Part shown: positions 1 to 64,000 of the stretch, piece by piece | Layout of the letters: each line of letters begins with the position of its first letter | How positions within the stretch are numbered: position 1 is the stretch's first letter | NCBI GenBank assembly: GCA_023667045.1 | Contig: JAMPAU010000004.1 | Coordinates: 62,001-126,000, forward strand | From: Ruminococcus flavefaciens | Lineage (GTDB): Bacteria > Bacillota > Clostridia > Oscillospirales > Ruminococcaceae | Reading direction: 5' to 3' | Length of the DNA stretch: 64,000 nt | Notes under the pieces: model-generated | The model's input: the letters and a program-made list of their open reading frames with translations, nothing else | The model's database searches: none | What the model was told of the DNA's origin: nothing | Translations under genes and position numbers: made by a program

Positions 1-489
1 ATAGCTCTCCTCGTCTAGAACAGGAGCAGTAACTTCCATTTTAGGAGCTACACCGCCCATCTGCTCACGTCTCATATCAAGTACCTGTTGACGTTGCAGG
101 TCTGAAAGATTATCAAATATTGCTTTTAATTCCGGATTGAATGTAGCTATTATTTCCTCGTCGGTAATAATAGGCTTTTCTGGTTCACGGCTGATAGCCT
201 GTGCGGATTCTCCCAGTGAACCCATATCATCAAGAACAGGAGCAGATACGCCGGTAGGGTCGCCACGGCGGTGGTCAGAGACGGGGTTGTAATTGCTGTC
301 CATGTTGTCAAGTGAAATAGCCTCTACTCCGGTAGGAGCACCTTTTTTATGGTCGAGAGCAGGATTGTAGTTAGTTTCCATGCTGTCGAGAGAGATAGCC
401 TCCACGCCAGTGGGAGCGCCTTTTTTCTGAGCAGTTGCCATATACTCGATGTCCTCAAGAACAGGAGTATAGTTGTTATCATCGGGCAT
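1..489 (-). CDS. Hypothetical repeat-containing protein, C-terminus cut by window edge
   Basis: An open frame starts at ATG 489 behind a clear GAGGTG site and runs off the left edge after 163 codons. I do not recognise the family. The protein is acidic and has no signal peptide or membrane segment. It contains a 26-residue repeat beginning near residues 22, 48 and 74, with the core (K/R)(K/R)G-x-PTGV followed by LD-x-M, joined by NYNP-type linkers. PVLD-type motifs recur near residues 9-12, 84-87 and close to the window edge. It lies 37 bp downstream of purA on the same strand and is probably co-transcribed with it. The short linear repeats suggest a binding scaffold, but that is inference. 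Confidence 0.7.
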   Translation of the reverse strand, partial: MPDDNNYTPVLEDIEYMATAQKKGAPTGVEAISLDSMETNYNPALDHKKGAPTGVEAISLDNMDSNYNPVSDHRRGDPTGVSAPVLDDMGSLGESAQAISREPEKPIITDEEIIATFNPELKAIFDNLSDLQRQQVLDMRREQMGGVAPKMEVTAPVLDEESY

Positions 490-526
490 TAAATCACCTC
501 GTTCACTGTAAATTTTTTATAAATAA

Positions 527-1804
527 TTATCTTTCGATAACCTGACTTCTGTCCGGACCTACGCCTACCATGCTTACATGACAGCCCACGAGTTCTTCAA
601 GGCGTGCGATATATTTTTTGCAGTTTTCAGGGAGTTCGTCAAAGCTTGTGCATTTAGAGATGTCCTCTGTAAAGCCTTCAAATTCCTCATAAACAGGAAT
701 ACAGCCGTCGAGTTCTTCGAGAGCAGGCGGGAAATGTTCAGTAACAGAGCCGTCGGGTTTCTTGTATGCAACGCATATCTTTAAAGTATCAAGACCGGCG
801 AGAGTGTCAAGCTTATTTATAGCGAGACTGTCAAGACCGTTTACTCTTACAGAATGGCGTACAATTACAGCATCAAACCAGCCTGTACGTCTTGGTCTTC
901 CGGTAGTAGTGCCGAACTCACCGCCGACGTTTCTAATCTGGTCGCCTATTTCGTCGTCAAGTTCTGTCGGGAATGGTCCTTTTCCGACACGTGTAGTATA
1001 AGCCTTTGCAACGCCTATAATATTGGTGATTTCCTTAGGACCTATGCCAGTGCCGACACATACGCCGGCAGAAAGCGGGTGTGAGGAAGTTACATACGGA
1101 TACGTTCCAAAATCAATATCAAGCAGGGTAGCCTGTGCGCCCTCAAACATGATAGTCTTTCCGGACTTTGAAGCCTCAAAGGTAAGTACTGAAACGTCGT
1201 CCATGTAAGGCAGAAGTCTCTTTCCGTATTCTGTGTACTCAGCGGTTACAGCGTCGAGGTCGAAAGGCTCACCGCCGTATACTTCTGTGATTATCTTGTT
1301 TTTAAGTTTTCCTGTTGCCTGAATTTTTTCGGCGAGCAGTTCGGGGTGAACAAGGTCAAACATTCTTATACCGCATCTTTCGTACTTGTCCATATATGTA
1401 GGACCGATACCACGCTTTGTAGTGCCTATATCCTTACCGCCACGAAAAGCCTCTGAGAGACCGTCAAGAGCGATATGCCACGGCATAACGATGTGTGCAC
1501 GTGGATCAACTTTCAGGTGTCCTTCTGTCTGGAGACCTCTTTCAGCGAGGCTATCGAGTTCGCCGATAAAATCCTTAGGGTCAAGAACAACACCAGCACC
1601 GATAAGGCAGAGAGTATTCGGGTAGAGAATACCGGACGGAATAAGGTGGAGCTTATAGACTTCACCATTATTTACAACGGTATGACCGGCATTGTTACCG
1701 CCCTGTGAACGTACAACTACATCAGCACGGGAAGCGAGAATATCAATAACTTTACCTTTACCCTCGTCGCCCCACTGAGTTCCTACAACAATATTAGCAG
1801 GCAT
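527..1804 (-). CDS. purA: Adenylosuccinate synthase
   Basis: PurA joins IMP and aspartate using GTP to make adenylosuccinate, the first committed step to AMP. The 425-residue protein opens with VVGTQWGDEGKGK, the GTP/IMP-binding P-loop of the family. It also has GNNAGHTV, the GTTKRGIGP segment near residue 120, TTTGRPRRTGWFDA, and a C-terminal GVGPDR motif. The length matches the usual 420-430. I use ATG 1804, which has an AGAGGAA site about 7 bp upstream. A start 14 codons further upstream is possible but lacks such a site. A good promoter lies just upstream at 1858-1886. The gene is complete with key motifs intact. Confidence 0.97.
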   Translation of the reverse strand: MPANIVVGTQWGDEGKGKVIDILASRADVVVRSQGGNNAGHTVVNNGEVYKLHLIPSGILYPNTLCLIGAGVVLDPKDFIGELDSLAERGLQTEGHLKVDPRAHIVMPWHIALDGLSEAFRGGKDIGTTKRGIGPTYMDKYERCGIRMFDLVHPELLAEKIQATGKLKNKIITEVYGGEPFDLDAVTAEYTEYGKRLLPYMDDVSVLTFEASKSGKTIMFEGAQATLLDIDFGTYPYVTSSHPLSAGVCVGTGIGPKEITNIIGVAKAYTTRVGKGPFPTELDDEIGDQIRNVGGEFGTTTGRPRRTGWFDAVIVRHSVRVNGLDSLAINKLDTLAGLDTLKICVAYKKPDGSVTEHFPPALEELDGCIPVYEEFEGFTEDISKCTSFDELPENCKKYIARLEELVGCHVSMVGVGPDRSQVIER

Positions 1805-1857
1805 TTCATTTCCTCTTTTCATAATAATATTAGTGCTTTTAGGCACACTTACAATTA

Positions 1858-1886
1858 ATTATATCATATAAAAACTTATATTTCAA
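1858..1886 (-). promoter_or_regulatory. Promoter for purA
   Basis: On the minus strand there is TTGAAA, a 17-bp spacer, then TATAAT. It ends about 55 bp before the purA start codon. No purine-riboswitch-like structure is evident in the short leader. Confidence 0.7.
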
Positions 1887-1908
1887 TAGTTTTACGGAAA
1901 AATTTTTG

Positions 1909-2628
1909 TCATTCCAAACCAATATAACTTCCGGGCGTGTAGCCGTCTCCCTCCGGACAGAGCAACCAGCCGTCGCCTCTTATTTCCACTACATAAATCC
2001 AGTATTTGTTTATATCGTAGTCTTCTGACCCCTCTGTGCGAAATTCAACTTTTATTTTGTATGCTGACTTTATGCCCCTTGCCCCGAAATCTTCCGTGTA
2101 CAGTTCGGTTATTTCTTTAGTTTCTGACTGATTGAGGTCTTTTTTGTCAAGAAATTCAACGGAGAGCCTTATATTTTTTCCGTAGTCGAGTTCGAGTGTA
2201 TCTTTTTCTTTTTCAAGACCGTCGTTGAAAGTGCTTATATATTCGTCCCAGTCGGAAGAATTTCCGGTATCTTTTTTAAGCTGTTCTATGTAATCGCTCG
2301 GAAGCATGATTTTCATCATTTTTTCGGAGTTGTTTCTGTTGTATGCACTCACAAAGTCCGTAACAGGCTTTTCATATTCGGGGCGTGTACTTCTCACTAC
2401 CGATTTATCCGTACCACCGCTGAACATAAAAACAATTATTTTTATAAAAGCTATTATTATAACGGCTATGCATACTGCCCCTATGATAAGCTGACGTTTA
2501 TTGGCGACGACAGAGGCTTTTATTTCGTGAGTGACTTCTTTAGGATTCCGGCGAGCCGAAATGCTTTCGGGGCAGTCGCACTGAGTGCCGTCGGAAAGTT
2601 CCTTTCCGCAATACCTGCAAAAATGCAT
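1909..2628 (-). CDS. Zinc-ribbon membrane protein with extracytoplasmic domain
   Basis: The 239-residue protein begins with a short zinc ribbon, CRYCGKEL followed by CDC, typical of the N-terminal 'zinc-ribbon' tags on Gram-positive membrane proteins. One membrane helix follows at about residues 45-68. A roughly 165-residue soluble domain then lies outside the cell; it is rich in Asp/Glu/Lys and its size and helix-strand pattern recall NTF2-like folds. Function is unknown. ATG 2628 has a GGAGG site at proper spacing. A strong promoter precedes it, and the next gene upstream ends in its own terminator, so it looks monocistronic. Confidence 0.8.
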   Translation of the reverse strand: MHFCRYCGKELSDGTQCDCPESISARRNPKEVTHEIKASVVANKRQLIIGAVCIAVIIIAFIKIIVFMFSGGTDKSVVRSTRPEYEKPVTDFVSAYNRNNSEKMMKIMLPSDYIEQLKKDTGNSSDWDEYISTFNDGLEKEKDTLELDYGKNIRLSVEFLDKKDLNQSETKEITELYTEDFGARGIKSAYKIKVEFRTEGSEDYDINKYWIYVVEIRGDGWLLCPEGDGYTPGSYIGLE

Positions 2629-2661
2629 ATAGTGAACCTCCGGAAAAATTAATTTAACTGT

Positions 2662-2690
2662 ATTGTAGCACAAACGGAAGTTTATGTCAA
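2662..2690 (-). promoter_or_regulatory. Promoter for the zinc-ribbon membrane protein
   Basis: Minus strand: TTGACA, 17 bp, TACAAT, with a TG one base before the -10 hexamer (extended -10). It sits 34 bp upstream of the ATG, right after the terminator of the preceding gene. Confidence 0.75.
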
Positions 2691-2698
2691 GTAAAAAT

Positions 2699-2727
2699 AA
2701 ACGGACATATAAAATATACGTCCGTTT
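2699..2727 (-). terminator. Rho-independent terminator after the M23 peptidase gene
   Basis: An 8-bp stem AAACGGAC/GTCCGTTT encloses a 13-base AT-rich loop. On the minus strand it is followed by a T-rich tract, 9 bp after the M23 stop codon. Confidence 0.75.
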
Positions 2728-2735
2728 CTGCGATA

Positions 2736-3551
2736 TTATTTCAGTACGTTCATAGGGTCGGTAAAACTGCCGTTCTGAGTGATTTCAATGTGAAGATGAG
2801 GAGCGAGAGAACTTTCAATATCGGCGGTTTGTCCGACAAGACCAATCATATCACCGCTTATAATGCTGTCGCCCTCCTGCACCGATAAATCTTCAGCGAG
2901 ATTGCAGTATTTTGAAATAAATCCGTTGTGGTGGTCTATAGTTACGGTAACTCCCCACAGAGCGTCTTTTTTCACAGAGGTAACTTCGCCGTTTGAGACA
3001 GCATATACTTCCGTGCCTGTTTCCGCCCCGAAATCCGTGCCGTTGTGGGTCTGCCACGAGCCTGTTGTTTCGTTTCTGACAAGTTCTGTACCGCTGAAAG
3101 AATTTATGACATTAGTTATATCCGCAAGCGGTGGTTTAGCGTTGTCGAGTTTCGGCGATACTGTTTCCACAGCGTCTTCTTCTGGGGATATTACTTCTTC
3201 AACGGGGTCAATTTCATTTACTGTTTCCTGAAATTCCTCTGCCGGCGTTTCAATGATTACTTCTTCAACAGGCATTGTTTCCTGCTGTACCTGTGTAACC
3301 GCCGTTGTGGTTGTAGGGGTTATGGCAACAACATAAGCGGTAGTTATCGTCTTGGGAACATTATTGTACTTTTTGTCAACGGCAGTGTCCGGCGAACTTA
3401 TTCCGGCAGAAAGCTGACTGTCGGTTATTTTTTCACCCTCATTGTAGGCAAAAAGACAAGCCGTACCAATCATCACTGCACTTATTCCGAGTGCCACATA
3501 AAAGCCCTTTGAACCCTTGATTTTGTTTTCTGTTAATACATTTTTTTTCAC
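2736..3551 (-). CDS. M23-family membrane-anchored metallopeptidase (SpoIIQ-like)
   Basis: M23 (LytM) enzymes cut peptide cross-bridges in peptidoglycan. The 271-residue protein has a short cytoplasmic N-terminus, one membrane helix near residues 17-36, a Thr/Pro/Glu-rich linker of about 90 residues, and a C-terminal M23 domain. The zinc ligands are visible: HNGTD (HxxxD) and HLHIE (HxH). All expected ligands are present, so it may be active, unlike SpoIIQ of B. subtilis, which lacks one. The layout resembles SpoIIQ and related wall hydrolases. I choose GTG 3551 because GGAGG lies 8 bp upstream of it; the GTG three codons earlier abuts the ribosome site. A specific role in sporulation is not shown. 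Confidence 0.85.
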   Translation of the reverse strand: MKKNVLTENKIKGSKGFYVALGISAVMIGTACLFAYNEGEKITDSQLSAGISSPDTAVDKKYNNVPKTITTAYVVAITPTTTTAVTQVQQETMPVEEVIIETPAEEFQETVNEIDPVEEVISPEEDAVETVSPKLDNAKPPLADITNVINSFSGTELVRNETTGSWQTHNGTDFGAETGTEVYAVSNGEVTSVKKDALWGVTVTIDHHNGFISKYCNLAEDLSVQEGDSIISGDMIGLVGQTADIESSLAPHLHIEITQNGSFTDPMNVLK

Positions 3552-3614
3552 GTATAACACCTCCGTTAATATTCTGTACAGATTAACGGCGAATTATACA
3601 ATCAAATTAAAATA

Positions 3615-4373
3615 TCAGTCATTGTGCTGATGTGTTTCTCCTCTCAGACCTGCCTTTATGCCTTTTATAATAGTCTCTCTTGCATGAACAGCCCTGTCCT
3701 TAGTGAGTGCCGGAGTATCTCCGAGAGGGTATTCTATGCCGAGTTCCTTGTATTTGGGTTTAGCCATGTCATGATACGGCAGAACGTCCAGAGCCTTAAG
3801 GTTTGTAAGGGTAGAGAGGTATTCTCCCAAACGGAAAAGTTCATCATCATCGTCGGTTATTTCCGGCACTACAACGTGTCTTATCCATACCGGAATATTA
3901 AGGTCTCTGAGATGTTCCGCAAAGGCGAGTATATTCTTGTTGTCAAGACCTGTGAGTTTTTTGTGTTCAATGGGGTCTATGTGCTTTATGTCAAGCATTA
4001 CAAGGTCGGTATATTTGAGAGCCTCGTCTATTTTTGAGTGTTCTTCCGGATTGTACACCCCTGCCGACGTATCAAGACAGGTATGAACTCCTTTAGACTT
4101 TGCGAGAGAGAATAGTTCCGCCAGAAACTCCGGCTGTGCGAGTGGTTCACCGCCTGTTGCTGTGATACCGCCGGACTTAAAAAACTCCTTATATGAGTCG
4201 TATTCTTTCATAAGCTGTTCAGCGGTCATTTCCTGACCTTTTCCGAAAGCCCATGTATCAGGGTTGTGGCAGTACTTGCACCTCAGCGGACAGCCCTGAA
4301 AGAAAACAACGAATCTTATACCTGGACCGTCAACTGTTCCGAAACTTTCTGTTGAATGAATGTGACCAATCAT
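3615..4373 (-). CDS. pflA: Pyruvate formate-lyase activating enzyme
   Basis: PflA is a radical SAM enzyme that installs the glycyl radical on pyruvate formate-lyase, which splits pyruvate to acetyl-CoA and formate under anaerobic conditions. The 252-residue protein carries the radical SAM cluster motif CPLRCKYCHNPDTW (CxxxCxxC) near residue 30, GTVDGPGIRFVVFFQGC just before it, and TGGEPLAQ for SAM binding. The length fits the PflA family. ATG 4373 overlaps the cca stop codon as ATGA and has GAGGTG upstream; the GTG three codons earlier is less well placed. No pyruvate formate-lyase gene lies in the window, so the partner must be elsewhere. Confidence 0.93.
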   Translation of the reverse strand: MIGHIHSTESFGTVDGPGIRFVVFFQGCPLRCKYCHNPDTWAFGKGQEMTAEQLMKEYDSYKEFFKSGGITATGGEPLAQPEFLAELFSLAKSKGVHTCLDTSAGVYNPEEHSKIDEALKYTDLVMLDIKHIDPIEHKKLTGLDNKNILAFAEHLRDLNIPVWIRHVVVPEITDDDDELFRLGEYLSTLTNLKALDVLPYHDMAKPKYKELGIEYPLGDTPALTKDRAVHARETIIKGIKAGLRGETHQHND

Positions 4374-5686
4374 TTTAAGCACCTCTGTTTTATATAGTTT
4401 AGTAATATATCATGTTCGTTGGGGAGTTTTTCCTCAATGACAAGATTAAGCATTTCATTTAAAGCCACGCCGATTTCCGCACCGTGCAGACCGGCTTTTA
4501 TAAGGTCGTTTCCTCCTATGTCAAGCATACGGAGACTTCTGCATTCTCCCTTTTCGATAATTCTGTGAGCCTCTGAAATCCATTCATCGAGAGGTATATT
4601 CTGTTCACGCACAAAGTCATTTTTAGCGGAGTTGTCGCATTTTTTCATTTCCATGAGTTCAAAGAAAAGATTATCGCCTATGAGAGACATCATTTTTTTT
4701 ACGTCTGTTTTAGTAAGGATTTTGTCACTGTGGCGTACAATAAGAGTTACGGCGTATGCTATTGAAGCACTATCATAGCGGAGGTTTTTCATAATATCCT
4801 GTGTCATTTCCGCACCTTTTCCGGCGTGGTTTTTAAAATGCCCTCTGCCTGTCTCGTCAAACTTTGCACATATCGGTTTAGCTATATCGTGGAAAAGCAA
4901 CGCCTGACGTAATCTGACATTATCCGACGGTGCAAGGTTTACTGCACGTACTGTATGTTCCCAGACTGTATACTTGTGGTACGGCGAGTGCTGTTCAAAA
5001 CCTATACAGTTTTCAAATTCCGGAATAATTGTAGCTATAACATCGCTATATTCCATGAGGACATTATAGCAGTTTTCACCACATATAAGCTTGTCGAGTT
5101 CTTCTCTTATGCGTTCCTTTGAAATATTTTTCAGTCTGTTTTTCATTCTGTGGACTGTCTTAGCGGTTTCCGGTTCTATCTCAAAGCCGAGCTGTGAGGC
5201 AAACCTTACTGCCCTCATGATACGCAGTGCGTCCTCACTGAAACGCTTTTCCGGACTGCCGACACATCTTATTACTTTTTTCTTAATATCTTCCTCACCG
5301 CCGAAACAGTCGTATATTTCGCCTTTTGAGTTCATGGCTATTGCGTTTATCGTGAAATCACGCCTTGCGAGGTCTTCACGCAGACTTGACGTAAATTCAA
5401 CTTTGTCCGGACGGCGTGAATCTGTATATTCACCGTCAATGCGGTAGGTGGTTATTTCATAAGGCACATTGTTATAGATAACGGTTACAGTGCCGTGTTG
5501 TATTCCGGTAGGTAGGGTTTTGTAATCTCTGAAAACTTCCATTATCTGCTCCGGAAGTGCATTGGTGGTTATGTCGGTATCGTGAAAGGGTCTTTTCATC
5601 AAAGTATCACGTACGCAACCGCCGACAAAGTAAGCCTCAAAGCCTGCACTTTCCAGAATGTCAAGTATTTCTGCCGATTGGTTCAA
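4370..5686 (-). CDS. cca: CCA tRNA nucleotidyltransferase with HD domain
   Basis: This enzyme adds or repairs the 3' CCA end of tRNAs. The 438-residue class II polymerase shows the nucleotidyltransferase signature FVGGCVRD and DTDITTNA near the N-terminus, then RRDFTINAIA and EDALRIMRAVRFA. An HD phosphohydrolase domain follows, with HTVRAVN, LLFHDIAKP and a later IVRHSDK. The start is TTG 5686, with AGGAG about 9 bp upstream and no better alternative. The stop overlaps pflA (ATGA), so the two are translationally coupled. The promoter at 5720-5748 serves both. Confidence 0.93.
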   Translation of the reverse strand: MNQSAEILDILESAGFEAYFVGGCVRDTLMKRPFHDTDITTNALPEQIMEVFRDYKTLPTGIQHGTVTVIYNNVPYEITTYRIDGEYTDSRRPDKVEFTSSLREDLARRDFTINAIAMNSKGEIYDCFGGEEDIKKKVIRCVGSPEKRFSEDALRIMRAVRFASQLGFEIEPETAKTVHRMKNRLKNISKERIREELDKLICGENCYNVLMEYSDVIATIIPEFENCIGFEQHSPYHKYTVWEHTVRAVNLAPSDNVRLRQALLFHDIAKPICAKFDETGRGHFKNHAGKGAEMTQDIMKNLRYDSASIAYAVTLIVRHSDKILTKTDVKKMMSLIGDNLFFELMEMKKCDNSAKNDFVREQNIPLDEWISEAHRIIEKGECRSLRMLDIGGNDLIKAGLHGAEIGVALNEMLNLVIEEKLPNEHDILLNYIKQRCLK

Positions 5687-5719
5687 ATTATGTCACTCCT
5701 TTTTTAGTATTATAGAAAT

Positions 5720-5748
5720 ATTATACAACTTTTTCATTCTGAAATCAA
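5720..5748 (-). promoter_or_regulatory. Promoter for cca-pflA
   Basis: Minus strand: TTGATT, 17 bp, TATAAT, 34 bp upstream of the TTG start. It is divergent from the AEC transporter promoter, whose -35 begins 17 bp away. Confidence 0.7.
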
Positions 5749-5764
5749 TAGGCAGTTTGCACGC

Positions 5765-5793
5765 TTGACTGCTGTAAAAAATTGTGATAAAAT
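5765..5793 (+). promoter_or_regulatory. Promoter for the AEC transporter
   Basis: TTGACT, 17 bp, TAAAAT, with TG one base upstream of the -10 hexamer. It ends 39 bp before the TTG start. Confidence 0.7.
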
Positions 5794-5831
5794 AATTTAT
5801 GTAAATATTTTTTATACTGGAGGGGTTTATA

Positions 5832-6761
5832 TTGGCTCAGACTATTTTAAATCAGACTATTATAATGCTTATACTTATAATAGTCGGCATACTCTGTGCA
5901 AAGCTTAAACTTATAAGCAGTGCCACAAACAAGGAGCTTTCACAGTTTGTATTACAGGTGGTAAATCCTGTGGTAATCTTCATGTCCTATCAGAAAGACT
6001 ATGAGGCACGCCTTGTGAAAAATCTTCTGCTTACTTTTGCATTTTCGGTGCTTGCCTTTGCGGTAACTATTGCTGTGGCGTATCTTCTTATACATAAGAA
6101 AGAGGGCAGACACACAGAGGTAGAGCGTTTTTCGGCTATCTACTCAAACTGTGCCTTTATGGGAATACCGCTTGTAAATGCACTTTTCGGCAGTGAGGGT
6201 GTATTCTATCTGACAGCTTTTCTGACCGTATTCAATATTATTATCTGGACGCACGGAGTAATAACTATTTCCGGCGAAAAAGATTTCAAGCAGGTTCTTA
6301 AGGTTTTCTATTCGCCGACTATCATAGCAATTGTACTGGGAATAATAACATTCTTCCTAAAAATAAAACTGCCGTCAGTTCCGACATCTGCATTGCAGTT
6401 TATAGCAAATATAAATACACCTATGGCTATGATAGTATCGGGCGTGACCATATCGGCAACAAAAATAAGCGACCTGATTAAAAATGCACGTATATACTAT
6501 GTCTGCCTCGTCAAGCTTTTAATTATACCGCTTGTTGTTGCACTTGTCATGATACCTTTCAATATCGACGAAATGGTTAAAATTACGCTTGTTGTGACAG
6601 TTTCCGCACCTCCGGCTGCCATGTGTACGCTTTTCTGCTTGAAATACAATAAAAATTCCGTTTATGCTTCAGAGATTTTCGCCGCCGGAACTATACTCTC
6701 TGTACTGACTTTACCGGTGGTTGTAAATCTTACGGAAAAATTAACAAATTTACTTCATTAA
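5832..6761 (+). CDS. AEC (auxin efflux carrier) family transporter
   Basis: The 309-residue protein is almost entirely membrane helices, about ten, with a charged cytoplasmic loop near residues 85-100. The pattern is that of the AEC family of secondary carriers, which in bacteria export or import small organic acids such as malate. Family-like features are ELSQFVLQVVNPVVIF near the N-terminus and FMGIPLVNALFG in helix four. The substrate cannot be told from the sequence. The start is TTG 5832 behind GGAGGGG. It is probably a single-gene unit; no terminator is obvious before the next promoter. Confidence 0.88.
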   Translation: MAQTILNQTIIMLILIIVGILCAKLKLISSATNKELSQFVLQVVNPVVIFMSYQKDYEARLVKNLLLTFAFSVLAFAVTIAVAYLLIHKKEGRHTEVERFSAIYSNCAFMGIPLVNALFGSEGVFYLTAFLTVFNIIIWTHGVITISGEKDFKQVLKVFYSPTIIAIVLGIITFFLKIKLPSVPTSALQFIANINTPMAMIVSGVTISATKISDLIKNARIYYVCLVKLLIIPLVVALVMIPFNIDEMVKITLVVTVSAPPAAMCTLFCLKYNKNSVYASEIFAAGTILSVLTLPVVVNLTEKLTNLLH

Positions 6762-6805
6762 GTTTGTAAAAAATGCTGATTTTATTATTTTTTCAGAAAA
6801 AATGT

Positions 6806-6833
6806 TTGATTTTTGTTCAATTTGTGTTATAAT
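6806..6833 (+). promoter_or_regulatory. Promoter for the ROK-type regulator
   Basis: TTGATT, 16 bp, TATAAT with an extended -10 TG. The leader to the ATG is about 100 bases. Confidence 0.6.
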
Positions 6834-6943
6834 TAATATAAATTGCAGGATAAATTTATTATAATTTACTGCTGTATTGATGTAGTGCGAAATAATTCTA
6901 CAAACTATTATATCTTATCACGAAAGGAATGGAGTTTATCATT

Positions 6944-8164
6944 ATGGAAAAAAGAGGTATCAGCAAGCTTGATTTGAAAAGACGCAACAGAATGCAGATT
7001 CTGCGTGTGATACGTGAATCAGGTCCTATTTCAAGAGTTGACGTGGCAAGTGCATTGGAAATCACCCGTGCAGCCGTTACAATTATTACTAATGAAATGA
7101 TTGAAGAAGGCGTTCTTGTAGAAATCGGTGAAGCACCTGTAAATACTGAAAAACTTCAGAAGGGCAGAAGAAAGATTCTCATTGATATTAACGTAAACAG
7201 CCGTTTTGCACTCGGTGCTACTGTTGACGAAAGAGAAGTAACAGTAGGTCTTACAAATCTTAATTCCGAAATTCTTGACAAGTCAAGCATGGTTATTGAC
7301 GAAAGAACCACAAGCAAGGATATTATTAATTATATAATAAGAACAAGCAACGAGATGATTTCAAATAGCTGTCTTACTAAAGATAAGGTGCTTGGTCTCG
7401 GCGTGGGCGTTGTGCCGTCTATGTGGGGCAAGCTTAAAATATTCTATAAGGACGGCGTTCTTGATTTTACTAATTTCATTGACAAGCTGAAATCCGGTCT
7501 TGATTTAGACATACACTGCGGAAACGCTATCGGTCTTATGGCTCTCGCAAATAATGATTTCAGAACCCAGAACGGATACCAGACAAATCAGGCATTTATA
7601 TGCAACGGCAATCAGGTTAACCTCGCTGTCGTAAATAAAAACGAACTTTCAAGCGACTATATTTCATATACTTCAACTATCGAAAAATATATAGTAGTTC
7701 CGGACGGAAAAGCCTATGAGGGTTACCCTAACGGCTCTGTAAAGGCTGAACTCTCAAGGGTAGCTATGCTTAATGCTTTCTATGATATATACTCAAAGGA
7801 AAAGACTCCTGTGCTGTATGAACTGACAGAGGGCGATAAGTCTCAAATAAACACTGACAGCGTTTTCATGGCTCTCATGAGGGGCGAGGAATCTGTAAAG
7901 AATCTTGTTGACAGTCTCATAGCTAAGTATACTATACTTATAAATAACCTTTCTATAAGTCACTTTGCAAAGAAGATTGTTCTTCATAATTTCAATTTCA
8001 GTGAAAAGCAGTTTGACTACATAAAAAGAGAAATGATACACATTGTAAGCGAAGAAATAACCGACAGGGTGGTACTCAGCAGACTTGACGGAAAAAATAA
8101 CTTCCTTGGTGGCTGTTCGCTTATTATTCAGGATAATTTCTATACCAAAGGCGGTATGCACTGA
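6944..8164 (+). CDS. ROK-family-like transcriptional regulator
   Basis: The 406-residue protein begins with a winged helix-turn-helix of the NagC/XylR type: an RRNRMQILRVIRESGPISRVD segment followed by ALEITRAAVTIITNEMI, then GRRK just before the core. The remaining ~320 residues follow the ROK layout, but the phosphate-binding motif DxGxT is replaced by GATVDEREVT, and no CxCGxxGC zinc motif is visible. It therefore probably senses a ligand without kinase activity. ATG 6944 is chosen because GGAG lies 9 bp upstream; the ATG five codons earlier sits directly on its purine tract. It has its own promoter and terminator. The target and ligand are unknown. Confidence 0.78.
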   Translation: MEKRGISKLDLKRRNRMQILRVIRESGPISRVDVASALEITRAAVTIITNEMIEEGVLVEIGEAPVNTEKLQKGRRKILIDINVNSRFALGATVDEREVTVGLTNLNSEILDKSSMVIDERTTSKDIINYIIRTSNEMISNSCLTKDKVLGLGVGVVPSMWGKLKIFYKDGVLDFTNFIDKLKSGLDLDIHCGNAIGLMALANNDFRTQNGYQTNQAFICNGNQVNLAVVNKNELSSDYISYTSTIEKYIVVPDGKAYEGYPNGSVKAELSRVAMLNAFYDIYSKEKTPVLYELTEGDKSQINTDSVFMALMRGEESVKNLVDSLIAKYTILINNLSISHFAKKIVLHNFNFSEKQFDYIKREMIHIVSEEITDRVVLSRLDGKNNFLGGCSLIIQDNFYTKGGMH

Positions 8165-8175
8165 TAAATAATATT

Positions 8176-8207
8176 ACTGCTGTACAGAAATGTACAGCGG
8201 TTTTTTT
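8176..8207 (+). terminator. Terminator after the ROK-type regulator
   Basis: The stem GCTGTACA/TGTACAGC with GAAA loop can extend to 11 bp with one wobble, followed by seven T residues. Confidence 0.88.
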
Positions 8208-8259
8208 ATGTTCTTTTTTCGTCAGTCAACGCATATATATACGAAAAAGGAGTGATAAT

Positions 8260-8544
8260 ATGGAAACGGAAAAACAGGAAGAAATAATTATTGACACTGA
8301 CGAAGAATGCACAGACAGCACGGAAAAGCTCCTTGAAAAATATGACCGCCGTTCACGCCGTAAAGCTGATGATGTACCGGCTATGCAGACCGTTGTGTGC
8401 ATTATAACCGCTGTTCTGATATTCGGACTAAATGCTTTTTATCCCGAAGTGGGCGGGGAGATTTTCAGAAAACTTAATGAACTGGCGTTCTCTGAAAAGG
8501 AAATTTTTCCGAATCCCATAGACCTTATAACTCAACTGCTTTGA
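8260..8544 (+). CDS. Small single-pass membrane protein paired with M50 protease
   Basis: The 94-residue protein has an acidic, then basic cytoplasmic N-terminus (about 45 residues), one membrane helix near 48-64, and a short outer tail. I do not recognise a family. Its stop overlaps the next gene's start (TTGA), so translation is coupled to the M50 protease. By position it resembles SpoIVFA, the membrane regulator next to the SpoIVFB protease, although it lacks the peptidase-like domain of SpoIVFA. That parallel is inference. ATG 8260 follows AAAGGAGTG. Confidence 0.7.
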   Translation: METEKQEEIIIDTDEECTDSTEKLLEKYDRRSRRKADDVPAMQTVVCIITAVLIFGLNAFYPEVGGEIFRKLNELAFSEKEIFPNPIDLITQLL

Positions 8545-9104
8545 ACGGTCTCAGAATCAGAGACACTGTATACAGTGTGAAGTTTTCGTTTCTTCTTTTC
8601 AATGCACTTATTTTTCTTTTAAGGGAAAATAATATTATTATGAACTTCTATACAGTGTGCATTATTCACGAACTCGGTCATCTGCTTGCTATAGCTGTAA
8701 CCGGCGGTAAGGTAAAGTCTGTTATTTTCAGCGGAACTGGAGTAGTAATTACTCCGGAAAAAAATACACGCCATGAGCTTTTTATAATGCTTGCCGGAGC
8801 AGGTGCAAACCTCATTGTCTTTGCAGTATTGAGTATATGCGGTATAGGCGGAAGTTTCCGTCTGCTGAATCTCGGAACGGCAGTGTATAATCTTCTGCCA
8901 TACAGACAGCTTGACGGCGGTTCAGCTTTGTGTATGCTGACTGACGGCACACCCAACGAAAGAACAATAAATACTTTTCTTACAGTGGCAAAGGTTTTGT
9001 TTTCGGCTGTACTGCTTGCGGTGACAGTTTTATACGGACGTGAATTTCTTCCGCTTTTTCTTATGTCAGCCGTATTATTTGTGTCTGAAAGAGGAATTTC
9101 ATGA
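8541..9104 (+). CDS. M50-family intramembrane metalloprotease (SpoIVFB-like)
   Basis: Site-2 proteases of family M50 cut transmembrane substrates, often to activate sigma factors. The 187-residue protein has the zinc motif HELGH near residue 43 within a membrane helix, and the second conserved segment NLLPYRQLDGG near residue 118, equivalent to the family NPDG/LDGG motif. The length and four to five membrane helices match SpoIVFB-type proteases. The start is TTG 8541, overlapping the previous stop, with no strong ribosome site, so expression likely depends on coupling. The substrate is unknown; a pro-sigma factor is one possibility, but none is encoded nearby. Confidence 0.82.
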   Translation: MNGLRIRDTVYSVKFSFLLFNALIFLLRENNIIMNFYTVCIIHELGHLLAIAVTGGKVKSVIFSGTGVVITPEKNTRHELFIMLAGAGANLIVFAVLSICGIGGSFRLLNLGTAVYNLLPYRQLDGGSALCMLTDGTPNERTINTFLTVAKVLFSAVLLAVTVLYGREFLPLFLMSAVLFVSERGIS

Positions 9105-10237
9105 AAAAAATATTTATAGTATCTTTGCTTATGCTTGCGTGTACGTCGTGCAGTGTGCCGGAAAACCACTCACAGACAGTTGAGCCGACCTCATACGTTC
9201 AGGAGTTTGAACAGCTCCATATTGACGACGAGGGTTATATTCCTGTCAATTATGAAAATCAAGTAGGAATGTGGTTTCCTTATATGCACTTTGAGGAATA
9301 TATGTACGGAAAAAGTGCAGAGGAGTTCCAGAGTGCAGTGCGTGAGAAGTTTGAATCTGCAAAAGCCGAAAATGTCAATACTGTGTATCTTCATGTACAC
9401 CCATGCGGTGACGTATATTATAAATCGGAAATTTTCCCGTCCGGCACGTATCTTGACGGCGAATATGACCCTCTCGGAATAATGCTTGATGAAGCACATA
9501 GTATGGGACTTTCGGTACACGCATGGCTTAACCCTTTACGCTGTCAGACGGTCGGACAGATGAGCGGACTGCCGGAAAACTTTATAGTTAGGCAGTGGGC
9601 AGAAAATCCGGAGTGTCACTTTGCAGAAATCGTAAATGACCGCTGGTATCTCAATCCGGCATACGACGAAACAATAAGCCTTATCTGTTCCGGCGTGGAG
9701 GAAATAGTAAATAACTATGATGTGGATGGCATTCACATTGATGATTATTTCTATCCGACTACTGACACGGGATTTGACAGCACAGCTTTTGCAGAGAGCG
9801 GAAGTGCAGACCTTTATTCATGGCGTATGGAAAACTGCACACGGCTTGTCAGTGCAATATATGATGTAGCAAAAAGTCATAATGTGCCTTTCGGGATAAG
9901 TCCGCAGGGAAATATAAATGCCAACTATGCCACACAGTATGCAGATGTAAGGCTGTGGGGGACTGGCGGTTACTGTGATTATATCGTACCGCAGATATAT
10001 TTTGGCTTTAATAATGAGACGTGTCCTTTTGTGCCAACTCTTGCGGAGTGGGAAGAACTTGTTTCATGTGAAGATGTAAAGCTTGTCATTGGTCTGGGGG
10101 CGTACAAGCTCGGACAGGCGGATATATGGGCAGGAGTTTCCGGCGAAAATGAATGGCTTGATAATCCCGACATAATAAAACAGCAGATTGAGCTTGTGAA
10201 TAACTCATCTGCTGACGGATATGCTTTATATTATTAA
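9101..10237 (+). CDS. GHL10-type glycoside hydrolase-like lipoprotein
   Basis: The 378-residue protein starts with a lipoprotein signal ending CTSCS, so it should be anchored on the outer face of the membrane. The rest is a TIM-barrel of the glycosyl-hydrolase-like 10 type (former DUF187): AVREKFESAKAENVNTVYLH, HAWLNPLRCQ, and DVDGIHIDDYFYP with the acidic pair typical of the active site. It ends ADGYALYY, an acceptable barrel end. Relatives act on carbohydrate, possibly wall polymers, but the substrate is not established. The ATG overlaps the M50 stop (ATGA), making a three-gene coupled operon. Confidence 0.83.
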   Translation: MKKIFIVSLLMLACTSCSVPENHSQTVEPTSYVQEFEQLHIDDEGYIPVNYENQVGMWFPYMHFEEYMYGKSAEEFQSAVREKFESAKAENVNTVYLHVHPCGDVYYKSEIFPSGTYLDGEYDPLGIMLDEAHSMGLSVHAWLNPLRCQTVGQMSGLPENFIVRQWAENPECHFAEIVNDRWYLNPAYDETISLICSGVEEIVNNYDVDGIHIDDYFYPTTDTGFDSTAFAESGSADLYSWRMENCTRLVSAIYDVAKSHNVPFGISPQGNINANYATQYADVRLWGTGGYCDYIVPQIYFGFNNETCPFVPTLAEWEELVSCEDVKLVIGLGAYKLGQADIWAGVSGENEWLDNPDIIKQQIELVNNSSADGYALYY

Positions 10238-10265
10238 AAAAACGTCCGGAGTTTTTCCGGACGTT
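10236..10265 (-). terminator. Terminator between convergent genes
   Basis: A perfect 10-bp stem AACGTCCGGA/TCCGGACGTT has a 5-base loop. On the minus strand it is followed by a T run (A run at 10236-10242), so it best terminates the gene ending at 10278. It may also stop the plus-strand operon. Confidence 0.88.
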
Positions 10266-10277
10266 CTGAAAAAAATT

Positions 10278-11483
10278 TTACGTGAGCAGGTCAAGTGAGA
10301 GTACTCTGGAATCAACATCATAATAGTCGCCGAGTTCTGCAACATAGAAACGGAAACAAACCTTTCCGTTGAAAGTCATTATATCACCTTCTTCTGATAC
10401 GCCGAGTTCAGCAAGCTGACTGTCGGTGAGTTCGTTAAGGTATATGGTATGACTTTTTTCAACGCTAAATTGTTTCATTTCTTTTTCTGAAAGTTCGCTG
10501 AAATAGATATTTCCTACTGTGTCTTCATGGTCTGCCAGAAGTTCAGCGTCGGGACTGAGTACATAATATCTTTCGCCATCTCTGCCGATACCAAAATATG
10601 CGAGCTTTTCCTCATCAAGTTCATCAAGGGGTAGCGAGTCAACGTCGTGGGCGGTTTTTCCGATAGCGAATTTATCTTCTGTGTCAATATCAGTCATGGA
10701 AATATTAAGCTTTGAATCAAATGTATAGCCAAAACTTTCAAGTTCCTCATCTGTAACTGTGAATGCAATTTTATCTGAAATCTTGTTAAGTTCTTCTGTA
10801 ATATCTGCACGTGACTGTGTTTCCCACTGTAAATCTATATTTTCAGCTATAGGTCTTTCAATGTAAACAGCACGCTCCATATTTTTGAGGGTAAAGGTAA
10901 CAAGCGGTTTTTCTTCATTGAAATAAAATTCGTCGGCGTAATTCGGCTCAACATAAACGGTAGTACTGCCGTTTGAGCTGTCTTCTGTATTTACAACGGA
11001 ATAGCGGTACTTTCCGGACGGTGATATTCCCGATTCAATTACAGTTTCCTTTGCCGTTGCCATGAAGAATGAAGTAAACAGGAAATATCCGAGCGAGCCG
11101 AATATATAAAGCAGAATGGTTATAGTACCTAAAGCTGTTTTAGAACCCTCTCCGGCACCGGAAAAAAGCAGTATTGATACGCCTGTAATCATAATAGGAA
11201 GTATAAGCCCCCACTCGCCGAAATACAATATGACTACCGGTAGCATTGCCGGAAGTATTATAAAGCTTACAATGCGTGTCAGAATCTGTTTTCGGGTATA
11301 AAGCATAGCGACGAGTGCTATAATTGAAACGCCTGTAGTCAGCAGGCACAGCGATACACGTGATGTTATATGTATATCGTAGAAAATAGAGAAATAGCAG
11401 AGACGGCATACAAAGTAAGCATAGACTACACTTAAAAGAGCCGTTATTCTTTTTGTCCATACATTTGATAAGATATTTTTCAT
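10278..11483 (-). CDS. Membrane protein with large C-terminal domain, unknown function
   Basis: The 401-residue protein has about five or six membrane helices in its first 150 residues, ending in a segment that leads to an acidic soluble domain of about 250 residues. I do not recognise the family. The C-terminal third shows loosely repeated units of the form L-x-EL-x(4)-L-x(3)-G followed by a short strand (near LPLDELDEEKLAYFGIG, FSELSEKEMKQF and LNELTDSQLAELGV). ATG 11483 has GGAGG 5-6 bp upstream. It carries its own promoter and terminator and stands alone. Confidence 0.75.
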   Translation of the reverse strand: MKNILSNVWTKRITALLSVVYAYFVCRLCYFSIFYDIHITSRVSLCLLTTGVSIIALVAMLYTRKQILTRIVSFIILPAMLPVVILYFGEWGLILPIMITGVSILLFSGAGEGSKTALGTITILLYIFGSLGYFLFTSFFMATAKETVIESGISPSGKYRYSVVNTEDSSNGSTTVYVEPNYADEFYFNEEKPLVTFTLKNMERAVYIERPIAENIDLQWETQSRADITEELNKISDKIAFTVTDEELESFGYTFDSKLNISMTDIDTEDKFAIGKTAHDVDSLPLDELDEEKLAYFGIGRDGERYYVLSPDAELLADHEDTVGNIYFSELSEKEMKQFSVEKSHTIYLNELTDSQLAELGVSEEGDIMTFNGKVCFRFYVAELGDYYDVDSRVLSLDLLT

Positions 11484-11534
11484 TGAAGCCTCCAAAATAG
11501 ATAATATTCAGAAACCATTCGGGTCACTCAGTAT

Positions 11535-11563
11535 ATTATATCATTTTTTTTGCAGAGTTACAA
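11535..11563 (-). promoter_or_regulatory. Promoter for the unknown membrane protein
   Basis: Minus strand: TTGTAA, 17 bp, TATAAT with extended -10 TG. It is divergent from the VanZ promoter 50 bp away. Confidence 0.65.
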
Positions 11564-11612
11564 GATATTTTTCTTAATTCAGCAAAAAAAATAATTTTTT
11601 TTACGTATCTTC

Positions 11613-11641
11613 TTTACAAACGATATAAAAGAATGTATAAT
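11613..11641 (+). promoter_or_regulatory. Promoter for the VanZ-like gene
   Basis: TTTACA, 17 bp, TATAAT, 34 bp upstream of the chosen ATG. Confidence 0.65.
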
Positions 11642-11675
11642 AGTGAATATAAAAATAAAAAGAAAGCGTGAAAAT

Positions 11676-12158
11676 ATGAAAAAATACATACTTATATTTC
11701 TTACTGTTGTGATGATGGTTATAATATTCTTTTTTTCTATGGAAAATTCGCATGAATCATCGCACAGGAGTGCGGGATTAACCGAATTTATACTGAAACA
11801 TTTTATCCGTGACTATCAGGATATGTCTGATTCTGAAAAGATTCATTTTTTCAAGAGAGCAGAGCATATTATCCGGAAACTTGCACATTTTTCTGTTTAT
11901 ACAGTGCTTGGTTTTTTCGCCTCGTCCGCAATAGGCAGACGTAAGCTTTTCAGTGCCGGAACTCTGATAACAATCGGAATCGGATTTCTGTATGCCTGTT
12001 CAGATGAACTGCACCAGTATTTTGTGCCGGAGCGTTCATGCAGGTTTACAGACGTTCTTATAGATACCAGCGGAGTGATTGCCGGAATAATCATCTCAAT
12101 GGCAGTATTCCGCATTTATGACTGGTTTAAACAAAAATTTTCAGATTCTCCCCTCTGA
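11676..12158 (+). CDS. VanZ-like family membrane protein
   Basis: The 160-residue protein has four membrane helices and the VanZ signature residues: KLAHFSVYTVLGF near residue 68 and CSDELHQYFVPERS followed by DVLIDTSGVIAG. VanZ gives low-level teicoplanin resistance in enterococci by an unresolved mechanism; most family members have no known function. ATG 11676 gives the conventional N-terminus MKKYILIF; an in-frame GTG 11 codons upstream would add a basic tail. The stop codon lies inside the terminator stem that ends the transcript. Confidence 0.85.
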   Translation: MKKYILIFLTVVMMVIIFFFSMENSHESSHRSAGLTEFILKHFIRDYQDMSDSEKIHFFKRAEHIIRKLAHFSVYTVLGFFASSAIGRRKLFSAGTLITIGIGFLYACSDELHQYFVPERSCRFTDVLIDTSGVIAGIIISMAVFRIYDWFKQKFSDSPL

Positions 12159-12177
12159 TAGCAGAGGGGAATTTTTT
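12149..12177 (+). terminator. Terminator after the VanZ-like gene
   Basis: A 9-bp stem TCCCCTCTG/CAGAGGGGA with loop ATAG is followed by ATTTTTT. It overlaps the VanZ stop codon and touches the end of the convergent pbp2 gene. Confidence 0.88.
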
Positions 12178-14378
12178 CAGCGTGAAGTAACTGTCGTTAC
12201 TGTCTGGGAAGAAGTTGTTGTGGTATATGAAGATGATGTCCAGCTTGACGAAGAACCAGTTCCAGTACTTGTAGCCGTACCTGTGCCGATAGTAGTTGTG
12301 CCTGTGGCTGTACCAGTAGTGGTAGTGGTAGTTTCTGGTAACTCGCCGTTTTCGTCGGGAAGTACGGCAGAGGGTTCTACTCCGTTAAGACCGTAACATT
12401 TCTGATATTCAAGAATTATATCACGAATCATATACTTTGAGTATTCACCGCCCTCAATAACACCTGCAAAAGCAATTTCGGGGTCGTCAGCCGGAGCGAA
12501 TCCTATAAAGAATGAGTTCTGCTTGCTGAGGTCGTTCTGGTCGGTCTGCGGAGTACCTGTCTTTATGGCAACGTCAAAGCCGAGATTAGAAAGAGAGTAT
12601 CTGTATACCGGAACGTTATGAGATGCGTCAATCATGCCGTTAATAATGGGGTCATAGAGGTAGTCGTTTGAGAGCTCGATTTTTTCGGCTACAGTCGGCT
12701 GTGTCTGATATATAAGCTCGTCCGTGCCGTACTTGTACAGACTGTCAACGAGATACGGCTTGTAACGCACACCTCTGTTAGCTATTGTGTTTGCCACGAC
12801 TGCCATTTGTAAAGGTGTCATGCCACAGTCATAGTTTCCTATACCTGCCTGAATTACAAATCCGACGTACCAAGGCTGACCACGTTCAGCGAAAGTTTCC
12901 GGATTGCAGAGGTAGCCGGCAGAATCGCCTGTTTCTATTCCGGTATGAGAGCCAAGACCGTAAAGCTGTGAGTACTTTGTGATGTTGTCTATACCAAGAC
13001 GGCTTGAAAGTTCATAAAAGTAGCAGTTGCATGATACCTGTATGGCACGTCTTGTGGAAAGATAGCCGTGTGTTCCGGTACATGAAAAGGTAGAGCCGTG
13101 AAAGTTATACCAGTGACCGCAGTAAAGTGAAGTTCCAGCGTCTACAATGCCCTCATTAAGTCCGGCGGTAGCTGTAACCGTCTTGAAAGTAGAACCCGGA
13201 CGGTATAAACCATACGTACAGCGGTTTAGAAGAGGGGAGTCTTCATCATTTAGGAGGTCTTCATAGTTTACGGCATAGTCTTTCAGGTTGTAGGTGGGAG
13301 CGGTAGCCATGCCCTTTACAGCACCTGTCTTTGCGTCAAGTACAACTATTGCACCTTTGTGTACGTTGGTGAGATGCCAGTTGGTGTTTATGCTCTGGAA
13401 ATTATCAAGAAAATTGTCAAGTATGCCTTGAAGTTTAAGCTGATAAGCACCGTCAACTGTAAGTTTCACGGTACTGCCGGAATTTGTCTCGCTTATGGTT
13501 TTCACTGACGAGACAGCACCGTCTTTTACTGATATTTCCTCAATGCCGTTCTGACCTCTCAGTTCAGTTTCCATAGCACTTTCTATACCGCTTTTTCCGA
13601 GAGTGTCGTTGAGCTTATAGCCTTTTGCACGGAGTTCGTCGTATTCTTCTGCATATATAGGACCTACTGTACCTATTTCATGCGGTAAAATATCTCCTCT
13701 TTCGATACGTCTTTCCGAAATGTCAACTGCTTCAATGCCGTGATAAAGGTTTCCGAGTTCTTTCATTTCCGTGACTGTCTGTGGGGTGACATCTTCGGCA
13801 AGCACAAGGTCGTTGCTATAGGAAAATTCCTTGTCAATCATATCATAACGCATACCGGCTATGATACGCTTTTCCCTTGCTGTGTAGCTGTCGGAAATTT
13901 CATAGTCTGAAATAAGCTTGTCAATGCAGTTTTCGGCTGAGGCATAGACGTTGAGGTGTAGCTTTTCACGCACTTCCGAAACGTCTTCCTCTGTAAACTC
14001 ATACGGTTCTGTCATTGTTATCGGTAGACTTTCCTTGAATTTATAGCTGTGTCCGAGCAGAGCCATATAGACATTTATGAGAACTTCATTTCCCTCTGAC
14101 AAGTTTTCCGGAAAAAAAGCCTTTTGCAGAACTATATCACAGTGTTTGTCATTAGTGACAAGCAGATTGCCGTTAAAGTCCACGATTTCGCCACGTGTTG
14201 CCTTTACTTCTTTCTGATATACAAGAGTGTCGTCGCTTTCTTGAGTTTCCTCGATAGTATCACCGCCGACTACCTGTAATTTCATAAGTCGCATTGAACT
14301 CCATACAACCGCAAGAACAACCAACGCCACTATTAAAACAGATTTTATTGTTTCTGATAATGTTTTTATACAAATCAC
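12177..14378 (-). CDS. mrdA: Penicillin-binding protein 2 (elongation transpeptidase)
   Basis: PBP2 is the class B transpeptidase of the rod complex, cross-linking side-wall peptidoglycan with RodA, MreB, MreC and MreD. The 733-residue protein has one N-terminal membrane helix (about 11-28), the dimerisation/pedestal region, and a transpeptidase domain with S396-x-x-K399 (RPGSTFKT), S449-C-N451 and K606-T-G. The last ~50 residues are almost pure Thr, Ser and Gly, an unusual outer tail. The assigned GTG 14378 overlaps its own AAAGGAG site; codon 4 (ATA) is better spaced, so the true start is uncertain. It is the last gene of mreB-mreC-mreD-pbp2. Confidence 0.94.
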   Translation of the reverse strand: MICIKTLSETIKSVLIVALVVLAVVWSSMRLMKLQVVGGDTIEETQESDDTLVYQKEVKATRGEIVDFNGNLLVTNDKHCDIVLQKAFFPENLSEGNEVLINVYMALLGHSYKFKESLPITMTEPYEFTEEDVSEVREKLHLNVYASAENCIDKLISDYEISDSYTAREKRIIAGMRYDMIDKEFSYSNDLVLAEDVTPQTVTEMKELGNLYHGIEAVDISERRIERGDILPHEIGTVGPIYAEEYDELRAKGYKLNDTLGKSGIESAMETELRGQNGIEEISVKDGAVSSVKTISETNSGSTVKLTVDGAYQLKLQGILDNFLDNFQSINTNWHLTNVHKGAIVVLDAKTGAVKGMATAPTYNLKDYAVNYEDLLNDEDSPLLNRCTYGLYRPGSTFKTVTATAGLNEGIVDAGTSLYCGHWYNFHGSTFSCTGTHGYLSTRRAIQVSCNCYFYELSSRLGIDNITKYSQLYGLGSHTGIETGDSAGYLCNPETFAERGQPWYVGFVIQAGIGNYDCGMTPLQMAVVANTIANRGVRYKPYLVDSLYKYGTDELIYQTQPTVAEKIELSNDYLYDPIINGMIDASHNVPVYRYSLSNLGFDVAIKTGTPQTDQNDLSKQNSFFIGFAPADDPEIAFAGVIEGGEYSKYMIRDIILEYQKCYGLNGVEPSAVLPDENGELPETTTTTTGTATGTTTIGTGTATSTGTGSSSSWTSSSYTTTTSSQTVTTVTSR

Positions 14379-14412
14379 TCCTTTCAGAGAAACAACAGTA
14401 CTGCTGGATTTT

Positions 14413-14979
14413 TTAATGCTGTTCGCCGGATTTTATAGTTTCCTCAATAGTGAGGTGAGTTTTCGGCATAAGAAAATGATTTATTATCTTCAACAGCAGA
14501 CACATGAAAACAGAAGATATTACCGTATACGCCCATATTTTGAGTGTATAGTCTGTGAATATCATTTCGTGGTTTTCATAGTTCCATATTTCATAGTAGA
14601 ATTTATAGTCAAGCAGACACTGTATGTATGAAAAAACAGCAGAAATAAATATAAAGCTTACGAATTTATCTCTTAGGTAGTATTCAAATATCAGTGAAGT
14701 TATTATGCAGAAAACAGTCAGCAGTATGGCATTATAGCCGAAAAGTTTTTCACAGCTTACGTCAGTCAGAAAACCGCATACTGCACCGGTCACGGCAGAA
14801 GCAAGGATATTATTGTTGACAGCGATATACAGGGCAGTCGGAACAAGTATCATAGGTTTAAGCCATGTGCCAGAGGTCATGAATATGAACCCGAAATATA
14901 TTATTACATAATATATCAGCCACCTTACAGTTGTTTTTATATAAAGGAGACGTTTTTCACGTGTGGCTTTAATCCTCAT
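14413..14979 (-). CDS. mreD: Rod shape-determining protein MreD
   Basis: MreD is an integral membrane partner of MreC in the elongation complex. The 188-residue protein has a basic N-terminus and about five membrane helices, matching the family's size and topology, with a cytoplasmic C-terminus. Sequence conservation in MreD is low, so the call rests partly on its place between mreC and pbp2. ATG 14979 is preferred because a GGGGG tract lies 7 bp upstream; the ATG two codons earlier abuts it. It overlaps the end of mreC by 11 bp. Confidence 0.88.
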   Translation of the reverse strand: MRIKATREKRLLYIKTTVRWLIYYVIIYFGFIFMTSGTWLKPMILVPTALYIAVNNNILASAVTGAVCGFLTDVSCEKLFGYNAILLTVFCIITSLIFEYYLRDKFVSFIFISAVFSYIQCLLDYKFYYEIWNYENHEMIFTDYTLKIWAYTVISSVFMCLLLKIINHFLMPKTHLTIEETIKSGEQH

Positions 14980-15832
14980 CAGCATTCCCCCTTTTGCCTG
15001 TGAAATTAGTGATTACAAAGACCGATTCAAGCTTTGTCACGTCAACGCACGGCTCTACTTCTGCACAGGCTGAAAGACCGTTTGAATCCATATCCACGCT
15101 TTTAACCTTGCCGACTGAATAGCCTTTAGGGAAAAGTCCGCTCGAACCGTCGGTTATGAGCAGGTCGTTTTTCTTTAGGGTGTTGTCGGTACGCAGATGT
15201 ATTAGGCGTGTCATGCCGTCTGACGCTAACTTTACTGAACCCTCAATTATGCCGGAATCTTCATCGCATGATTTGGATTTTACAGCTATAGAAAGGTCGG
15301 GTGAAAGGATAGTCCGCACGGTAGTGACGTGTTCAGAGACTTCTATAGTTATTCCTACAATTCCCTCAGCGGTTGCCACCGGACAGTACGGTTCAATACC
15401 GTCTGCTGAACCGACGTTTATTGTGAACGATTTAAAGGGGTCATTTGTTACATAGCTAAGAATTTTGCAGAACCTTGATGTTGTCAAATCGGGGTGGGCT
15501 TGTTTTATTCCTATCAGCATACGGAGTTCTTCGCATTCAATTTTAAGTGATTCGTAATCTGTAAGCTGTTCCTGTAGTTTCATGATTTCTTCTTTCAGTG
15601 ACTGGTTTTCATCATATATTTCTTCAGCACGTTCAAGCTTATCCATAGAGCCTTCTATCTTCATGCTTATGCTGTTGGAAATACTCCTGAAAGGTTTTGA
15701 GACTGTATTTATTATTGACTTTCCGGAAACAGAATATCCGCCCTTTGTTACAGAGTAGACCATTACTCCCACAAGAAAGGCAATGAATGCAAGCAGAACT
15801 TTAAACCGCTTGCTTTTGAAAAATTCACGCAT
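14969..15832 (-). CDS. mreC: Rod shape-determining protein MreC
   Basis: MreC links the cytoplasmic MreB filaments to outer wall synthases. The 287-residue protein has one membrane helix near residues 12-28, a coiled coil at roughly 60-105, and the double beta-barrel outer domain with conserved features such as DPFKSFTINVGSADGI, GIVGITIEVSEHVTTVRTIL and LITDGSSGLFPKGYSVGKV. ATG 15832 follows GAGGAGGG. It lies 11 bp after mreB. Confidence 0.94.
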   Translation of the reverse strand: MREFFKSKRFKVLLAFIAFLVGVMVYSVTKGGYSVSGKSIINTVSKPFRSISNSISMKIEGSMDKLERAEEIYDENQSLKEEIMKLQEQLTDYESLKIECEELRMLIGIKQAHPDLTTSRFCKILSYVTNDPFKSFTINVGSADGIEPYCPVATAEGIVGITIEVSEHVTTVRTILSPDLSIAVKSKSCDEDSGIIEGSVKLASDGMTRLIHLRTDNTLKKNDLLITDGSSGLFPKGYSVGKVKSVDMDSNGLSACAEVEPCVDVTKLESVFVITNFTGKRGNADED

Positions 15833-15843
15833 AAACGCCCTCC

Positions 15844-16866
15844 TCAGTAATACCGGATATTTTCGGTGAGAGCGTCCTGATAGTCGTTGATATTTTCGAG
15901 GATTTTTCCCGTACCCTCTGCGACACAGTCAAGGGGATATTCGGCGATATATACAGGTATGCCGGTTTCACGGTTTATAAGGCGGTCTATGCCTCTCAGC
16001 AAGGCACTTCCTCCGGATAGGGTTATGCCGTTTTCGATTATATCAGCGGAAAGCTCCGGCGGTGTTTCTTCGAGGGTAGATTTTATAGCGTCAACAACTC
16101 TTGACAGCGGTTCAACGAGAGCGTCACGGATTTCTGCCGAGTTCACGACTATGTTTTCCGGCAGACCGTTCAGTAGATTTCTGCCTTTTATTTCCATTGA
16201 GGCTTCCTTTTCATTCGGAAATGCCGAACCTATTTCGAGTTTCATATTTTCGGCGGTAGGTTCGCCGATAAGCAGATTGTATTTTTTCTTGATGTAATTT
16301 ATAATGGCGTTGTCAAATTCATCTCCGGCACATCTTATTGAGCGTGATGCAACTATACCGCCCATAGATATTACAGCGACCTCACTTGTACCTCCGCCTA
16401 TGTCAACAATCATACTGCCGGATGGAGAGTTAGTCGGCAGTCCTGCCCCGATAGCCGCCGCCATAGGTTCTTCTATTATAAGTACATTGTTTTTATTTGC
16501 ACCTGCTTTTTTGCAGACCTCACGCACGGCACGCCTTTCAACAGCTGTCACGCCCGACGGCACGCATATTATGACGTTTGCCTTTGTGAAAATAGTTCCC
16601 TTTAGAGCTTTTTTTATAAACTCCTGCAACATTGTTGTAGCTATATCAAAGTCAGCTATAACGCCGTCTTTCAGAGGTCTTACGGCAACTATCGAGCCGG
16701 GAGTTCTTCCTATTATTTCCTTAGCTTCTTTTCCGACATAACGGCACTTGTCTGTACGGGTATTAACGGCAACAACAGACGGCTCTCTTATTATTATCCC
16801 TTTTCCTCTCAGATAGACAAGCGTATTTGCAGTCCCTAAATCTATACCAATATCCTTTGTAAACAT
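15844..16866 (-). CDS. mreB: Rod shape-determining actin homologue MreB
   Basis: MreB forms membrane-bound filaments that orient side-wall synthesis. The 340-residue protein has the actin-fold ATP motifs: [19 protein letters not shown] (phosphate 1), [14 protein letters not shown] (phosphate 2) and [15 protein letters not shown] (adenosine). Length and motifs are standard; Mbl-type paralogues look similar, but linkage with mreC, mreD and pbp2 supports MreB. AAGGAG precedes the ATG and the promoter at 16928-16956 starts the four-gene operon. Confidence 0.96.
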
Positions 16867-16927
16867 TCTGCACTCCTTAACTTCTGTATATTCAGCTTTT
16901 TATATTTTTTTAATTCACAACAATATT

Positions 16928-16956
16928 ATTATATCACCAAAACCGGATACAGACAA
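16928..16956 (-). promoter_or_regulatory. Promoter for mreB-mreC-mreD-pbp2
   Basis: Minus strand: TTGTCT, 17 bp, TATAAT with extended -10 TG, leaving a leader of about 55 bases before the mreB ATG. Confidence 0.72.
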
Positions 16957-17014
16957 TAAGTTTAAAGCAGAAATCCGGATTTACAGAAAATTTGTAAAAA
17001 CATGAAAACAAAAT

Positions 17015-17067
17015 AAACCGAATGAACAGAAAAACTGTAAAATTTTCTGAAAAAATCCGGTTTTTAG
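17015..17067. terminator. Possible terminator hairpin between DUF4321 gene and mreB
   Basis: Nested arms AAACCG/CGGTTT and CAGAAAA/TTTTCTG form an imperfect hairpin just past the DUF4321 stop codon. T-rich tracts lie on both sides, so it could act on the minus strand to separate that operon from mreB. Confidence 0.4.
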
Positions 17068-17073
17068 TATATA

Positions 17074-17340
17074 TTACGGAATAAGTTTCGGAGCGGTCTT
17101 GTAGTATACAAAGAGTGCCACAAGAACCATAAGCAATTGTGCAATGCTTATACTGAAACTGAATCCGATTGTTATAGTAATTATTGTAAAGTCAATAAGC
17201 GGTTTGTCGGCAGGAAATGTAAAACCGCCCGAATATGCGAGCCAGTTCATTGATTCGCTCATTGACGCTCTGTCGGCAATAAGAGAGCCTACTACTATGC
17301 CTCCTATTATCAGCAGTATAAGATATAAGACTTTTTTCAT
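17074..17340 (-). CDS. DUF4321-family small membrane protein
   Basis: The 88-residue protein has two membrane helices. The first carries IIGGIVVGSLIAD near the N-terminus; the second half has IDFTIITITIGFSFSISIAQ, matching what I recall of DUF4321, a small Clostridia family often encoded near mreB. Function is unknown. ATG 17340 lies 28 bp after dut, so it is probably the last gene of the zapA-U32-dockerin-dut operon. Confidence 0.72.
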   Translation of the reverse strand: MKKVLYLILLIIGGIVVGSLIADRASMSESMNWLAYSGGFTFPADKPLIDFTIITITIGFSFSISIAQLLMVLVALFVYYKTAPKLIP

Positions 17341-17368
17341 TGTATTCTCCAGTCTGCCTGAAGGCGTT

Positions 17369-17809
17369 TTATTTTATACCGGACGAGCCGAAGCCGTTTT
17401 CACCCCGTCCGGTATCGGAAAGATAGTCGCTGACCTCGATTTCCGGAATTATTATTCTTGTCGGAATAAGCTGTGCAATTCTCATGCCGTTTTCCACAAT
17501 GAAAGGCTTTTTTCCATTATTTATAAGCGGAATAAACCACTCACCACGATAGTCGCTGTCCACCACGCCCACACAGTTTGCAAGCGTAACGCCGTACTTT
17601 GTAGCAAGTCCGGAGCGTGCATATATAAGCAGAGCTATGTCAGTTTCGTCGGGTTCAGCAGTAATTCCGGTAGGTATCATTTTTATTTCGCCGGATTCAA
17701 GAGTTATCGGTTCGTCGAGACAGGCACATACGTCAAGCCCTGCACTTCCAGCGGTAGCCCTTGACGGTATAACGGCTTTTTCGTTAAGTTTTTTAAAAGT
17801 TATTTTCAT
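17369..17809 (-). CDS. dut: dUTP diphosphatase
   Basis: Dut hydrolyses dUTP to dUMP, keeping uracil out of DNA and feeding dTMP synthesis. The 146-residue trimeric-type enzyme shows all five motifs: AGSAGLDVCA, YARSGLATKYGV, GVVDSDYRGEW, MRIAQLIPTR and the C-terminal RGENGFGSSG. The ATG lies 3 bp after the stop of the dockerin gene; its ribosome site (GGAGGA) is inside that gene's last codons. Complete. Confidence 0.95.
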   Translation of the reverse strand: MKITFKKLNEKAVIPSRATAGSAGLDVCACLDEPITLESGEIKMIPTGITAEPDETDIALLIYARSGLATKYGVTLANCVGVVDSDYRGEWFIPLINNGKKPFIVENGMRIAQLIPTRIIIPEIEVSDYLSDTGRGENGFGSSGIK

Positions 17810-17812
17810 AAT

Positions 17813-18397
17813 TCAATTAATTCCTCCCATTGAAGTATCTGATTCCCAGCTTGTAGGTCTGACAGTGCAGATTTCTTCAATGTTTGCGTTTTCTATGTCA
17901 TGAATCATTTTCAAAACATTCTCCTTACTGCAATCTTTAAGCAGAATATACAGAATCTGATTGTCATACGTCGGCGGTGTAGCGTCAAGTACAGTGTCAA
18001 TATTTTCCACACCTTTGAAATCCTCAGCAGTCCATATGCGTTTAGGATATTGCTTTTTCGTGGTTACAACTACCACGTAATCAACAAAGACATCATTAAT
18101 AGTAGATGTACACGGTTTGAACTCATCTGAACCGTTAAGAAACTCCTTTTTCATCATACAAAGGTCAAAGACATCGAGTATGCCGTCTTCACAGAAGTCA
18201 GCAGACTGACAGTTATTCAGCGTGACATCTTTTCCCATAAGCCAGCTCTGAAACAATGTGACATCAGCAATATTGAATCTGCCGTCAGCATTGACATCTC
18301 CCATAACGTCTGCATTGACAGCCATTCCGGTTATGCTAACAGCGGATAAAACCGCCAACATGACAGCAACAGTTATTTTTTTTAAAATTTTTTTCAT
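17813..18397 (-). CDS. Secreted protein with N-terminal type I dockerin
   Basis: The 194-residue protein has a signal peptide (residues 1-28, cleavage near AVNA) followed at once by a dockerin-like pair of calcium loops. Loop 1 is D34-x-N36-x-D38-G with N42 and D45; loop 2 is D67-x-C69-x-D71-G with D75 and D78, where Cys replaces the usual Asn/Asp. Dockerins bind cohesins and build cellulosome-type complexes in ruminococci. The remaining ~100 residues form an unrecognised domain with alternating strands and helices. No catalytic module is present. The ATG overlaps the U32 stop by one base (TAATG), so it lies in a housekeeping operon ahead of dut. Confidence 0.82.
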   Translation of the reverse strand: MKKILKKITVAVMLAVLSAVSITGMAVNADVMGDVNADGRFNIADVTLFQSWLMGKDVTLNNCQSADFCEDGILDVFDLCMMKKEFLNGSDEFKPCTSTINDVFVDYVVVVTTKKQYPKRIWTAEDFKGVENIDTVLDATPPTYDNQILYILLKDCSKENVLKMIHDIENANIEEICTVRPTSWESDTSMGGIN

Positions 18398-20430
18398 TAT
18401 TGTACACCTCTGTAGTAAAGTCCTCTGGTTATGTTTCCGGACGGCTTTTTTACCGAAAGAATTTCTTTCACCTGTCCGGCGTTTTCGTTATGGAGCATGA
18501 CGACTGCAAAAGATATATTTTTAAAACTTTCCAGTCTGTCAATCATATAGAGACAGTCCGGATTTAGTATTTCGGTATAGTCCGGTGAACACATAACAGG
18601 AAATTCACGCCCTGTGCGGTCTGTTATGTGTCCGGAGCATTTTTTACAGCCGATTTCGTTTTTTATGGGACAGTTTCTTGTCAGCATGAGGGGGATTTTT
18701 CCGTATGCAAGTACACCCATAGGCAAATCAGTACGGATATTGTTTATCTGCTGTAATTTCAGTTCAGGCGAAAAAATAAAGTCCTCAAGACCGAGAGTTT
18801 TCATATAGCCGGCACTGAAAGAGTTGAAGATATTCAGCGTGAAGTTTCCATGCAGTTTAAAGCCGAGTTTTTTTCCTATGGCTATTCCGTCAAGGGTATG
18901 GCACATAATGCGGTTAATGCCGAATTTTTCCTTTATTGTTCTGAGTGCGGAAATAGTCTTTTCCTCGTCCGCTATGAAACGTGGGGTAGAGAGTATTATT
19001 TTTTCGCTGTATTCTGAAAGTTCCGATATAATGGATTCGGATATACTCATAATAGGGGAAATTATGATATATTCAGACATATCAACCGCTGTTTTTGCCT
19101 GTTCGGTATTCCGGCAGAAAGTCCGTATGCGTACTTTTTTAGGCGGAGCAGGTTTTTCCGGAAGTGACGGTTTATAGTCTGTTATGGTCTTTCGGGGAGT
19201 GCTTGCAGAAATTATCGTTTCAGTAAGTTTTCCGGTGAGTTCACGGCGTATTTCGTTTAATTTTCCAGCCGGAACTATCAGACCGTCGTCAATATCGGCG
19301 GTTATTTTTCCGACAGTATAGACAGTATCGCCAAGTTTTGAGAGCTGTTTTGTCAGCGTTTCAAAGTCAGTGGGACGGTTTAATGCGTTTTCCGGAGTAC
19401 TGCCGGTTGCTGTAACTGAAATGCCGTTGCACTCTGCCTTTACCTTTACCGGAAGACCCTGTTTTATTTCTGCATGGAAGTCCACAGTAAATACTTTTCG
19501 CTCATGCCTGTAAATCTCATGTACTTTCGGTATAAGGGACTGTGCCGAGATTACATCTTCTTTTTCACGAGTTCCGAACATATTGTTACGTTTTCCAGTG
19601 AAGTAGCCGTCTGTGAAACCGCTCCGTGAAAAAATCCCTTTTATGAAGTCCATATCGGGAGCTTGTCCGTCAAGAGCCTTGCGGAGTTCGTTCACGGCAG
19701 AGGCGACATATTCCGGACGTTTCATTCTGCCCTCTATTTTGAGCGAATCAATGCCGGAAAGTTCCTCTGCACACGGAATCAGCGAAAGGTCTTTCAGCGA
19801 AAGGGCAGAAAAATTCTTATTTCCGCAGGCAGAAAACGGCAGACGGCAGGCTTGTCCGCAACAGCCACGGTTTGCAGAGCGTGAGCCTATCATAGCCGAC
19901 ATATAGCACTGTCCGGACACTGACATACACAAAGCACCATGCACAAATATTTCTGTTTCTATGCCTGTCTGAGTGATTTTTTCAATGGTTTTCCTGTCAA
20001 GTTCACGTGCCGGAACTACTCTCTCCCAGCCGAGACTTTTTAAGAGTTCAGCACCTACCGCCGTATGCACGGACATCTGTGTTGAACCATGAAGTACAGC
20101 CTCCGGAACACATCTTCTGATAAGTTCCGCACAGCCCCAGTCCTGTACAATGTAAGCGTCAACTCCGGCTTTTGCGGAAGACTTTATATACTCGCAGAAG
20201 TCAGCCGTCTCATCGTCGGAAATTACAGTATTTACAGCAAGATAAATCTTTGCACCATACCTATGGCACTCACGGACGGCGTTAACAAGTTCAATGTCAT
20301 CAAAGTTTATCGCACTGTTGCGTGCAGAAAAACGTTTACCGCCTATGTATACCGCACCAGCACCGGAACGCAGAGCAGTACAGAGGGTTTCCATACTGCC
20401 GGCAGGTGCAAGAATTTCGATATTTTTCAT
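18397..20430 (-). CDS. Peptidase U32 family protein (RlhA/YhbU-like)
   Basis: The 677-residue protein matches the long U32 family: EILAPAGSMETLCTALRSGA at the N-terminus, GADAVYIGG-like AGAVYIGGKRFSAR, FVHGALCMSVSGQCYMSAMI and RGCCGQACR, and a C-terminal extension (DUF3656-like). Members include RlhA, which hydroxylates C2501 of 23S rRNA, and TrhP, which acts on tRNA U34; peptidase activity is doubtful for most. The Cys-rich core and a later CPIKNEIGCKKC segment suggest an Fe-S cluster. It is coupled to zapA (TGATG), a pairing common in Clostridia. The exact RNA target is not decided by sequence. Confidence 0.85.
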   Translation of the reverse strand: MKNIEILAPAGSMETLCTALRSGAGAVYIGGKRFSARNSAINFDDIELVNAVRECHRYGAKIYLAVNTVISDDETADFCEYIKSSAKAGVDAYIVQDWGCAELIRRCVPEAVLHGSTQMSVHTAVGAELLKSLGWERVVPARELDRKTIEKITQTGIETEIFVHGALCMSVSGQCYMSAMIGSRSANRGCCGQACRLPFSACGNKNFSALSLKDLSLIPCAEELSGIDSLKIEGRMKRPEYVASAVNELRKALDGQAPDMDFIKGIFSRSGFTDGYFTGKRNNMFGTREKEDVISAQSLIPKVHEIYRHERKVFTVDFHAEIKQGLPVKVKAECNGISVTATGSTPENALNRPTDFETLTKQLSKLGDTVYTVGKITADIDDGLIVPAGKLNEIRRELTGKLTETIISASTPRKTITDYKPSLPEKPAPPKKVRIRTFCRNTEQAKTAVDMSEYIIISPIMSISESIISELSEYSEKIILSTPRFIADEEKTISALRTIKEKFGINRIMCHTLDGIAIGKKLGFKLHGNFTLNIFNSFSAGYMKTLGLEDFIFSPELKLQQINNIRTDLPMGVLAYGKIPLMLTRNCPIKNEIGCKKCSGHITDRTGREFPVMCSPDYTEILNPDCLYMIDRLESFKNISFAVVMLHNENAGQVKEILSVKKPSGNITRGLYYRGVQ

Positions 20431-20795
20431 CAGATGCTGTCTCCGAGCTGTTTCAGCTTGACCATGCTTTCAAGCTGTGCGATTTTTGATTTAAGCACTT
20501 CTATTTCCTTGAGTGCCGCATCACGTTCAATGCGTGACTTTCCTGCCTCATCAACGTATTCTTTGGTCTGGTTGCGTATGCTGTCGAGGTGCTGGTTTGC
20601 TTTGTTGAGGTCGTCAACAAGGCTGAGTGCAACCATTATTGCAGCGTCATACGGTGAAGAACCGCTTTTTGAGTTGAGAATTTCATTGATTTTTGCCTCC
20701 AGTACTCTTGCGAGAGCAAAGACATAGTTAGGGGACTCGGAGGTTTTAAGCTTGTACTCCTTACCGCAGATAATTACTTTTACATCATTAAGCAT
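20430..20795 (-). CDS. zapA: Cell division protein ZapA
   Basis: ZapA bundles FtsZ filaments at the division site. The 121-residue protein has the N-terminal globular ZapA motif (VKVIICGKEYKLKTSESPNY, then AALIMVALSLVDDL-like AAIMVALSLVDDL) followed by a long coiled coil from about residue 65 to the end. ATG 20795 is preferred as it follows an AGGAAAGG tract; an upstream ATG adding eight residues has no ribosome site. It is the first gene of zapA-U32-dockerin-dut-DUF4321. Confidence 0.88.
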   Translation of the reverse strand: MLNDVKVIICGKEYKLKTSESPNYVFALARVLEAKINEILNSKSGSSPYDAAIMVALSLVDDLNKANQHLDSIRNQTKEYVDEAGKSRIERDAALKEIEVLKSKIAQLESMVKLKQLGDSI

Positions 20796-20822
20796 TCTGA
20801 TATTTTCCTTTCCTTGCATATT

Positions 20823-20867
20823 GGCTATTCTACATTATACAACATTTTCCGGCAATATGGAATAGCC
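20823..20867. repeat. Inverted repeat upstream of zapA
   Basis: GGCTATTC at 20823-20830 is repeated inverted as GAATAGCC at 20860-20867. On the minus strand a TATAAT lies between the arms, so the repeat could frame a zapA promoter or form a long-looped hairpin after lexA. No T run follows on the minus strand, so it is not a simple lexA terminator. Confidence 0.45.
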
Positions 20868-20878
20868 TTAAAAAAATA

Positions 20879-21463
20879 TTATCTGTAATAGCGTTTCAGA
20901 CCTATTACACGTCCGAGTATTTCAACGTCGTCAAGAATAATCGGTTGCATTGAGTCGTTTTCCGGCTGAAGACGAAATTTCTTTTCTTCCTTGAAAAAAC
21001 GCTTTACAGTGGCTTCCTCGTGGTTTATCAAGGCAACAACTATATCGCCGTTTTCAGCGTATGTGGTTTTCTGTACGATGACAATATCTCCGTCAAAGAT
21101 TCCGGCATTTATCATGCTTTCACCTCTTATTTTCAGTGCGAAAAGCTCGCTGGGGTTTACGTCGGGTACTTCAAATCCTACATAGCCGGTAATATCCTCG
21201 ATTGCTGTGATAGGCAGACCGGCAGTTACCGTGCCTATTACCGGAACAGAAGTTATAGTGCTGTTCGGAAGTTTAAGAGAGCGGTTTATGCTTCCTGTTT
21301 TTTCAATCAGACCTGCATTGACGAGGTTATTTATATATCGGTGTGCAGTGGACGTGGACTTAAAACCCATAGCGTCCATTATCTCCCTTACAGACGGGGA
21401 TATACCGTCACTGAGACGGCTTTTTATATAGTTAAAAACGGCTATTTCCTTATCCTTTGGCAT
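20879..21463 (-). CDS. lexA: SOS repressor LexA
   Basis: LexA represses DNA-damage genes and self-cleaves when RecA filaments form. The 194-residue protein has an N-terminal winged helix (SVREIMDAMGFKSTSTAHRY), the cleavage site A81-G82 (VTAGLP), and the catalytic dyad S116 (GESM) and K154 (TVKRF). All are intact. It starts one base after the murC stop, so it likely depends on murC transcription. No GAAC-N4-GTTC box is seen directly upstream, so autoregulation is not evident here. Confidence 0.95.
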   Translation of the reverse strand: MPKDKEIAVFNYIKSRLSDGISPSVREIMDAMGFKSTSTAHRYINNLVNAGLIEKTGSINRSLKLPNSTITSVPVIGTVTAGLPITAIEDITGYVGFEVPDVNPSELFALKIRGESMINAGIFDGDIVIVQKTTYAENGDIVVALINHEEATVKRFFKEEKKFRLQPENDSMQPIILDDVEILGRVIGLKRYYR

Positions 21464-21464
21464 A

Positions 21465-22883
21465 TTAGTTCTCCTCTCCTGAAAGTTTTTTAAGAATCAT
21501 CTTTGCGATTTTGTAAGCGTCTCCGCAACCGAGAGTTATAACAAGGTCGCCCTCTTTAGCGTTTTCACAGATGTAATCGCATATCTGTCCGAAGTTAAAA
21601 TATTTTCTTTCGTCGGTCCATTCGGCTGTCTCGTCCTGTGGAAACCATATACAGTCCGGAATTTTTTCAGCGAGATGACGTGTGAATATTCCGAAAGTAT
21701 TTTTTTCACGGCTACCGAAAATGTCGGTCAGCACGGCATGGTCGGGGATTTGCAGAACCCTTGCGAAATCGTCAAGCAGAATCTGTGTGCGTGAGAATGT
21801 GAAAGGCTGAAATACTGCCCATACCTTATTGAAACCCATTCCCATAGCGGAAGTAAGTGTAGCTTCAAGTTCTGTGGGGTGGTGGGCGTAATCGTCAACA
21901 ACAGTTATGCCCTTTTCATAGCCGAGTTTTTCAAAACGCCTTTTTGCTCCTCTGAAATCTCCCAGACCTTTACGGCAGTTTTCCGGAGATATGCCGAGTT
22001 CGTTCACGACTGCTACAGAGGCAACGGCGTTGAGGATATTGTGATTTCCGGCAACGTGCAGATTTATGGTAACGACGTACTCACCGCTGTGGTAAACATC
22101 AAACTGTGTTTCAAGTCCGGAAATCTTTTTTATATTGTCGGCGTACCAGTCATTTTTGCTTGAAAGTCCGAAAGTGATTATTTTCTTGTCAAGACCGTCA
22201 ACGGCTTTAAGGGTGTTTTCGTCGTCGCCGTTTACTATCAGTACTTTTGAAGTCATTCCGGCAAACTTTCTGAATGAAGCTATAACGTTTTCGAGAGTGC
22301 CGAAATAGTCAAGGTGGTCTGCATCAATATTAAGGATAACCGAAATATCCGGAGAGAGTTTTAGGAAATGGTCTTCAAACTCGCACGACTCGCACACAAG
22401 TATATCGCTTTTTCCGGCAATGCCACTGCCGTTTATGCATGGTAGTTTACCGCCTATATATGCCGAGAGGTCAGTTCCGGCAGTATAAAGAATCTGAGTA
22501 ATCATTGACGTGGCAGTAGTCTTGCCGTGAGTACCGGAAACGCATACGGCGTTATTGTACCAGCCGGTTATGATTCCGAGAAGTTCAGCCCTTTCCAGAA
22601 CAGGCACACCGCTTTTTCTTGCCTCCATGAGTTCGGGGTTATCTTCCATGATAGCGGCAGTGTGTATGATAAGGTCAGCCCCTTTGATATTTTCGGCACG
22701 CTGTCCTATAAATACTTCAATGCCCATTTTCCTTACGGCTTCGAGGGTTTCCGTTTCATTGTTGTCTGAGCCTGTCAGAAAATACCCCTGTGAATGAAGT
22801 ATCTGTGCGAGTGGGTACATTCCTGAACCGCCTATACCTATGAAGTGAATATGCTTTTTGTTTTTTAAAATATTTGTATCCAA
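21465..22883 (-). CDS. murC: UDP-N-acetylmuramate--L-alanine ligase
   Basis: MurC adds L-alanine to UDP-MurNAc, starting the peptidoglycan stem peptide. The 472-residue protein has the N-terminal Rossmann motif HFIGIGGSGM, the ATP loop CVSGTHGKTTATSM near residue 115, DADHLDYFG, and VVDDYAHHPTE for the C-terminal domain. The start is TTG 22883, with AAAGGTG 7 bp upstream. It lies apart from the main division cluster, followed immediately by lexA. Confidence 0.95.
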   Translation of the reverse strand: MDTNILKNKKHIHFIGIGGSGMYPLAQILHSQGYFLTGSDNNETETLEAVRKMGIEVFIGQRAENIKGADLIIHTAAIMEDNPELMEARKSGVPVLERAELLGIITGWYNNAVCVSGTHGKTTATSMITQILYTAGTDLSAYIGGKLPCINGSGIAGKSDILVCESCEFEDHFLKLSPDISVILNIDADHLDYFGTLENVIASFRKFAGMTSKVLIVNGDDENTLKAVDGLDKKIITFGLSSKNDWYADNIKKISGLETQFDVYHSGEYVVTINLHVAGNHNILNAVASVAVVNELGISPENCRKGLGDFRGAKRRFEKLGYEKGITVVDDYAHHPTELEATLTSAMGMGFNKVWAVFQPFTFSRTQILLDDFARVLQIPDHAVLTDIFGSREKNTFGIFTRHLAEKIPDCIWFPQDETAEWTDERKYFNFGQICDYICENAKEGDLVITLGCGDAYKIAKMILKKLSGEEN

Positions 22884-22927
22884 AATCTATCACCTTTCAT
22901 ATTTTTTTGTTTAAATATAAAAATCTC

Positions 22928-22956
22928 TTGATTTTTGAGAGATTATACGTTATAAT
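22928..22956 (+). promoter_or_regulatory. Promoter for spoVG
   Basis: TTGATT, 17 bp, TATAAT. A 7-bp inverted repeat AATCTCT/AGAGATT (22922-22944) overlaps the -35 element, and a second hairpin AGAGAA/TTCTCT (22963-22979) lies near the transcript start. Confidence 0.68.
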
Positions 22957-23009
22957 AATTATAGAGAAGTTTTTTCTCTGTGACCTATTAACATAAGGAG
23001 GTTAATCAA

Positions 23010-23315
23010 ATGGAAATTACAGATGTAAAAATAAGAAAAATTATGTCTGAAAGCAGACTCAAGGCAGTAGTTTCGATTACTATTGACGATATGTTCGCCG
23101 TACACGACATAAAAGTGGTGCAGGGCGATGAACGTCTTTTCGTTGCTATGCCGAGCAGAAAGGACGAAAACGGTGTTTTCCGTGATATAGTCCACCCGAT
23201 TTCAGCTTCATCAAGAAAAGTCTTTGAGGACGTTATTCTTGAGGCTTACAGCAAACAGCTTGCTATGATTGAAGCAGAAAACGAATCCGCACCGGAAGAA
23301 ACCACTGAGGAATAA
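23010..23315 (+). CDS. spoVG: Septation regulator SpoVG
   Basis: SpoVG is a small RNA/DNA-binding regulator that affects septation, sporulation and surface polymers. The 101-residue protein has the family start MEITDVKIRK, then LKAVVSITIDD, FAVHDIKVV and MPSRKDENGVFRDIVHPI, with an acidic tail. AAGGAGG lies 7 bp upstream of the ATG. It has its own promoter and terminator. Confidence 0.96.
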   Translation: MEITDVKIRKIMSESRLKAVVSITIDDMFAVHDIKVVQGDERLFVAMPSRKDENGVFRDIVHPISASSRKVFEDVILEAYSKQLAMIEAENESAPEETTEE

Positions 23316-23324
23316 TCTCCTCAC

Positions 23325-23351
23325 AGCCTGCCATTATGGCAGGCTTTTTTT
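23325..23351 (+). terminator. Terminator after spoVG
   Basis: An 8-bp stem AGCCTGCC/GGCAGGCT with loop ATTAT is followed by a T run. Confidence 0.9.
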
Positions 23352-23886
23352 ATATTCCGAGAATCCTTGCGGTTTTCAGTATGGCTATCTGAGTTTTTGC
23401 GTCTTTTATTTTTCCGTCCATGACAAGCTGTACGGCATCGGCAAGCGGTATTTTTTCTACATCAAGAAATTCATCATCATCAAGGTGCTGTTTTTCATAG
23501 TGCAGACCCTTTGCAATATAAACGTGTATCACTTCGGTATTATATGCCGGAACGGGATAAATTTCCCCGATGTAGATATATTCAGTGCAGGTACAGCCTG
23601 TTTCTTCGAGAAGTTCACGCTTACCGCATTCATAGTGGCTTTCGCCCTTTTCGAGTTTGCCGGCAGGGATTTCGGTTGTTACCTCGCCGAAAGGATAGCG
23701 GAACTGTTTCACCATAAAGATTTCATTGTTTTCCGTAACCGGAATAACACATACTCCGCCATGATGAAGAAGTACGTCACGGATTGCGGTTTCGCCGTTT
23801 TCGAGTTCGGCGGTATCATGGATAATCGTAAAAATCTTTCCTTCATAGACGGTATCGCTTGTAAGTCTTTTTTCCTGTAAATGCAT
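23350..23886 (-). CDS. Nudix hydrolase, ADP-ribose pyrophosphatase type
   Basis: The 178-residue protein has a full Nudix box, GKLEKGESHYECGKRELLEE (GX5EX7REUXEEXGU), near residue 80. EVTTEIPAGKLE just upstream and the N-terminal strand layout match NudF-type ADP-ribose pyrophosphatases, which recycle ADP-ribose to AMP and ribose 5-phosphate. ATG 23886 has AGGAGG 8 bp upstream; longer in-frame starts overlap the yfhO gene. It begins 2 bp after the yfhO stop, so the two are co-transcribed, though no functional link is apparent. Confidence 0.92.
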   Translation of the reverse strand: MHLQEKRLTSDTVYEGKIFTIIHDTAELENGETAIRDVLLHHGGVCVIPVTENNEIFMVKQFRYPFGEVTTEIPAGKLEKGESHYECGKRELLEETGCTCTEYIYIGEIYPVPAYNTEVIHVYIAKGLHYEKQHLDDDEFLDVEKIPLADAVQLVMDGKIKDAKTQIAILKTARILGI

Positions 23887-23888
23887 AC

Positions 23889-26330
23889 TTAAACCTCCTT
23901 GTTTTTTCTGATAAGTTCGTTGCAGTAATCGCTGTGGGCTTTTATTCTGTGACATGAATCATAGTCATAGCAATGAGTAATTTTATAATTGTCAATCCGG
24001 CGTTTTCTTGTGCAGATAATCATATATACTGCAAGAATAACAATTCCGGAAATACTTATAATCATGCCTGCTGTAAGTGCCGGAGTTCTGTAGCGGAAAA
24101 CTATTTTATTTTTTCCTGTCTCACCCTTTACAGCCATGAATCCGTATGAGACTTTTTCAACGTCAACTGGTTTGCCGTTTACCTCAGCAGACCAGCCCGA
24201 ACTATACGGCACACTGAAAAATACCAGTCCGTCATTGTCAAGGGTTATTTCAGATTCAAAGCCCTTTGAATCATACCGGAATGTCTCAGACGCATTTTTC
24301 TGACGTTCAAGACATATTTCTTCATAGTCCTTTTTGCTCAGTGCAGATACTTCAGAAATTTCAGTTTCTTTCATAATATCAGAATACTTTTCAGCCTGTT
24401 CACTGTCAAGGACAAGCGAGTGTATAAGAGTTTTTTCACGGGTTTCGGCACTTTTGTTTTCAAAATTTTCTTCTGTCACGTAACTGTTAAAAGCCATGCC
24501 CATAGGTATATAGAGCTTGTTTTCGTAAATTTCAAAATAGTCATTTTCGTCAACAAGTTCAAATCCGGGCAATTCTTCGGGGATATTTACGTTTTCACTG
24601 TTACTGTCTTTGTACTGATAGTAGTATTTTACAGAAAACAGCCCTCTGAGAGTATAGTGTGTCTTGTCGGGGCGTGAAGCAACGTCTCTCTGTACGTTTA
24701 CTTCCGGATAGAAGTTCATTATTGAACTCTCTACAACGCTCTGAAATGCTCTCATTGACGGCAGACCCCATATCATAGGGTAGTTGTCACGGTCTTCTGA
24801 TATATCTATTCTGAAAAAATTATCCTCTGAGACGTTTTCATAAACGCTGTCACCGCCCTTTATGGCAGAGTTGATATAGTCTTTGGCAGAGTTAGGCGTA
24901 ACAGCACCATATACTACAGCACATACCACGCATATCACAGAGGCTATAGACACAGACCACACAGAAAGTCTTTTATAGTGGAAATTTCTTCTCTTTCTGT
25001 AAAAGATATAGCCTGTCATTATAAGAAATCCTACAGCAATTAGGAGAGTGAGCCAAACGTACAATATATCTCTTGGCATAATAAAGAATAAAACTTCTTC
25101 TTCTTTCTTTTCCGGAAGACATGATATTATCCCGAAAGCTATCAGCATACTGGCACATATCTTTATTGCAGGTGACGGGTCGGCGTTTTCGTCATCAAGG
25201 GTCTGTGCAGTCATCATGGCAAAAATCAGAATCGGCATATAATACCACCTTGCATAGTATGAGGCGTTAAACATATAGAATGCACTGTTAAGGATTGGTA
25301 TAAATGCACAGACTATGCATACAAGCGAAAGTTTTACAGCCCAGTGTTTTTTGCGTGTACGCATGAATGTTATCACTCCGACCATTGAGAACAACGGCAG
25401 ATAACCGCCTATTGAAGACCAGCGGGCATTGTCGGAATTGAAAAGATTAGGTCTTGCCGGAACGTCTACAGGCATGAAGAAAGTCTGTATAATTCTTGCG
25501 ATTCGTGTCTTGTCGTTGTAAAGCACCATAGACTGTCCGTAGAGGTGTTCACTTACACGGTAGTTTCCCATAATGGAGACGGCAGTAGGCAGAAGAACAA
25601 CACAGGCTATCATAGTACCGGCTACAGCTTCGAGGAGTAACAGCCAGAATTTTTTCCATGAGGTGTGGAAGTCGGGGCATTTCATTCTGAAAAGATAATA
25701 TATTATTAAGAATACAGCCTGTCCGGTGAAGAAGTAGTAGTTTACAAAAGCCATAAGAGAGACAGTCAGTGCAAAAATACCCTTGCGGTTGTTGTTGATG
25801 TTTTCTTCCATAGCTATGAGCATAAGCGGAAACAGTGCCGTAACGTCTTGAAAGTGATTGAAGAAGATATTATATACCTGAAATCCCGAAAAGGCATATA
25901 GCATAGCTCCCACAAGTGCCATATTCTTACTGCGTACAAACCGCCGTATGTATGCATAGGCAGTCAGAGTGGCAACGCCGTGCTTTAGGGCAAGCAGAAA
26001 AGGCAGTGACAGTGTGACAAGCGAGCGTGGAAGAATTGTAGACAGCCAGAAAAACGGACTTCCTATTAAGTAAAATGAATAAGAAGTCATTAAGTCTGAG
26101 CCTAAGTCCGTGTACCAGTTCCAGCCGAACTGACCGTTACGTACAGCGTCGTTGGCAAGATTATAAAAAGGTATCTGCTGGGCGTTGAAATCTCCGTAAT
26201 ATATAAAGTAACCGCCGTCCGCAATCATTATCGGAATGACTGAAATAAGCAGACAGAAAAATCCCATAAGAAAAGCCGTAAGGTATTTTTCATTTGTATG
26301 CCGTGTGAAAGAGCGAGTTTTTTCTGACAT
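23889..26330 (-). CDS. YfhO-family multi-pass membrane protein
   Basis: The 813-residue protein has about 12-13 membrane helices, a large outer loop from about 490 to 770, and a final helix. The N-terminus (GGYFIYYGDFNAQQIPFYN and WYTDLGSDLMTSYSFYLIGS) matches the YfhO family. YfhO proteins are GT-C-like glycosyltransferases that add sugars to lipoteichoic or other surface polymers from lipid-linked donors. The acidic DFN motif in the first outer loop is consistent with that. The acceptor here is unknown. GGAGG lies 10 bp before the ATG. Confidence 0.88.
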   Translation of the reverse strand: MSEKTRSFTRHTNEKYLTAFLMGFFCLLISVIPIMIADGGYFIYYGDFNAQQIPFYNLANDAVRNGQFGWNWYTDLGSDLMTSYSFYLIGSPFFWLSTILPRSLVTLSLPFLLALKHGVATLTAYAYIRRFVRSKNMALVGAMLYAFSGFQVYNIFFNHFQDVTALFPLMLIAMEENINNNRKGIFALTVSLMAFVNYYFFTGQAVFLIIYYLFRMKCPDFHTSWKKFWLLLLEAVAGTMIACVVLLPTAVSIMGNYRVSEHLYGQSMVLYNDKTRIARIIQTFFMPVDVPARPNLFNSDNARWSSIGGYLPLFSMVGVITFMRTRKKHWAVKLSLVCIVCAFIPILNSAFYMFNASYYARWYYMPILIFAMMTAQTLDDENADPSPAIKICASMLIAFGIISCLPEKKEEEVLFFIMPRDILYVWLTLLIAVGFLIMTGYIFYRKRRNFHYKRLSVWSVSIASVICVVCAVVYGAVTPNSAKDYINSAIKGGDSVYENVSEDNFFRIDISEDRDNYPMIWGLPSMRAFQSVVESSIMNFYPEVNVQRDVASRPDKTHYTLRGLFSVKYYYQYKDSNSENVNIPEELPGFELVDENDYFEIYENKLYIPMGMAFNSYVTEENFENKSAETREKTLIHSLVLDSEQAEKYSDIMKETEISEVSALSKKDYEEICLERQKNASETFRYDSKGFESEITLDNDGLVFFSVPYSSGWSAEVNGKPVDVEKVSYGFMAVKGETGKNKIVFRYRTPALTAGMIISISGIVILAVYMIICTRKRRIDNYKITHCYDYDSCHRIKAHSDYCNELIRKNKEV

Positions 26331-26459
26331 TTTAAAATTGCCTCCGATACTGGAAAATATAACATAGACTAATTATAACATATCCGCTGTAAAAATAAAA
26401 GTACTTTTTTCAAAAAAATAATGCACAATAAATAAATTTAAGAAAATATTAAAATAATG

Positions 26460-26488
26460 TGGCAATTGGTGGAAATCTGTGGTATAAT
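26460..26488 (+). promoter_or_regulatory. Promoter for the cysteine desulfurase-thiI operon
   Basis: TGGCAA, 17 bp, TATAAT with extended -10 TG. The -35 is weak, so the extended -10 probably carries it. Confidence 0.55.
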
Positions 26489-26528
26489 TATTATTACGCT
26501 GAAAATATTATATGAAAGGTATGAGAGA

Positions 26529-27656
26529 ATGTCGGTTTATCTTGATAATGCCTCGACTACAAAGCCATGCAGAGAGGCAGTTGAGGCGGTTATGGAGACG
26601 GTTACGGAAAATTTCGGCAATCCGTCTTCACTGCACAGGGCAGGTCTTAATGCACAGCTTGCTGTAGACAGGGCAAGAAAAATAATAGCAGGTTCGGTAG
26701 GTGCTGACACAGGGGAGATATATTTTACGTCCGGAGCAACGGAGAGTAATAACCTTGCACTGAGGGGTGCTATGGGTGCTTACGGTAAAAGAAAAAACAA
26801 AGTAGTTGTTTCTTCGGTGGAACACGCTTCAGTGGACGAGACTGTTTCCGCACTGGAAAAACAGGGCTTTGAGACTGTCCGTATAAGTCCACGTGAAGAC
26901 GGTCGCTTTTATCTGGAAGACTTTCTGAATGTATGTGACGAAAAAACCTGCATAATAAGCATGATGCTTGTAAACAACGAAACAGGGCATATACTTCCGG
27001 TAGGCGAGACTTTCAAGGCAGTGAAAAAGCGTTTTCCGGAGATAATCACCCACTGCGACTGCGTACAGGGCTATATGAAAGTTCCGGTAAACGTGAAAAA
27101 TCTCAGTGCGGATATGATTTCACTTAGTGGTCACAAGATACACGCCGTCAAGGGTGTCGGTGCTTTATACATTAAAAAAGGTATACGTGTAACGCCCGTT
27201 GTTACCGGCGGACATCAGGAAAAGGGAATACGTTCCGGTACTGAAAGTGTACCGCTTATATCGGCTTTTGGTTCGGCAGTGGAAAAGTACGCTCCTACCA
27301 TTGCAGAACGCTATGAAAAAGTCTCCGGACTGAAAAGACATCTCCTTGACGGATTGTTAGAAATAGACGGCGTGACGATAAATTCTCCGGAAAACGCTTC
27401 GCCTTACGTCGTGAATATATCAGCCGGAAAGCGTTCTGAAATAATGTTGCACTTCATGGAACAGAAAGAAATATACGTTTCAAGCGGTTCGGCGTGTTCA
27501 AAGGGACAGCAGAGCGGTGTGCTGGGACAGTTTGGCATAAAGGGAAAAAACGCTGACAGTGCCTTGCGTATCAGCATGACCGCCGATACAACTACAGAAG
27601 AACTTGATGTATTTATAGACGCTCTCCGTGAGGGCATGGAAAAAATAAGAGGTTAA
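26529..27656 (+). CDS. Cysteine desulfurase (NifS/IscS family, paired with ThiI)
   Basis: This PLP enzyme takes sulfur from cysteine and passes it on as persulfide. The 375-residue protein shows VYLDNASTTKP at the N-terminus, the PLP lysine in SLSGHKIHAVKG near residue 200, and the catalytic Cys in SSGSACSKG near residue 323. ATG 26529 begins the conserved N-terminus; the upstream open frame is probably untranslated. It is followed 21 bp later by thiI, so, as with NifZ-ThiI in B. subtilis, it is probably the dedicated sulfur donor for 4-thiouridine in tRNA. Confidence 0.94.
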   Translation: MSVYLDNASTTKPCREAVEAVMETVTENFGNPSSLHRAGLNAQLAVDRARKIIAGSVGADTGEIYFTSGATESNNLALRGAMGAYGKRKNKVVVSSVEHASVDETVSALEKQGFETVRISPREDGRFYLEDFLNVCDEKTCIISMMLVNNETGHILPVGETFKAVKKRFPEIITHCDCVQGYMKVPVNVKNLSADMISLSGHKIHAVKGVGALYIKKGIRVTPVVTGGHQEKGIRSGTESVPLISAFGSAVEKYAPTIAERYEKVSGLKRHLLDGLLEIDGVTINSPENASPYVVNISAGKRSEIMLHFMEQKEIYVSSGSACSKGQQSGVLGQFGIKGKNADSALRISMTADTTTEELDVFIDALREGMEKIRG

Positions 27657-27677
27657 TTAAAGAAAGGATTTTTGATT

Positions 27678-28856
27678 ATGAAAGAAATTGTACTTGTAAA
27701 ATATGGTGAAATGGTTCTCAAGGGACTGAATAAAAAGTCTTTCGAGGATATGCTTACAAAAAACATAAAACGCCGTCTGAAAAGTTTAGGACATTTTCAG
27801 CTTACGTCGGCACAGTCAACAACATATATCACACCGCTTGACGACAATGCGGATTTGGAGGAAGTAGTTGACCGTGTGGGTAAGATTTTCGGTATATCTG
27901 CACTGTGCCGTGCTTGCATATGCGAAAAGGATTTCGGCGATATAACAGAAAAAAGCCTTGAATACCTCAATGAAGTTCTCAGCGGAGCTAAGACTTTCAA
28001 GGTAAATGCAAAGCGTTCAGACAAGGCATTTCATATGAAGTCGCCGGAAATATGTGCTGAACTCGGCGGTATACTGCTTGAAAAGTTCCCGAACCTTACT
28101 GTTGACGTAAAAAATCCGGAAGTTACAGTTACCGTTGAAATCCGTGATACAAACGCTTACGTCCATGCCGAAAATATAAAGGGAGCAGGCGGTCTGCCGG
28201 TGGGAAGCAGTGGAAAGGCAATGCTGTTATTGTCGGGTGGTATAGACAGTCCGGTTGCCGGATATATGATGGCAAAAAGAGGCGTACACATTTCGGCTAT
28301 ACATTATGTAAGTCCGCCGTATACTTCCGACAGGGCATTGATGAAAGTAGAGCAGTTATGCGAAAAACTCACCGACTATTGCGGTGGTGTAGCATTTTTC
28401 TGTGTGCCTTTCACTGAGATACAGGAGGCTATAAAAGACAACTGCCCCGAAGAATATTTCACTATTATAATGCGTCGTCTTATGATGGAGATAGCACAGA
28501 GAATATGCGAAAAGGACAACTGCCTTGCCTTGATTACCGGCGAGAGCGTGGGACAGGTTGCAAGCCAGACCATGTCGGCTATAGCCTGTACTGACGCAGT
28601 GTGCAGAATACCTGTATTCCGTCCGCTTGTGGGTATGGATAAGACAGAGATTATCGAGATTGCACGAAAGATAGATACTTTTGAAACTTCCGTGCTTCCG
28701 TATGAGGATTGCTGTACTGTATTCACGCCACGCCACCCGAAAGTAAGACCTTTACTTTCTGATGTTGAAAAGGCTCAGAATAATTTTGACTTTGAACCGC
28801 TTATACAGAAAGCCGTTGAAAATACTGAAATGAAGACCTTTACTTATTCAAAGTAA
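27678..28856 (+). CDS. thiI: tRNA 4-thiouridine synthetase ThiI
   Basis: ThiI adenylates U8 of tRNA and transfers sulfur to make 4-thiouridine, a UV-sensor base. The 392-residue protein has an N-terminal ferredoxin-like/THUMP region, then the PP-loop LLSGGIDSPVAGYMMAKRG near residue 183, and ends after the pyrophosphatase domain. It lacks the rhodanese domain of E. coli ThiI, as in other Firmicutes, so the neighbouring desulfurase should deliver sulfur directly. ATG 27678 has AAAGGA 9 bp upstream. Confidence 0.95.
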   Translation: MKEIVLVKYGEMVLKGLNKKSFEDMLTKNIKRRLKSLGHFQLTSAQSTTYITPLDDNADLEEVVDRVGKIFGISALCRACICEKDFGDITEKSLEYLNEVLSGAKTFKVNAKRSDKAFHMKSPEICAELGGILLEKFPNLTVDVKNPEVTVTVEIRDTNAYVHAENIKGAGGLPVGSSGKAMLLLSGGIDSPVAGYMMAKRGVHISAIHYVSPPYTSDRALMKVEQLCEKLTDYCGGVAFFCVPFTEIQEAIKDNCPEEYFTIIMRRLMMEIAQRICEKDNCLALITGESVGQVASQTMSAIACTDAVCRIPVFRPLVGMDKTEIIEIARKIDTFETSVLPYEDCCTVFTPRHPKVRPLLSDVEKAQNNFDFEPLIQKAVENTEMKTFTYSK

Positions 28857-29006
28857 GGTGTCGGAAATGTGAATATATATCAGCGAAATGTGTGAAATAT
28901 GTGATAATAAATCCTGCTGTGAATAATGCTTTTGTTTAAGATATACAAAAAACGGGTATTAAAAAATTACTGAATGGTTATTGTAATGAATGTTATTTCC
29001 ATAACC

Positions 29007-29036
29007 TTGACAAGCAGGCGTGATTTGCTGTAAAAT
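29007..29036 (+). promoter_or_regulatory. Promoter for the sortase operon
   Basis: TTGACA, 18 bp, TAAAAT, ending 51 bp before the first sortase ATG. The rest of the 231-bp gap after thiI shows no clear terminator or RNA gene. Confidence 0.65.
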
Positions 29037-29087
29037 ATATATTACAATAAGAATAAAATTTCTTGCCGGTAGAGGAGATTTAATCTG

Positions 29088-30851
29088 ATGAAAGATAATT
29101 TGAATGATGTTATTCCTGAAAGCACTCAGGATAAAAATGATAAACTTAATGAAATTCTTAATTCGGTAGACAGCAAATTACAGCCGGAAAGTAATGTTTC
29201 CAGCTGGGAAGATGAGCTTACTTCAGTTATCGAAAAGCGTTCTCATAAATCGGATATTGAAGAAATCCTCAGTGAGATTTCCTCAGAGCCGGAAAAAGAA
29301 ATATCTGCTCCGGAAGTGGCAGACGAGGAATTTCAGCAGAATGACGTGCAGGAACTTGTCTCTCAGATTACTGTAGGAAAAAAAGTCAGCGAACTTAGTG
29401 AACAGAAAAAAATGCTTGCCGAAGAAAATGAAAAGCCGTCTGAAACTTTGGAAGAAGTTACAGAGAATACGAAAACAGCAGAAGAATCTGATAATACTGT
29501 TGATACTGTACAAGAAGTTACAGAAGAACCGGCAGTACAGGAAAATCCGGAAGTTCACAGCGAAACACCAACAACTGAAGATGTTTCCGGTCAGGAAAAG
29601 GCACAGACACTTGTATATAATGTACCACGCAGAAAAGCACCGGAGAGTGTTGTTCGTGCTACTGTTGCAAGTACTCCTGTGGCACAGGTAAGAAAACCTG
29701 TAAAGAAAATAGTAAGGGTTGACAAAGCTAAATCTTCTGAACCCCATAAGCCCGAACAGCCTGTTAAAAGAAACATTCCGGAGCAGGCACGTGTCAATAT
29801 GAGGAATGAAAAGAATATCCCGAAACAGAAAAAGAAAAAGTCTGTTAAGGAAAAATTTATTGATTTATTCCCTCAGAAACAAGACCCCGCTCTTGAAAAA
29901 GTCCGCAAGGTTGTTTTTATGTGTTCGATATGTGCTATAGTAGTGTGCGGTTATATGGTCGGGGATTATTATATTGACCTCGGAAAGAGTAAAAGCCTTC
30001 ACGACGAAATCGAAAGTATATATGAACCTTATAATCCTCCGGTACAGGCACAAAATGTAGCAACTATTTACGAGCCGGACTATGAACGTACTTACACTAT
30101 GCTTGACGGTGCAAAGAAACTTCTTGACATGAACCCCGATGTAGTAGGTTATATAACTATCCCTAATACTCCGGTGGCAAATCCTGTTATGCAGTCGGGT
30201 GATAATTCAAAGTACCTTGACCAGAATATAAACGGCGACAGTTCAAGGGCAGGTGAGCTTTTCCTTGACTACAGAAATAACTTTGACAGGGTAGTTGACG
30301 GTAAACTAAGCGTTGCCAATTCCGACAATCTTGTTATTTATGGTCACAATATGAAAAACGACGAGATGTTTGGCAGTCTTAAATATTATCAGCGTAACTA
30401 TAATTACTATAATGATAATCCTGTTATCTATTTGAACTCCAACTATGAATGCTATACATATAAAATATTCTCATACTTTATCCTTGACGCTCTCGACGAA
30501 TCGGAAACAGCTTACGACTGCTGGAATAAGTTTGATTTCGACGACGAGGAAGATTTCTATAATTTCGTGAATGAGGCAAAAAAGAGAAGTCTCGGTCTTA
30601 ATGATGTTGACGTGAAGTATGGCGACAAGCTTTTGACACTCTCAACCTGCAATACTATTTTAGGTGACAGGGGTCGTCTTATCGTTATGGGAAGACTTCT
30701 CAGAGATGGTGAGGACGCAAGACAGGGTACAGAAAAAAATGTGCAGAATGCTAATGTAAAATGGCCCTCTATATATTATCAGCAGAAACCAAATGAAAAA
30801 TATAATCCAGATGCAGAATTTATTCCGTATGGTCCTAACGAGGAGGAATAA
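29088..30851 (+). CDS. Class B sortase with long cytoplasmic N-terminal region
   Basis: Sortases cleave sorting signals and attach proteins to the cell wall. The 587-residue protein has an unusually long, acidic then basic N-terminal region (1-270) with no predicted fold, one membrane helix at about 274-296, and an outer class B sortase domain. Catalytic residues are H420 (VIYGHNM), C521 (TLSTC) and R530. Typical class B sortases are about 240-260 residues, so over half of this protein is extra and should be cytoplasmic. It heads an operon with a second sortase and a SpoIID-like protein. No sorting-signal substrate is evident in the window. Confidence 0.88.
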   Translation: MKDNLNDVIPESTQDKNDKLNEILNSVDSKLQPESNVSSWEDELTSVIEKRSHKSDIEEILSEISSEPEKEISAPEVADEEFQQNDVQELVSQITVGKKVSELSEQKKMLAEENEKPSETLEEVTENTKTAEESDNTVDTVQEVTEEPAVQENPEVHSETPTTEDVSGQEKAQTLVYNVPRRKAPESVVRATVASTPVAQVRKPVKKIVRVDKAKSSEPHKPEQPVKRNIPEQARVNMRNEKNIPKQKKKKSVKEKFIDLFPQKQDPALEKVRKVVFMCSICAIVVCGYMVGDYYIDLGKSKSLHDEIESIYEPYNPPVQAQNVATIYEPDYERTYTMLDGAKKLLDMNPDVVGYITIPNTPVANPVMQSGDNSKYLDQNINGDSSRAGELFLDYRNNFDRVVDGKLSVANSDNLVIYGHNMKNDEMFGSLKYYQRNYNYYNDNPVIYLNSNYECYTYKIFSYFILDALDESETAYDCWNKFDFDDEEDFYNFVNEAKKRSLGLNDVDVKYGDKLLTLSTCNTILGDRGRLIVMGRLLRDGEDARQGTEKNVQNANVKWPSIYYQQKPNEKYNPDAEFIPYGPNEEE

Positions 30852-30856
30852 TTAAT

Positions 30857-31840
30857 ATGAAAATTGCAAAGATTATTTCTATATTTTCGGCGTGCGTGGC
30901 GGTAGTGTCCATATCTGCCTCTGTACTCATGATGAGACAGAAAGACGACGATTTTTATATTCCTACTGCTGTCGCCAATGATAACGTTGATGAATACAGT
31001 TATGAACCGCAGACAGAAGTATACATACCGGAAGAAACTACTACTGAACAGTCCGAGCCGGAAACGGAAGCAGAAACTGAATATGATTCAATGGACTTTC
31101 CGGTTTATGATTATGTGCCGTCCAATTCCGGAATGACAGAACAGGCAAAACTTCTGATGAAACAAAATGACGATGTTGTGGGCTGGCTTAAAATAAACAA
31201 TACTCAGATTGATTATCCGCTTCTTAAAGACCCTGGAGATATTACCCCAAATACTGGCTATGGCAGTGAGTTTGTTGAATATAATGAATTTTATCTGCAC
31301 CATAATATGAACAGGCAGTATCTCTTTGAGGGCAATATATACATGGACTGCCGTGATAATTTCGGCAGTGATGAAGACCAGCAGTCCGAAAATATAGTTA
31401 TTTACGGTCACAATATGCTCAACGGCTCACAGTTTGGTAATCTCCGACTATATAAAGACACAAGCTATTACTGGACAAATCCATTTGTATATCTCAGTTC
31501 AAATTACAAAGACTATGAGTATGTTATAGTTTCTTTCTGCATAACAAGCGGAAACGCAGACACGGATTTCAGATACTGGGATATGGAAGAACTCGACACA
31601 AAGGCAGATTTCGACTATTACGTGAACAGAATAAAGCGTGACCAGTTGCTTGATACCGGAGTTGACATAAAATACGGCGACAAACTACTTACTCTTTCCA
31701 CTTGCCATGCCGATGCGGACAATACAAGGTTTATTGTTCTTGCAAGAAGACTGAGGGACGGCGAGATTGCCGGTGATATGTCAACCATACAGAAAACCGC
31801 TCCGTTAGTACAGAACCGCAGAAAGACGGTTAAAAAATAA
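30857..31840 (+). CDS. Class B sortase (second copy)
   Basis: The 327-residue protein has an N-terminal signal anchor (residues 5-25), a Thr/Glu-rich linker to about 85, and a class B sortase domain with H185 (IVIYGHNM), C283 (TLSTCHAD) and R291. It resembles the preceding sortase in the catalytic half but lacks the long cytoplasmic region, so the pair probably arose by duplication and then diverged. It starts 5 bp after the first sortase and ends 13 bp before the SpoIID-like gene. Confidence 0.9.
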   Translation: MKIAKIISIFSACVAVVSISASVLMMRQKDDDFYIPTAVANDNVDEYSYEPQTEVYIPEETTTEQSEPETEAETEYDSMDFPVYDYVPSNSGMTEQAKLLMKQNDDVVGWLKINNTQIDYPLLKDPGDITPNTGYGSEFVEYNEFYLHHNMNRQYLFEGNIYMDCRDNFGSDEDQQSENIVIYGHNMLNGSQFGNLRLYKDTSYYWTNPFVYLSSNYKDYEYVIVSFCITSGNADTDFRYWDMEELDTKADFDYYVNRIKRDQLLDTGVDIKYGDKLLTLSTCHADADNTRFIVLARRLRDGEIAGDMSTIQKTAPLVQNRRKTVKK

Positions 31841-31853
31841 CAAGGAGAAAATT

Positions 31854-33176
31854 ATGAAGACAAAGATATTTAAACGCATTCCTGCATTTATGTCCGCAGT
31901 GCTGATGTGTTCGGTGGCTGTATGCGGACAGTATGCTTATGCGGTCAGCGAAGATGTGCCGGATATGCCATACAATTACGGCGACCCGTACAATACGGAA
32001 GACACTACTGAACCAAATATACAGGAGGATATTCTTACTCCTGTCACAACTGAAGTCTCCGACGGTACTGTAGTTGATATTACTATACCACAGGACGATG
32101 AAACGGCTGTCCCTCTTGATACAGCACCGGTACAGTCAAACAGCAGAAAAAAAGCCTCTGTAAAAGACTATGATTCAAGTCTTTCTGCTGTAAGCTATGA
32201 ATTTTCATATCCGGAATACACGTATGAAGAAGATTTTTCCAACTATACTACCGGTCAGCAGTATGAGCAGGCTAAAAAAGATATGATAGTTTCTTTCCGC
32301 ACTGCAAACCCTGTTACATCGGTAAAGCGTGACGAAGGTGAAGACCCTGCTCAGTTCGGACACGTAGGGGAAATTCCGGTTCCTCACGAACAGGACGTAT
32401 CTTCAGATATGTCCGGAGAATTTACCTTTGTGACATACGGCTGGGGTCACGGCGTGGGAATGAGCCAGAACGGTGCGGACTTCTATGCGACATATGCCGG
32501 TTGGTCGTATCAGGATATTTTAGCACATTACTACCCGAATACCTACCTTATGAATACAGGTCTCACAGACTATGAAGAACTCACTATTAACGGTGAACCT
32601 GCCGGAGATACCGTTTCTGTTGTAGCACAGATTGTAAACAGGGAAATCGGCGGTTCTATGAACTATGAGGCTATAAAGGCACAGGCTGTTGCAGTATATA
32701 CGTACCTAAAATATCATGACGACGACTCAGCAGACCTTCTCGGCAAGCCCGACCCTCCGCAAGTTGTCATTGACGCTTGCACGGACGTTCTCGGTGAAGC
32801 CCTCTACTACAACGGCAGTTACGCCCTCACTATGTTCTCTGCCTCAACAGGCGGTTGCACTGCAAACTGCGGTGAGGTATTCTATGCTGATATTCCCTAT
32901 CTGATAAGCGTGCCGAGCGATTACGACGAACTTTATGACCCGCACTACGGCACGGTTACATATTATCCTGCATCTGAGGTTAAAAGGCTTATCGAGGCTG
33001 AATATAAGATAACACTTTCCGACGACCCTGGAAACTGGATTCAGCCGACATACTCCACACAGACAGGATACGTTACAGATGTAAATATAGACAATCAGAT
33101 TTCCATAAGAGGATATGAACTGAAATTACTGCTTGACCTGAAGTCTTCAAAGTTCAATCTTACATATACCTATTAA
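31854..33176 (+). CDS. SpoIID/LytB-like protein with circularly permuted domain
   Basis: SpoIID is a lytic transglycosylase that cuts denuded glycan strands during sporulation. The 440-residue protein has a signal peptide (about 1-30), a low-complexity linker to about 185, and then SpoIID motifs in shifted order. GWGHGVGMSQNGA (196-208) with YQDILAHYYPNT, normally C-terminal, comes first. The catalytic-type VNREIGG (E264), YEAIKAQAVAVYTY and SASTGGC (329-335) follow. The C-terminus ends LLLDLKSSKFNLTY, which in normal SpoIID leads into the GHGVGMSQ block. All motifs seem intact. It is the third gene of the sortase operon. Confidence 0.85.
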   Translation: MKTKIFKRIPAFMSAVLMCSVAVCGQYAYAVSEDVPDMPYNYGDPYNTEDTTEPNIQEDILTPVTTEVSDGTVVDITIPQDDETAVPLDTAPVQSNSRKKASVKDYDSSLSAVSYEFSYPEYTYEEDFSNYTTGQQYEQAKKDMIVSFRTANPVTSVKRDEGEDPAQFGHVGEIPVPHEQDVSSDMSGEFTFVTYGWGHGVGMSQNGADFYATYAGWSYQDILAHYYPNTYLMNTGLTDYEELTINGEPAGDTVSVVAQIVNREIGGSMNYEAIKAQAVAVYTYLKYHDDDSADLLGKPDPPQVVIDACTDVLGEALYYNGSYALTMFSASTGGCTANCGEVFYADIPYLISVPSDYDELYDPHYGTVTYYPASEVKRLIEAEYKITLSDDPGNWIQPTYSTQTGYVTDVNIDNQISIRGYELKLLLDLKSSKFNLTYTY

Positions 33177-33181
33177 AATAT

Positions 33182-33243
33182 AATAAGTCTTTGGACGTAC
33201 GGCGTTTTTCTGTCTGTGCGTTCAGGGGCTTATTCGCTTTTTA
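33182..33243 (+). terminator. Probable terminator after the SpoIID-like gene
   Basis: Arms AATAAG/CTTATT and TGGACG/CGTTCA form an imperfect long hairpin, followed within 4 bp by TTTTT. Between here and the rsmH promoter (33244-33396) I see nothing definite. Confidence 0.5.
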
Positions 33244-33396
33244 TTCTGTGCGTACAGTTAAAATTTTTATATGGGTAAAATAAATTAATAAATATCGGGA
33301 ACGTGTGTTCTGTAATTATGCGGTCTTGAATGTTTTTTGGAAATATTACCGGAAAACGCTGTGAAATTTAGGTTGACAATTGTGCATTATTACATC

Positions 33397-33425
33397 TTGA
33401 TAATTTGTCTGTTAGGTTGTATAAT
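33397..33425 (+). promoter_or_regulatory. Promoter for the division and cell wall cluster
   Basis: TTGATA, 17 bp, TATAAT. A second TTGACA lies upstream at 33373 without a well-spaced -10. The leader before rsmH is about 105 bases; it reads open but lacks a start with a ribosome site. Confidence 0.7.
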
Positions 33426-33537
33426 TAATGTAGGTGAAAAAATTTTTTCGCCTTTAAGTCAGGAGCGTAAAGAGGCAGGACTTTTCATATCGTTTCCGGC
33501 ATTCTGCTCTTATTATGAAAGTCAGGAGATTTGTTTT

Positions 33538-34476
33538 ATGAAATTCAGTCATGTTCCCGTTATGCTCGAAAAATGTATTGACGGTCTTAATATACGCCCC
33601 GACGGTATCTATGTTGACGGTACAGCAGGAGGTGCAGGGCATTCATCTGCTATAGCCTCACATCTCAGTGAAAACGGCAGGCTGATTTCTATTGACCGTG
33701 ACCCCGACGCTGTAGCCGTTGCTACTGAAAGGCTTTCGTGTTACAGTATGGCACAGGTTGTAAGAAATAATTACTCAAATATAAGGGAAGTTCTCGGCAG
33801 TCTCGGCATTGAAAAGGTTGACGGCGTGCTTCTTGATTTGGGAGTGTCTTCATATCAGCTTGACGAGGAGAGCAGGGGATTTTCATATCATGCCGACGCT
33901 CCTCTTGATATGCGTATGGAAAAAGAGGGTATCAGTGCATATGATATTGTCAATACATACTCACAGCAGGAACTCGCCAAAATTATCTTTGAGTATGGGG
34001 AAGAAAAATTCTCACGTCGTATTGCCGATAATATCGTAAAGGCAAGGGAAACTGCTCCTGTGGAAACTACTCTACAGCTTGCCGACATAATAAGGCAGAG
34101 CGTTCCGCAGAAAGCAAGGCGTGACAAGAACCCATGCAAAAAGACTTTTCAGGCTATAAGAATCGCTGTAAACGGCGAACTCGAACACTTCTCGAAAGGT
34201 CTCGACGAGGCTTTCTATAGTCTCAAATCTGGTGGCAGACTTGCTGTAATAACTTTTCATTCGCTTGAGGACAGGCTTGTAAAGCAAAGATTTGCAGGCT
34301 GGTGCAGGGGCTGTATATGTCCGCCGGATTTTCCTCAGTGCGTATGCGGTCACAAGCCGGAGGGCGTACTTGTTAACAGAAAACCCCTTGAGGCAGACCA
34401 GAATGAAGTGGAAGAAAACAAAAGAAGCAGAAGTGCAAGGCTTAGAATTATCGAAAGGAGTGCGGATAATGGCTGA
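33538..34476 (+). CDS. rsmH: 16S rRNA m4C1402 methyltransferase
   Basis: RsmH (MraW) methylates C1402 of 16S rRNA in the P site. The 312-residue protein begins FSHVPVMLEKCIDGL, has the SAM loop YVDGTAGGAGHSSAI, then GVLLDLGVSSYQLD, DAPLDMRM, and TFHSLEDRLVKQRF near the end. ATG 33538 has AGGAG 9 bp upstream; the open frame extends 67 codons further back, but that part has no family similarity. It is the first gene of the cluster; mraZ, usual before it, is absent. Confidence 0.96.
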   Translation: MKFSHVPVMLEKCIDGLNIRPDGIYVDGTAGGAGHSSAIASHLSENGRLISIDRDPDAVAVATERLSCYSMAQVVRNNYSNIREVLGSLGIEKVDGVLLDLGVSSYQLDEESRGFSYHADAPLDMRMEKEGISAYDIVNTYSQQELAKIIFEYGEEKFSRRIADNIVKARETAPVETTLQLADIIRQSVPQKARRDKNPCKKTFQAIRIAVNGELEHFSKGLDEAFYSLKSGGRLAVITFHSLEDRLVKQRFAGWCRGCICPPDFPQCVCGHKPEGVLVNRKPLEADQNEVEENKRSRSARLRIIERSADNG

Positions 34477-34972
34477 AAGTAATGCGGTATATTATTATGA
34501 AGAACCCGAAGATAATGATTTTCATGAGGAAGAACAGGCTGAAACTGAAACGGCAAGGGCAAAAAAGGCAAGAAAAAATATAAAGGTAAAGCACAATACC
34601 GAAACTAAAACCGGTTCTGTACTGACTATAATGCTTGTTTCGGTTATATCTGCCATTCTGCTCGGCTCGGTAGTCTATACACTGGACAGACGTAATACTG
34701 CATATAATGATGTCTCGGCTCTCAACAAACAGCTTAATCTTGCTAAGGCTGAAAACGTAAGACTTCAGTCTGAGCTTGAAAGCAAGATGTCCGCCAAGAA
34801 TGTTGAAGAATATGCAGAAAATGTACTGGGCATGAAGAAAATGGATTCTTCACAGATTAAATACATAAAAATTCAGACAGATGACGTGGTGAATATTCCG
34901 GAGCAGGAAAAAGGCTTTGTCGCTAAGGTAAAAGGCTTTTTTGATGACTGTGTGGAATATTTCAGAGGGTAG
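34469..34972 (+). CDS. ftsL: Cell division protein FtsL-like
   Basis: FtsL is a bitopic protein of the FtsQLB (DivIB-FtsL-DivIC) complex that activates septal wall synthesis. The 167-residue protein has an acidic then basic cytoplasmic region (1-48), a membrane helix at about 50-70, and a short coiled coil (about 78-105) followed by a tail ending with a MKKMD-type segment, as in FtsL. Primary sequence is poorly conserved, so position after rsmH supports the call. ATG 34469 has AAAGGAG 8 bp upstream and overlaps rsmH by 8 bp. Confidence 0.82.
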   Translation: MAESNAVYYYEEPEDNDFHEEEQAETETARAKKARKNIKVKHNTETKTGSVLTIMLVSVISAILLGSVVYTLDRRNTAYNDVSALNKQLNLAKAENVRLQSELESKMSAKNVEEYAENVLGMKKMDSSQIKYIKIQTDDVVNIPEQEKGFVAKVKGFFDDCVEYFRG

Positions 34973-35067
34973 TGCCAATATAAATATAATAAAAGGACTG
35001 CCTGTATAGCTCCGGCGAAATAAATATATGCCGGCAGTATTTTTGTAGAACAAAGGAGATACAGCGA

Positions 35068-35271
35068 GTGATTCGGAATATCAGAGATTATCTGTTCCGG
35101 AGCTTTCTGCAAAACTCCGGAACGGCGTTTCCACGCTTGAAAAGCGAAAAATCCTTCGTCGTATCAAAAGAAACGGACATCGCTATAAAAAAAGAAAAGA
35201 TGTTCACGGGCGGGGCTTTTATTTACCCTGCCTTATTCTGTTTTATATCAGATTACAACAGAAAGGACTGA
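35068..35271 (+). CDS. Possible small protein between ftsL and the septal PBP
   Basis: A 67-codon frame begins at GTG 35068 with AAAGGAG 9 bp upstream and ends 5 bp before the PBP start. I do not recognise the product; it is basic, with a weak hydrophobic stretch near the end. The ribosome site and fit between neighbours argue for a gene. The lack of any recognisable family argues against it. The overlapping frame that reads into the PBP gene has no start codon. Confidence 0.35.
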   Translation: MIRNIRDYLFRSFLQNSGTAFPRLKSEKSFVVSKETDIAIKKEKMFTGGAFIYPALFCFISDYNRKD

Positions 35272-35276
35272 CAGAT

Positions 35277-37607
35277 ATGGCAGTAAAGCATATTCCAATT
35301 GCAACAATGAAATTCAGAGTAAGAGTCGTAATGACACTGGTCTTTTTTTTGCTGTTTCTTGTGGTGGCGGTAAACTTCTTTCATATTTCCGTGACCGAAA
35401 ATGAAAAGTATCAGGCAATGGCAAATGACCAGCATTTCGGCTCTATACTTATCTCAGCACACAGAGGTTCAATATACGATTCAAAAGGTTCAACCCTTGC
35501 AAAAAGTGCCTCTGTATACAAGGTCTTCCTTGACCCAAGACAGTTTCAGAAAGAACTCAAGTCCCTACAGGAGTCCATTGACTCACGCACAAAGAAAAAA
35601 CTTGACGGCGACTACAAGGCGGAATACGACGAGGACGGCAACGAACTTAATCCTCTGCCCGAATCCGCCGAGGCTTTCAAGAATGACGCTATAAATTTTC
35701 TTTCTGAAAAACTCGGCATAACTACCGAAGAAGTTTCTGAGGCAATGGAAGCTAACAACCAGTACAGCAGATTAAAGGAACAAGTTGAAAAGCCGATAGC
35801 CGATGAGGTACTGGCGTTTTTTGACCAGTATGAACTTATTTCGCTTAACGTCGAGGAAGATACAAAAAGATACTATCCGCACAATGAACTCGCCGCCTCT
35901 GTGATAGGCTTCACGTCTGCCGGCGGTGAGGGTATGTATGGCGTTGAGGCTTATTATGACGACTATCTCGCCGGAGTTAACGGCAAAACTATTTCGGCGA
36001 AAGACTCTAACGGCAATGAACTGCCTTACAGATATTCAAAGACCTATTCCGCTAAAAACGGCGATGACGTATATCTTACCATTGATTCAGAAATTCAGTA
36101 TACTCTTGAAAAACACCTTGAGGAAATGGTGACGGAATTTGAAGTGAAAAATCGTGCTTGTGCCATTCTCATGAACGCCAAGACAGGTGCTATTTACGGC
36201 ATGGCTACAAATCCGAGTTTCGACCTCAACCACCCGTATGAAGTCGCCGACCCTCTGGCTATCGAGAGAATCTCAAAGCTTACCGGAGACGCTAAAAAGC
36301 AGGCAGTCGGAAATGCCCTTGAGGCTCAGTGGAAAAACAAGTGCATTACTGAAATCTATGAACCGGGTTCGGTTTTCAAGGTAATCACAAGTTCGGCGGC
36401 GATTGAAGAAAACCTCATAGACCTTGCCAATGATAATTTTTACTGTTCCGGTTCTGTAACAATTCCAGGTGCAGCACCTATCCACTGCCACGACTGGAAC
36501 GGTCACGGAGCTCAGACTTTTCAGGAAGCTCTCACTCATTCGTGCAACCCCGCATTTATGGAAATAGGCTCACGGCTCGGCATTGATAAATTCTGTTATT
36601 ACTATGAAGCTTTCGGTCTTAAAGAACAGACTGGCATAGATTTGCCGGCAGAGGGCGTGGGAATCGGTTTTGAGGCAGAAAATATGTCTGAAGTTGACCT
36701 TGCTGTAAGTGCTTTCGGACAGGGCGATACTCTCACCCCTATAGAAATGATTACTTCTTACTGTGCGGCTATAAACGGCGGTTATCTGCTACAGCCGTAT
36801 GTAGTTGACAAGATTGTTGACGAAGACGGAAATGTAGTTCTCAAAAATGAAAGAACGGTACGCAGACAGGTTGTTTCAGAGGAGACATCTGAAAAAGTCA
36901 GAACAGCTCTCGGAAACGTAGTAACGGGAAGCAGTGGCGGTAATGTAAGCATAAAAGGATATTCAATAGGCGGAAAATCGGGAACGTCTGAACGTCTCAG
37001 TCTTGACAAGGATAAATACGGTGCTTCTTATGTATGCTTCACTCCTGTTGAAGACCCTGAAATAATTCTGCTTGTTCTTGCCGATATGCCCAATGAAGAC
37101 ATCGGCTATTACGGAAGTACCGTTGCAGTTCCGACAGCAAGACACATCTTTGAAGATGTTCTGCCTTACCTTGGCTATTACCCCGAATATACGGACGAGG
37201 AAGTTGAAGAACTTGACGTTAAGATACCGCTCCTTGAGGGTTCTATAAGCGACGCAAAGGCAACTCTCGAAGGTCTCGGTATTACATACGAAATAATCGG
37301 AAACGGCATTGAGGTTGTGGCACAGTCACCGCAGACTGGTTCTTCTGTAGCAAAGGGCGGTTGTGTATATCTCTATACCGAAAAGGGCAATAACATTGAA
37401 TATACAACAGTTCCGGATTTGCAGTATGCTACACCGGAAGTAGCCAACGAGACTATAACATACTGTCAGCTTAATTACGTTGCAAAGGGTGCGTCGGTAA
37501 AGAGGAATAACGCCGTTGTAAACAGCCAGTCAATTCCGGCAGGAACAAGAGTTCCTATCGGTACTACAATTGAACTGGAATTTATTGTAAACGAAAATCA
37601 AGATTAG
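35277..37607 (+). CDS. Septal penicillin-binding protein with PASTA domains (SpoVD/FtsI-like)
   Basis: This class B transpeptidase cross-links septal or spore-cortex peptidoglycan. The 776-residue protein has one membrane helix (about 15-35), a pedestal domain, and transpeptidase motifs S365-x-x-K368 (EPGSVFK), S422-C-N424 and K567-S-G569. Two C-terminal PASTA domains follow, at about 648-703 and 711-773; these are typical of SpoVD and PBP2x-type proteins. Whether it is the vegetative FtsI or the sporulation SpoVD is not clear; being the only such gene in this cluster favours the division role or both. Confidence 0.93.
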   Translation: MAVKHIPIATMKFRVRVVMTLVFFLLFLVVAVNFFHISVTENEKYQAMANDQHFGSILISAHRGSIYDSKGSTLAKSASVYKVFLDPRQFQKELKSLQESIDSRTKKKLDGDYKAEYDEDGNELNPLPESAEAFKNDAINFLSEKLGITTEEVSEAMEANNQYSRLKEQVEKPIADEVLAFFDQYELISLNVEEDTKRYYPHNELAASVIGFTSAGGEGMYGVEAYYDDYLAGVNGKTISAKDSNGNELPYRYSKTYSAKNGDDVYLTIDSEIQYTLEKHLEEMVTEFEVKNRACAILMNAKTGAIYGMATNPSFDLNHPYEVADPLAIERISKLTGDAKKQAVGNALEAQWKNKCITEIYEPGSVFKVITSSAAIEENLIDLANDNFYCSGSVTIPGAAPIHCHDWNGHGAQTFQEALTHSCNPAFMEIGSRLGIDKFCYYYEAFGLKEQTGIDLPAEGVGIGFEAENMSEVDLAVSAFGQGDTLTPIEMITSYCAAINGGYLLQPYVVDKIVDEDGNVVLKNERTVRRQVVSEETSEKVRTALGNVVTGSSGGNVSIKGYSIGGKSGTSERLSLDKDKYGASYVCFTPVEDPEIILLVLADMPNEDIGYYGSTVAVPTARHIFEDVLPYLGYYPEYTDEEVEELDVKIPLLEGSISDAKATLEGLGITYEIIGNGIEVVAQSPQTGSSVAKGGCVYLYTEKGNNIEYTTVPDLQYATPEVANETITYCQLNYVAKGASVKRNNAVVNSQSIPAGTRVPIGTTIELEFIVNENQD

Positions 37608-37626
37608 TACGGAGGCGGTTTTATTA

Positions 37627-39057
37627 ATGAAACTTAATGAATTGATTGAAGATTATTCGGGCAGTCTTGCGGAATGTGACATAACTTCCGTAACAGACGA
37701 TACACGGAAAGTCGAAAAAGGAAGTCTGTTTTTCTGCGTAAAGGGTGCAAAATTTGATGGTCATACGTCAGCCTCTGAAATGCTTGAAAAGGGTGCTGTG
37801 GCGGTAGTGTGCGAACATGATTTAGGTTTGGGCGAACGTCAGATTATTACGGAAAATTCACGCCGTCTTTATGGTAAAGCCTGCTCGGCGTGGTTCGGAC
37901 ACCCCGAAAGAAAACTGAAAATGATAGGCGTTACCGGCACTAACGGCAAGACTACCACAACAAACATTATAAAGCACATTCTTATGCAGAACGGTCACAA
38001 GACTGGTCTTGTCGGCACTATTCAGAACGAAATAGGCGACGAAATTTTACACACCGACAATACAACGCCCTTTGCTTTTGACTTCATGGCTCTGCTTGAC
38101 AGAATGGTTAAATCCGGCTGTGAGTACGTCGTTATGGAAGTTTCCTCTTTTGGACTGGTTCAGAACCGTATCGGCTCGTCGCATTTTGACGTTGCACTCT
38201 TTACCAACCTGACACAAGACCACCTTGACTATCACAAGGACATGGAAGACTACTATCAAGCTAAAAAACTTCTTTTCAGTATGTGTGATACGGCTTTATG
38301 CAATATTGACGACAGTTACGGAAAACGCCTTTACAGTGAAATATCCTGCAATGAACGCTCTTTCAGTGTTGAGGATAAGGCGGATTTCCGTGCAGAAAAT
38401 ATTTCAATAAAGGCTTCCGGCTCGTATTTCGACTTATGCTATAATGGTAAGTCCTATCCGGTAAAGACCAACATGACCGGAATGTTTAATATCTCTAACG
38501 TTCTTGGTGCTGTGGCTGTATGTATTGAGGAGGGAATACCTGTTGATGATATTATATCAGCGGTCGGAAACTACAAAGGCGTTAAAGGTCGCTGTGAGAT
38601 AATCCCGACCGGCAAGGACTTTACAGTGATATGCGACTATGCACACACTCCCGACGCTCTGGAGAACGTTCTGAGAAGTCTCAAACCCTATGCAGAAAAC
38701 CGCCTTGTGTGTCTTTTCGGGTGCGGTGGCAACAGGGACTCGGCAAAACGTCCTAAAATGGCACGTTCAGCATCAGAGTATGCCGACAAGCTCATAGTTA
38801 CGTCGGATAACCCACGTGACGAAAACCCAAAATCAATCATAAATGAGGTTCTCACGGGGCTTGCTGAAAGCAGTGTGCCGTATGATGTGGTAACAGACAG
38901 GCGTGAAGCTATTTATCATGCCTTGAAAACTGCTGAAAAAGGTGATATAATAGTACTTGCCGGAAAAGGTCATGAGGATTATCAAATTCTTGAAAATAAC
39001 AGGCACATTCACTTTGACGAGCGTGAAGTTGTGGCAGACGGTCTGAAACTTCTTTAA
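37627..39057 (+). CDS. murE: UDP-MurNAc-tripeptide synthetase (meso-DAP adding)
   Basis: MurE adds the third amino acid to the stem peptide. The 476-residue protein has the ATP loop GVTGTNGKTTTTNI near residue 102, DHLDYHKDMEDYYQAK, VICDYAHTPDALE, and DNPRDENP at about residue 398. The DNPR motif is the marker for enzymes that use meso-diaminopimelate, so the wall is probably DAP-type. It lies 19 bp after the PBP gene. Confidence 0.95.
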   Translation: MKLNELIEDYSGSLAECDITSVTDDTRKVEKGSLFFCVKGAKFDGHTSASEMLEKGAVAVVCEHDLGLGERQIITENSRRLYGKACSAWFGHPERKLKMIGVTGTNGKTTTTNIIKHILMQNGHKTGLVGTIQNEIGDEILHTDNTTPFAFDFMALLDRMVKSGCEYVVMEVSSFGLVQNRIGSSHFDVALFTNLTQDHLDYHKDMEDYYQAKKLLFSMCDTALCNIDDSYGKRLYSEISCNERSFSVEDKADFRAENISIKASGSYFDLCYNGKSYPVKTNMTGMFNISNVLGAVAVCIEEGIPVDDIISAVGNYKGVKGRCEIIPTGKDFTVICDYAHTPDALENVLRSLKPYAENRLVCLFGCGGNRDSAKRPKMARSASEYADKLIVTSDNPRDENPKSIINEVLTGLAESSVPYDVVTDRREAIYHALKTAEKGDIIVLAGKGHEDYQILENNRHIHFDEREVVADGLKLL

Positions 39058-39101
39058 AGCTCTCTGTCACCGGAAATAATCAACATTGGAGTTGTTATAA
39101 A

Positions 39102-40145
39102 ATGTCATTTTGGATAATAAATTTACTTACAGCACTGCTGTCATTTATCATTGCGGGATTTTCGGGCTTTAAGATAGTTCCTTTCCTGCACAGGCTGAAA
39201 TTCGGTCAGCCTATCAAAACAGAAGACGGTCCTCAGTGGCACGCCAAAAAACAAGGCACTCCCACAATGGGCGGATTCATGTTTATCCTTTCAACTATAA
39301 TCACATCAATAGCAGGCTACTGGATTTACCGCTGGAAAGTCGGCATTGATATGACCAATCCCGAAAACCACTATTCATTTTACCGTCTGCTGACGTGTAT
39401 AGTCTTTTCCGCACTTTTCGGACTTATAGGCTTTATTGACGACTTTATAAAGGTAAAGCGTAAAAACAACGACGGTCTCACGCCTATTCAGAAAATAATA
39501 TTACAGGTTATATTTGCGGTAGGATTTCTTTTTGCCATGAATAGATTCGGCGATACTTCTACAGTCATCAATCTTGGATTCTGGCAAAGTCCGCCCCTTA
39601 AAATTTTCTACTATATTTTAATGATACCTGTTATCATTTATCTGACAAATGCCGTAAACCTCACTGACGGCGTTGACGGTCTGTGCGGTTCGGTTACATT
39701 TGTTTCAATGCTTGTCTTTACTGTAGCGTGTTCAATTCTCAAACAGAGTGAAATATCATATTTTACAATGGCACTTGCCGGAGGCTGTCTCGGATTTCTT
39801 CTGTGGAATCTCAACCCTGCCAAATGCTTTATGGGCGATACCGGCTCAATGTTTCTTGGTGCGTCAGTAACAGCGGTAGGACTTGTGCTTCACAATCATC
39901 TGCTTCTGCTTCTCGTTGCTATGGTTTACATACTGGAAGCACTTTCAGTTGTCATTCAGGTAAGCTATTTCAAGTATACCAAAAAAACAAGCCCCGACCA
40001 TCAAGGAAAAAGAATATTCAAGATGACCCCTATTCACCACCACTTTGAGATGAGCGGTTTCGGAGAATACGATATAGTCATTACTTTTTCACTCGCCGGC
40101 ATTATTTTCGGAATACTGGGTATAATTTCATTGCTTGTATTCTGA
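39102..40145 (+). CDS. mraY: Phospho-MurNAc-pentapeptide transferase
   Basis: MraY transfers phospho-MurNAc-pentapeptide to undecaprenyl phosphate to make lipid I. The 347-residue, ten-helix protein shows GTPTMGGFMF, GFIDDFIKVKRKNNDGLTP, NLTDGVDGLCG, GDTGSMFLG and FKMTPIHHHFE. All the conserved catalytic aspartates and the HHH motif are present. It directly follows murE; murF, usually between them, is missing from the window. Confidence 0.97.
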   Translation: MSFWIINLLTALLSFIIAGFSGFKIVPFLHRLKFGQPIKTEDGPQWHAKKQGTPTMGGFMFILSTIITSIAGYWIYRWKVGIDMTNPENHYSFYRLLTCIVFSALFGLIGFIDDFIKVKRKNNDGLTPIQKIILQVIFAVGFLFAMNRFGDTSTVINLGFWQSPPLKIFYYILMIPVIIYLTNAVNLTDGVDGLCGSVTFVSMLVFTVACSILKQSEISYFTMALAGGCLGFLLWNLNPAKCFMGDTGSMFLGASVTAVGLVLHNHLLLLLVAMVYILEALSVVIQVSYFKYTKKTSPDHQGKRIFKMTPIHHHFEMSGFGEYDIVITFSLAGIIFGILGIISLLVF

Positions 40146-40187
40146 AAGCTCTAAACTTTCTACACGGAACAAATAAGGGAGGATTTA

Positions 40188-41429
40188 ATGACAGCACGCA
40201 AAAAAAAGAACAAATCAGCCGGAATCTTCCGGACTTTTATAGGCGATGGAAAACAGAGCGATATAAGCCTTTCATTTTTTGCTTATGTGATGATACTGCT
40301 TGTCGTAGGGCTTGTCATGATGTCGTCCGCAAGTTATGCGTGGGCTTACAGCGAACACGACGGAGACGGTTTGTTTTATGCCAAGAATCAGCTGAAAAAC
40401 GCTATTATAGGTTTTGTGGCGATGATTTTCTTCATGAAAATGGACTATCATAATTTCAAGAAAATCAAGCTGCCGCTTTTGAAAAAACTTAATATTGCCG
40501 GTCTGCTTTATTTTGTCGGATTTGTATTGCTTGTGCTTGTTCTTGCAATCGGTAATGATGAGGGCGGTTCTATGGGTGCTAAACGCTGGCTTGATATAGG
40601 ACCTATAAACCTACAGCCGTCAGAGGTCGCCAAGCTTGCTATTATAATATTCTTTGCCTACAGCATGGAAAAAGACGGCAAGAAAATGGATACATTCAAG
40701 ACAGGCATTATTAAATACGGTCTTCTCATGGGAGTATATGCAGGGCTTCTTTACTTTGAGCCACACCTTTCCGGTATCATACTTATCGGCTGTATATCAA
40801 TTGCTATGATTCTATGCGGAGGTGCAAACAGAAAACAGTTTCTTGCACTCGGCATAAGTGCAATTATCGCCGGAGTATCAGTAATTGCATACCAAGCGTC
40901 TCAGCCGGGCAGTTATGTTGCAACACGTATAAAATCATGGAAAGACCCTTTCGCAGATGTTCTTAATGATACATGGCAGACAGCTAATTCACTCATTGCT
41001 ATAGGTTCGGGCGGACTTTTCGGTTTAGGTCTCGGAAACTCACGGCAGAAATATTTATATCTTCCGGAAACAAAAAACGACTTTGTTTTTCCTATAGTCT
41101 GTGAGGAACTCGGATTCGTGGGGGCATTGGCTATAATAATAGTATTCTTTCTGCTTGTCGTTGAGGGATTTTCAATAGCCGTACGCTGTAAAGACCGTTT
41201 CGGAATGCTTATAGCCGTCGGAATAACCACACAGATAGGTATTCAGACAGTAGTAAACTTAGGCGTTGTGAGCAATCTCTTTCCAAATACGGGAATAAGT
41301 TTACCGTTTTTCAGCTATGGCGGTACGGCACTGATTATGCAGTTGGCGGAAATGGGCATAATGCTGAATATATCTCAGCAGAGGTATTCCCCGAAAGAAA
41401 AAACTGAATCACCGCCAGAAAAGGAGTAG
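40188..41429 (+). CDS. ftsW: Lipid II polymerase of the SEDS family (FtsW/SpoVE)
   Basis: FtsW polymerises lipid II at the septum together with its class B PBP. The 413-residue protein has about ten membrane helices and SEDS motifs: MMSSASYAWAYSEHDG, AKRWLDIGPINLQPSEVAKL, GSGGLFGLGLGNSRQKYLYLPE, ENDFVFPIVCEELGF-like KNDFVFPIVCEELGF, and FFSYGGTALI. Placement between mraY and murG supports FtsW or SpoVE over RodA. murD, often next to it, is absent. Confidence 0.94.
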   Translation: MTARKKKNKSAGIFRTFIGDGKQSDISLSFFAYVMILLVVGLVMMSSASYAWAYSEHDGDGLFYAKNQLKNAIIGFVAMIFFMKMDYHNFKKIKLPLLKKLNIAGLLYFVGFVLLVLVLAIGNDEGGSMGAKRWLDIGPINLQPSEVAKLAIIIFFAYSMEKDGKKMDTFKTGIIKYGLLMGVYAGLLYFEPHLSGIILIGCISIAMILCGGANRKQFLALGISAIIAGVSVIAYQASQPGSYVATRIKSWKDPFADVLNDTWQTANSLIAIGSGGLFGLGLGNSRQKYLYLPETKNDFVFPIVCEELGFVGALAIIIVFFLLVVEGFSIAVRCKDRFGMLIAVGITTQIGIQTVVNLGVVSNLFPNTGISLPFFSYGGTALIMQLAEMGIMLNISQQRYSPKEKTESPPEKE

Positions 41430-41433
41430 ACAC

Positions 41434-42573
41434 ATGAAAGTTTTAATATCATGCGGAGGTACGGGAGGTCATATAAATCCTGCACTTGCCATTGCAGATA
41501 TAATAAAATCAAAATATCCCGATGCGGAGTTTCTCTTTGCAGGAACTCCCAACGGCATGGAAGCCAAGCTTGTGCCAAAAGCCGGATATAAGCTTGAAAC
41601 GATAAAGGCGGCAGGTTTTCAGCGGAAGATTTCCCTTGAAAATGTAAAACGCAATATCAAGGCGGTTACATATCTTGCCATGTCGGGAAAGCGTTCAAAG
41701 GAGATTATATCTAATTTCAATCCGGATATAGCAATAGGAACAGGCGGTTATGCTTCCGGTGCTGTAATCCGGAAAGCCGCCAGAATGGGCATACCTTCGG
41801 CTATACATGAGCAGAACGCCTATCCCGGAGTAACAAATAAACTTCTTGCCAAAGAGGTTGACTATGTAATGCTTACTGTTATAGAGGCTCTCGACTTCAT
41901 GGACAAGGACAAATTCGAGTACAGCGTGACAGGTCTGCCAGTGCGTAGCAACATAAACACAATGAGCAAGTCGGAGGCAAGAAAAAAGCTGGGCTTAAAT
42001 GGTGATTTCACTATTCTTTCATTCGGCGGAAGTCTCGGTGCAGGCTGTATAAATGAAACTATGGCTGAAACTATCAAGTGGCACACTAAAAATAATCTCC
42101 GGATAAACCACATTCACGGTTACGGCGGTATGGGTAAAGATACTTTTCCGCAGGAGATGAAAAAATCCGGAATCCCTCTCAAATCAAATCGTCTGAGAAT
42201 CACAGAATACATAAACGACATGGACGTATGCCTTTCGGCTTGTGATTTGGTGGTGTGCCGTTCTGGTGCTTCAACACTTGCAGAACTTGAAACAGCCGGA
42301 AAAGCTTCTATACTTATACCGTCGCCGATAGTTGCCGGAAATCACCAGTATCACAACGCTATGGTTCTCGGAAAAGCCGGAGCTTCCGTTGTAATCGAGC
42401 AGAAAGACGTGACGAATGAAAGGATAATTTCCGAGATAGAAAAGCTTTACAAAGACCCCGATAAAGTTACGGCTATGTCGCACAGTGCCAGAGAGCTTTA
42501 TCTGAAAGACACTAACAAGCGTATTCTTGATGTTATTGACAAGCTGTACGCAAAGTCTCAGAGCAAAAAGTAA
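41434..42573 (+). CDS. murG: UDP-GlcNAc:lipid I GlcNAc transferase
   Basis: MurG makes lipid II by adding GlcNAc to lipid I on the inner membrane face. The 379-residue GT-B enzyme has the N-terminal glycine loop GGTGGHINPALAIAD, GTGGYASGAVIRKA, HEQNAYPGVTNKLLA, SFGGSLGA and VVCRSGASTLAEL. Complete. It starts 4 bp after ftsW with AAAGGAG upstream. Confidence 0.96.
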   Translation: MKVLISCGGTGGHINPALAIADIIKSKYPDAEFLFAGTPNGMEAKLVPKAGYKLETIKAAGFQRKISLENVKRNIKAVTYLAMSGKRSKEIISNFNPDIAIGTGGYASGAVIRKAARMGIPSAIHEQNAYPGVTNKLLAKEVDYVMLTVIEALDFMDKDKFEYSVTGLPVRSNINTMSKSEARKKLGLNGDFTILSFGGSLGAGCINETMAETIKWHTKNNLRINHIHGYGGMGKDTFPQEMKKSGIPLKSNRLRITEYINDMDVCLSACDLVVCRSGASTLAELETAGKASILIPSPIVAGNHQYHNAMVLGKAGASVVIEQKDVTNERIISEIEKLYKDPDKVTAMSHSARELYLKDTNKRILDVIDKLYAKSQSKK

Positions 42574-42625
42574 CACAAAACCGTTTCACAGCATAATATA
42601 CAAAAAAGTGCTGTGAGGTGGTATA

Positions 42626-43885
42626 ATGCAGAAACTTATAGTAAACGGTGGCAGACGGCTCAGAGGTGAAATAAAGTTGCAGGGCAGTAAAAACAGCAGT
42701 CTGCCGATTATGGCGGGGGCTGTCCTCTGCGGTGAAGAATGCGTACTTAATAACTGCCCTGAGCTTACTGACATATATTCGGCATCAAGAATAATAAATA
42801 ATCTTGGTTGTCGGTGCAGGTTTTCGGACAATACGGCGGTGATAAATTCCGCTGATATAAGCGTGACTGAAATTCCGGAAAAACTTATGCGTGAAATGCG
42901 TTCTTCAATAATCTTCATGGGTGCGGTTCTCGGCAGGACGGGCGAATGTACAGTAAGTATGCCGGGTGGCTGTGAACTCGGTTCACGACCTATTGATATG
43001 CACCTTTCAGCTATGCGGAAAATGGGCGTTGATATAAAGGAAAGTTATGGCAAGATTATATGCCATGCTGTTTCCGGAAAGGCTCACGGTGCTAAAATTT
43101 CACTGCCTTTTCCTTCGGTGGGGGCAACTGAGAATATTATTCTCTGTGCTGTGACCGCCGACGGCGAGACTGTAATAAATAATTCAGCACGTGAACCCGA
43201 AATATGCGACCTGTGCGGTTTTCTGAGGGCGTGCGGTGCGGAGATTTCCGGAGACGGCGAAAGCAGAATAGTAATAAAGGGCAAGGAAAAACTTCACGGC
43301 TGTACCTACAGCATAATGCCCGACAGAATAGCCGGAGCTACTTATCTTGCAATGACTGCCAGTACAGGCGGTGAAATTGTACTTACTAACGCTTGTGTCG
43401 CCGAAACTGAGCCGTTTATTTCTGTACTGGAGCAGACAGGGTGCAGTATAAACACTTATGATGATAAGATTTATCTGCGGAGCGGTTCACGGCTTAAAGC
43501 TGTAAAAGACAGAATACGCACTATGCCACACCCTGGTTTTCCGACTGACGCACAGGCGGTGCTTATGTCGGCGATTGTCACGGCAGACGGTACGAGTGTT
43601 TTTGAGGAAAATATTTTTGACTGCCGGTACAGGCATACTGACGCTCTCGTGAAAATGGGTGCGGATATACAGGTACTTGGCAAAATAGCAGTGGTAAAGG
43701 GTGTTTCCGGTCTTCACGGTGCAAATATTGAAGCTACTGATTTGCGTGGAGGTGCTGGAATGGTTGTCGCCTCGCTGACAGCAGAGGGGACTTCTGAAAT
43801 ATCAGGAATATACCACATTGACAGAGGATATGAAAAAATAGAAAATGCGGTCAGACTTCTCGGCGGAGATATTCGGAGAGTCTGA
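42626..43885 (+). CDS. murA: UDP-GlcNAc 1-carboxyvinyltransferase
   Basis: MurA attaches enolpyruvate to UDP-GlcNAc, the first committed step of peptidoglycan synthesis and the target of fosfomycin. The 419-residue protein starts QKLIVNGGRRLRGEIKLQGS with the KN pair (GSKNSSLPIMA), and has PGGCELGSRPIDMHL with the active-site Cys. The RAGA-like DLRGGAGMV is near residue 373. GAGGTGG lies upstream of the ATG. Confidence 0.95.
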   Translation: MQKLIVNGGRRLRGEIKLQGSKNSSLPIMAGAVLCGEECVLNNCPELTDIYSASRIINNLGCRCRFSDNTAVINSADISVTEIPEKLMREMRSSIIFMGAVLGRTGECTVSMPGGCELGSRPIDMHLSAMRKMGVDIKESYGKIICHAVSGKAHGAKISLPFPSVGATENIILCAVTADGETVINNSAREPEICDLCGFLRACGAEISGDGESRIVIKGKEKLHGCTYSIMPDRIAGATYLAMTASTGGEIVLTNACVAETEPFISVLEQTGCSINTYDDKIYLRSGSRLKAVKDRIRTMPHPGFPTDAQAVLMSAIVTADGTSVFEENIFDCRYRHTDALVKMGADIQVLGKIAVVKGVSGLHGANIEATDLRGGAGMVVASLTAEGTSEISGIYHIDRGYEKIENAVRLLGGDIRRV

Positions 43886-43900
43886 ATTTATGGAGAAAAT

Positions 43901-45040
43901 ATGAAAGATGTTGAGAAAACTAACATTGAAAGAGCAAACAGCGGAAAACGTATGAGGAGAAGACGACGCAATATGAACCTTTATATTGCTGTCGTTCTTG
44001 TCCTTGTGCTTGTGGCTTTTGTGGCTATGAGCTATACGTTTTTGTTTAATATAGAAAACAGGGTTGTTATAGTTGTTGCCGGAGACCCCGGTGATACGGA
44101 AGAAGAAGCACAGCGTAAAGGCGACGAGGTAGCTGAAAAGTCCGGCGTGAAGAAAGGCGATAATCTTCTGCGTGTCAATACGGAAAAAAGTGCCGAAAGA
44201 ATATTCAAAAATGTATCTTTTGTCGAGACTGCCGAAGTACACAGAAATTTTCCGTCAACCCTTGAAATAAAAGTAACATATTGTGTTCCGTCATTCAATG
44301 TGGAATACAAGGGCGGTGTGCTTATAGTAAGCAAACTGGGAAAAATTCTCGAAAACAACAGTTTCCGTACTGACGGTCTGCCAACCATATCCGGTATTAA
44401 GCCGGCTACCACTGAGCAGGGAAAAATGCTGTATTCAGAAGACGAACACGAAAACGAGGCTCTTACTGCTATTATGGCAAGCATTCCGGAAGAAAATGAT
44501 ATTTCGGGCATAGATATGAGCGATGAGTTCGGAATAGTAATTACCTATACAAACGGCACTGTCTTCAAAATGGGAAACTGGAATGACGCTGAATACAAGC
44601 TTAATCTTGCATCAACCGTCATGAATGATGATTCGATAAAAGGAAAAAAAGGCTATCTGACTATGATTGGCTCAAACCAGTGTACCTTTAGGACAAGCAA
44701 CGAGCCAATCGGCGTGATTGGCACTGAACCGCCGATACAGACAGATACGGACGGCAACCCCGTAACGCAGAATGTAAGGGAAGAAGTTAATCCCGAACAG
44801 GAAGCTATCTTCAGCGAGTTTAATTCAAGGGCAGACGAAGATAATACAGACGACCAAAATACATACAATAACGATTATGGATATACTTATGGCGACCAGT
44901 ACAGTTATGACCAGTATAACGGCGATGACTATAATTACGGCTACAGTGATTATGATTATAATGGCTATGATTACAGCTATGATTACAACAGCTATAATTA
45001 TGATTATGATAGTTATAACTGGGGCAATGATGCATGGTGA
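43901..45040 (+). CDS. ftsQ: Cell division protein FtsQ/DivIB with tyrosine-rich tail
   Basis: FtsQ (DivIB) is a bitopic component of the FtsQLB complex. The 379-residue protein has a basic cytoplasmic N-terminus, one membrane helix at about 26-48, a POTRA domain (about 53-128) ending in the family-like NFPSTLEIKVTYCVPSF, and a beta domain to about 270. The last ~58 residues are extraordinary: 20 tyrosines between 322 and 372, separated by Asp, Asn, Gly and Ser. By topology this tail is outside the cell. DivIB tails in other Firmicutes vary but I know of none this tyrosine-rich. Confidence 0.9.
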   Translation: MKDVEKTNIERANSGKRMRRRRRNMNLYIAVVLVLVLVAFVAMSYTFLFNIENRVVIVVAGDPGDTEEEAQRKGDEVAEKSGVKKGDNLLRVNTEKSAERIFKNVSFVETAEVHRNFPSTLEIKVTYCVPSFNVEYKGGVLIVSKLGKILENNSFRTDGLPTISGIKPATTEQGKMLYSEDEHENEALTAIMASIPEENDISGIDMSDEFGIVITYTNGTVFKMGNWNDAEYKLNLASTVMNDDSIKGKKGYLTMIGSNQCTFRTSNEPIGVIGTEPPIQTDTDGNPVTQNVREEVNPEQEAIFSEFNSRADEDNTDDQNTYNNDYGYTYGDQYSYDQYNGDDYNYGYSDYDYNGYDYSYDYNSYNYDYDSYNWGNDAW

Positions 45041-45120
45041 TGTCAATTTGTACAAAATGCCGTAAAAATCATCTGTTATATTGTCGGATTTGCAGAAAAT
45101 AAAAAATCTTTTTCGGGGAC

Positions 45121-45149
45121 TTGCAAAAAAGATAATATTATGGTAAAAT
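45121..45149 (+). promoter_or_regulatory. Promoter for ftsZ
   Basis: TTGCAA, 17 bp, TAAAAT with extended -10 TG, 68 bp upstream of the ftsZ ATG. It would let ftsZ be made apart from the upstream cluster. Confidence 0.7.
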
Positions 45150-45217
45150 AATAATTGTATTAGTGTGTAATCAATCTTTGATATAAAATTTAGGATAATG
45201 CAATAGGAGGAGTTTAA

Positions 45218-46423
45218 ATGTCAGATTTCAATTACGAGGAAACACTTGAACCCGATGTTAACATCAAGGTAATAGGCGTAGGCGGTGGCGGTGGAAATGC
45301 TGTCAACTGTATGGTGGATTCTGGTGTAAACAATATAGAATATATCGCAATCAATACCGACGCAAAAGCTCTTAACAAGTCAAAGGCTACTACAAGAATA
45401 CCTATCGGTGCTAAACTGACAAAGGGCAGAGGTGCAGGAAACAAGCCGGAAATAGGTCAGCGTAGTGCTGAAGAAAACCGTGACGAAATAGAAACTCATC
45501 TCAAGGGTGCTGATATGATTTTCATTACTGCTGGCATGGGCGGTGGTACTGGCACAGGTGCTGCTCCTGTTGTCGCAAAAATCGCAAAGGAAATGGATAT
45601 ACTTACTGTTGCAGTAGTTACAAAGCCTTTCCTCTTTGAGAGAGAGCAGAAAATGGCTCAGGCTGAGAGAGGTATTGCCGAGCTGAAAAAATATGTTGAC
45701 TCCCTTATCGTTATCCCTAATGAAAAGCTTCTTGTAGGTCTCGATAAGCCTCTTACTATGATGCAGTCTTTCGCTCTTTCAGATGATGTGCTTAAAACAG
45801 GTGTAAAAAGTATTTCAGACCTTATTGTTGAGGAAGGTTACATAAACCTCGACTTCGCAGATGTTTCCACTATCATGAAAGGTGCAGGATATGCACACAT
45901 GGCTATCGGTCACGGCTCTGGCAAGGATAAGGCAAGAGACGCTGCAAATGCAGTTATTTCCAGCCCACTGCTTGAAACTTCCATTTCCGGTGCAAAGAGA
46001 CTTCTTATAAATATTGCTATGTCTGAGGATATTCTTTCATCTGACGTTGACGCAGCAACAAAGATGATTACAGATACTGCCGCTGAGGGCGTTGAATTTA
46101 TCTTTGGTACTGCTTTCAAGGAAGATATGCAGGACGAAATGTCAATCACTGTTATTGCGGCAGGCTTTGACGGCATTGACGGCTATGCTATTCTGGAAGA
46201 AGAACCGGTAGAAGAAAAAGTTGTTGCACAGCCCGTGCAGTCTGCCCCTGCTCCCGCTCCCGCTCCTGTTCCTCCACCACAGGTAACTCCAGAGCCGAAA
46301 GAAAACGTAACTCAGTACAATAATCCGCTTATTGAAGGTCTGGGCATGAACGGAAATTCTTCAAAGACCGCTCCAAATGATGAGTTTGATATTGGCGAAA
46401 TACTCAAAATGCTCGATAACTAA
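45218..46423 (+). CDS. ftsZ: Cell division tubulin homologue FtsZ
   Basis: FtsZ is the GTPase that forms the division ring. The 401-residue protein has the GTP-binding [13 protein letters not shown], the tubulin signature [10 protein letters not shown], the T7 loop [11 protein letters not shown], and a Pro/Ala-rich linker. The C-terminal peptide reads [14 protein letters not shown], diverged from the usual DIPxFLR-type tail, which may change binding to ZapA- or DivIVA-type partners. AGGAGGAG precedes the ATG. Confidence 0.97.
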
Positions 46424-46433
46424 AAGCATTCAG

Positions 46434-46467
46434 ACAGCTTCTCTTTTCGGGGGAGCTGTTCTTTTTT
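46434..46467 (+). terminator. Terminator after ftsZ
   Basis: The stem ACAGCT/AGCTGT, with partial pairing inside the loop, is followed by TTCTTTTTT. Confidence 0.75.
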
Positions 46468-46524
46468 GAAATTTTATAGTGAAAAATGCACTAAAATCAA
46501 CGTGAATTTTCTACATTTAAATAA

Positions 46525-46553
46525 TTGAATTATGATTAAATATGTGTTATAAT
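46525..46553 (+). promoter_or_regulatory. Promoter for divIVA
   Basis: TTGAAT, 17 bp, TATAAT with extended -10 TG. It gives a long leader of about 215 bases. Confidence 0.7.
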
Positions 46554-46559
46554 TTATAT

Positions 46560-46776
46560 GATGGTATTATATCGCAGATACGTGAATCTGCTGTATGATG
46601 TTTCGGGATAATGCAAAGGGATTTTTTGATATTATATACTATAGATGAATCAATGGATTTATAAAATATTCAGAAAGAGATACATATAAATATCCGGTAA
46701 CTTTTGTTAAAAATATTCTGTTTAAGCAGAAAATATTATTTACCGCCCGATACGGCGGAGAATGGAGTTAATGATT
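46560..46776 (+). other. Long 5' leader of the DivIVA-like gene
   Basis: This AT-rich stretch has no ORF. Two small hairpins are visible: GCAGAT/ATCTGC at 46574-46591, and CCGCC/GGCGG at 46743-46758, only 5 bp before the GGAG ribosome site. The second could mask translation. No known riboswitch pattern is recognised. Confidence 0.45.
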
Positions 46777-48219
46777 ATGGACGAACCAACCGTGTTACGA
46801 ACCACCAAAATAGGCGGTGGTTTTGTAAAAGAAGACGTTATGCAGTATCTTGACGAACTGAATACTAAAATCGACGACCTTGTTAAAGAAAATGAAGCAC
46901 TGAAAAAGGCAGGTCCTTCAAGTTCAAGCGAGGACGAAATAAGAAAGTATAAGAATCAAGTTGAGAATTTACAGGAAAAACTCAACAATTCAAATAACCT
47001 TTTAAGAGCAAAAAACAAGGAACTTGAGACAGCTAAGGAAACTATCGCAAAACTGCAAGCCGGAAAGCCTCTCCCTGCCGGTTCTGCTCCTGCACTAGCC
47101 GTTAACAGTGCAGAACTCGAAAACGCAAAGAAAGAAATCGAGAATCTTAAAAATCAGCTTAAAATTGCCCAGACAGCTTCTGCCGCTCAGCCAGCAAATA
47201 ATAATGATTCTGCTGAACTCGCTAAGGTTAAGCAGGATTTGGCGAGAATGTCAAATGAGCTTGCTGTAAAGGCAAAGGCAGTTGACGAAAAAACTCGTGA
47301 GTCAGCAAGTAAGGACGCTAAGATTGCTCAGCTTATCAAGGAAAATGCAGGTGCAATCGCTAAGAAAGACGCTGAAATTTCAAGAATCAACGAGGAACTC
47401 GCTAAGAAAGACAAGGAAATTTCAGAACTCAACAATAAGGCTATGGCAAGCACTCCGTCGGGTATTCTTGCACAGGCTCAGATGCTCGCCGATACTATAA
47501 AGAACTCCGCACAGGAAGAAGTAGACAAGATTAAGGATTCTGCTAAGGCTGAGGCTGACAAACTCGTTAGCGACGCTAAGGCTGAAGCTGAAAAGACTAT
47601 TTCCTCTGCTAATGCTACAGCCGAATCCTGCATTAATGACGCAAACTCAAAGGCTAAGGTTACTATTGACGAGGCTAACAAACACGCTGATACAGTCAAT
47701 AAGATGTCTGCTGATATACGCAAGTCTCTTATTAACGAAATCGAAAGCCTAAGTGCTAAATTCGGCGAAATAAGCAAGCGTTTTGATGAAGCTAAGGAAA
47801 CTGTAGGCGACGCACGCAAGTTTATTGATACAAACGCCTCGCAGGATATAAAGAAAATGGAAGCTCCTAAGGTGAATATGTCTGATGTAAAGGCAAATGC
47901 AGAAAAGGTAAAAACTCCTGCTCCGGAAGCTCCTAAAAAAACAACCGCTATTAATGCAGTAAAACCGGATAATTCCGCAAAAACTGCAAATAATATAAAA
48001 CCGACAGCACCACAGCCCAAAAAGTCGGTTGTGAATATGGACGGCATGGACGATATTCTGAAGTCTTTTGACGTAAAGCCACAGGCAGAAGCTCCTGCAC
48101 CCGCTCCAAAGCCGGCACAGCCTAAGCCACAAGCTAAAAAGCCTGTTATGAATTTCGGAAACGATATGGCAGATATTCTTGCCGCTATCGAGGCAGACCC
48201 TAATAACATAGGCGAATGA
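46777..48219 (+). CDS. DivIVA-domain coiled-coil protein
   Basis: The 480-residue protein has a short N-terminal DivIVA/GpsB-like membrane-binding segment (IGGGFVKEDVMQYLDELNTK), then coiled coils at about 25-75, 115-220 and 245-345, with Ala/Lys/Glu-rich repeats like those in ATP-synthase b-type stalks. A disordered Pro/Ala/Lys C-terminus (about 365-480) follows. DivIVA proteins mark curved membrane at poles and septa and recruit partners. Of three in-frame ATGs, 46777 has GGAG 9 bp upstream. It is longer than B. subtilis DivIVA (164 residues). Position after ftsZ fits a division role. Confidence 0.82.
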   Translation: MDEPTVLRTTKIGGGFVKEDVMQYLDELNTKIDDLVKENEALKKAGPSSSSEDEIRKYKNQVENLQEKLNNSNNLLRAKNKELETAKETIAKLQAGKPLPAGSAPALAVNSAELENAKKEIENLKNQLKIAQTASAAQPANNNDSAELAKVKQDLARMSNELAVKAKAVDEKTRESASKDAKIAQLIKENAGAIAKKDAEISRINEELAKKDKEISELNNKAMASTPSGILAQAQMLADTIKNSAQEEVDKIKDSAKAEADKLVSDAKAEAEKTISSANATAESCINDANSKAKVTIDEANKHADTVNKMSADIRKSLINEIESLSAKFGEISKRFDEAKETVGDARKFIDTNASQDIKKMEAPKVNMSDVKANAEKVKTPAPEAPKKTTAINAVKPDNSAKTANNIKPTAPQPKKSVVNMDGMDDILKSFDVKPQAEAPAPAPKPAQPKPQAKKPVMNFGNDMADILAAIEADPNNIGE

Positions 48220-48436
48220 TATATTATTCCGTTGCTGTATGGCAAAGGTATATTATATGAGACACGGCATTTATTTGTCGTGCAAGGGATTTAAGTCAGG
48301 TTATCCTCATTTGATACCGTTTGTAATTCTCGGACGTTCAGCATGAAATTAAACCTGCAACACCGCCGGACAACCGGAGTTTAGCCCATATAAAAATGGG
48401 AAGTGTGTCAAATTTTTTGAAGTGAGGTACTGAACA
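48220..48436 (+). ncRNA. Intergenic region with candidate structured leader RNA
   Basis: This 217-bp gap holds no ORF. At 48360-48406 the sequence can fold as a three-way junction: ACAC/GTGT closing stem, CCGG-ACAA-CCGG hairpin, and CCCAT-ATAAAA-ATGGG hairpin. A T run follows at 48413. It lies just upstream of the zinc-ribbon gene. I do not match it to a known riboswitch class, and it may be chance pairing. Confidence 0.3.
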
Positions 48437-48712
48437 ATGTACGAAGACAAGACATTAGTCTGCAAAGAATGTGGAAACGAATTCGTTTTCTCAGCAGGCG
48501 AACAGGAATTTTTTGCTGAAAAAGGTTTCGTAAATGAACCCCAGAGATGCAAGCCCTGCCGTGACGCAAGAAAGAATGCCGGAAGAACAGAGAGAGTTAT
48601 GTATACCTCTGTATGTGCTTCATGCGGTAAAGAGGCAAGAGTGCCTTTTGAGCCCAAGGAGGGCAGAGCCGTTTACTGTAGCGAGTGTTTCGCTAAGATG
48701 AACGAGGCTTGA
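48437..48712 (+). CDS. Small protein with two zinc ribbons
   Basis: The 91-residue protein has two CxxC pairs per half: LVCKECGNEF with CKPC, then VCASCGKEA with CSEC. It matches the 'probable zinc-ribbon' small proteins common in Clostridia, where the second half ends in AVYCSECF. Such proteins probably bind nucleic acid or protein; function is unknown. The ATG follows GTGAGGT. Complete. Confidence 0.82.
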   Translation: MYEDKTLVCKECGNEFVFSAGEQEFFAEKGFVNEPQRCKPCRDARKNAGRTERVMYTSVCASCGKEARVPFEPKEGRAVYCSECFAKMNEA

Positions 48713-48766
48713 TTGCTTACAAATCCGTGGTGCAGTGGTATAGCTGTACTGCGGATTTAACATGAA

Positions 48767-49093
48767 ATGCTTTTTATGACAATCATAAAATCAATAGCTG
48801 ATGTCACAAGTATAAGCGGAACGGATATTATGATTTCCGGAGGTATTGATATATCTTTTAAAGAATGTGCAGAAAACTTTCACGCTGAATACAAAAGCAC
48901 CAGTATGAATTGTGTCGGTGAGCGTGATATATCCGCAAATCCGCCATACTTTGAATTTTATACCGGCAGTAATCATATAAAGGTGATTTTTGACTGTAAG
49001 GGATTTTTTGGAAAATCAAAAAGTATAAAGTTATTTCACGATATGCAGAGACAAATTTATGTTTTTGGATATACAACATATGATTTAAGCTGA
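48767..49093 (+). CDS. Hypothetical small protein
   Basis: The 108-residue frame has no recognised family, signal or membrane helix. Strands alternate with polar turns, as in a small beta fold (PPYFEFYTGSNHIKVIF). The ATG at 48767 or 48776 lacks a good ribosome site. An imperfect inverted repeat (AAATCCG...CGGATTT, 48720-48759) lies just upstream and could limit read-through. Composition is more AT-rich and less patterned than its neighbours. A real gene is likely but not certain. Confidence 0.5.
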   Translation: MLFMTIIKSIADVTSISGTDIMISGGIDISFKECAENFHAEYKSTSMNCVGERDISANPPYFEFYTGSNHIKVIFDCKGFFGKSKSIKLFHDMQRQIYVFGYTTYDLS

Positions 49094-49136
49094 TTTGTTA
49101 TAAAATTAAACTATAAATGAAAGGACGTTATCTTTT

Positions 49137-49340
49137 ATGCAGATTACTAAGGATACCATTATAGGCGATATTCTCGACGCAGATTTTGAAGTTGCTCCTT
49201 ATTTCCTTGAAATCGGTATGCACTGTCTCGGCTGTCCTGCCTCAAGGGGCGAGTCAATCGAAGAAGCCTGTGCCGTTCATGGAACAGATGCGGACGCTCT
49301 CGTTGAAAAGCTTAATGCTCATTTCGCTGCAAAAAAGTAA
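49137..49340 (+). CDS. DUF1858-domain protein
   Basis: The 67-residue protein matches DUF1858 (ScdA N-terminal-like): ITKDTIIGDILDADFEVAPY, then GMHCLGCPAS with the paired Cys, then GESIEEACAVHG. These domains occur alone or fused to hybrid-cluster and Fe-S repair proteins and may bind or sense metal or redox state. The ATG follows GAAAGGACG. A strong terminator follows. Confidence 0.88.
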   Translation: MQITKDTIIGDILDADFEVAPYFLEIGMHCLGCPASRGESIEEACAVHGTDADALVEKLNAHFAAKK

Positions 49341-49350
49341 TGGAATATTA

Positions 49351-49379
49351 GGGCGTGTCACTGACACGCCCGAATTTTT
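49351..49379 (+). terminator. Terminator after the DUF1858 gene
   Basis: A GGGCGTG/CACGCCC stem, extendable inward, is followed by GAATTTTTG. Confidence 0.85.
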
Positions 49380-49408
49380 GTAATAAAATAATGGCAAGAG
49401 GTGGAAAA

Positions 49409-50860
49409 ATGCTTGATAACAGATTAAAAATGTGTGCTGAAATGGTAAGCGGTAAGGGAATTGTATGCGATGTGGGTACAGACCACGCTTATCTCGCAAC
49501 CGAACTTATATTATCTGGAAAATGCGAAAAGGTGATAGCCTCAGATATAAATATAGGTCCGCTTGGCTCGGCACAGCGTACAGTTGAAAAAAATAACATT
49601 ACAGATAAAGTGGAGCTGATACGGTCGGACGGTCTCGAAAATATCTCTCTTGAAGAAGTATCTGATATAGTGATTGCCGGTATGGGCGGTGAGACTATCG
49701 TTGATATTCTACATAAATGCCCTGCCTTGAATGAAAGTAAAATCCGTCTTATTCTCCAGCCCATGACAAAGCCGGAAGTCCTCAGAAAATGGCTGTATGA
49801 CAGCAACTTTGCGATAACTTCCGAAAAAATAGCTGAGGACGGCGACAAGCTCTATGTGATTATGTGTGCAGAATGGAGCGGACAGTTTCAGAGACTGACA
49901 GAAACAGAGGCTCTTTCGGGATTCTTTGCAGAAGATGACCCTCTCGCTCAGAAATACCGCAGTAATGAGGCTTCACGTCTCCGCAAGGTCGGCTCTGCTC
50001 TCGAAAAAGGCGGTATGCGGTCGGAATCTGTGCATTTTTCGTCGCTTGCCTATAAACTCGAAAACGGCATAGACAAAGTTAAAATAAATGACGTTTACAG
50101 CTATCTGAATGAAGTTTACCCTGTTGATACTCAGGAAAGCTGGGATAACTCTGGTCTTCTCGTGGAAAACTATGACATGGAATGCAGTAAGGTTATGCTC
50201 ACTCTTGATATAACTATACCGTCAATATATGAGTCGGAGTGCAAGGGTGCTGAATTGATGATTTCGCACCACCCCGTAATCTTTAAACCGCTGAAGAAAA
50301 TTAACCGCAAAAGCCCTGTTTTCCGGCTTATTTACAGTGATATTTCCGCTATATGTATGCACACTAACCTTGATATTGCAAAGGGTGGTACTAACGGCGT
50401 TATTCTGAAAAAACTTTCTGAACACTTTGAGTTTGAGAGAGAACCGGAGTTCTTTGAAGATTGCGGAAACGGCAACAACTTAGGCTGGATTTGTGAACTC
50501 AAAGAACGTACTCCGGTTGACAAATTCGGACAGGTCTTAAAGGATATATTCGGCTGTCCGTATGTCCGCATGAACCGCTATGGCTCTCACAAGGTAAGGC
50601 GTTTTGCTTTCTGTTCGGGTTCGGGAGGTTCTATGCTCGACCTCGCAATTGAAAAGGACTGCGACGCTTTTATTACCGGAGATGTAAAGCACGATGTGTG
50701 GATTGACGCTAACAACCGTCATGTTACGCTTTTCGACTGCGGACACTTCCATACTGAAAATATCGTCCTCGAAGAACTTAGATGTACTATTGAGGAAAAA
50801 TTTCCGCAACTGGAAGTCATACTGGGCGAAACTTCTCTTGACCCTGCCGTTTATCTGTGA
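49409..50860 (+). CDS. TrmK tRNA m1A22 methyltransferase fused to Nif3-like domain
   Basis: Two proteins usually encoded side by side (YqfN/TrmK and YqfO in B. subtilis) form one 483-residue chain. Residues 1-215 are TrmK, which methylates A22 of tRNA: DVGTDHAYL (21-29), AGMGGETIVDIL (90-101) and the C-terminal helical region. Residues 225-483 are a Nif3/DUF34 domain with the metal-binding set ISHHPVIF (H287-H288), HTNLD (318-322) and GHFHTE (445-450). Nif3 proteins bind two metals; their reaction is debated. ATG 49409 has AGAGG 7 bp upstream. No stop or frameshift separates the halves. Confidence 0.9.
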   Translation: MLDNRLKMCAEMVSGKGIVCDVGTDHAYLATELILSGKCEKVIASDINIGPLGSAQRTVEKNNITDKVELIRSDGLENISLEEVSDIVIAGMGGETIVDILHKCPALNESKIRLILQPMTKPEVLRKWLYDSNFAITSEKIAEDGDKLYVIMCAEWSGQFQRLTETEALSGFFAEDDPLAQKYRSNEASRLRKVGSALEKGGMRSESVHFSSLAYKLENGIDKVKINDVYSYLNEVYPVDTQESWDNSGLLVENYDMECSKVMLTLDITIPSIYESECKGAELMISHHPVIFKPLKKINRKSPVFRLIYSDISAICMHTNLDIAKGGTNGVILKKLSEHFEFEREPEFFEDCGNGNNLGWICELKERTPVDKFGQVLKDIFGCPYVRMNRYGSHKVRRFAFCSGSGGSMLDLAIEKDCDAFITGDVKHDVWIDANNRHVTLFDCGHFHTENIVLEELRCTIEEKFPQLEVILGETSLDPAVYL

Positions 50861-50870
50861 GGTGCGGAAA

Positions 50871-51668
50871 ATGGGTATTCTTATTTGTCCGGTATGCCGT
50901 GAAAAACTCTCAATATCGGGAAAAAGCTATATCTGTCCGAACCGCCACAGCTTTGATATAGCAAAAAGCGGTTATGTAAATCTTTTACTTTCAAAACACG
51001 CCGGAAAGACAGTTCACGGAGACAATAAGCTCATGGTACAGGCAAGGCGTGATTTTCTGGAAAAGGGTTTTTATTCGCCGTTGCGAGAGGCTCTCTGTGA
51101 AAAAATCCGGAGCGGAGTTATTCTGGACGCTGGGTGCGGAGAGGGTTATTATACGTCGGGTATCAGCGAAAAGTTTCCGGATTCCGAGATATACGGCATT
51201 GATATTTCAAAGACAGCCGTTGAAATGGCTTCAAAACGCCACAAAAATATTACCTTTGCAACCGCAAGCGTTTTTCATATTCCGGTAGCTGACAGTTCGT
51301 GTGACAGTCTTGTAACGGTTTTTTCGCCGTATTGCAGTGAGGAGTTTAAAAGGGTGCTGAAACAAAACGGTACTATGTTCATGGCTATACCAGCGGAAAA
51401 TCACCTGTGGGAACTAAAAAAAGCGGTTTATGACACACCGTACAAAAACGAGGTAAAGCCCTATGAACTCGACGGTTTTAGTTTTGCCGGAAAAAAACGC
51501 ATAACTTATAAATTTACTCTTGAAAGTCAGCAGGATATACAGTCGCTTTTTTCAATGACACCGTACTATTACCGCACAGGAAAACAACAGCAGGAAAGGC
51601 TGTCTGCTCTTGACAGTCTCGAAATAACAGCAGACTTTGAATTACTTACATACAGGAGAACTTTATGA
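50871..51668 (+). CDS. RlmA-type 23S rRNA guanine-N1 methyltransferase
   Basis: RlmA enzymes methylate G745 or G748 of 23S rRNA; the G748 form confers tylosin resistance. The 265-residue protein has the N-terminal zinc knuckle (CPVC, then CPNRHSFDIAKSGYVNLL), the SAM motif ILDAGCGEGYYT near residue 84, and a class I methyltransferase fold. Which guanine is modified is not decidable here. ATG 50871 lies after GTGAGGTG, 10 bp past the fusion gene; the longer open frame upstream overlaps that gene. Confidence 0.9.
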   Translation: MGILICPVCREKLSISGKSYICPNRHSFDIAKSGYVNLLLSKHAGKTVHGDNKLMVQARRDFLEKGFYSPLREALCEKIRSGVILDAGCGEGYYTSGISEKFPDSEIYGIDISKTAVEMASKRHKNITFATASVFHIPVADSSCDSLVTVFSPYCSEEFKRVLKQNGTMFMAIPAENHLWELKKAVYDTPYKNEVKPYELDGFSFAGKKRITYKFTLESQQDIQSLFSMTPYYYRTGKQQQERLSALDSLEITADFELLTYRRTL

Positions 51669-52399
51669 AAAGCTATCTGAAACAACTCAGCCGTGCTTTT
51701 GTTATGCTGATTGCCGGATTGTGTCCTATGGGACTGGGTATGGTTTTTATCGGGATATTTGGCGAAAAATACGCTACTTTAATCATGGATTTGTCGCTGT
51801 TTGTCGGAGCAGTGCTGTGTGCTTTGGTGATGAAAAAAGAGTTTGATACAAGAGTAAAAGAGTTTTTTAAAATGCCAAAGCCGGACGAACTATTATTAGT
51901 TGTTGCTATGTCACTGGTGTATACCGTCATAACCGCACTCACTGAGTACAGGGAAGTACTGTCAGAGCCGTCGGACGAAATATACAGCATTGCGGACTGG
52001 GCAGGCACGGCGGTTTTAGCACCAGTATCGGAGGAGATTATTTTCAGATTTTCTATGCTTACGCTGTTGCTTGTGTCTGCCGGACGTGGCAAGAAAATTT
52101 TTTCATTCGGGATTGTTTCGGCAGTATGGGCGGTTGTGCATTTCGGCGGAACTTTGCCGAGATTTATAGATATATTTATTGTCGGAATTATTCTCAGTAT
52201 TATATTTACTGAATCCGGAAATATTATATACTGTATGGTATTCCATAGCATTGCAAATATATCTATATATATTGTCAGCCGTAACTCTTTATTCCTTGTG
52301 AATAAAATATGGCTCTTGTATGTAAGTATACCGCTTTTTGTGGCACTTATGGGTATGCTTGTTTATATATTTAATAAAAGAAAAATAGTAAAGGAATGA
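51665..52399 (+). CDS. CPBP-family intramembrane metalloprotease
   Basis: The 244-residue protein has about seven membrane helices and the Abi/CPBP motifs: APVSEEIIFRF (EExxxR) near residue 117, HFGG near 160 and FHSIANI near 197. These proteins include CAAX-type endoproteases and bacteriocin immunity proteins. The substrate is unknown. The ATG overlaps the previous stop (ATGA). Confidence 0.88.
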   Translation: MKSYLKQLSRAFVMLIAGLCPMGLGMVFIGIFGEKYATLIMDLSLFVGAVLCALVMKKEFDTRVKEFFKMPKPDELLLVVAMSLVYTVITALTEYREVLSEPSDEIYSIADWAGTAVLAPVSEEIIFRFSMLTLLLVSAGRGKKIFSFGIVSAVWAVVHFGGTLPRFIDIFIVGIILSIIFTESGNIIYCMVFHSIANISIYIVSRNSLFLVNKIWLLYVSIPLFVALMGMLVYIFNKRKIVKE

Positions 52400-52403
52400 T
52401 TTT

Positions 52404-54149
52404 ATGGCTCTTGACGGAGCGTTTCTGTTTGCAGTAAAAAAAGAACTCACTCAGCTTATCGGCGGAAGAATTGAAAAAATCCACCAGCCTTCACGTGAGG
52501 AAGTTATCATATCAATACGCACACGGCAGGGGTCTAAAAAGCTCTATATCTCCGCAAACGCTGGCAGTGCGAGGGTTCATATAACCGAAAAAAGCGTTGA
52601 TAATCCGCAGACTCCGCCGATGTTCTGTATGCTTTTAAGAAAAAGGCTCGGCAACGGAAAACTTCTTGACATAAGGCAGGACGGTCTTGAAAGAATACTC
52701 TTTTTTGACTTTGAGTGCGTGAACGAACTCGGCGACGTGGTGGTTATTACTTTAGCTTGCGAGATTATGGGGCGTTGTTCAAACCTTATTATAATCAGCG
52801 ACGGAAAAATTATCGACAGTATAAAGAGAGTTGACAGCGAGATGTCCCGTGAAAGAATGGTGCTTCCGGCTATGACATATACTTTACCGCCGAAAAGCGA
52901 CCGTCTGAACTTCTTAACCGCTGAACCGGAGCAGATTATTGAAAAACTCCGTGAAAACTCTCAGGCAGAACTTTCAAAGGCACTTATCCGGATTTTTGAG
53001 GGCATATCGCCTGTACTTGCACGTGAATGGGTTTTCTTTGCAGGATGTGGTGTACATCTTGACGGTAACGTTGACGGCGACCCCCTCGACCGTCTGCTTT
53101 TCATTATAAAGCGTACCCGTAAGCAGTTAATTGACGGCGAATGCTGTTTTAATGTGGCAAAAACTAAGGAGGGTATGCTGAAAGATTTTTCGTTTATAAG
53201 GCTCTCGCAGTTCGGCAACCTCATGTATACAAAGGAAATTCCCACTGCCTGTGAACTGCTTGACTATTTCTATTCTGAGCGTGACAATGCTGTCCGCACT
53301 AAACAGCGTGCAAATGACCTTTTCAGACTTCTGGTAAATCTTACAGAACGAACTTCTCGCCGTATAGCCGTACAGCGTGAGGAACTTTCAGCCTGTGCAG
53401 ACAGAGACTACTATAAGCTGTGCGGAGACCTTATTTCAGCCAATATGTACCGCATGAAAAAAGGCGACAGTACGGCGGTTTTAGAGAATTTCTATGATGA
53501 AAACTATGCTCCGGTTGAGATTAAGCTTGATGTGCGAAAAACTCCCTCACAGAACGCACAGCATTATTACAGCGAATATAAAAAAGCCGTCACCGCCGAA
53601 CAGAAACTTACTGAACAGATTGGCAGGGGAGAAGAAGAATTACAGTACCTTGATAGTGTTTTTGATTCGCTTACACGTGCTACTTCCGAGAACGATATAA
53701 TACAGCTCCGTCTTGAACTTAGGGAGCAGGGGTATATAAAGTCCGCTAACGGCAGAGCAAAACCGCCGAAAGCCTTACCGCCCATTGAATATAAGTCAAG
53801 CGACGGCTACACTATACTTGTCGGAAGAAATAACTATCAGAATGACAAATTATCGCTTAAATTCGCCGAAAAGAATGATATATGGCTACACACACAGACT
53901 ATAACAGGTTCGCACGTTATTATTGTTACAGAGGGAACAACTCCACCCGACAGAACTCTTGAAGAATCGGCTGTTATTGCTTCGGTAAACAGTAAGGGGC
54001 GTGATTCTAATCTTGTGCCGGTAGACTACTGTCTTGCAAGGTATGTGAAAAAGCCGTCCGGTGCTAAACCCGGAAAAGTTATATTCACTAACTACAAGAC
54101 GGTTTTTGTAAAGCCGGACGCTGAACTTGAAAAAAGTCTGAGGGTATAA
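52404..54149 (+). CDS. rqcH: NFACT-family ribosome rescue factor RqcH
   Basis: RqcH binds stalled 50S subunits and adds alanine tails to nascent chains for degradation; older annotations call it a fibronectin-binding protein. The 581-residue protein has the NFACT-N domain (MALDGAFLFAVKKEL start), helical and coiled-coil regions, and a C-terminal NFACT-R domain (YTILVGRNNYQNDKL, DIWLHTQ, GSHVIIV). Near residues 96-97 there is Glu-Arg where the functional Asp-Arg pair of RqcH is expected. The gene is complete. Confidence 0.92.
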   Translation: MALDGAFLFAVKKELTQLIGGRIEKIHQPSREEVIISIRTRQGSKKLYISANAGSARVHITEKSVDNPQTPPMFCMLLRKRLGNGKLLDIRQDGLERILFFDFECVNELGDVVVITLACEIMGRCSNLIIISDGKIIDSIKRVDSEMSRERMVLPAMTYTLPPKSDRLNFLTAEPEQIIEKLRENSQAELSKALIRIFEGISPVLAREWVFFAGCGVHLDGNVDGDPLDRLLFIIKRTRKQLIDGECCFNVAKTKEGMLKDFSFIRLSQFGNLMYTKEIPTACELLDYFYSERDNAVRTKQRANDLFRLLVNLTERTSRRIAVQREELSACADRDYYKLCGDLISANMYRMKKGDSTAVLENFYDENYAPVEIKLDVRKTPSQNAQHYYSEYKKAVTAEQKLTEQIGRGEEELQYLDSVFDSLTRATSENDIIQLRLELREQGYIKSANGRAKPPKALPPIEYKSSDGYTILVGRNNYQNDKLSLKFAEKNDIWLHTQTITGSHVIIVTEGTTPPDRTLEESAVIASVNSKGRDSNLVPVDYCLARYVKKPSGAKPGKVIFTNYKTVFVKPDAELEKSLRV

Positions 54150-54151
54150 AA

Positions 54152-54667
54152 ATGATAAAAAAACTTACAGAAGATTTTTTTCGGCGAGACTGTCTGGAAG
54201 TCGCACCGGAACTGGTCGGAAAAATACTTGTCCGCAGACTGCCCGACGGTACGGTTTTAAAGGAGAGAATCGCCGAGATAGAGGTTTACAGGGGGGAGGA
54301 AGACAAAGCCTGTCATGCCTCAAAGGGTAAAACCAAGCGTACTGAGGTTCTTTATGGGGAGAGCGGTAAAATTTATGTTTATCTGTGCTATGGTATGCAC
54401 TGGCTCATGAATATAACTACCGGACAGTCCGGAGAACCTCAGTGCGTGCTTATACGTGCCGGAGAGATTCATAATGGTCCAGCAAAGCTGACAAAGTATC
54501 TGCACATTGACGGAAACTTCAATAAGCAGACAATATGCAGTAATCCGGATATATGGATTGAGGACGACGGATTTCGTCCCGAAATAAAAACCGCCAAAAG
54601 AGTAGGCATTGACTATGCCGGAGACTACTGGAAAAACATAGAATGGCGTTTTATTGTAAAGGGGTGA
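54152..54667 (+). CDS. 3-methyladenine DNA glycosylase (AAG/Mpg family)
   Basis: This enzyme removes alkylated and deaminated purines from DNA. The 171-residue protein starts with LTEDFFRRDCLEVAPELVGK, has the catalytic Glu in IAEIEVYRGEEDKACHA, then YGESGKIYVYLCYGMHWLMN and NGPAKLTKYLHI, all typical of the AAG fold. It is slightly shorter than the usual ~195. The ATG is 2 bp after rqcH. Confidence 0.92.
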   Translation: MIKKLTEDFFRRDCLEVAPELVGKILVRRLPDGTVLKERIAEIEVYRGEEDKACHASKGKTKRTEVLYGESGKIYVYLCYGMHWLMNITTGQSGEPQCVLIRAGEIHNGPAKLTKYLHIDGNFNKQTICSNPDIWIEDDGFRPEIKTAKRVGIDYAGDYWKNIEWRFIVKG

Positions 54668-54671
54668 CGGT

Positions 54672-55451
54672 ATGAATATAATATCTGTCGGTTATAATTC
54701 GGTTTACGGCAGAGAATACAATTTCAGACGTGAACCGGAAAAAAATATATTTATGCTTATCCTTGCAAAAAGCCGTGCCGTTTTCCATATTGATGATAAG
54801 GAAATACACACTCCTGCCGATACCTTTATTTTATATGACGATACTGTTATCTGTGAATATTCTGCGGACAACGGTTTTTTTATATGCGACTGGATATGCT
54901 TTGACAAGGACAATGACAATGAATTTTTTGATTCTCTTGAACTCCCTTTCAACCGCCCTGTGCAGTTTGCAGATACGGATTTTATCAGCAATATCATGCG
55001 GAATATTGCCACCGAGTATTATTCACTAAGTCCAAGACGGATAAAAATGACAGATGCTCTCATGAAAACTCTGCTTCTGAAGATAAGCGATTTTTCCGGC
55101 AGACGTGACGAACAGCAACAGACGGTTGACCCACATTACAATGCACTGGTGGAACTCCGTGAAAAAGTCTACCGCAATCCGCAGATGAAATGGAATGTTG
55201 ATTCAATGGCGAGCGATGTTAATATGTCACGGTCGTATTTTCAGCATATTTACCGTGAGATGTTCGGCGTATCGTGTATTTCTGATGTTATCAGCGGAAA
55301 AATAGAAAAGGCTAAGGAGATTCTCAGTGAGACTTCATGTACTGTATCGCAGGTTTCAGCCATGTGCGGTTATGACAACGAGGAGCATTTTATGAGACAG
55401 TTTAAGAAAATAGTTGGTGTAACTCCCACAAAATACCGCCGTAAAATATAG
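54672..55451 (+). CDS. AraC-family transcriptional regulator
   Basis: The 259-residue protein has an N-terminal cupin-like sensing domain (about 1-150) and a C-terminal pair of helix-turn-helix motifs: WNVDSMASDVNMSRSYFQHI and VSQVSAMCGYDNEEHFMRQF, ending GVTPTKYRRK. The ligand and target are unknown. It lies 4 bp after the glycosylase, in the same operon, which by itself hints at no specific target. Confidence 0.88.
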   Translation: MNIISVGYNSVYGREYNFRREPEKNIFMLILAKSRAVFHIDDKEIHTPADTFILYDDTVICEYSADNGFFICDWICFDKDNDNEFFDSLELPFNRPVQFADTDFISNIMRNIATEYYSLSPRRIKMTDALMKTLLLKISDFSGRRDEQQQTVDPHYNALVELREKVYRNPQMKWNVDSMASDVNMSRSYFQHIYREMFGVSCISDVISGKIEKAKEILSETSCTVSQVSAMCGYDNEEHFMRQFKKIVGVTPTKYRRKI

Positions 55452-55483
55452 CATATTTTGTAATAAAAAAAGCTGTATATAAA

Positions 55484-55512
55484 TTGACTTTAAATAATAA
55501 ATTTGTTATAAT
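55484..55512 (+). promoter_or_regulatory. Promoter for the BY-kinase operon
   Basis: TTGACT, 17 bp, TATAAT with extended -10 TG, 59 bp upstream of the ATG. Confidence 0.75.
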
Positions 55513-55571
55513 TATATTTGGACTGAAAAAATAGCTTTTTTTAGACATATCTTATTATATGGAGGAATTAT

Positions 55572-57017
55572 ATGGAACAAGGATACAGTATAAAGGATTT
55601 ACTTTTTTTATTTCTGCATAAAATATGGTGGCTTATTCTGGGTGCGGTTTTGGGGGCAACGGCACTTTTCTGCTACTCAAATTTTTATCTCCCTCTTGAA
55701 TATTCATCTCATATCTCAATGTATATTCAGAGTTACAAGACAATAAATACCAACAACAGCAGTAATCTGAATGATATAAGCAACTCCAAACAGCTTATAA
55801 ACACATACATGGAAGTGCTTAAAGACGACGCTGTGATGAGGGCAGTCGGCGAAAAGCTAATTGAGCAGTATGGTTACGGCGTTATTACTGGTAACTTTAA
55901 AATGGAAGACGGAAATATTGCACCGGAATCACTCAGAAATACTATATCAATAACAAGCGTGGAAGATACAAGTGCCTTGAAAGTGGTAGTGACTACAAAA
56001 AATGCAGATATTTCTGCCTCAATATGCAATATAATATCAGAAGTTTCACCGGATTTTATAAAGGACGCTGTAGGCGTGGGTGCAATACGTACTATTGATA
56101 CCGCTAAGGCTTATTATACGCCTGTAGCACCGAATGTCACCAAAAATACTTTAATCGGTTTTTTAGGCGGATTTATGTTGGTTGCAGTGATTATACTGCT
56201 GATTGATTTTCTTGATAATACAGTTAAAAGCACTGAAATTATCAGCGAAAAATATAAAAAGCCCATTATCGGCGAAATCCAGCAGTTTGGAAAAGCAAAG
56301 AAAAAAAGAAGCTCAACTACTATTCTTGACAGCAGTATACCTTTCAACGTAATCGAAAATTACAAGCTCGTCCGTACAAATATAATGTTTTCACTTTCAA
56401 CAGGTAAAAAGAAAATTTTTGCTGTATCAAGTGCCAATCCCTCTGAGGGCAAGTCAACTACTTCTGTAAATATCGCTATTGCATTCGCACAAATGGAAAA
56501 CAAGGTACTGCTTATTGACGCTGATATGAGAAAATCAGTTGTCCATAAGACTTTTTCTATTACAAATGAATCCGGACTTTCTACTGTTATCAGCAAAATG
56601 AATACTTTTGAAGAATCCGTGCATAAGAACGTTATTGAAAACCTCGATATACTTACTGCCGGACCTTCTGTACCAAACCCCTCTGAGCTTCTCGCCTCTG
56701 AAAATTTTGAAAACCTAATATCTTCTCTTTCCCAAAGCTATGACTATATCATTATTGATACTCCTCCGGTTAATATTGTAAGTGATGTCCTTACTATAAA
56801 GGATTCAATTTCTGGTATGTTGCTTGTCCTCAAATACGGTGATACAACATACAATGATGTGGATAACTGCATGAAGAAGATTGAACTTGCTGACATGAAT
56901 ATTCTCGGATTTATTCTGAACGATATAAGCCACAAGAAAAGCGGAGCATATTACAGCAATTATAAATATGATTACAGTTACAGCTACAGCGCCAAAGAAG
57001 ACAAGAAGAAAAAATGA
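55572..57017 (+). CDS. Bacterial tyrosine kinase with Wzz domain
   Basis: The 481-residue protein fuses a Wzz-type polysaccharide co-polymerase domain (membrane helices about 17-38 and 193-213) to a cytoplasmic BY-kinase. The kinase has Walker A (NPSEGKSTT, 289-297), Walker A' (LLIDADM, 313-319), Walker B (YIIIDTPP, 392-399) and a C-terminal tyrosine cluster of seven (460-472). In most Firmicutes the two domains are separate (CpsC and CpsD). These systems control length and export of capsule or exopolysaccharide. No polymer genes follow. The ATG has GGAGG upstream. Confidence 0.93.
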   Translation: MEQGYSIKDLLFLFLHKIWWLILGAVLGATALFCYSNFYLPLEYSSHISMYIQSYKTINTNNSSNLNDISNSKQLINTYMEVLKDDAVMRAVGEKLIEQYGYGVITGNFKMEDGNIAPESLRNTISITSVEDTSALKVVVTTKNADISASICNIISEVSPDFIKDAVGVGAIRTIDTAKAYYTPVAPNVTKNTLIGFLGGFMLVAVIILLIDFLDNTVKSTEIISEKYKKPIIGEIQQFGKAKKKRSSTTILDSSIPFNVIENYKLVRTNIMFSLSTGKKKIFAVSSANPSEGKSTTSVNIAIAFAQMENKVLLIDADMRKSVVHKTFSITNESGLSTVISKMNTFEESVHKNVIENLDILTAGPSVPNPSELLASENFENLISSLSQSYDYIIIDTPPVNIVSDVLTIKDSISGMLLVLKYGDTTYNDVDNCMKKIELADMNILGFILNDISHKKSGAYYSNYKYDYSYSYSAKEDKKKK

Positions 57018-57682
57018 TGATTACAGATTACCATTGTCATATACTGCCGGATTTTGACGACGGCTCAGACAGCGTTGAAACTTCTCTCCGCATGATTGAA
57101 AAAATGAAAAGTCAAGGTGTGGGAAGAATTATTGCTACACCGCACTTTTACGCACACAGGGAAGAATCCGTTGACAGCTACCTTGAAAGACGTAAAAAAG
57201 CCTTTGATATTCTCAAAGAATCAAATCCGGCTGTTGAAAATATAATGCTCGGTGTTGAGGTTGCCATAGAAAACGGTATCAGCAGTCTTGACGGTCTCGA
57301 AAAACTCGCCTTTCAGAATACAGAATATATTCTGCTCGAACTGCCCTTCACGAACTACTCAAAGTGGATAGCTGAGGAGATATATAACGTATCGTGCCGT
57401 TATAAGCTGAAAATAATCCTTGCACATATACACAGATACAGAAATCTGTACAGCAAGTCTCAGCTTGCGGAGATTCTTGAAGTGGGTGCTGTATTGCAGG
57501 TGAACAACGAGGCATTCCGGACTTTCGGGAGCAGGCACTTTGTTAAAAAACTCATAAAGGACGGTCATGAAATTGTTTTCGGTAGCGACAGTCACAATAT
57601 GACTTCACGTCCGCCAAACTGGGACGTTCTGAAAAAATATGTAAAAGGCGATATTATCGAAAAGTCCAACAGCTTGATTTAA
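57014..57682 (+). CDS. PHP-type protein tyrosine phosphatase (CpsB/YwqE)
   Basis: CpsB dephosphorylates the tyrosine cluster of its cognate BY-kinase. The 222-residue PHP-domain protein shows the metal ligands DYHCHILPDFDDG at the N-terminus, ATPHFYAHRE, VEVAIE, LAHIHRYRN and GSDSHNM near the end. It overlaps the kinase stop (ATGA), so the two are coupled. It is followed by repeat A. Confidence 0.93.
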   Translation: MMITDYHCHILPDFDDGSDSVETSLRMIEKMKSQGVGRIIATPHFYAHREESVDSYLERRKKAFDILKESNPAVENIMLGVEVAIENGISSLDGLEKLAFQNTEYILLELPFTNYSKWIAEEIYNVSCRYKLKIILAHIHRYRNLYSKSQLAEILEVGAVLQVNNEAFRTFGSRHFVKKLIKDGHEIVFGSDSHNMTSRPPNWDVLKKYVKGDIIEKSNSLI

Positions 57683-57683
57683 C

Positions 57684-57902
57684 AGCATGACGGATATGAC
57701 GGATATGACCCTTTTTTATAAACCTTTTCTTTTTTATTATATTATATATATATTATATATTCTTTTATTAAGGAGTTATAAAAATAGTAAAAATCCGTCA
57801 TATAAATATTGAAAAAGTCTGATTTTTACCGAAATATAGCCTAAAAACAGATATGACGGATTTGTTTCAATCCGTCATATTTTTTATTTCTTATTTTATT
57901 TT
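57684..57902. repeat. Long hairpin-rich intergenic repeat, copy A
   Basis: This copy begins AGCATGACGGATATGACGGA and ends past a 12-bp hairpin ATATGACGGATT/AATCCGTCATAT. It shares with copy B the start, a middle block (TCATATAAATATTGAAAAAG, then TCTGATTTTT and ATATAGCCTAAAA), and the terminal hairpin. The motif ATGACGGAT occurs several times in both orientations. Its right end covers the stop codon of the minus-strand small ORF. Confidence 0.85.
57851..57885. terminator. Hairpin terminator at the end of repeat A
   Basis: A perfect 12-bp stem with loop TGTTTC is followed on the plus strand by a T run; on the minus strand CTGTTTTTAG follows. It can serve both the phosphatase operon and the convergent small ORF. 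Confidence 0.78.
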
Positions 57903-58193
57903 GCTGATTTCTGTTTCAATCTTTTCAAGCAGAGATATATCAACGCTACCAAAATCATATTCCATACGCTCAATGAGTTTGAAATGAAACTGCTCACAGC
58001 CGGAGTTTCTGTGGTATTTTCGGCGGTATTCATTTATAAACACCGTTCCCCAGTAGTATTCGCTGTAAAGAATAATCTCCGGACTTATTTTTTCGGGCAT
58101 GGTATAATATAATTCGTCCAGAAACACAAGGTTGCTGTAAATGCTGTTTATATGTTTGTCGTCATACTCCAGAACTTCCTTGAATCCAGACAT
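57891..58193 (-). CDS. Small hypothetical protein between two repeats, possibly truncated
   Basis: A 100-residue frame starts at ATG 58193; the product is acidic, helical and rich in Tyr, with no signal or membrane helix. I do not recognise it. The ATG lacks a ribosome site. The reading frame stays open for 16 codons upstream, in coding-like sequence with GGAG but no normal start codon, until a stop 7 bp short of repeat B. This suggests that its 5' end was lost or replaced when the repeats formed. Confidence 0.5.
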   Translation of the reverse strand: MSGFKEVLEYDDKHINSIYSNLVFLDELYYTMPEKISPEIILYSEYYWGTVFINEYRRKYHRNSGCEQFHFKLIERMEYDFGSVDISLLEKIETEISKIK

Positions 58194-58253
58194 TGATTTT
58201 ATTTCGCTGTCAGTAAGTATCTTGATAAAATCATCTCCAAAGTTTTATTGAAT

Positions 58254-58454
58254 AGCATGACGGATATGACGGATTTGACCCTATTTTATAAAACTATATC
58301 AATTTATTTTTTTCTACACGAAAGGGTTATAAATTTGAAAATATCTGTCATATAAATATTGAAAAAGTCTGATTTTTTCCTAAATATAGCCTAAAAGCAG
58401 ATATGACGGATATTTTTCAATCCGTCATATTTTTTTAATTTCTTAATTTTATTT
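58254..58454. repeat. Long hairpin-rich intergenic repeat, copy B
   Basis: The second copy starts 570 bp after copy A with the same AGCATGACGGATATGACGGA. The first ~35 bp and last ~115 bp are highly similar to copy A; the middle differs. It ends in an 11-bp hairpin (58401-58430) with a T run and covers the stop codon of the lysozyme gene. Confidence 0.85.
58401..58436. terminator. Hairpin terminator at the end of repeat B
   Basis: The stem ATATGACGGAT/ATCCGTCATAT with an 8-base loop is followed by TTTTTT on the plus strand. On the minus strand it lies just past the lysozyme stop codon. Confidence 0.7.
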
Positions 58455-59729
58455 GTCGGTGTAGAGGACGTTCATATCAACGTAGCCGTCTATGCCATCA
58501 ATAACGCCGGTAGAACTTGCCTGCCACATGAAATAGTCGCCGATGTAGTCTGTTTCGTCAACGTAGTGTGCAAGCCATACGGGTTCTTGATACTCGTTAA
58601 TCCAGAAGTTATTAAGAAAGTTCTTACTGCTGTATAGCATAGCCGGATAGCCGTGCTTTTCCATTTCGGCACAGAAAAGGTTAAAGAGTTCGTTGAGGTC
58701 GTGAATGCTTATTCCGTACTGCTGAAAGGTTGAAAATTCTTCCCAGTCGAATGCAACCGGAAAATCAAGCTCCATGCCGTCAAGCTGTTCGTCTATATAT
58801 GAAACAAGTTCTTTTACGCTGTCGGCTGAATTTAGGGTGGTATAGAAGTAAACGCCCACCTCTAAACCTGCCTTTTTTGCCTTGCGGATATTTTCGGCGT
58901 ACCAGTCGTCAAGCTTTATCTCGTCGTAAAAGTACCCCATGCGGATTATGACGAAATCACAGCCGGAGTTTTTTACAGCATTAAAGTCAATATCGCCCTG
59001 CCATGCAGAAACGTCTATACCGAATTTTCTGTTGTCGCCCTTGTAAGTCTCTGTAAATTCCGTGAAAGGCGTGCCGTTGCTGTAGTCCGCATTACCTCCG
59101 GCAGAATCGGACGAGGGCATTTCGCTGAGAACTACAACAGTCATATCCCATGAAGTTTTATTGCCGGAGCTGTCAGTGACATGAACGGTTATCGGGTAGT
59201 TTCCTATTGTGCTTGTGTCAACCGTGCCTTCGTATGTCAGAACTGGTGCAGGGTCGTAATTATCCGCATAGCCGACTATTTTCTTGAGGTCTAAAGCCTC
59301 GTCTTTCTTTACATACGGCGACGTTCCCATATTAAGCAGAACAGGAGCGGTAGTGTCAGCGATAGTATAGCTTACTTTTTTCTTGAATTTCCCCTCATTG
59401 CACAGGCATTCTATGTATACTTCTGACTTGCCGAGTGCTGAGGTGTCAATGATTTCTTCGCCGTTAAGGACTTCAACGTTTGTATCAACCACCAAGTCCG
59501 AGACCGTCATTTTTTCATAGATTTCGACGTTTTCAAGCGTTTCAAGTATAAGGTCGTCGGGAGGTTTGATGTTGGTTTTCACTTCTGGTGAGATTACCGG
59601 TATGCTGTCGGGAATGGTAGTACCTGTGGTAGCCGGAGGAATAATTACATCTTCCGGAAGTTTCTGTACTTCCTTTGAACAGCCGGCGGTAAGGCATAGT
59701 GCAAGGATTGCAGTTAAAATTTTTTTCAT
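58449..59729 (-). CDS. GH25 lysozyme lipoprotein with Ig-like domains
   Basis: GH25 enzymes cut between MurNAc and GlcNAc in peptidoglycan. The 426-residue protein has a lipoprotein signal ending LTAGC, a Thr/Pro-rich linker, one or two Ig-like/DUF5011 domains (about 60-205, with DTTAPVL and TYEGTVDTSTIGNYPITVHV), and a GH25 domain from about 235. Catalytic-type acids appear in FGIDVSAWQGDID and FPVAFDWEEF. It ends with MWQASSTGVIDGIDGYVDMN, typical of the family. ATG 59729 has GGAG upstream. The leader holds two CRISPR-like repeats. Confidence 0.93.
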   Translation of the reverse strand: MKKILTAILALCLTAGCSKEVQKLPEDVIIPPATTGTTIPDSIPVISPEVKTNIKPPDDLILETLENVEIYEKMTVSDLVVDTNVEVLNGEEIIDTSALGKSEVYIECLCNEGKFKKKVSYTIADTTAPVLLNMGTSPYVKKDEALDLKKIVGYADNYDPAPVLTYEGTVDTSTIGNYPITVHVTDSSGNKTSWDMTVVVLSEMPSSDSAGGNADYSNGTPFTEFTETYKGDNRKFGIDVSAWQGDIDFNAVKNSGCDFVIIRMGYFYDEIKLDDWYAENIRKAKKAGLEVGVYFYTTLNSADSVKELVSYIDEQLDGMELDFPVAFDWEEFSTFQQYGISIHDLNELFNLFCAEMEKHGYPAMLYSSKNFLNNFWINEYQEPVWLAHYVDETDYIGDYFMWQASSTGVIDGIDGYVDMNVLYTDK

Positions 59730-59739
59730 GTTATCTCCA

Positions 59740-59828
59740 GTTCACCCCCGCATGTGCGGGGAAAATAATTATTTATTTTATAAAGCACATTTCATTATAG
59801 GGTCACCCCCGCGTGTGCGGGGAAAATA
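59740..59828 (-). CRISPR. Two-repeat type I-E-like CRISPR remnant in the lysozyme leader
   Basis: Two 28-bp repeats, 59740-59767 and 59801-59828, match at 26 of 28 bases. The start-to-start distance is 61 bp, leaving a 33-bp AT-rich spacer, exactly the type I-E period. In minus orientation each reads TTTTCCCCGCAC-(A/C)(T/G)-GCGGGGGTGA, the familiar palindromic I-E repeat with GGGGTGA end. No cas genes are in the window. A strong minus-strand promoter lies just upstream, so the array is probably transcribed as part of the lysozyme mRNA. Confidence 0.8.
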
Positions 59829-59849
59829 CTTTGCGTTACCGCCATATAT

Positions 59850-59878
59850 AGTATAACACAACATTTTTTCGATGTCAA
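59850..59878 (-). promoter_or_regulatory. Promoter for the lysozyme gene and CRISPR remnant
   Basis: Minus strand: TTGACA, 17 bp, TATACT with extended -10 TG. Predicted transcription starts near 59843, about 15 bases before the first repeat. Confidence 0.78.
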
Positions 59879-59919
59879 GCTTTTTTACATATTGAATTTT
59901 TTCTTATTTTAATATATTT

Positions 59920-59945
59920 AAAAAGGGAAGCCGTTATGACTTCCC
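59920..59945 (-). terminator. Terminator after the P-type ATPase gene
   Basis: On the minus strand the stem GGGAAG/CTTCCC with a 9-base loop is followed by TTTTT. Confidence 0.8.
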
Positions 59946-59954
59946 CCTTTTATT

Positions 59955-62273
59955 TTACTGATATTTTTTGCTATTTAAGATTTTCACGGAATTAAGTATC
60001 AGAAGCATAGCTGTGCCGGAGTCTGCAAAGACCGCAAGCCACATATTAGGGTGTCCGAAAAGTCCGAGAATCAGAACTACTGCTTTTATTGCGAGTGCAA
60101 ATATTATATTCTGATAAGCTACTTTGAGGGTTCTGTCAGCTATTCTTTTAGCCCTTACAACTGTTTCGGGTTCTGAGTTCATGAATACAGCGTCTGAGGC
60201 TTCGAGTGCGAGGTCTGAACCGTTCTGCATAGCACCGCCCACGTCTGCACCGGCAAGTACAGGAGCGTCGTTTATGCCGTCGCCTATGAACATCACAGAG
60301 CCGTTTTCCTTGCGTATTCTTTCAATTTCGTGAAGTTTTCCGTCCGGCATCAAATCGCCCTTAACGTAATCTATGCCGAGTTTCTGACTTACAGAGAGTG
60401 CGTTATCAGCTTTGTCGCCTGTCAGCATAGCGGTTTTTATGCCCATTGATTTAAGAGCAGATACGGCACTGGCAGAAGTCTTTTTCACTGTATCGGAGAC
60501 GGTTATTATGCCCTTTACAGTTCCGCCGACTGCAACATATACCGTACTGCCTATGCTGTCGTATTCGGGGACGGCTATATTGTTTTCGTCCATAAGGCGT
60601 TTGTTTCCGCAAAGAATATTTTCGCCGTTTATAACTGCCGAAATGCCACGTCCGGCGAGTTCTGTTACTTTTTCCGGCATAACTGCCTTTACGGAATTTT
60701 TTTCGCCGTATTCTACTATGCTTTCGGCTACTGGGTGTGTAGATGATTTTTCACATGAAACGCATATTTCAAGGAGCTTTTCGCTTGTCATTCCGTCAAA
60801 GGTTCTTACGTCCGTGACTGAAAAACTGCCGTTTGTGAGAGTGCCTGTTTTATCAAAGGCTATTGTTTTCACTCCTGCGAGAGCCTCTATAGCTGACCCG
60901 CCTTTAAAGAGTATACCGAGTTTTGAGGCAACACCTATTCCGGAGAAGTATGCAAGCGGTACACTGAGTACCAACGCACACGGACAGCTTATTACAAGAA
61001 ATGTCAGTGCAGAATAAACCCACTTGTGCCACTCGCCTGTTATTAACGACGGAACAATTGCAGTAAGTACAGCCACAGCAAGCACTATCGGCGTATAGAC
61101 CTTTGAGAACTTTGTTATAAAGCGGTCTATTTTAGGCTTTGAGGCAGATGCGTCTTCCACAGCTTCAGCAATCTTTGAAATCATTGATTCACTGGCAACT
61201 GCTGTTGCACGGAGCGTGAAACTTTCTGAAAGGTTTATACAGCCGGAAAGTATTTCGTCGCCGATGCGGACTGTAAGCGGTACTGGTTCGCCGTTTACAG
61301 CAGAGGTGTCTATTCTTGATTCGCCCGATTCTACAATGCCGTCAACCGCTATTCTTTCTCCGGCTTTTATCCGAAGAACGTCCCCGACCTTTATGTTTTC
61401 GGCAGGAGTACGCACAAATTCTCCGTTTTTCATAACGTCCGCAAAATCTGCCTTAAGACCAGCAATATCCGTGATTGCCTTACGGCTCTGTGAAACGGCA
61501 TGATTTTCAAAGAGTTCGCCTATACGGAAAAACAACACAACCCCGACAGCTTCTGAGTACTCGCCAAGTGCAAACGCTCCGATTGTTGCAACAGTCATCA
61601 GAAAGTTTTCATCAAAGAAATTTCCCGAACCAATATTCTTGACGGCTGATTTTATGACATTGAATCCAAGTGAAAGATATGCTCCGATAAAAAGCAACAG
61701 AGGAAGTACTTTTATTGAGGTTAAGTTTTCTGTTATCAGTGCCATGACAAACAGAATAATTCCGATAACCAGCGGTACAAATTCTGGGATTTTTTTCTTT
61801 TCCTCTGCCGTCTTAGTGGTGGCGACTTCCTCAAAAGGTACGATTTCCACACCTGCTTCTACTGCTTGTGCGAGGTCGTTCATGAGTTCAAGGGTGTCCT
61901 CGTCTATGTTTCCGGTGACTGTCAGCTTTTTGAGTGGGAAGTTAAGCACAGCCGATTCAATGCCAGTCATACCGGCAATGAGTTCTTCGATTTTTCCGCC
62001 ACAATGAGCGCAGTCGAGATTATTAACGGTGTAGGTCTTCATGACAGCCGGATTTTTTTCATTCGGGACAATCTCAACGTCCGCTTCAACAGTCCGAGCA
62101 AGCTTGTTCATCTGTTCAGTGAAGTCAGCGGTGATGTTTCCGGTGACTGTCAGCTTTTTCAGAGGAAAGTTAAGCACAGCCGATTCAACACCAGTCATAC
62201 CGGCAATGAGTTCTTCGATTTTTCCGCCACAGTGAGCGCAGTCAAGGTTATTTATAGTGTATGTTTTTTTCAT
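59955..62273 (-). CDS. Zn/Cd/Pb-exporting P1B-type ATPase with two HMA domains
   Basis: The pump exports divalent soft metals. The 772-residue protein has two N-terminal heavy-metal domains, each with NNLDCAHCGGKIEELIAG, near-identical and 76 residues apart. The core shows SCPCALVLSVPL (the CPC metal site), AFDKTGTLTNG (phosphorylated Asp), HPVAESIVEYG and MFIGDGINDAP. Lys in AIKAV of helix 7 and Asp in ADSGTAM of helix 8 mark the Zn/Cd (P1B-2) group. ATG 62273 has AAAGGAG 8 bp upstream. A palindromic operator sits at the transcript start. No regulator gene is adjacent in the window. Confidence 0.95.
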   Translation of the reverse strand: MKKTYTINNLDCAHCGGKIEELIAGMTGVESAVLNFPLKKLTVTGNITADFTEQMNKLARTVEADVEIVPNEKNPAVMKTYTVNNLDCAHCGGKIEELIAGMTGIESAVLNFPLKKLTVTGNIDEDTLELMNDLAQAVEAGVEIVPFEEVATTKTAEEKKKIPEFVPLVIGIILFVMALITENLTSIKVLPLLLFIGAYLSLGFNVIKSAVKNIGSGNFFDENFLMTVATIGAFALGEYSEAVGVVLFFRIGELFENHAVSQSRKAITDIAGLKADFADVMKNGEFVRTPAENIKVGDVLRIKAGERIAVDGIVESGESRIDTSAVNGEPVPLTVRIGDEILSGCINLSESFTLRATAVASESMISKIAEAVEDASASKPKIDRFITKFSKVYTPIVLAVAVLTAIVPSLITGEWHKWVYSALTFLVISCPCALVLSVPLAYFSGIGVASKLGILFKGGSAIEALAGVKTIAFDKTGTLTNGSFSVTDVRTFDGMTSEKLLEICVSCEKSSTHPVAESIVEYGEKNSVKAVMPEKVTELAGRGISAVINGENILCGNKRLMDENNIAVPEYDSIGSTVYVAVGGTVKGIITVSDTVKKTSASAVSALKSMGIKTAMLTGDKADNALSVSQKLGIDYVKGDLMPDGKLHEIERIRKENGSVMFIGDGINDAPVLAGADVGGAMQNGSDLALEASDAVFMNSEPETVVRAKRIADRTLKVAYQNIIFALAIKAVVLILGLFGHPNMWLAVFADSGTAMLLILNSVKILNSKKYQ

Positions 62274-62290
62274 GTAAATCACTCCTTTTA

Positions 62291-62310
62291 ATATGAACGA
62301 TTGTTCATAT
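62291..62310. promoter_or_regulatory. Palindromic operator at the metal ATPase promoter
   Basis: A perfect 8-4-8 inverted repeat, ATATGAAC-GATT-GTTCATAT, lies directly after the -10 box. The shape fits ArsR/SmtB-family (CzrA/CadC-like) metal sensors. It also contains GAAC-N4-GTTC, the core of Gram-positive LexA boxes, though the inner bases fit that less well. Confidence 0.75.
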
Positions 62311-62314
62311 GTTT

Positions 62315-62343
62315 AATATATCATATTTTATAGCGTTTGTCAA
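62315..62343 (-). promoter_or_regulatory. Promoter for the metal ATPase
   Basis: Minus strand: TTGACA, 17 bp, TATATT with extended -10 TG. The operator covers the expected start point, so a repressor there would block initiation. Confidence 0.8.
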
Positions 62344-62386
62344 TAGTTTTCTGAAAATTTTTCTTTATTTTCCGAAAAAAGTATGA

Positions 62387-62392
62387 TATAAT
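62387..62392 (+). promoter_or_regulatory. Extended -10 promoter candidate for the sigma factor operon
   Basis: TATAAT with TG one base upstream and a poor -35. It would give a leader of about 190 bases that contains three inverted repeats. Confidence 0.5.
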
Positions 62393-62410
62393 ATTAATAT
62401 GCAGTATTTT

Positions 62411-62426
62411 GTTAACCAAGGTTAAC
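62411..62426. promoter_or_regulatory. Inverted repeat, possible operator
   Basis: GTTAACC-AA-GGTTAAC, 7-2-7, lies about 12 bp downstream of the predicted start. A second hairpin, CGGAATA/TATTCCG (62433-62450), follows. Confidence 0.5.
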
Positions 62427-62538
62427 AAGTTTCGGAATATATTTATTCCGCATAAACGGCGTAAAATAGCCTTAAAACCGGATTCTGAAAAATTTTTTGA
62501 AAAAATTTCGTCTTTTTCGGCTTTTAAAGTCACTTATA

Positions 62539-62556
62539 TATGAAAAGCTTTTCATA
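62539..62556. promoter_or_regulatory. Perfect 18-bp palindrome before the sigma factor gene
   Basis: TATGAAAAGCTTTTCATA lies about 17 bp upstream of the AAAGGAG ribosome site. It could bind a dimeric regulator or act in the mRNA. Confidence 0.5.
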
Positions 62557-62588
62557 ACATAAACCCTTACCGAAAGGAGTGACGGACT

Positions 62589-63197
62589 TTGACTGTCGAT
62601 TCTAAACTTTATGCCGGAGGTGACGGTAAAATTTCAGCGTTATTAAATCCATACGAACAGAACATGACATTTGATATATCGGGCGAAAATGTCAATGAAC
62701 TTATTGCAGGCTGTTCGGAGTCCAAAGAAAAACTGGAAAAACTTTATAATATGTTTAAAGACAGCGTGTTTGCGGTAGCTTTTGGTATCACATCAGACTA
62801 TCATCTTGCTGAAGACTGCGTTACCGAAACTTTCGTGAGGCTTACACAGGTAAAGCGTTTTTCCGCAAAAAAAGGAGACGGCAAAGGGTTTATTCTTACT
62901 ATTGCACGCAACGTTGCACTGGAGCTTCGCCGGAGATACAAGAGAGAAAAAGAAAGCAATGATATTTATATCCAGAGCTACGGCGAGGCGGACAAGACTG
63001 TTGAAAACAGTATTTATATAAATCAGCTCCTTGAGCATCTCAATGATAAACAACGTCAAGTTGTTGTGCTGAAATGCTGTTCGGAGCTTACATTCAAGGA
63101 AATAGCAAAAATCATGAAATGTCCCGAAACTACGGTTAAATCAAGGTACAAAAAAGCTATTGCTATCTTACAGGAAAAGGCAGGTGCTGACAAGTGA
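62589..63197 (+). CDS. Sigma-70 family (ECF-type) RNA polymerase sigma factor
   Basis: The 202-residue protein has region 2 (LEKLYNMFKDSVFAVAFGIT, then HLAEDCVTETFVRL) and region 4 (LNDKQRQVVVLKCCSELTFK, then EIAKIMKCPETTVKSRYKKA), the ECF layout without regions 1 and 3. About 45 residues precede region 2. The start is TTG 62589, with AAAGGAG 9 bp upstream; an internal ATG at codon 25 is an alternative. Its stop overlaps the next gene's GTG start, so both are coupled, as for a sigma/anti-sigma pair. Confidence 0.9.
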   Translation: MTVDSKLYAGGDGKISALLNPYEQNMTFDISGENVNELIAGCSESKEKLEKLYNMFKDSVFAVAFGITSDYHLAEDCVTETFVRLTQVKRFSAKKGDGKGFILTIARNVALELRRRYKREKESNDIYIQSYGEADKTVENSIYINQLLEHLNDKQRQVVVLKCCSELTFKEIAKIMKCPETTVKSRYKKAIAILQEKAGADK

Positions 63198-64000
63198 AGA
63201 ATAATAATCTTGACGGAAATCAGGAATTTGAAAAGTTACTGAAAGACAAAATGAATGAACTTTCTTCGTCTGTGGATTGCTTTGACAGGATTTCCGCAAA
63301 GGCTTTTCCTGAAAAAAATCCGGATTTTTCCGAAAGCGGATTCACCGTATGCGACCTTGAAAATGTAACCGGAAAATCTAAAAAGCCTATGTTTCTGAAA
63401 TGGACAGCGGTTGCGGTAGCCTGTGCGGTCTGTGCCGTAATCATACCGAAAACATCACTTCTGGAAAATCTGACTGCCAGTTTCGGAAAAAGTTCAAAGA
63501 AAATATATTCAAAGGTAATAGCCGAAATAAACTCTGAAACCTCACAGCACAGCTATAAAGTATATGATATGCCGGTTGACGACTATATTAAATATGATAA
63601 GCTTGTAACTCCGCTGTACCCATGCCCTTTCAGCGACTGCGGAAAAGACAATATAAACGTTCGCATTTTCGTGAGGACATATGACGGTATTCCTACCAAT
63701 CAGATTTATGCCGTTGAGTATGCCGGAGATTACACGGAATCCAACTTCATAGCGGTTGCCGACACAAAGGCGAAATTTACCGATGAGGAACTGGAAAACC
63801 TTGACGAAATATATTATACCCCCGACGATACAGAGGTAAGCCTTGCCGTTATGACAAACTTCACTCCGGCGTTTACTGCTGAATCTTTCATGACAGACAG
63901 AAATGAAAATAATGTCTCTCTTGCTTCTTTTGAGTATGAAAGTATTTTCAAGTCAGATGACGAAAAAATATATTATTACCCGTCACAGATTATTTATTAC
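63194..64000 (+). CDS. Membrane protein, probable anti-sigma factor, cut by window edge
   Basis: An open frame starts at GTG 63194, overlapping the sigma stop (GTGA), and runs 269 codons off the right edge. It has a cytoplasmic N-terminus of about 66 residues, one membrane helix (about 67-85: FLKWTAVAVACAVCAVII), and a large outer domain with many Tyr and Asp residues. The position and topology are those of an anti-sigma factor, but no zinc (ZAS) motif is visible in the N-terminus. The function is therefore inferred from context. Confidence 0.75.
   Translation, partial: MKNNNLDGNQEFEKLLKDKMNELSSSVDCFDRISAKAFPEKNPDFSESGFTVCDLENVTGKSKKPMFLKWTAVAVACAVCAVIIPKTSLLENLTASFGKSSKKIYSKVIAEINSETSQHSYKVYDMPVDDYIKYDKLVTPLYPCPFSDCGKDNINVRIFVRTYDGIPTNQIYAVEYAGDYTESNFIAVADTKAKFTDEELENLDEIYYTPDDTEVSLAVMTNFTPAFTAESFMTDRNENNVSLASFEYESIFKSDDEKIYYYPSQIIYY

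Follow-up and report, generated by a model that had tools for sequence, protein, structure and literature searches.

In SpoIID proteins the block that runs from GHGVGMSQ to HYYPNT is C-terminal, and in one protein of Ruminococcus flavefaciens it comes first, ahead of the part that holds the catalytic Glu. The questions raised by this locus are whether the protein carries a circularly permuted domain and, if so, where and how often the order was changed. The gene was studied in a stretch of 64,000 nucleotides (the window), taken from a genome of 3.64 Mb assembled as a draft of 112 contigs. Its ATG lies at 31854 and its stop at 33174-33176, with an AAGGAG site at 31842-31847; start, stop and upstream site, as read in the sequence, show the coordinates and frame first assigned to the open reading frame (ORF) to be exact. 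The gene has the following features:

31854..33176, + strand: permuted SpoIID/LytB-domain protein, 440 aa (from the ORF and from profile and sequence comparisons)
31854..31943, + strand: probable signal peptide, residues 1-30 (...QYAYA), judged by eye
32148..32201, + strand: N-terminal motif KKASVKDYDSSLSAVSYE, residues 99-116
32412..32555, + strand: segment C, residues 187-234, the GHGVGMSQ ... HYYPNT block, C-terminal in canonical SpoIID and here first
32556..32573, + strand: linker TGLTDY, residues 235-240, joining the old C-terminus to the old N-terminus
32574..33167, + strand: segment N, residues 241-438, with Glu264, EAIKAQAV, STGG and the strand DLKSSKFNLTY; N-terminal in canonical SpoIID and here last

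The individual motifs are GWGHGVGMSQ (residues 196-205), HYYPNT (225-230), NREIGG (262-267), EAIKAQAV (272-279) and STGG (331-334); the Glu264 codon is 32643-32645, and DLKSSKFNLTY ends 2 residues short of the C-terminus. The protein is probably secreted.

Known profiles match this domain in pieces. TIGR02669, the profile of the SpoIID/LytB family (LytB being an amidase enhancer), scores 106.9 bits against a cut-off of 83.3, in two stretches of swapped order, whereas the canonical proteins L105, L107 and L001 each match it in a single stretch. The SpoIID equivalog TIGR02870 also matches in two stretches, at 109.3 bits against a cut-off of 234.75, and Pfam SpoIID (PF08486) reaches 25.6 bits against 23 with just 37 residues matched (257-293). 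According to HMMER, the only PDB sequences with an E-value below 0.1 are those of SpoIID (5i1t, 5txu, and 4rwr), each matched in three stretches of shuffled order; residues 256-291, 307-438 and 188-232 of the window protein correspond to 69-104, 149-280 and 283-326 of 5i1t. Neither the two TIGR profiles nor the PDB sequences give a single end-to-end match in canonical order. The window protein shares all conserved blocks with the SpoIID of sporulating Firmicutes (the catalytic Glu, KAQ, S.GG, and GHG), but differs from it in block order, in its TIGR02870 score, in the absence of the zinc turn of C. difficile SpoIID, and in having a host with a separate SpoIID. Since the family profiles under-score permuted proteins (37 residues for PF08486, 109 bits for TIGR02870), such members are easily filed as fragments.

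The order of the two segments was typed with iterated profiles, in which segment C is residues 187-234 and segment N residues 241-438 of the window protein. Among the first loci, 137 ORFs hold both segments, 88 of them permuted and 49 canonical, and later loci added 38 (23 permuted, 15 canonical), redundancy being included in both sets; in every one of the 137 and 38, each segment is present once. Collapsed to distinct forms of segment C together with its approach, the set amounts to 77 permuted and 52 canonical. L003 was typed canonical by the segment profiles and was disregarded, as its two segment matches are weak and overlapping. A profile of 49 proteins, all of them canonical, was then used to score rotations of 12 hand-picked proteins, namely the window protein, 7 other permuted proteins and 4 canonical controls. 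The window domain scores 176.4 bits in its native order and 264.5 bits when rotated at the linker, against a median of 184.6 bits for all rotations; the rotated score resembles that of the host's own SpoIID (261 bits). Rotation at the linker restores an end-to-end match (positions 11-244 of 246), and the block order is thus that of a clean circular permutation, as had been proposed. For the 7 other permuted proteins, drawn from all three permuted lineages described below, rotation gains about 80-91 bits, and the best rotation of each of the 4 canonical controls, left out of its own model, lies 0-3 residues from the natural order. These sequence comparisons support the original prediction of a circularly permuted SpoIID/LytB domain.

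A search for other proteins of this order, suggested at the outset, found it nearly universal in the genus and in two further lineages. A strong match (E 5e-79 or better) is present in 39 of the 40 genomes of the genus, own included, the exception being G035 (88% complete, 440 contigs), and the matches among named genomes are mostly Ruminococcus. All 20 genus loci listed, own included, are permuted. In a scan of 36 related loci, 34 were permuted, L087 was canonical, and L081, which begins within the gene, was untypeable; an in-frame TAG lies inside the matched stretch of one permuted relative (G065). At the level of the family, at least 16 of 148 genomes have the permuted form (3 of the genus, own included, and 13 others, with 30 listed loci typed). 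A second permuted group, in family f24, emerged among relatives of G386, which is itself permuted: a junction-spanning match was found in 14 of 59 genomes, and all 14 typed as permuted. The third lineage is represented by L099 (G040).

To gauge wider spread, a junction profile (A2) was run at a threshold of E 1e-17, which may miss divergent permutants; the permuted G386 and f24 genera give no A2 match in the class sample. Besides the window, a stop-free junction-spanning match was obtained in 1 of 391 genomes of the class (G815) and in 0 of 299 of the phylum, own counted in both. Two apparent further cases, G922 and G485, were set aside as having stops and canonical order. The permuted protein of G815 (L127, L188) groups with f24, the genome being assigned to another family, and no counterpart of L127 was found in 59 other genomes searched (E 1e-12); it is possibly a mis-binned contig or a transfer. 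In a mobile-element check, plasmids and phages gave one record each, with the best match inside segment N only.

The chromosomal surroundings bear on where the order changed. Immediately upstream of the permuted gene the window contains:

26535..27656, + strand: nifS-like cysteine desulfurase, slot marker (TIGR03402 328.8 bits, below cut-off)
27678..28856, + strand: thiI, slot marker
29088..30851, + strand: class B sortase-like protein 1, conserved block (TIGR03064 157.5 bits, cut-off 153.75)
30857..31840, + strand: class B sortase-like protein 2 (TIGR03064 111.6 bits, below cut-off; Pfam Sortase 35.6 against 26.6)

The second sortase-like gene ends 13 bases before the permuted gene, which is followed by rsmH, an unnamed gene, a gene for a SpoVD-like PBP (below its profile cut-off), and murE. 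In other genera, ten permuted loci (L088-L091, L093-L098) have thiI upstream together with one or two genes of sortase type, and 7 of these 10 also have a nifS-like gene; L092, a contig of 4195 bases, has only a sortase-like gene upstream. No rsmH was found in the fetched stretch of L088-L098, and rsmH as a neighbor may therefore be confined to the genus. The nifS-thiI-sortase slot also holds the permuted genes of L099 and of f24 (L179-L183); nifS and thiI were not found in the fetched stretches of L184, L185, L187 and L188. Between the permuted gene and rsmH, mraZ is present in 20 of the 36 subjects searched (the window and L052-L086). By tblastn it has no match in the window (33177-33537) or in L052-L054, L056, L058, L059, L073, L077, L081 and L082; these ten loci and the window all reach rsmH, and the other 5 of the 36 lack the stretch.

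The same slot is occupied by a gene of normal order in the canonical relatives L104, L105, L107, L186 and L189. Of the other canonical loci, L100, L102 and L103 have sortase-like neighbors but lack nifS and thiI in the stretch, and in L101 and L106 neither kind of neighbor is seen. Because canonical-order genes sit in the same slot, the domain was probably re-cut in place, that is, its order changed within positional orthologues. In addition, a WWKA/WKA form of the N-terminal motif, upstream of the domain, is shared by several permuted genera with the canonical L121 and L125, and a looser version of it occurs in 58 of 85 permuted ORFs vs. 1 of 55 canonical ones; this distribution hints at an N-terminal tether that was retained through the re-cutting of the domain. 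The canonical-order relatives in the same slot and the two additional permuted lineages are new relative to the original prediction. Having both orders at one chromosomal spot, evolution appears to have moved the ends of an enzyme, perhaps more than once.

In a tree of 78 rows, the main permuted clade (100/99), the f24 clade with L127 (99/96) and L099 stand apart, and canonical rows, among them L174 of f24 and the canonical proteins of f1, fall between them. The main permuted clade joins 11 canonical rows, including L105, L121 and L125 (94/91). This tree needs 3 order changes, of which the well-supported branches alone force 2, and none of 200 bootstrap trees joins all permuted rows. All of this counts against the most serious alternative, in which the order was permuted once, in an old duplicate at the locus, and loss or transfer sorted the canonical and permuted forms; we nevertheless regard that history as a credible one, its likelihood being somewhat less than even. 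It fits the use of the same cut in all three lineages and the similar linkers of the main and f24 rows shown (4-6 and 0-10 residues), and an AU test of a single permuted clade gives p 0.083 with 65 rows and 0.037 with 78, the pairwise values being 0.054 (main with f24), 0.066 (main with L099) and 0.303 (f24 with L099) for groups named after the first tree was seen, L099 being a single long row. Segment C does not separate the readings, as its mean identity in the main permuted clade is 0.550 to f24, 0.551 to L099 and 0.548 to canonical relatives. On the other hand, segment N of the main clade is nearer to canonical relatives (0.343) than to f24 (0.300) or L099 (0.291), in a comparison that, for both segments, includes redundant rows and in which L136, a copy of L127, is mis-grouped, so that its maximum values were disregarded; L099 is no closer to canonical relatives (identity 0.299) than to SpoIID proper (0.301). 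The segment N values agree with a separate origin of the main clade. Repeated permutation is thus favored over a single origin, with a marginal AU rejection of the latter (p 0.037). Our tentative reading, whose chance we put only just short of even, is that the domain underwent permutation on three or more separate occasions, always at the same turn, among SpoIID-like proteins of a single bacterial order, with members of each of the three lineages at the nifS-thiI-sortase locus. As part of that tentative reading, repeated re-cutting at one locus would look as if selection favors turning the catalytic groove relative to the tether.

Conservation was assessed in 80 distinct permuted domains (64 of the main clade, 15 of f24 with L127, and L099). 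Glu264 is present in 80 of 80 and KAQ in 79, with one KTQ. The expectation that all motifs are kept holds for the window protein and, nearly throughout, for the 64 distinct proteins of its clade: Glu264 and KAQ occur in 64 of 64, S.GG in 61 and GHG in 60 (three GHC, one not read). In the two additional lineages GHG is found in 16 of 16 and S.GG is not kept as such, occurring in 0 of 15 f24 domains (mostly.AG there) and being absent from L099. Both halves of the permuted protein are under purifying selection, which, with its presence nearly throughout the genus, shows that the order is no product of chance. In 5 pairs, dN/dS is about 0.01-0.06 in segments C and N where dS is finite (segment N, dN 0.023-0.085 and dS 1.0-1.6; segment C, dN 0.017-0.034 and dS 0.85 to saturated), and residues 229-250 around the linker are similarly held (dN 0.04-0.06, dS 1.3 to saturated); residues 96-184 are looser (dN 0.11-0.23, dS 0.73-1.8).

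SpoIID activity depends on an active-site Glu (PMC6635528), and Glu101 of C. difficile SpoIID is required for glycan cleavage (PMC6221140). In the HMMER comparison with PDB sequences this Glu101 aligns with Glu264 of the window protein. The C. difficile enzyme also has a zinc site needed for stability, for which Cys140 is necessary (PMC6221140). The zinc turn is missing from the window protein, which has 15 residues instead of 44 between the aligned stretches. This absence would suit a non-catalytic protein, one that binds the wall or acts as a scaffold within a SpoIID shell, yet the catalytic Glu is invariant in the permuted domains, and the zinc turn is described as peculiar to C. difficile SpoIID, structures having been solved of both that protein and the SpoIID of B. 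anthracis (PMC6221140); we consider this alternative unlikely. The zinc-turn region is, by eye, also short in the canonical-order relatives.

The host genome encodes a canonical SpoIID (L001, 276.3 bits with TIGR02870 against the cut-off of 234.75) and SpoIIP; its other match to a SpoIID domain, L003, has a weak SpoIID-like part before what appear by eye to be repeat units. Because the host keeps a normal SpoIID and SpoIIP, the permuted protein is probably a vegetative, sortase-linked lytic transglycosylase. A partnership with the sortases is supported by relatives that carry both on one chain, L190 (5883-8801, by Pfam) and L186 (by TIGR03064 and TIGR02669), and from synteny and these fusions we infer that the permuted SpoIID works with the adjacent sortases. 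Taken together, it is very probable that the gene encodes a secreted protein of the SpoIID/LytB superfamily, a vegetative lytic transglycosylase whose catalytic domain was circularly permuted, in place, from a canonical ancestor. In the proposed mechanism, the permuted domain most likely adopts the groove of the normal enzyme, in which Glu264 would be the catalytic residue, and would cut glycan strands in vegetative cells from a re-oriented tether, alongside the class B sortases, while the separate canonical SpoIID and SpoIIP would serve sporulation. Some canonical relatives share a chain with a CinA or a sortase part (L104, L186): CinA is joined to the SpoIID domain in L104:4559-7696, and to a sortase in L099:3340-6228. 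In f24, one permuted SpoIID-like protein (L185:7196-8596) includes a type I dockerin (27.9 bits against a cut-off of 22.9), suggestive of a connection with the cellulosome.

The site of the cut bears on how the permuted chain would fold. In canonical relatives, segment N ends in an apparent strand (e.g., LKSASFDISY) that leads through a short turn into the strand of GHGVGMSQ, strands and turn being read from the sequence pattern; DLKSSKFNLTY is thus the segment that normally enters GHGVGMSQ, as was first noted. In all three permuted groups the two ends of the chain fall at this turn, and some chains continue into a tail. The gap between the segments measures 6 residues in the window protein and 15 in L050 and L099; among the rows shown it is 4-6 for the rest of the main clade and 0-10 for f24. 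In L192 (G016; ORF 539-1966, minus strand) the join is extended, relative to the window, by 96 in-frame residues with a high content of Thr, Pro and Glu, which suggests that the new linker is a surface loop. That segments C and N instead form a domain-swapped dimer or two partial domains, and no single permuted monomer, is quite improbable, given that every block is there, the linker is short, constraint is strong, the cut falls in a turn, and L192 tolerates its extra residues at the join. An assembly or gene-calling artefact, for which only the draft state of the assembly (112 contigs) could be cited, is refuted by the recurrence of the permuted order in dozens of independent assemblies, including R. 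flavefaciens YL228, ND2009, 007c, and SAb67, and retains virtually no probability. Circular permutation in place would have opened the chain at the turn that precedes the strand of GHGVGMSQ, with some six residues linking the old ends. What was permuted was most likely a SpoIID-like protein of canonical order that already stood at this nifS-thiI-sortase locus. On the usual route to such a change, which may have been taken here, a domain is duplicated in tandem, after which one copy loses its first half and the other its second; no duplication intermediates were found among the 137 and 38 ORFs holding both segments, many of them redundant.

In open-licence PMC papers, no description was found of a permuted SpoIID or of a sortase and SpoIID-like module of gut and rumen Firmicutes; a paper on an outer-membrane proteome was set aside, as it mentions permutation only in connection with a statistical test. 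The locus points to such a module, besides the SpoIID of sporulation. Natural circular permutations with the states before and after in one slot are good material for studying how a fold is re-cut, since relatives in both orders make it possible to locate the event in a phylogeny and to measure what it does to activity. In two near relatives (L059:4983-6617 and L007:967-2601), the permuted SpoIID ORF contains a PBP-like stretch in its N-terminal part. It resembles residues 79-196 of the SpoVD-like PBP, with 76% identity to that of the window, and looks like a copy taken from the PBP gene, which lies about 2 kb downstream.
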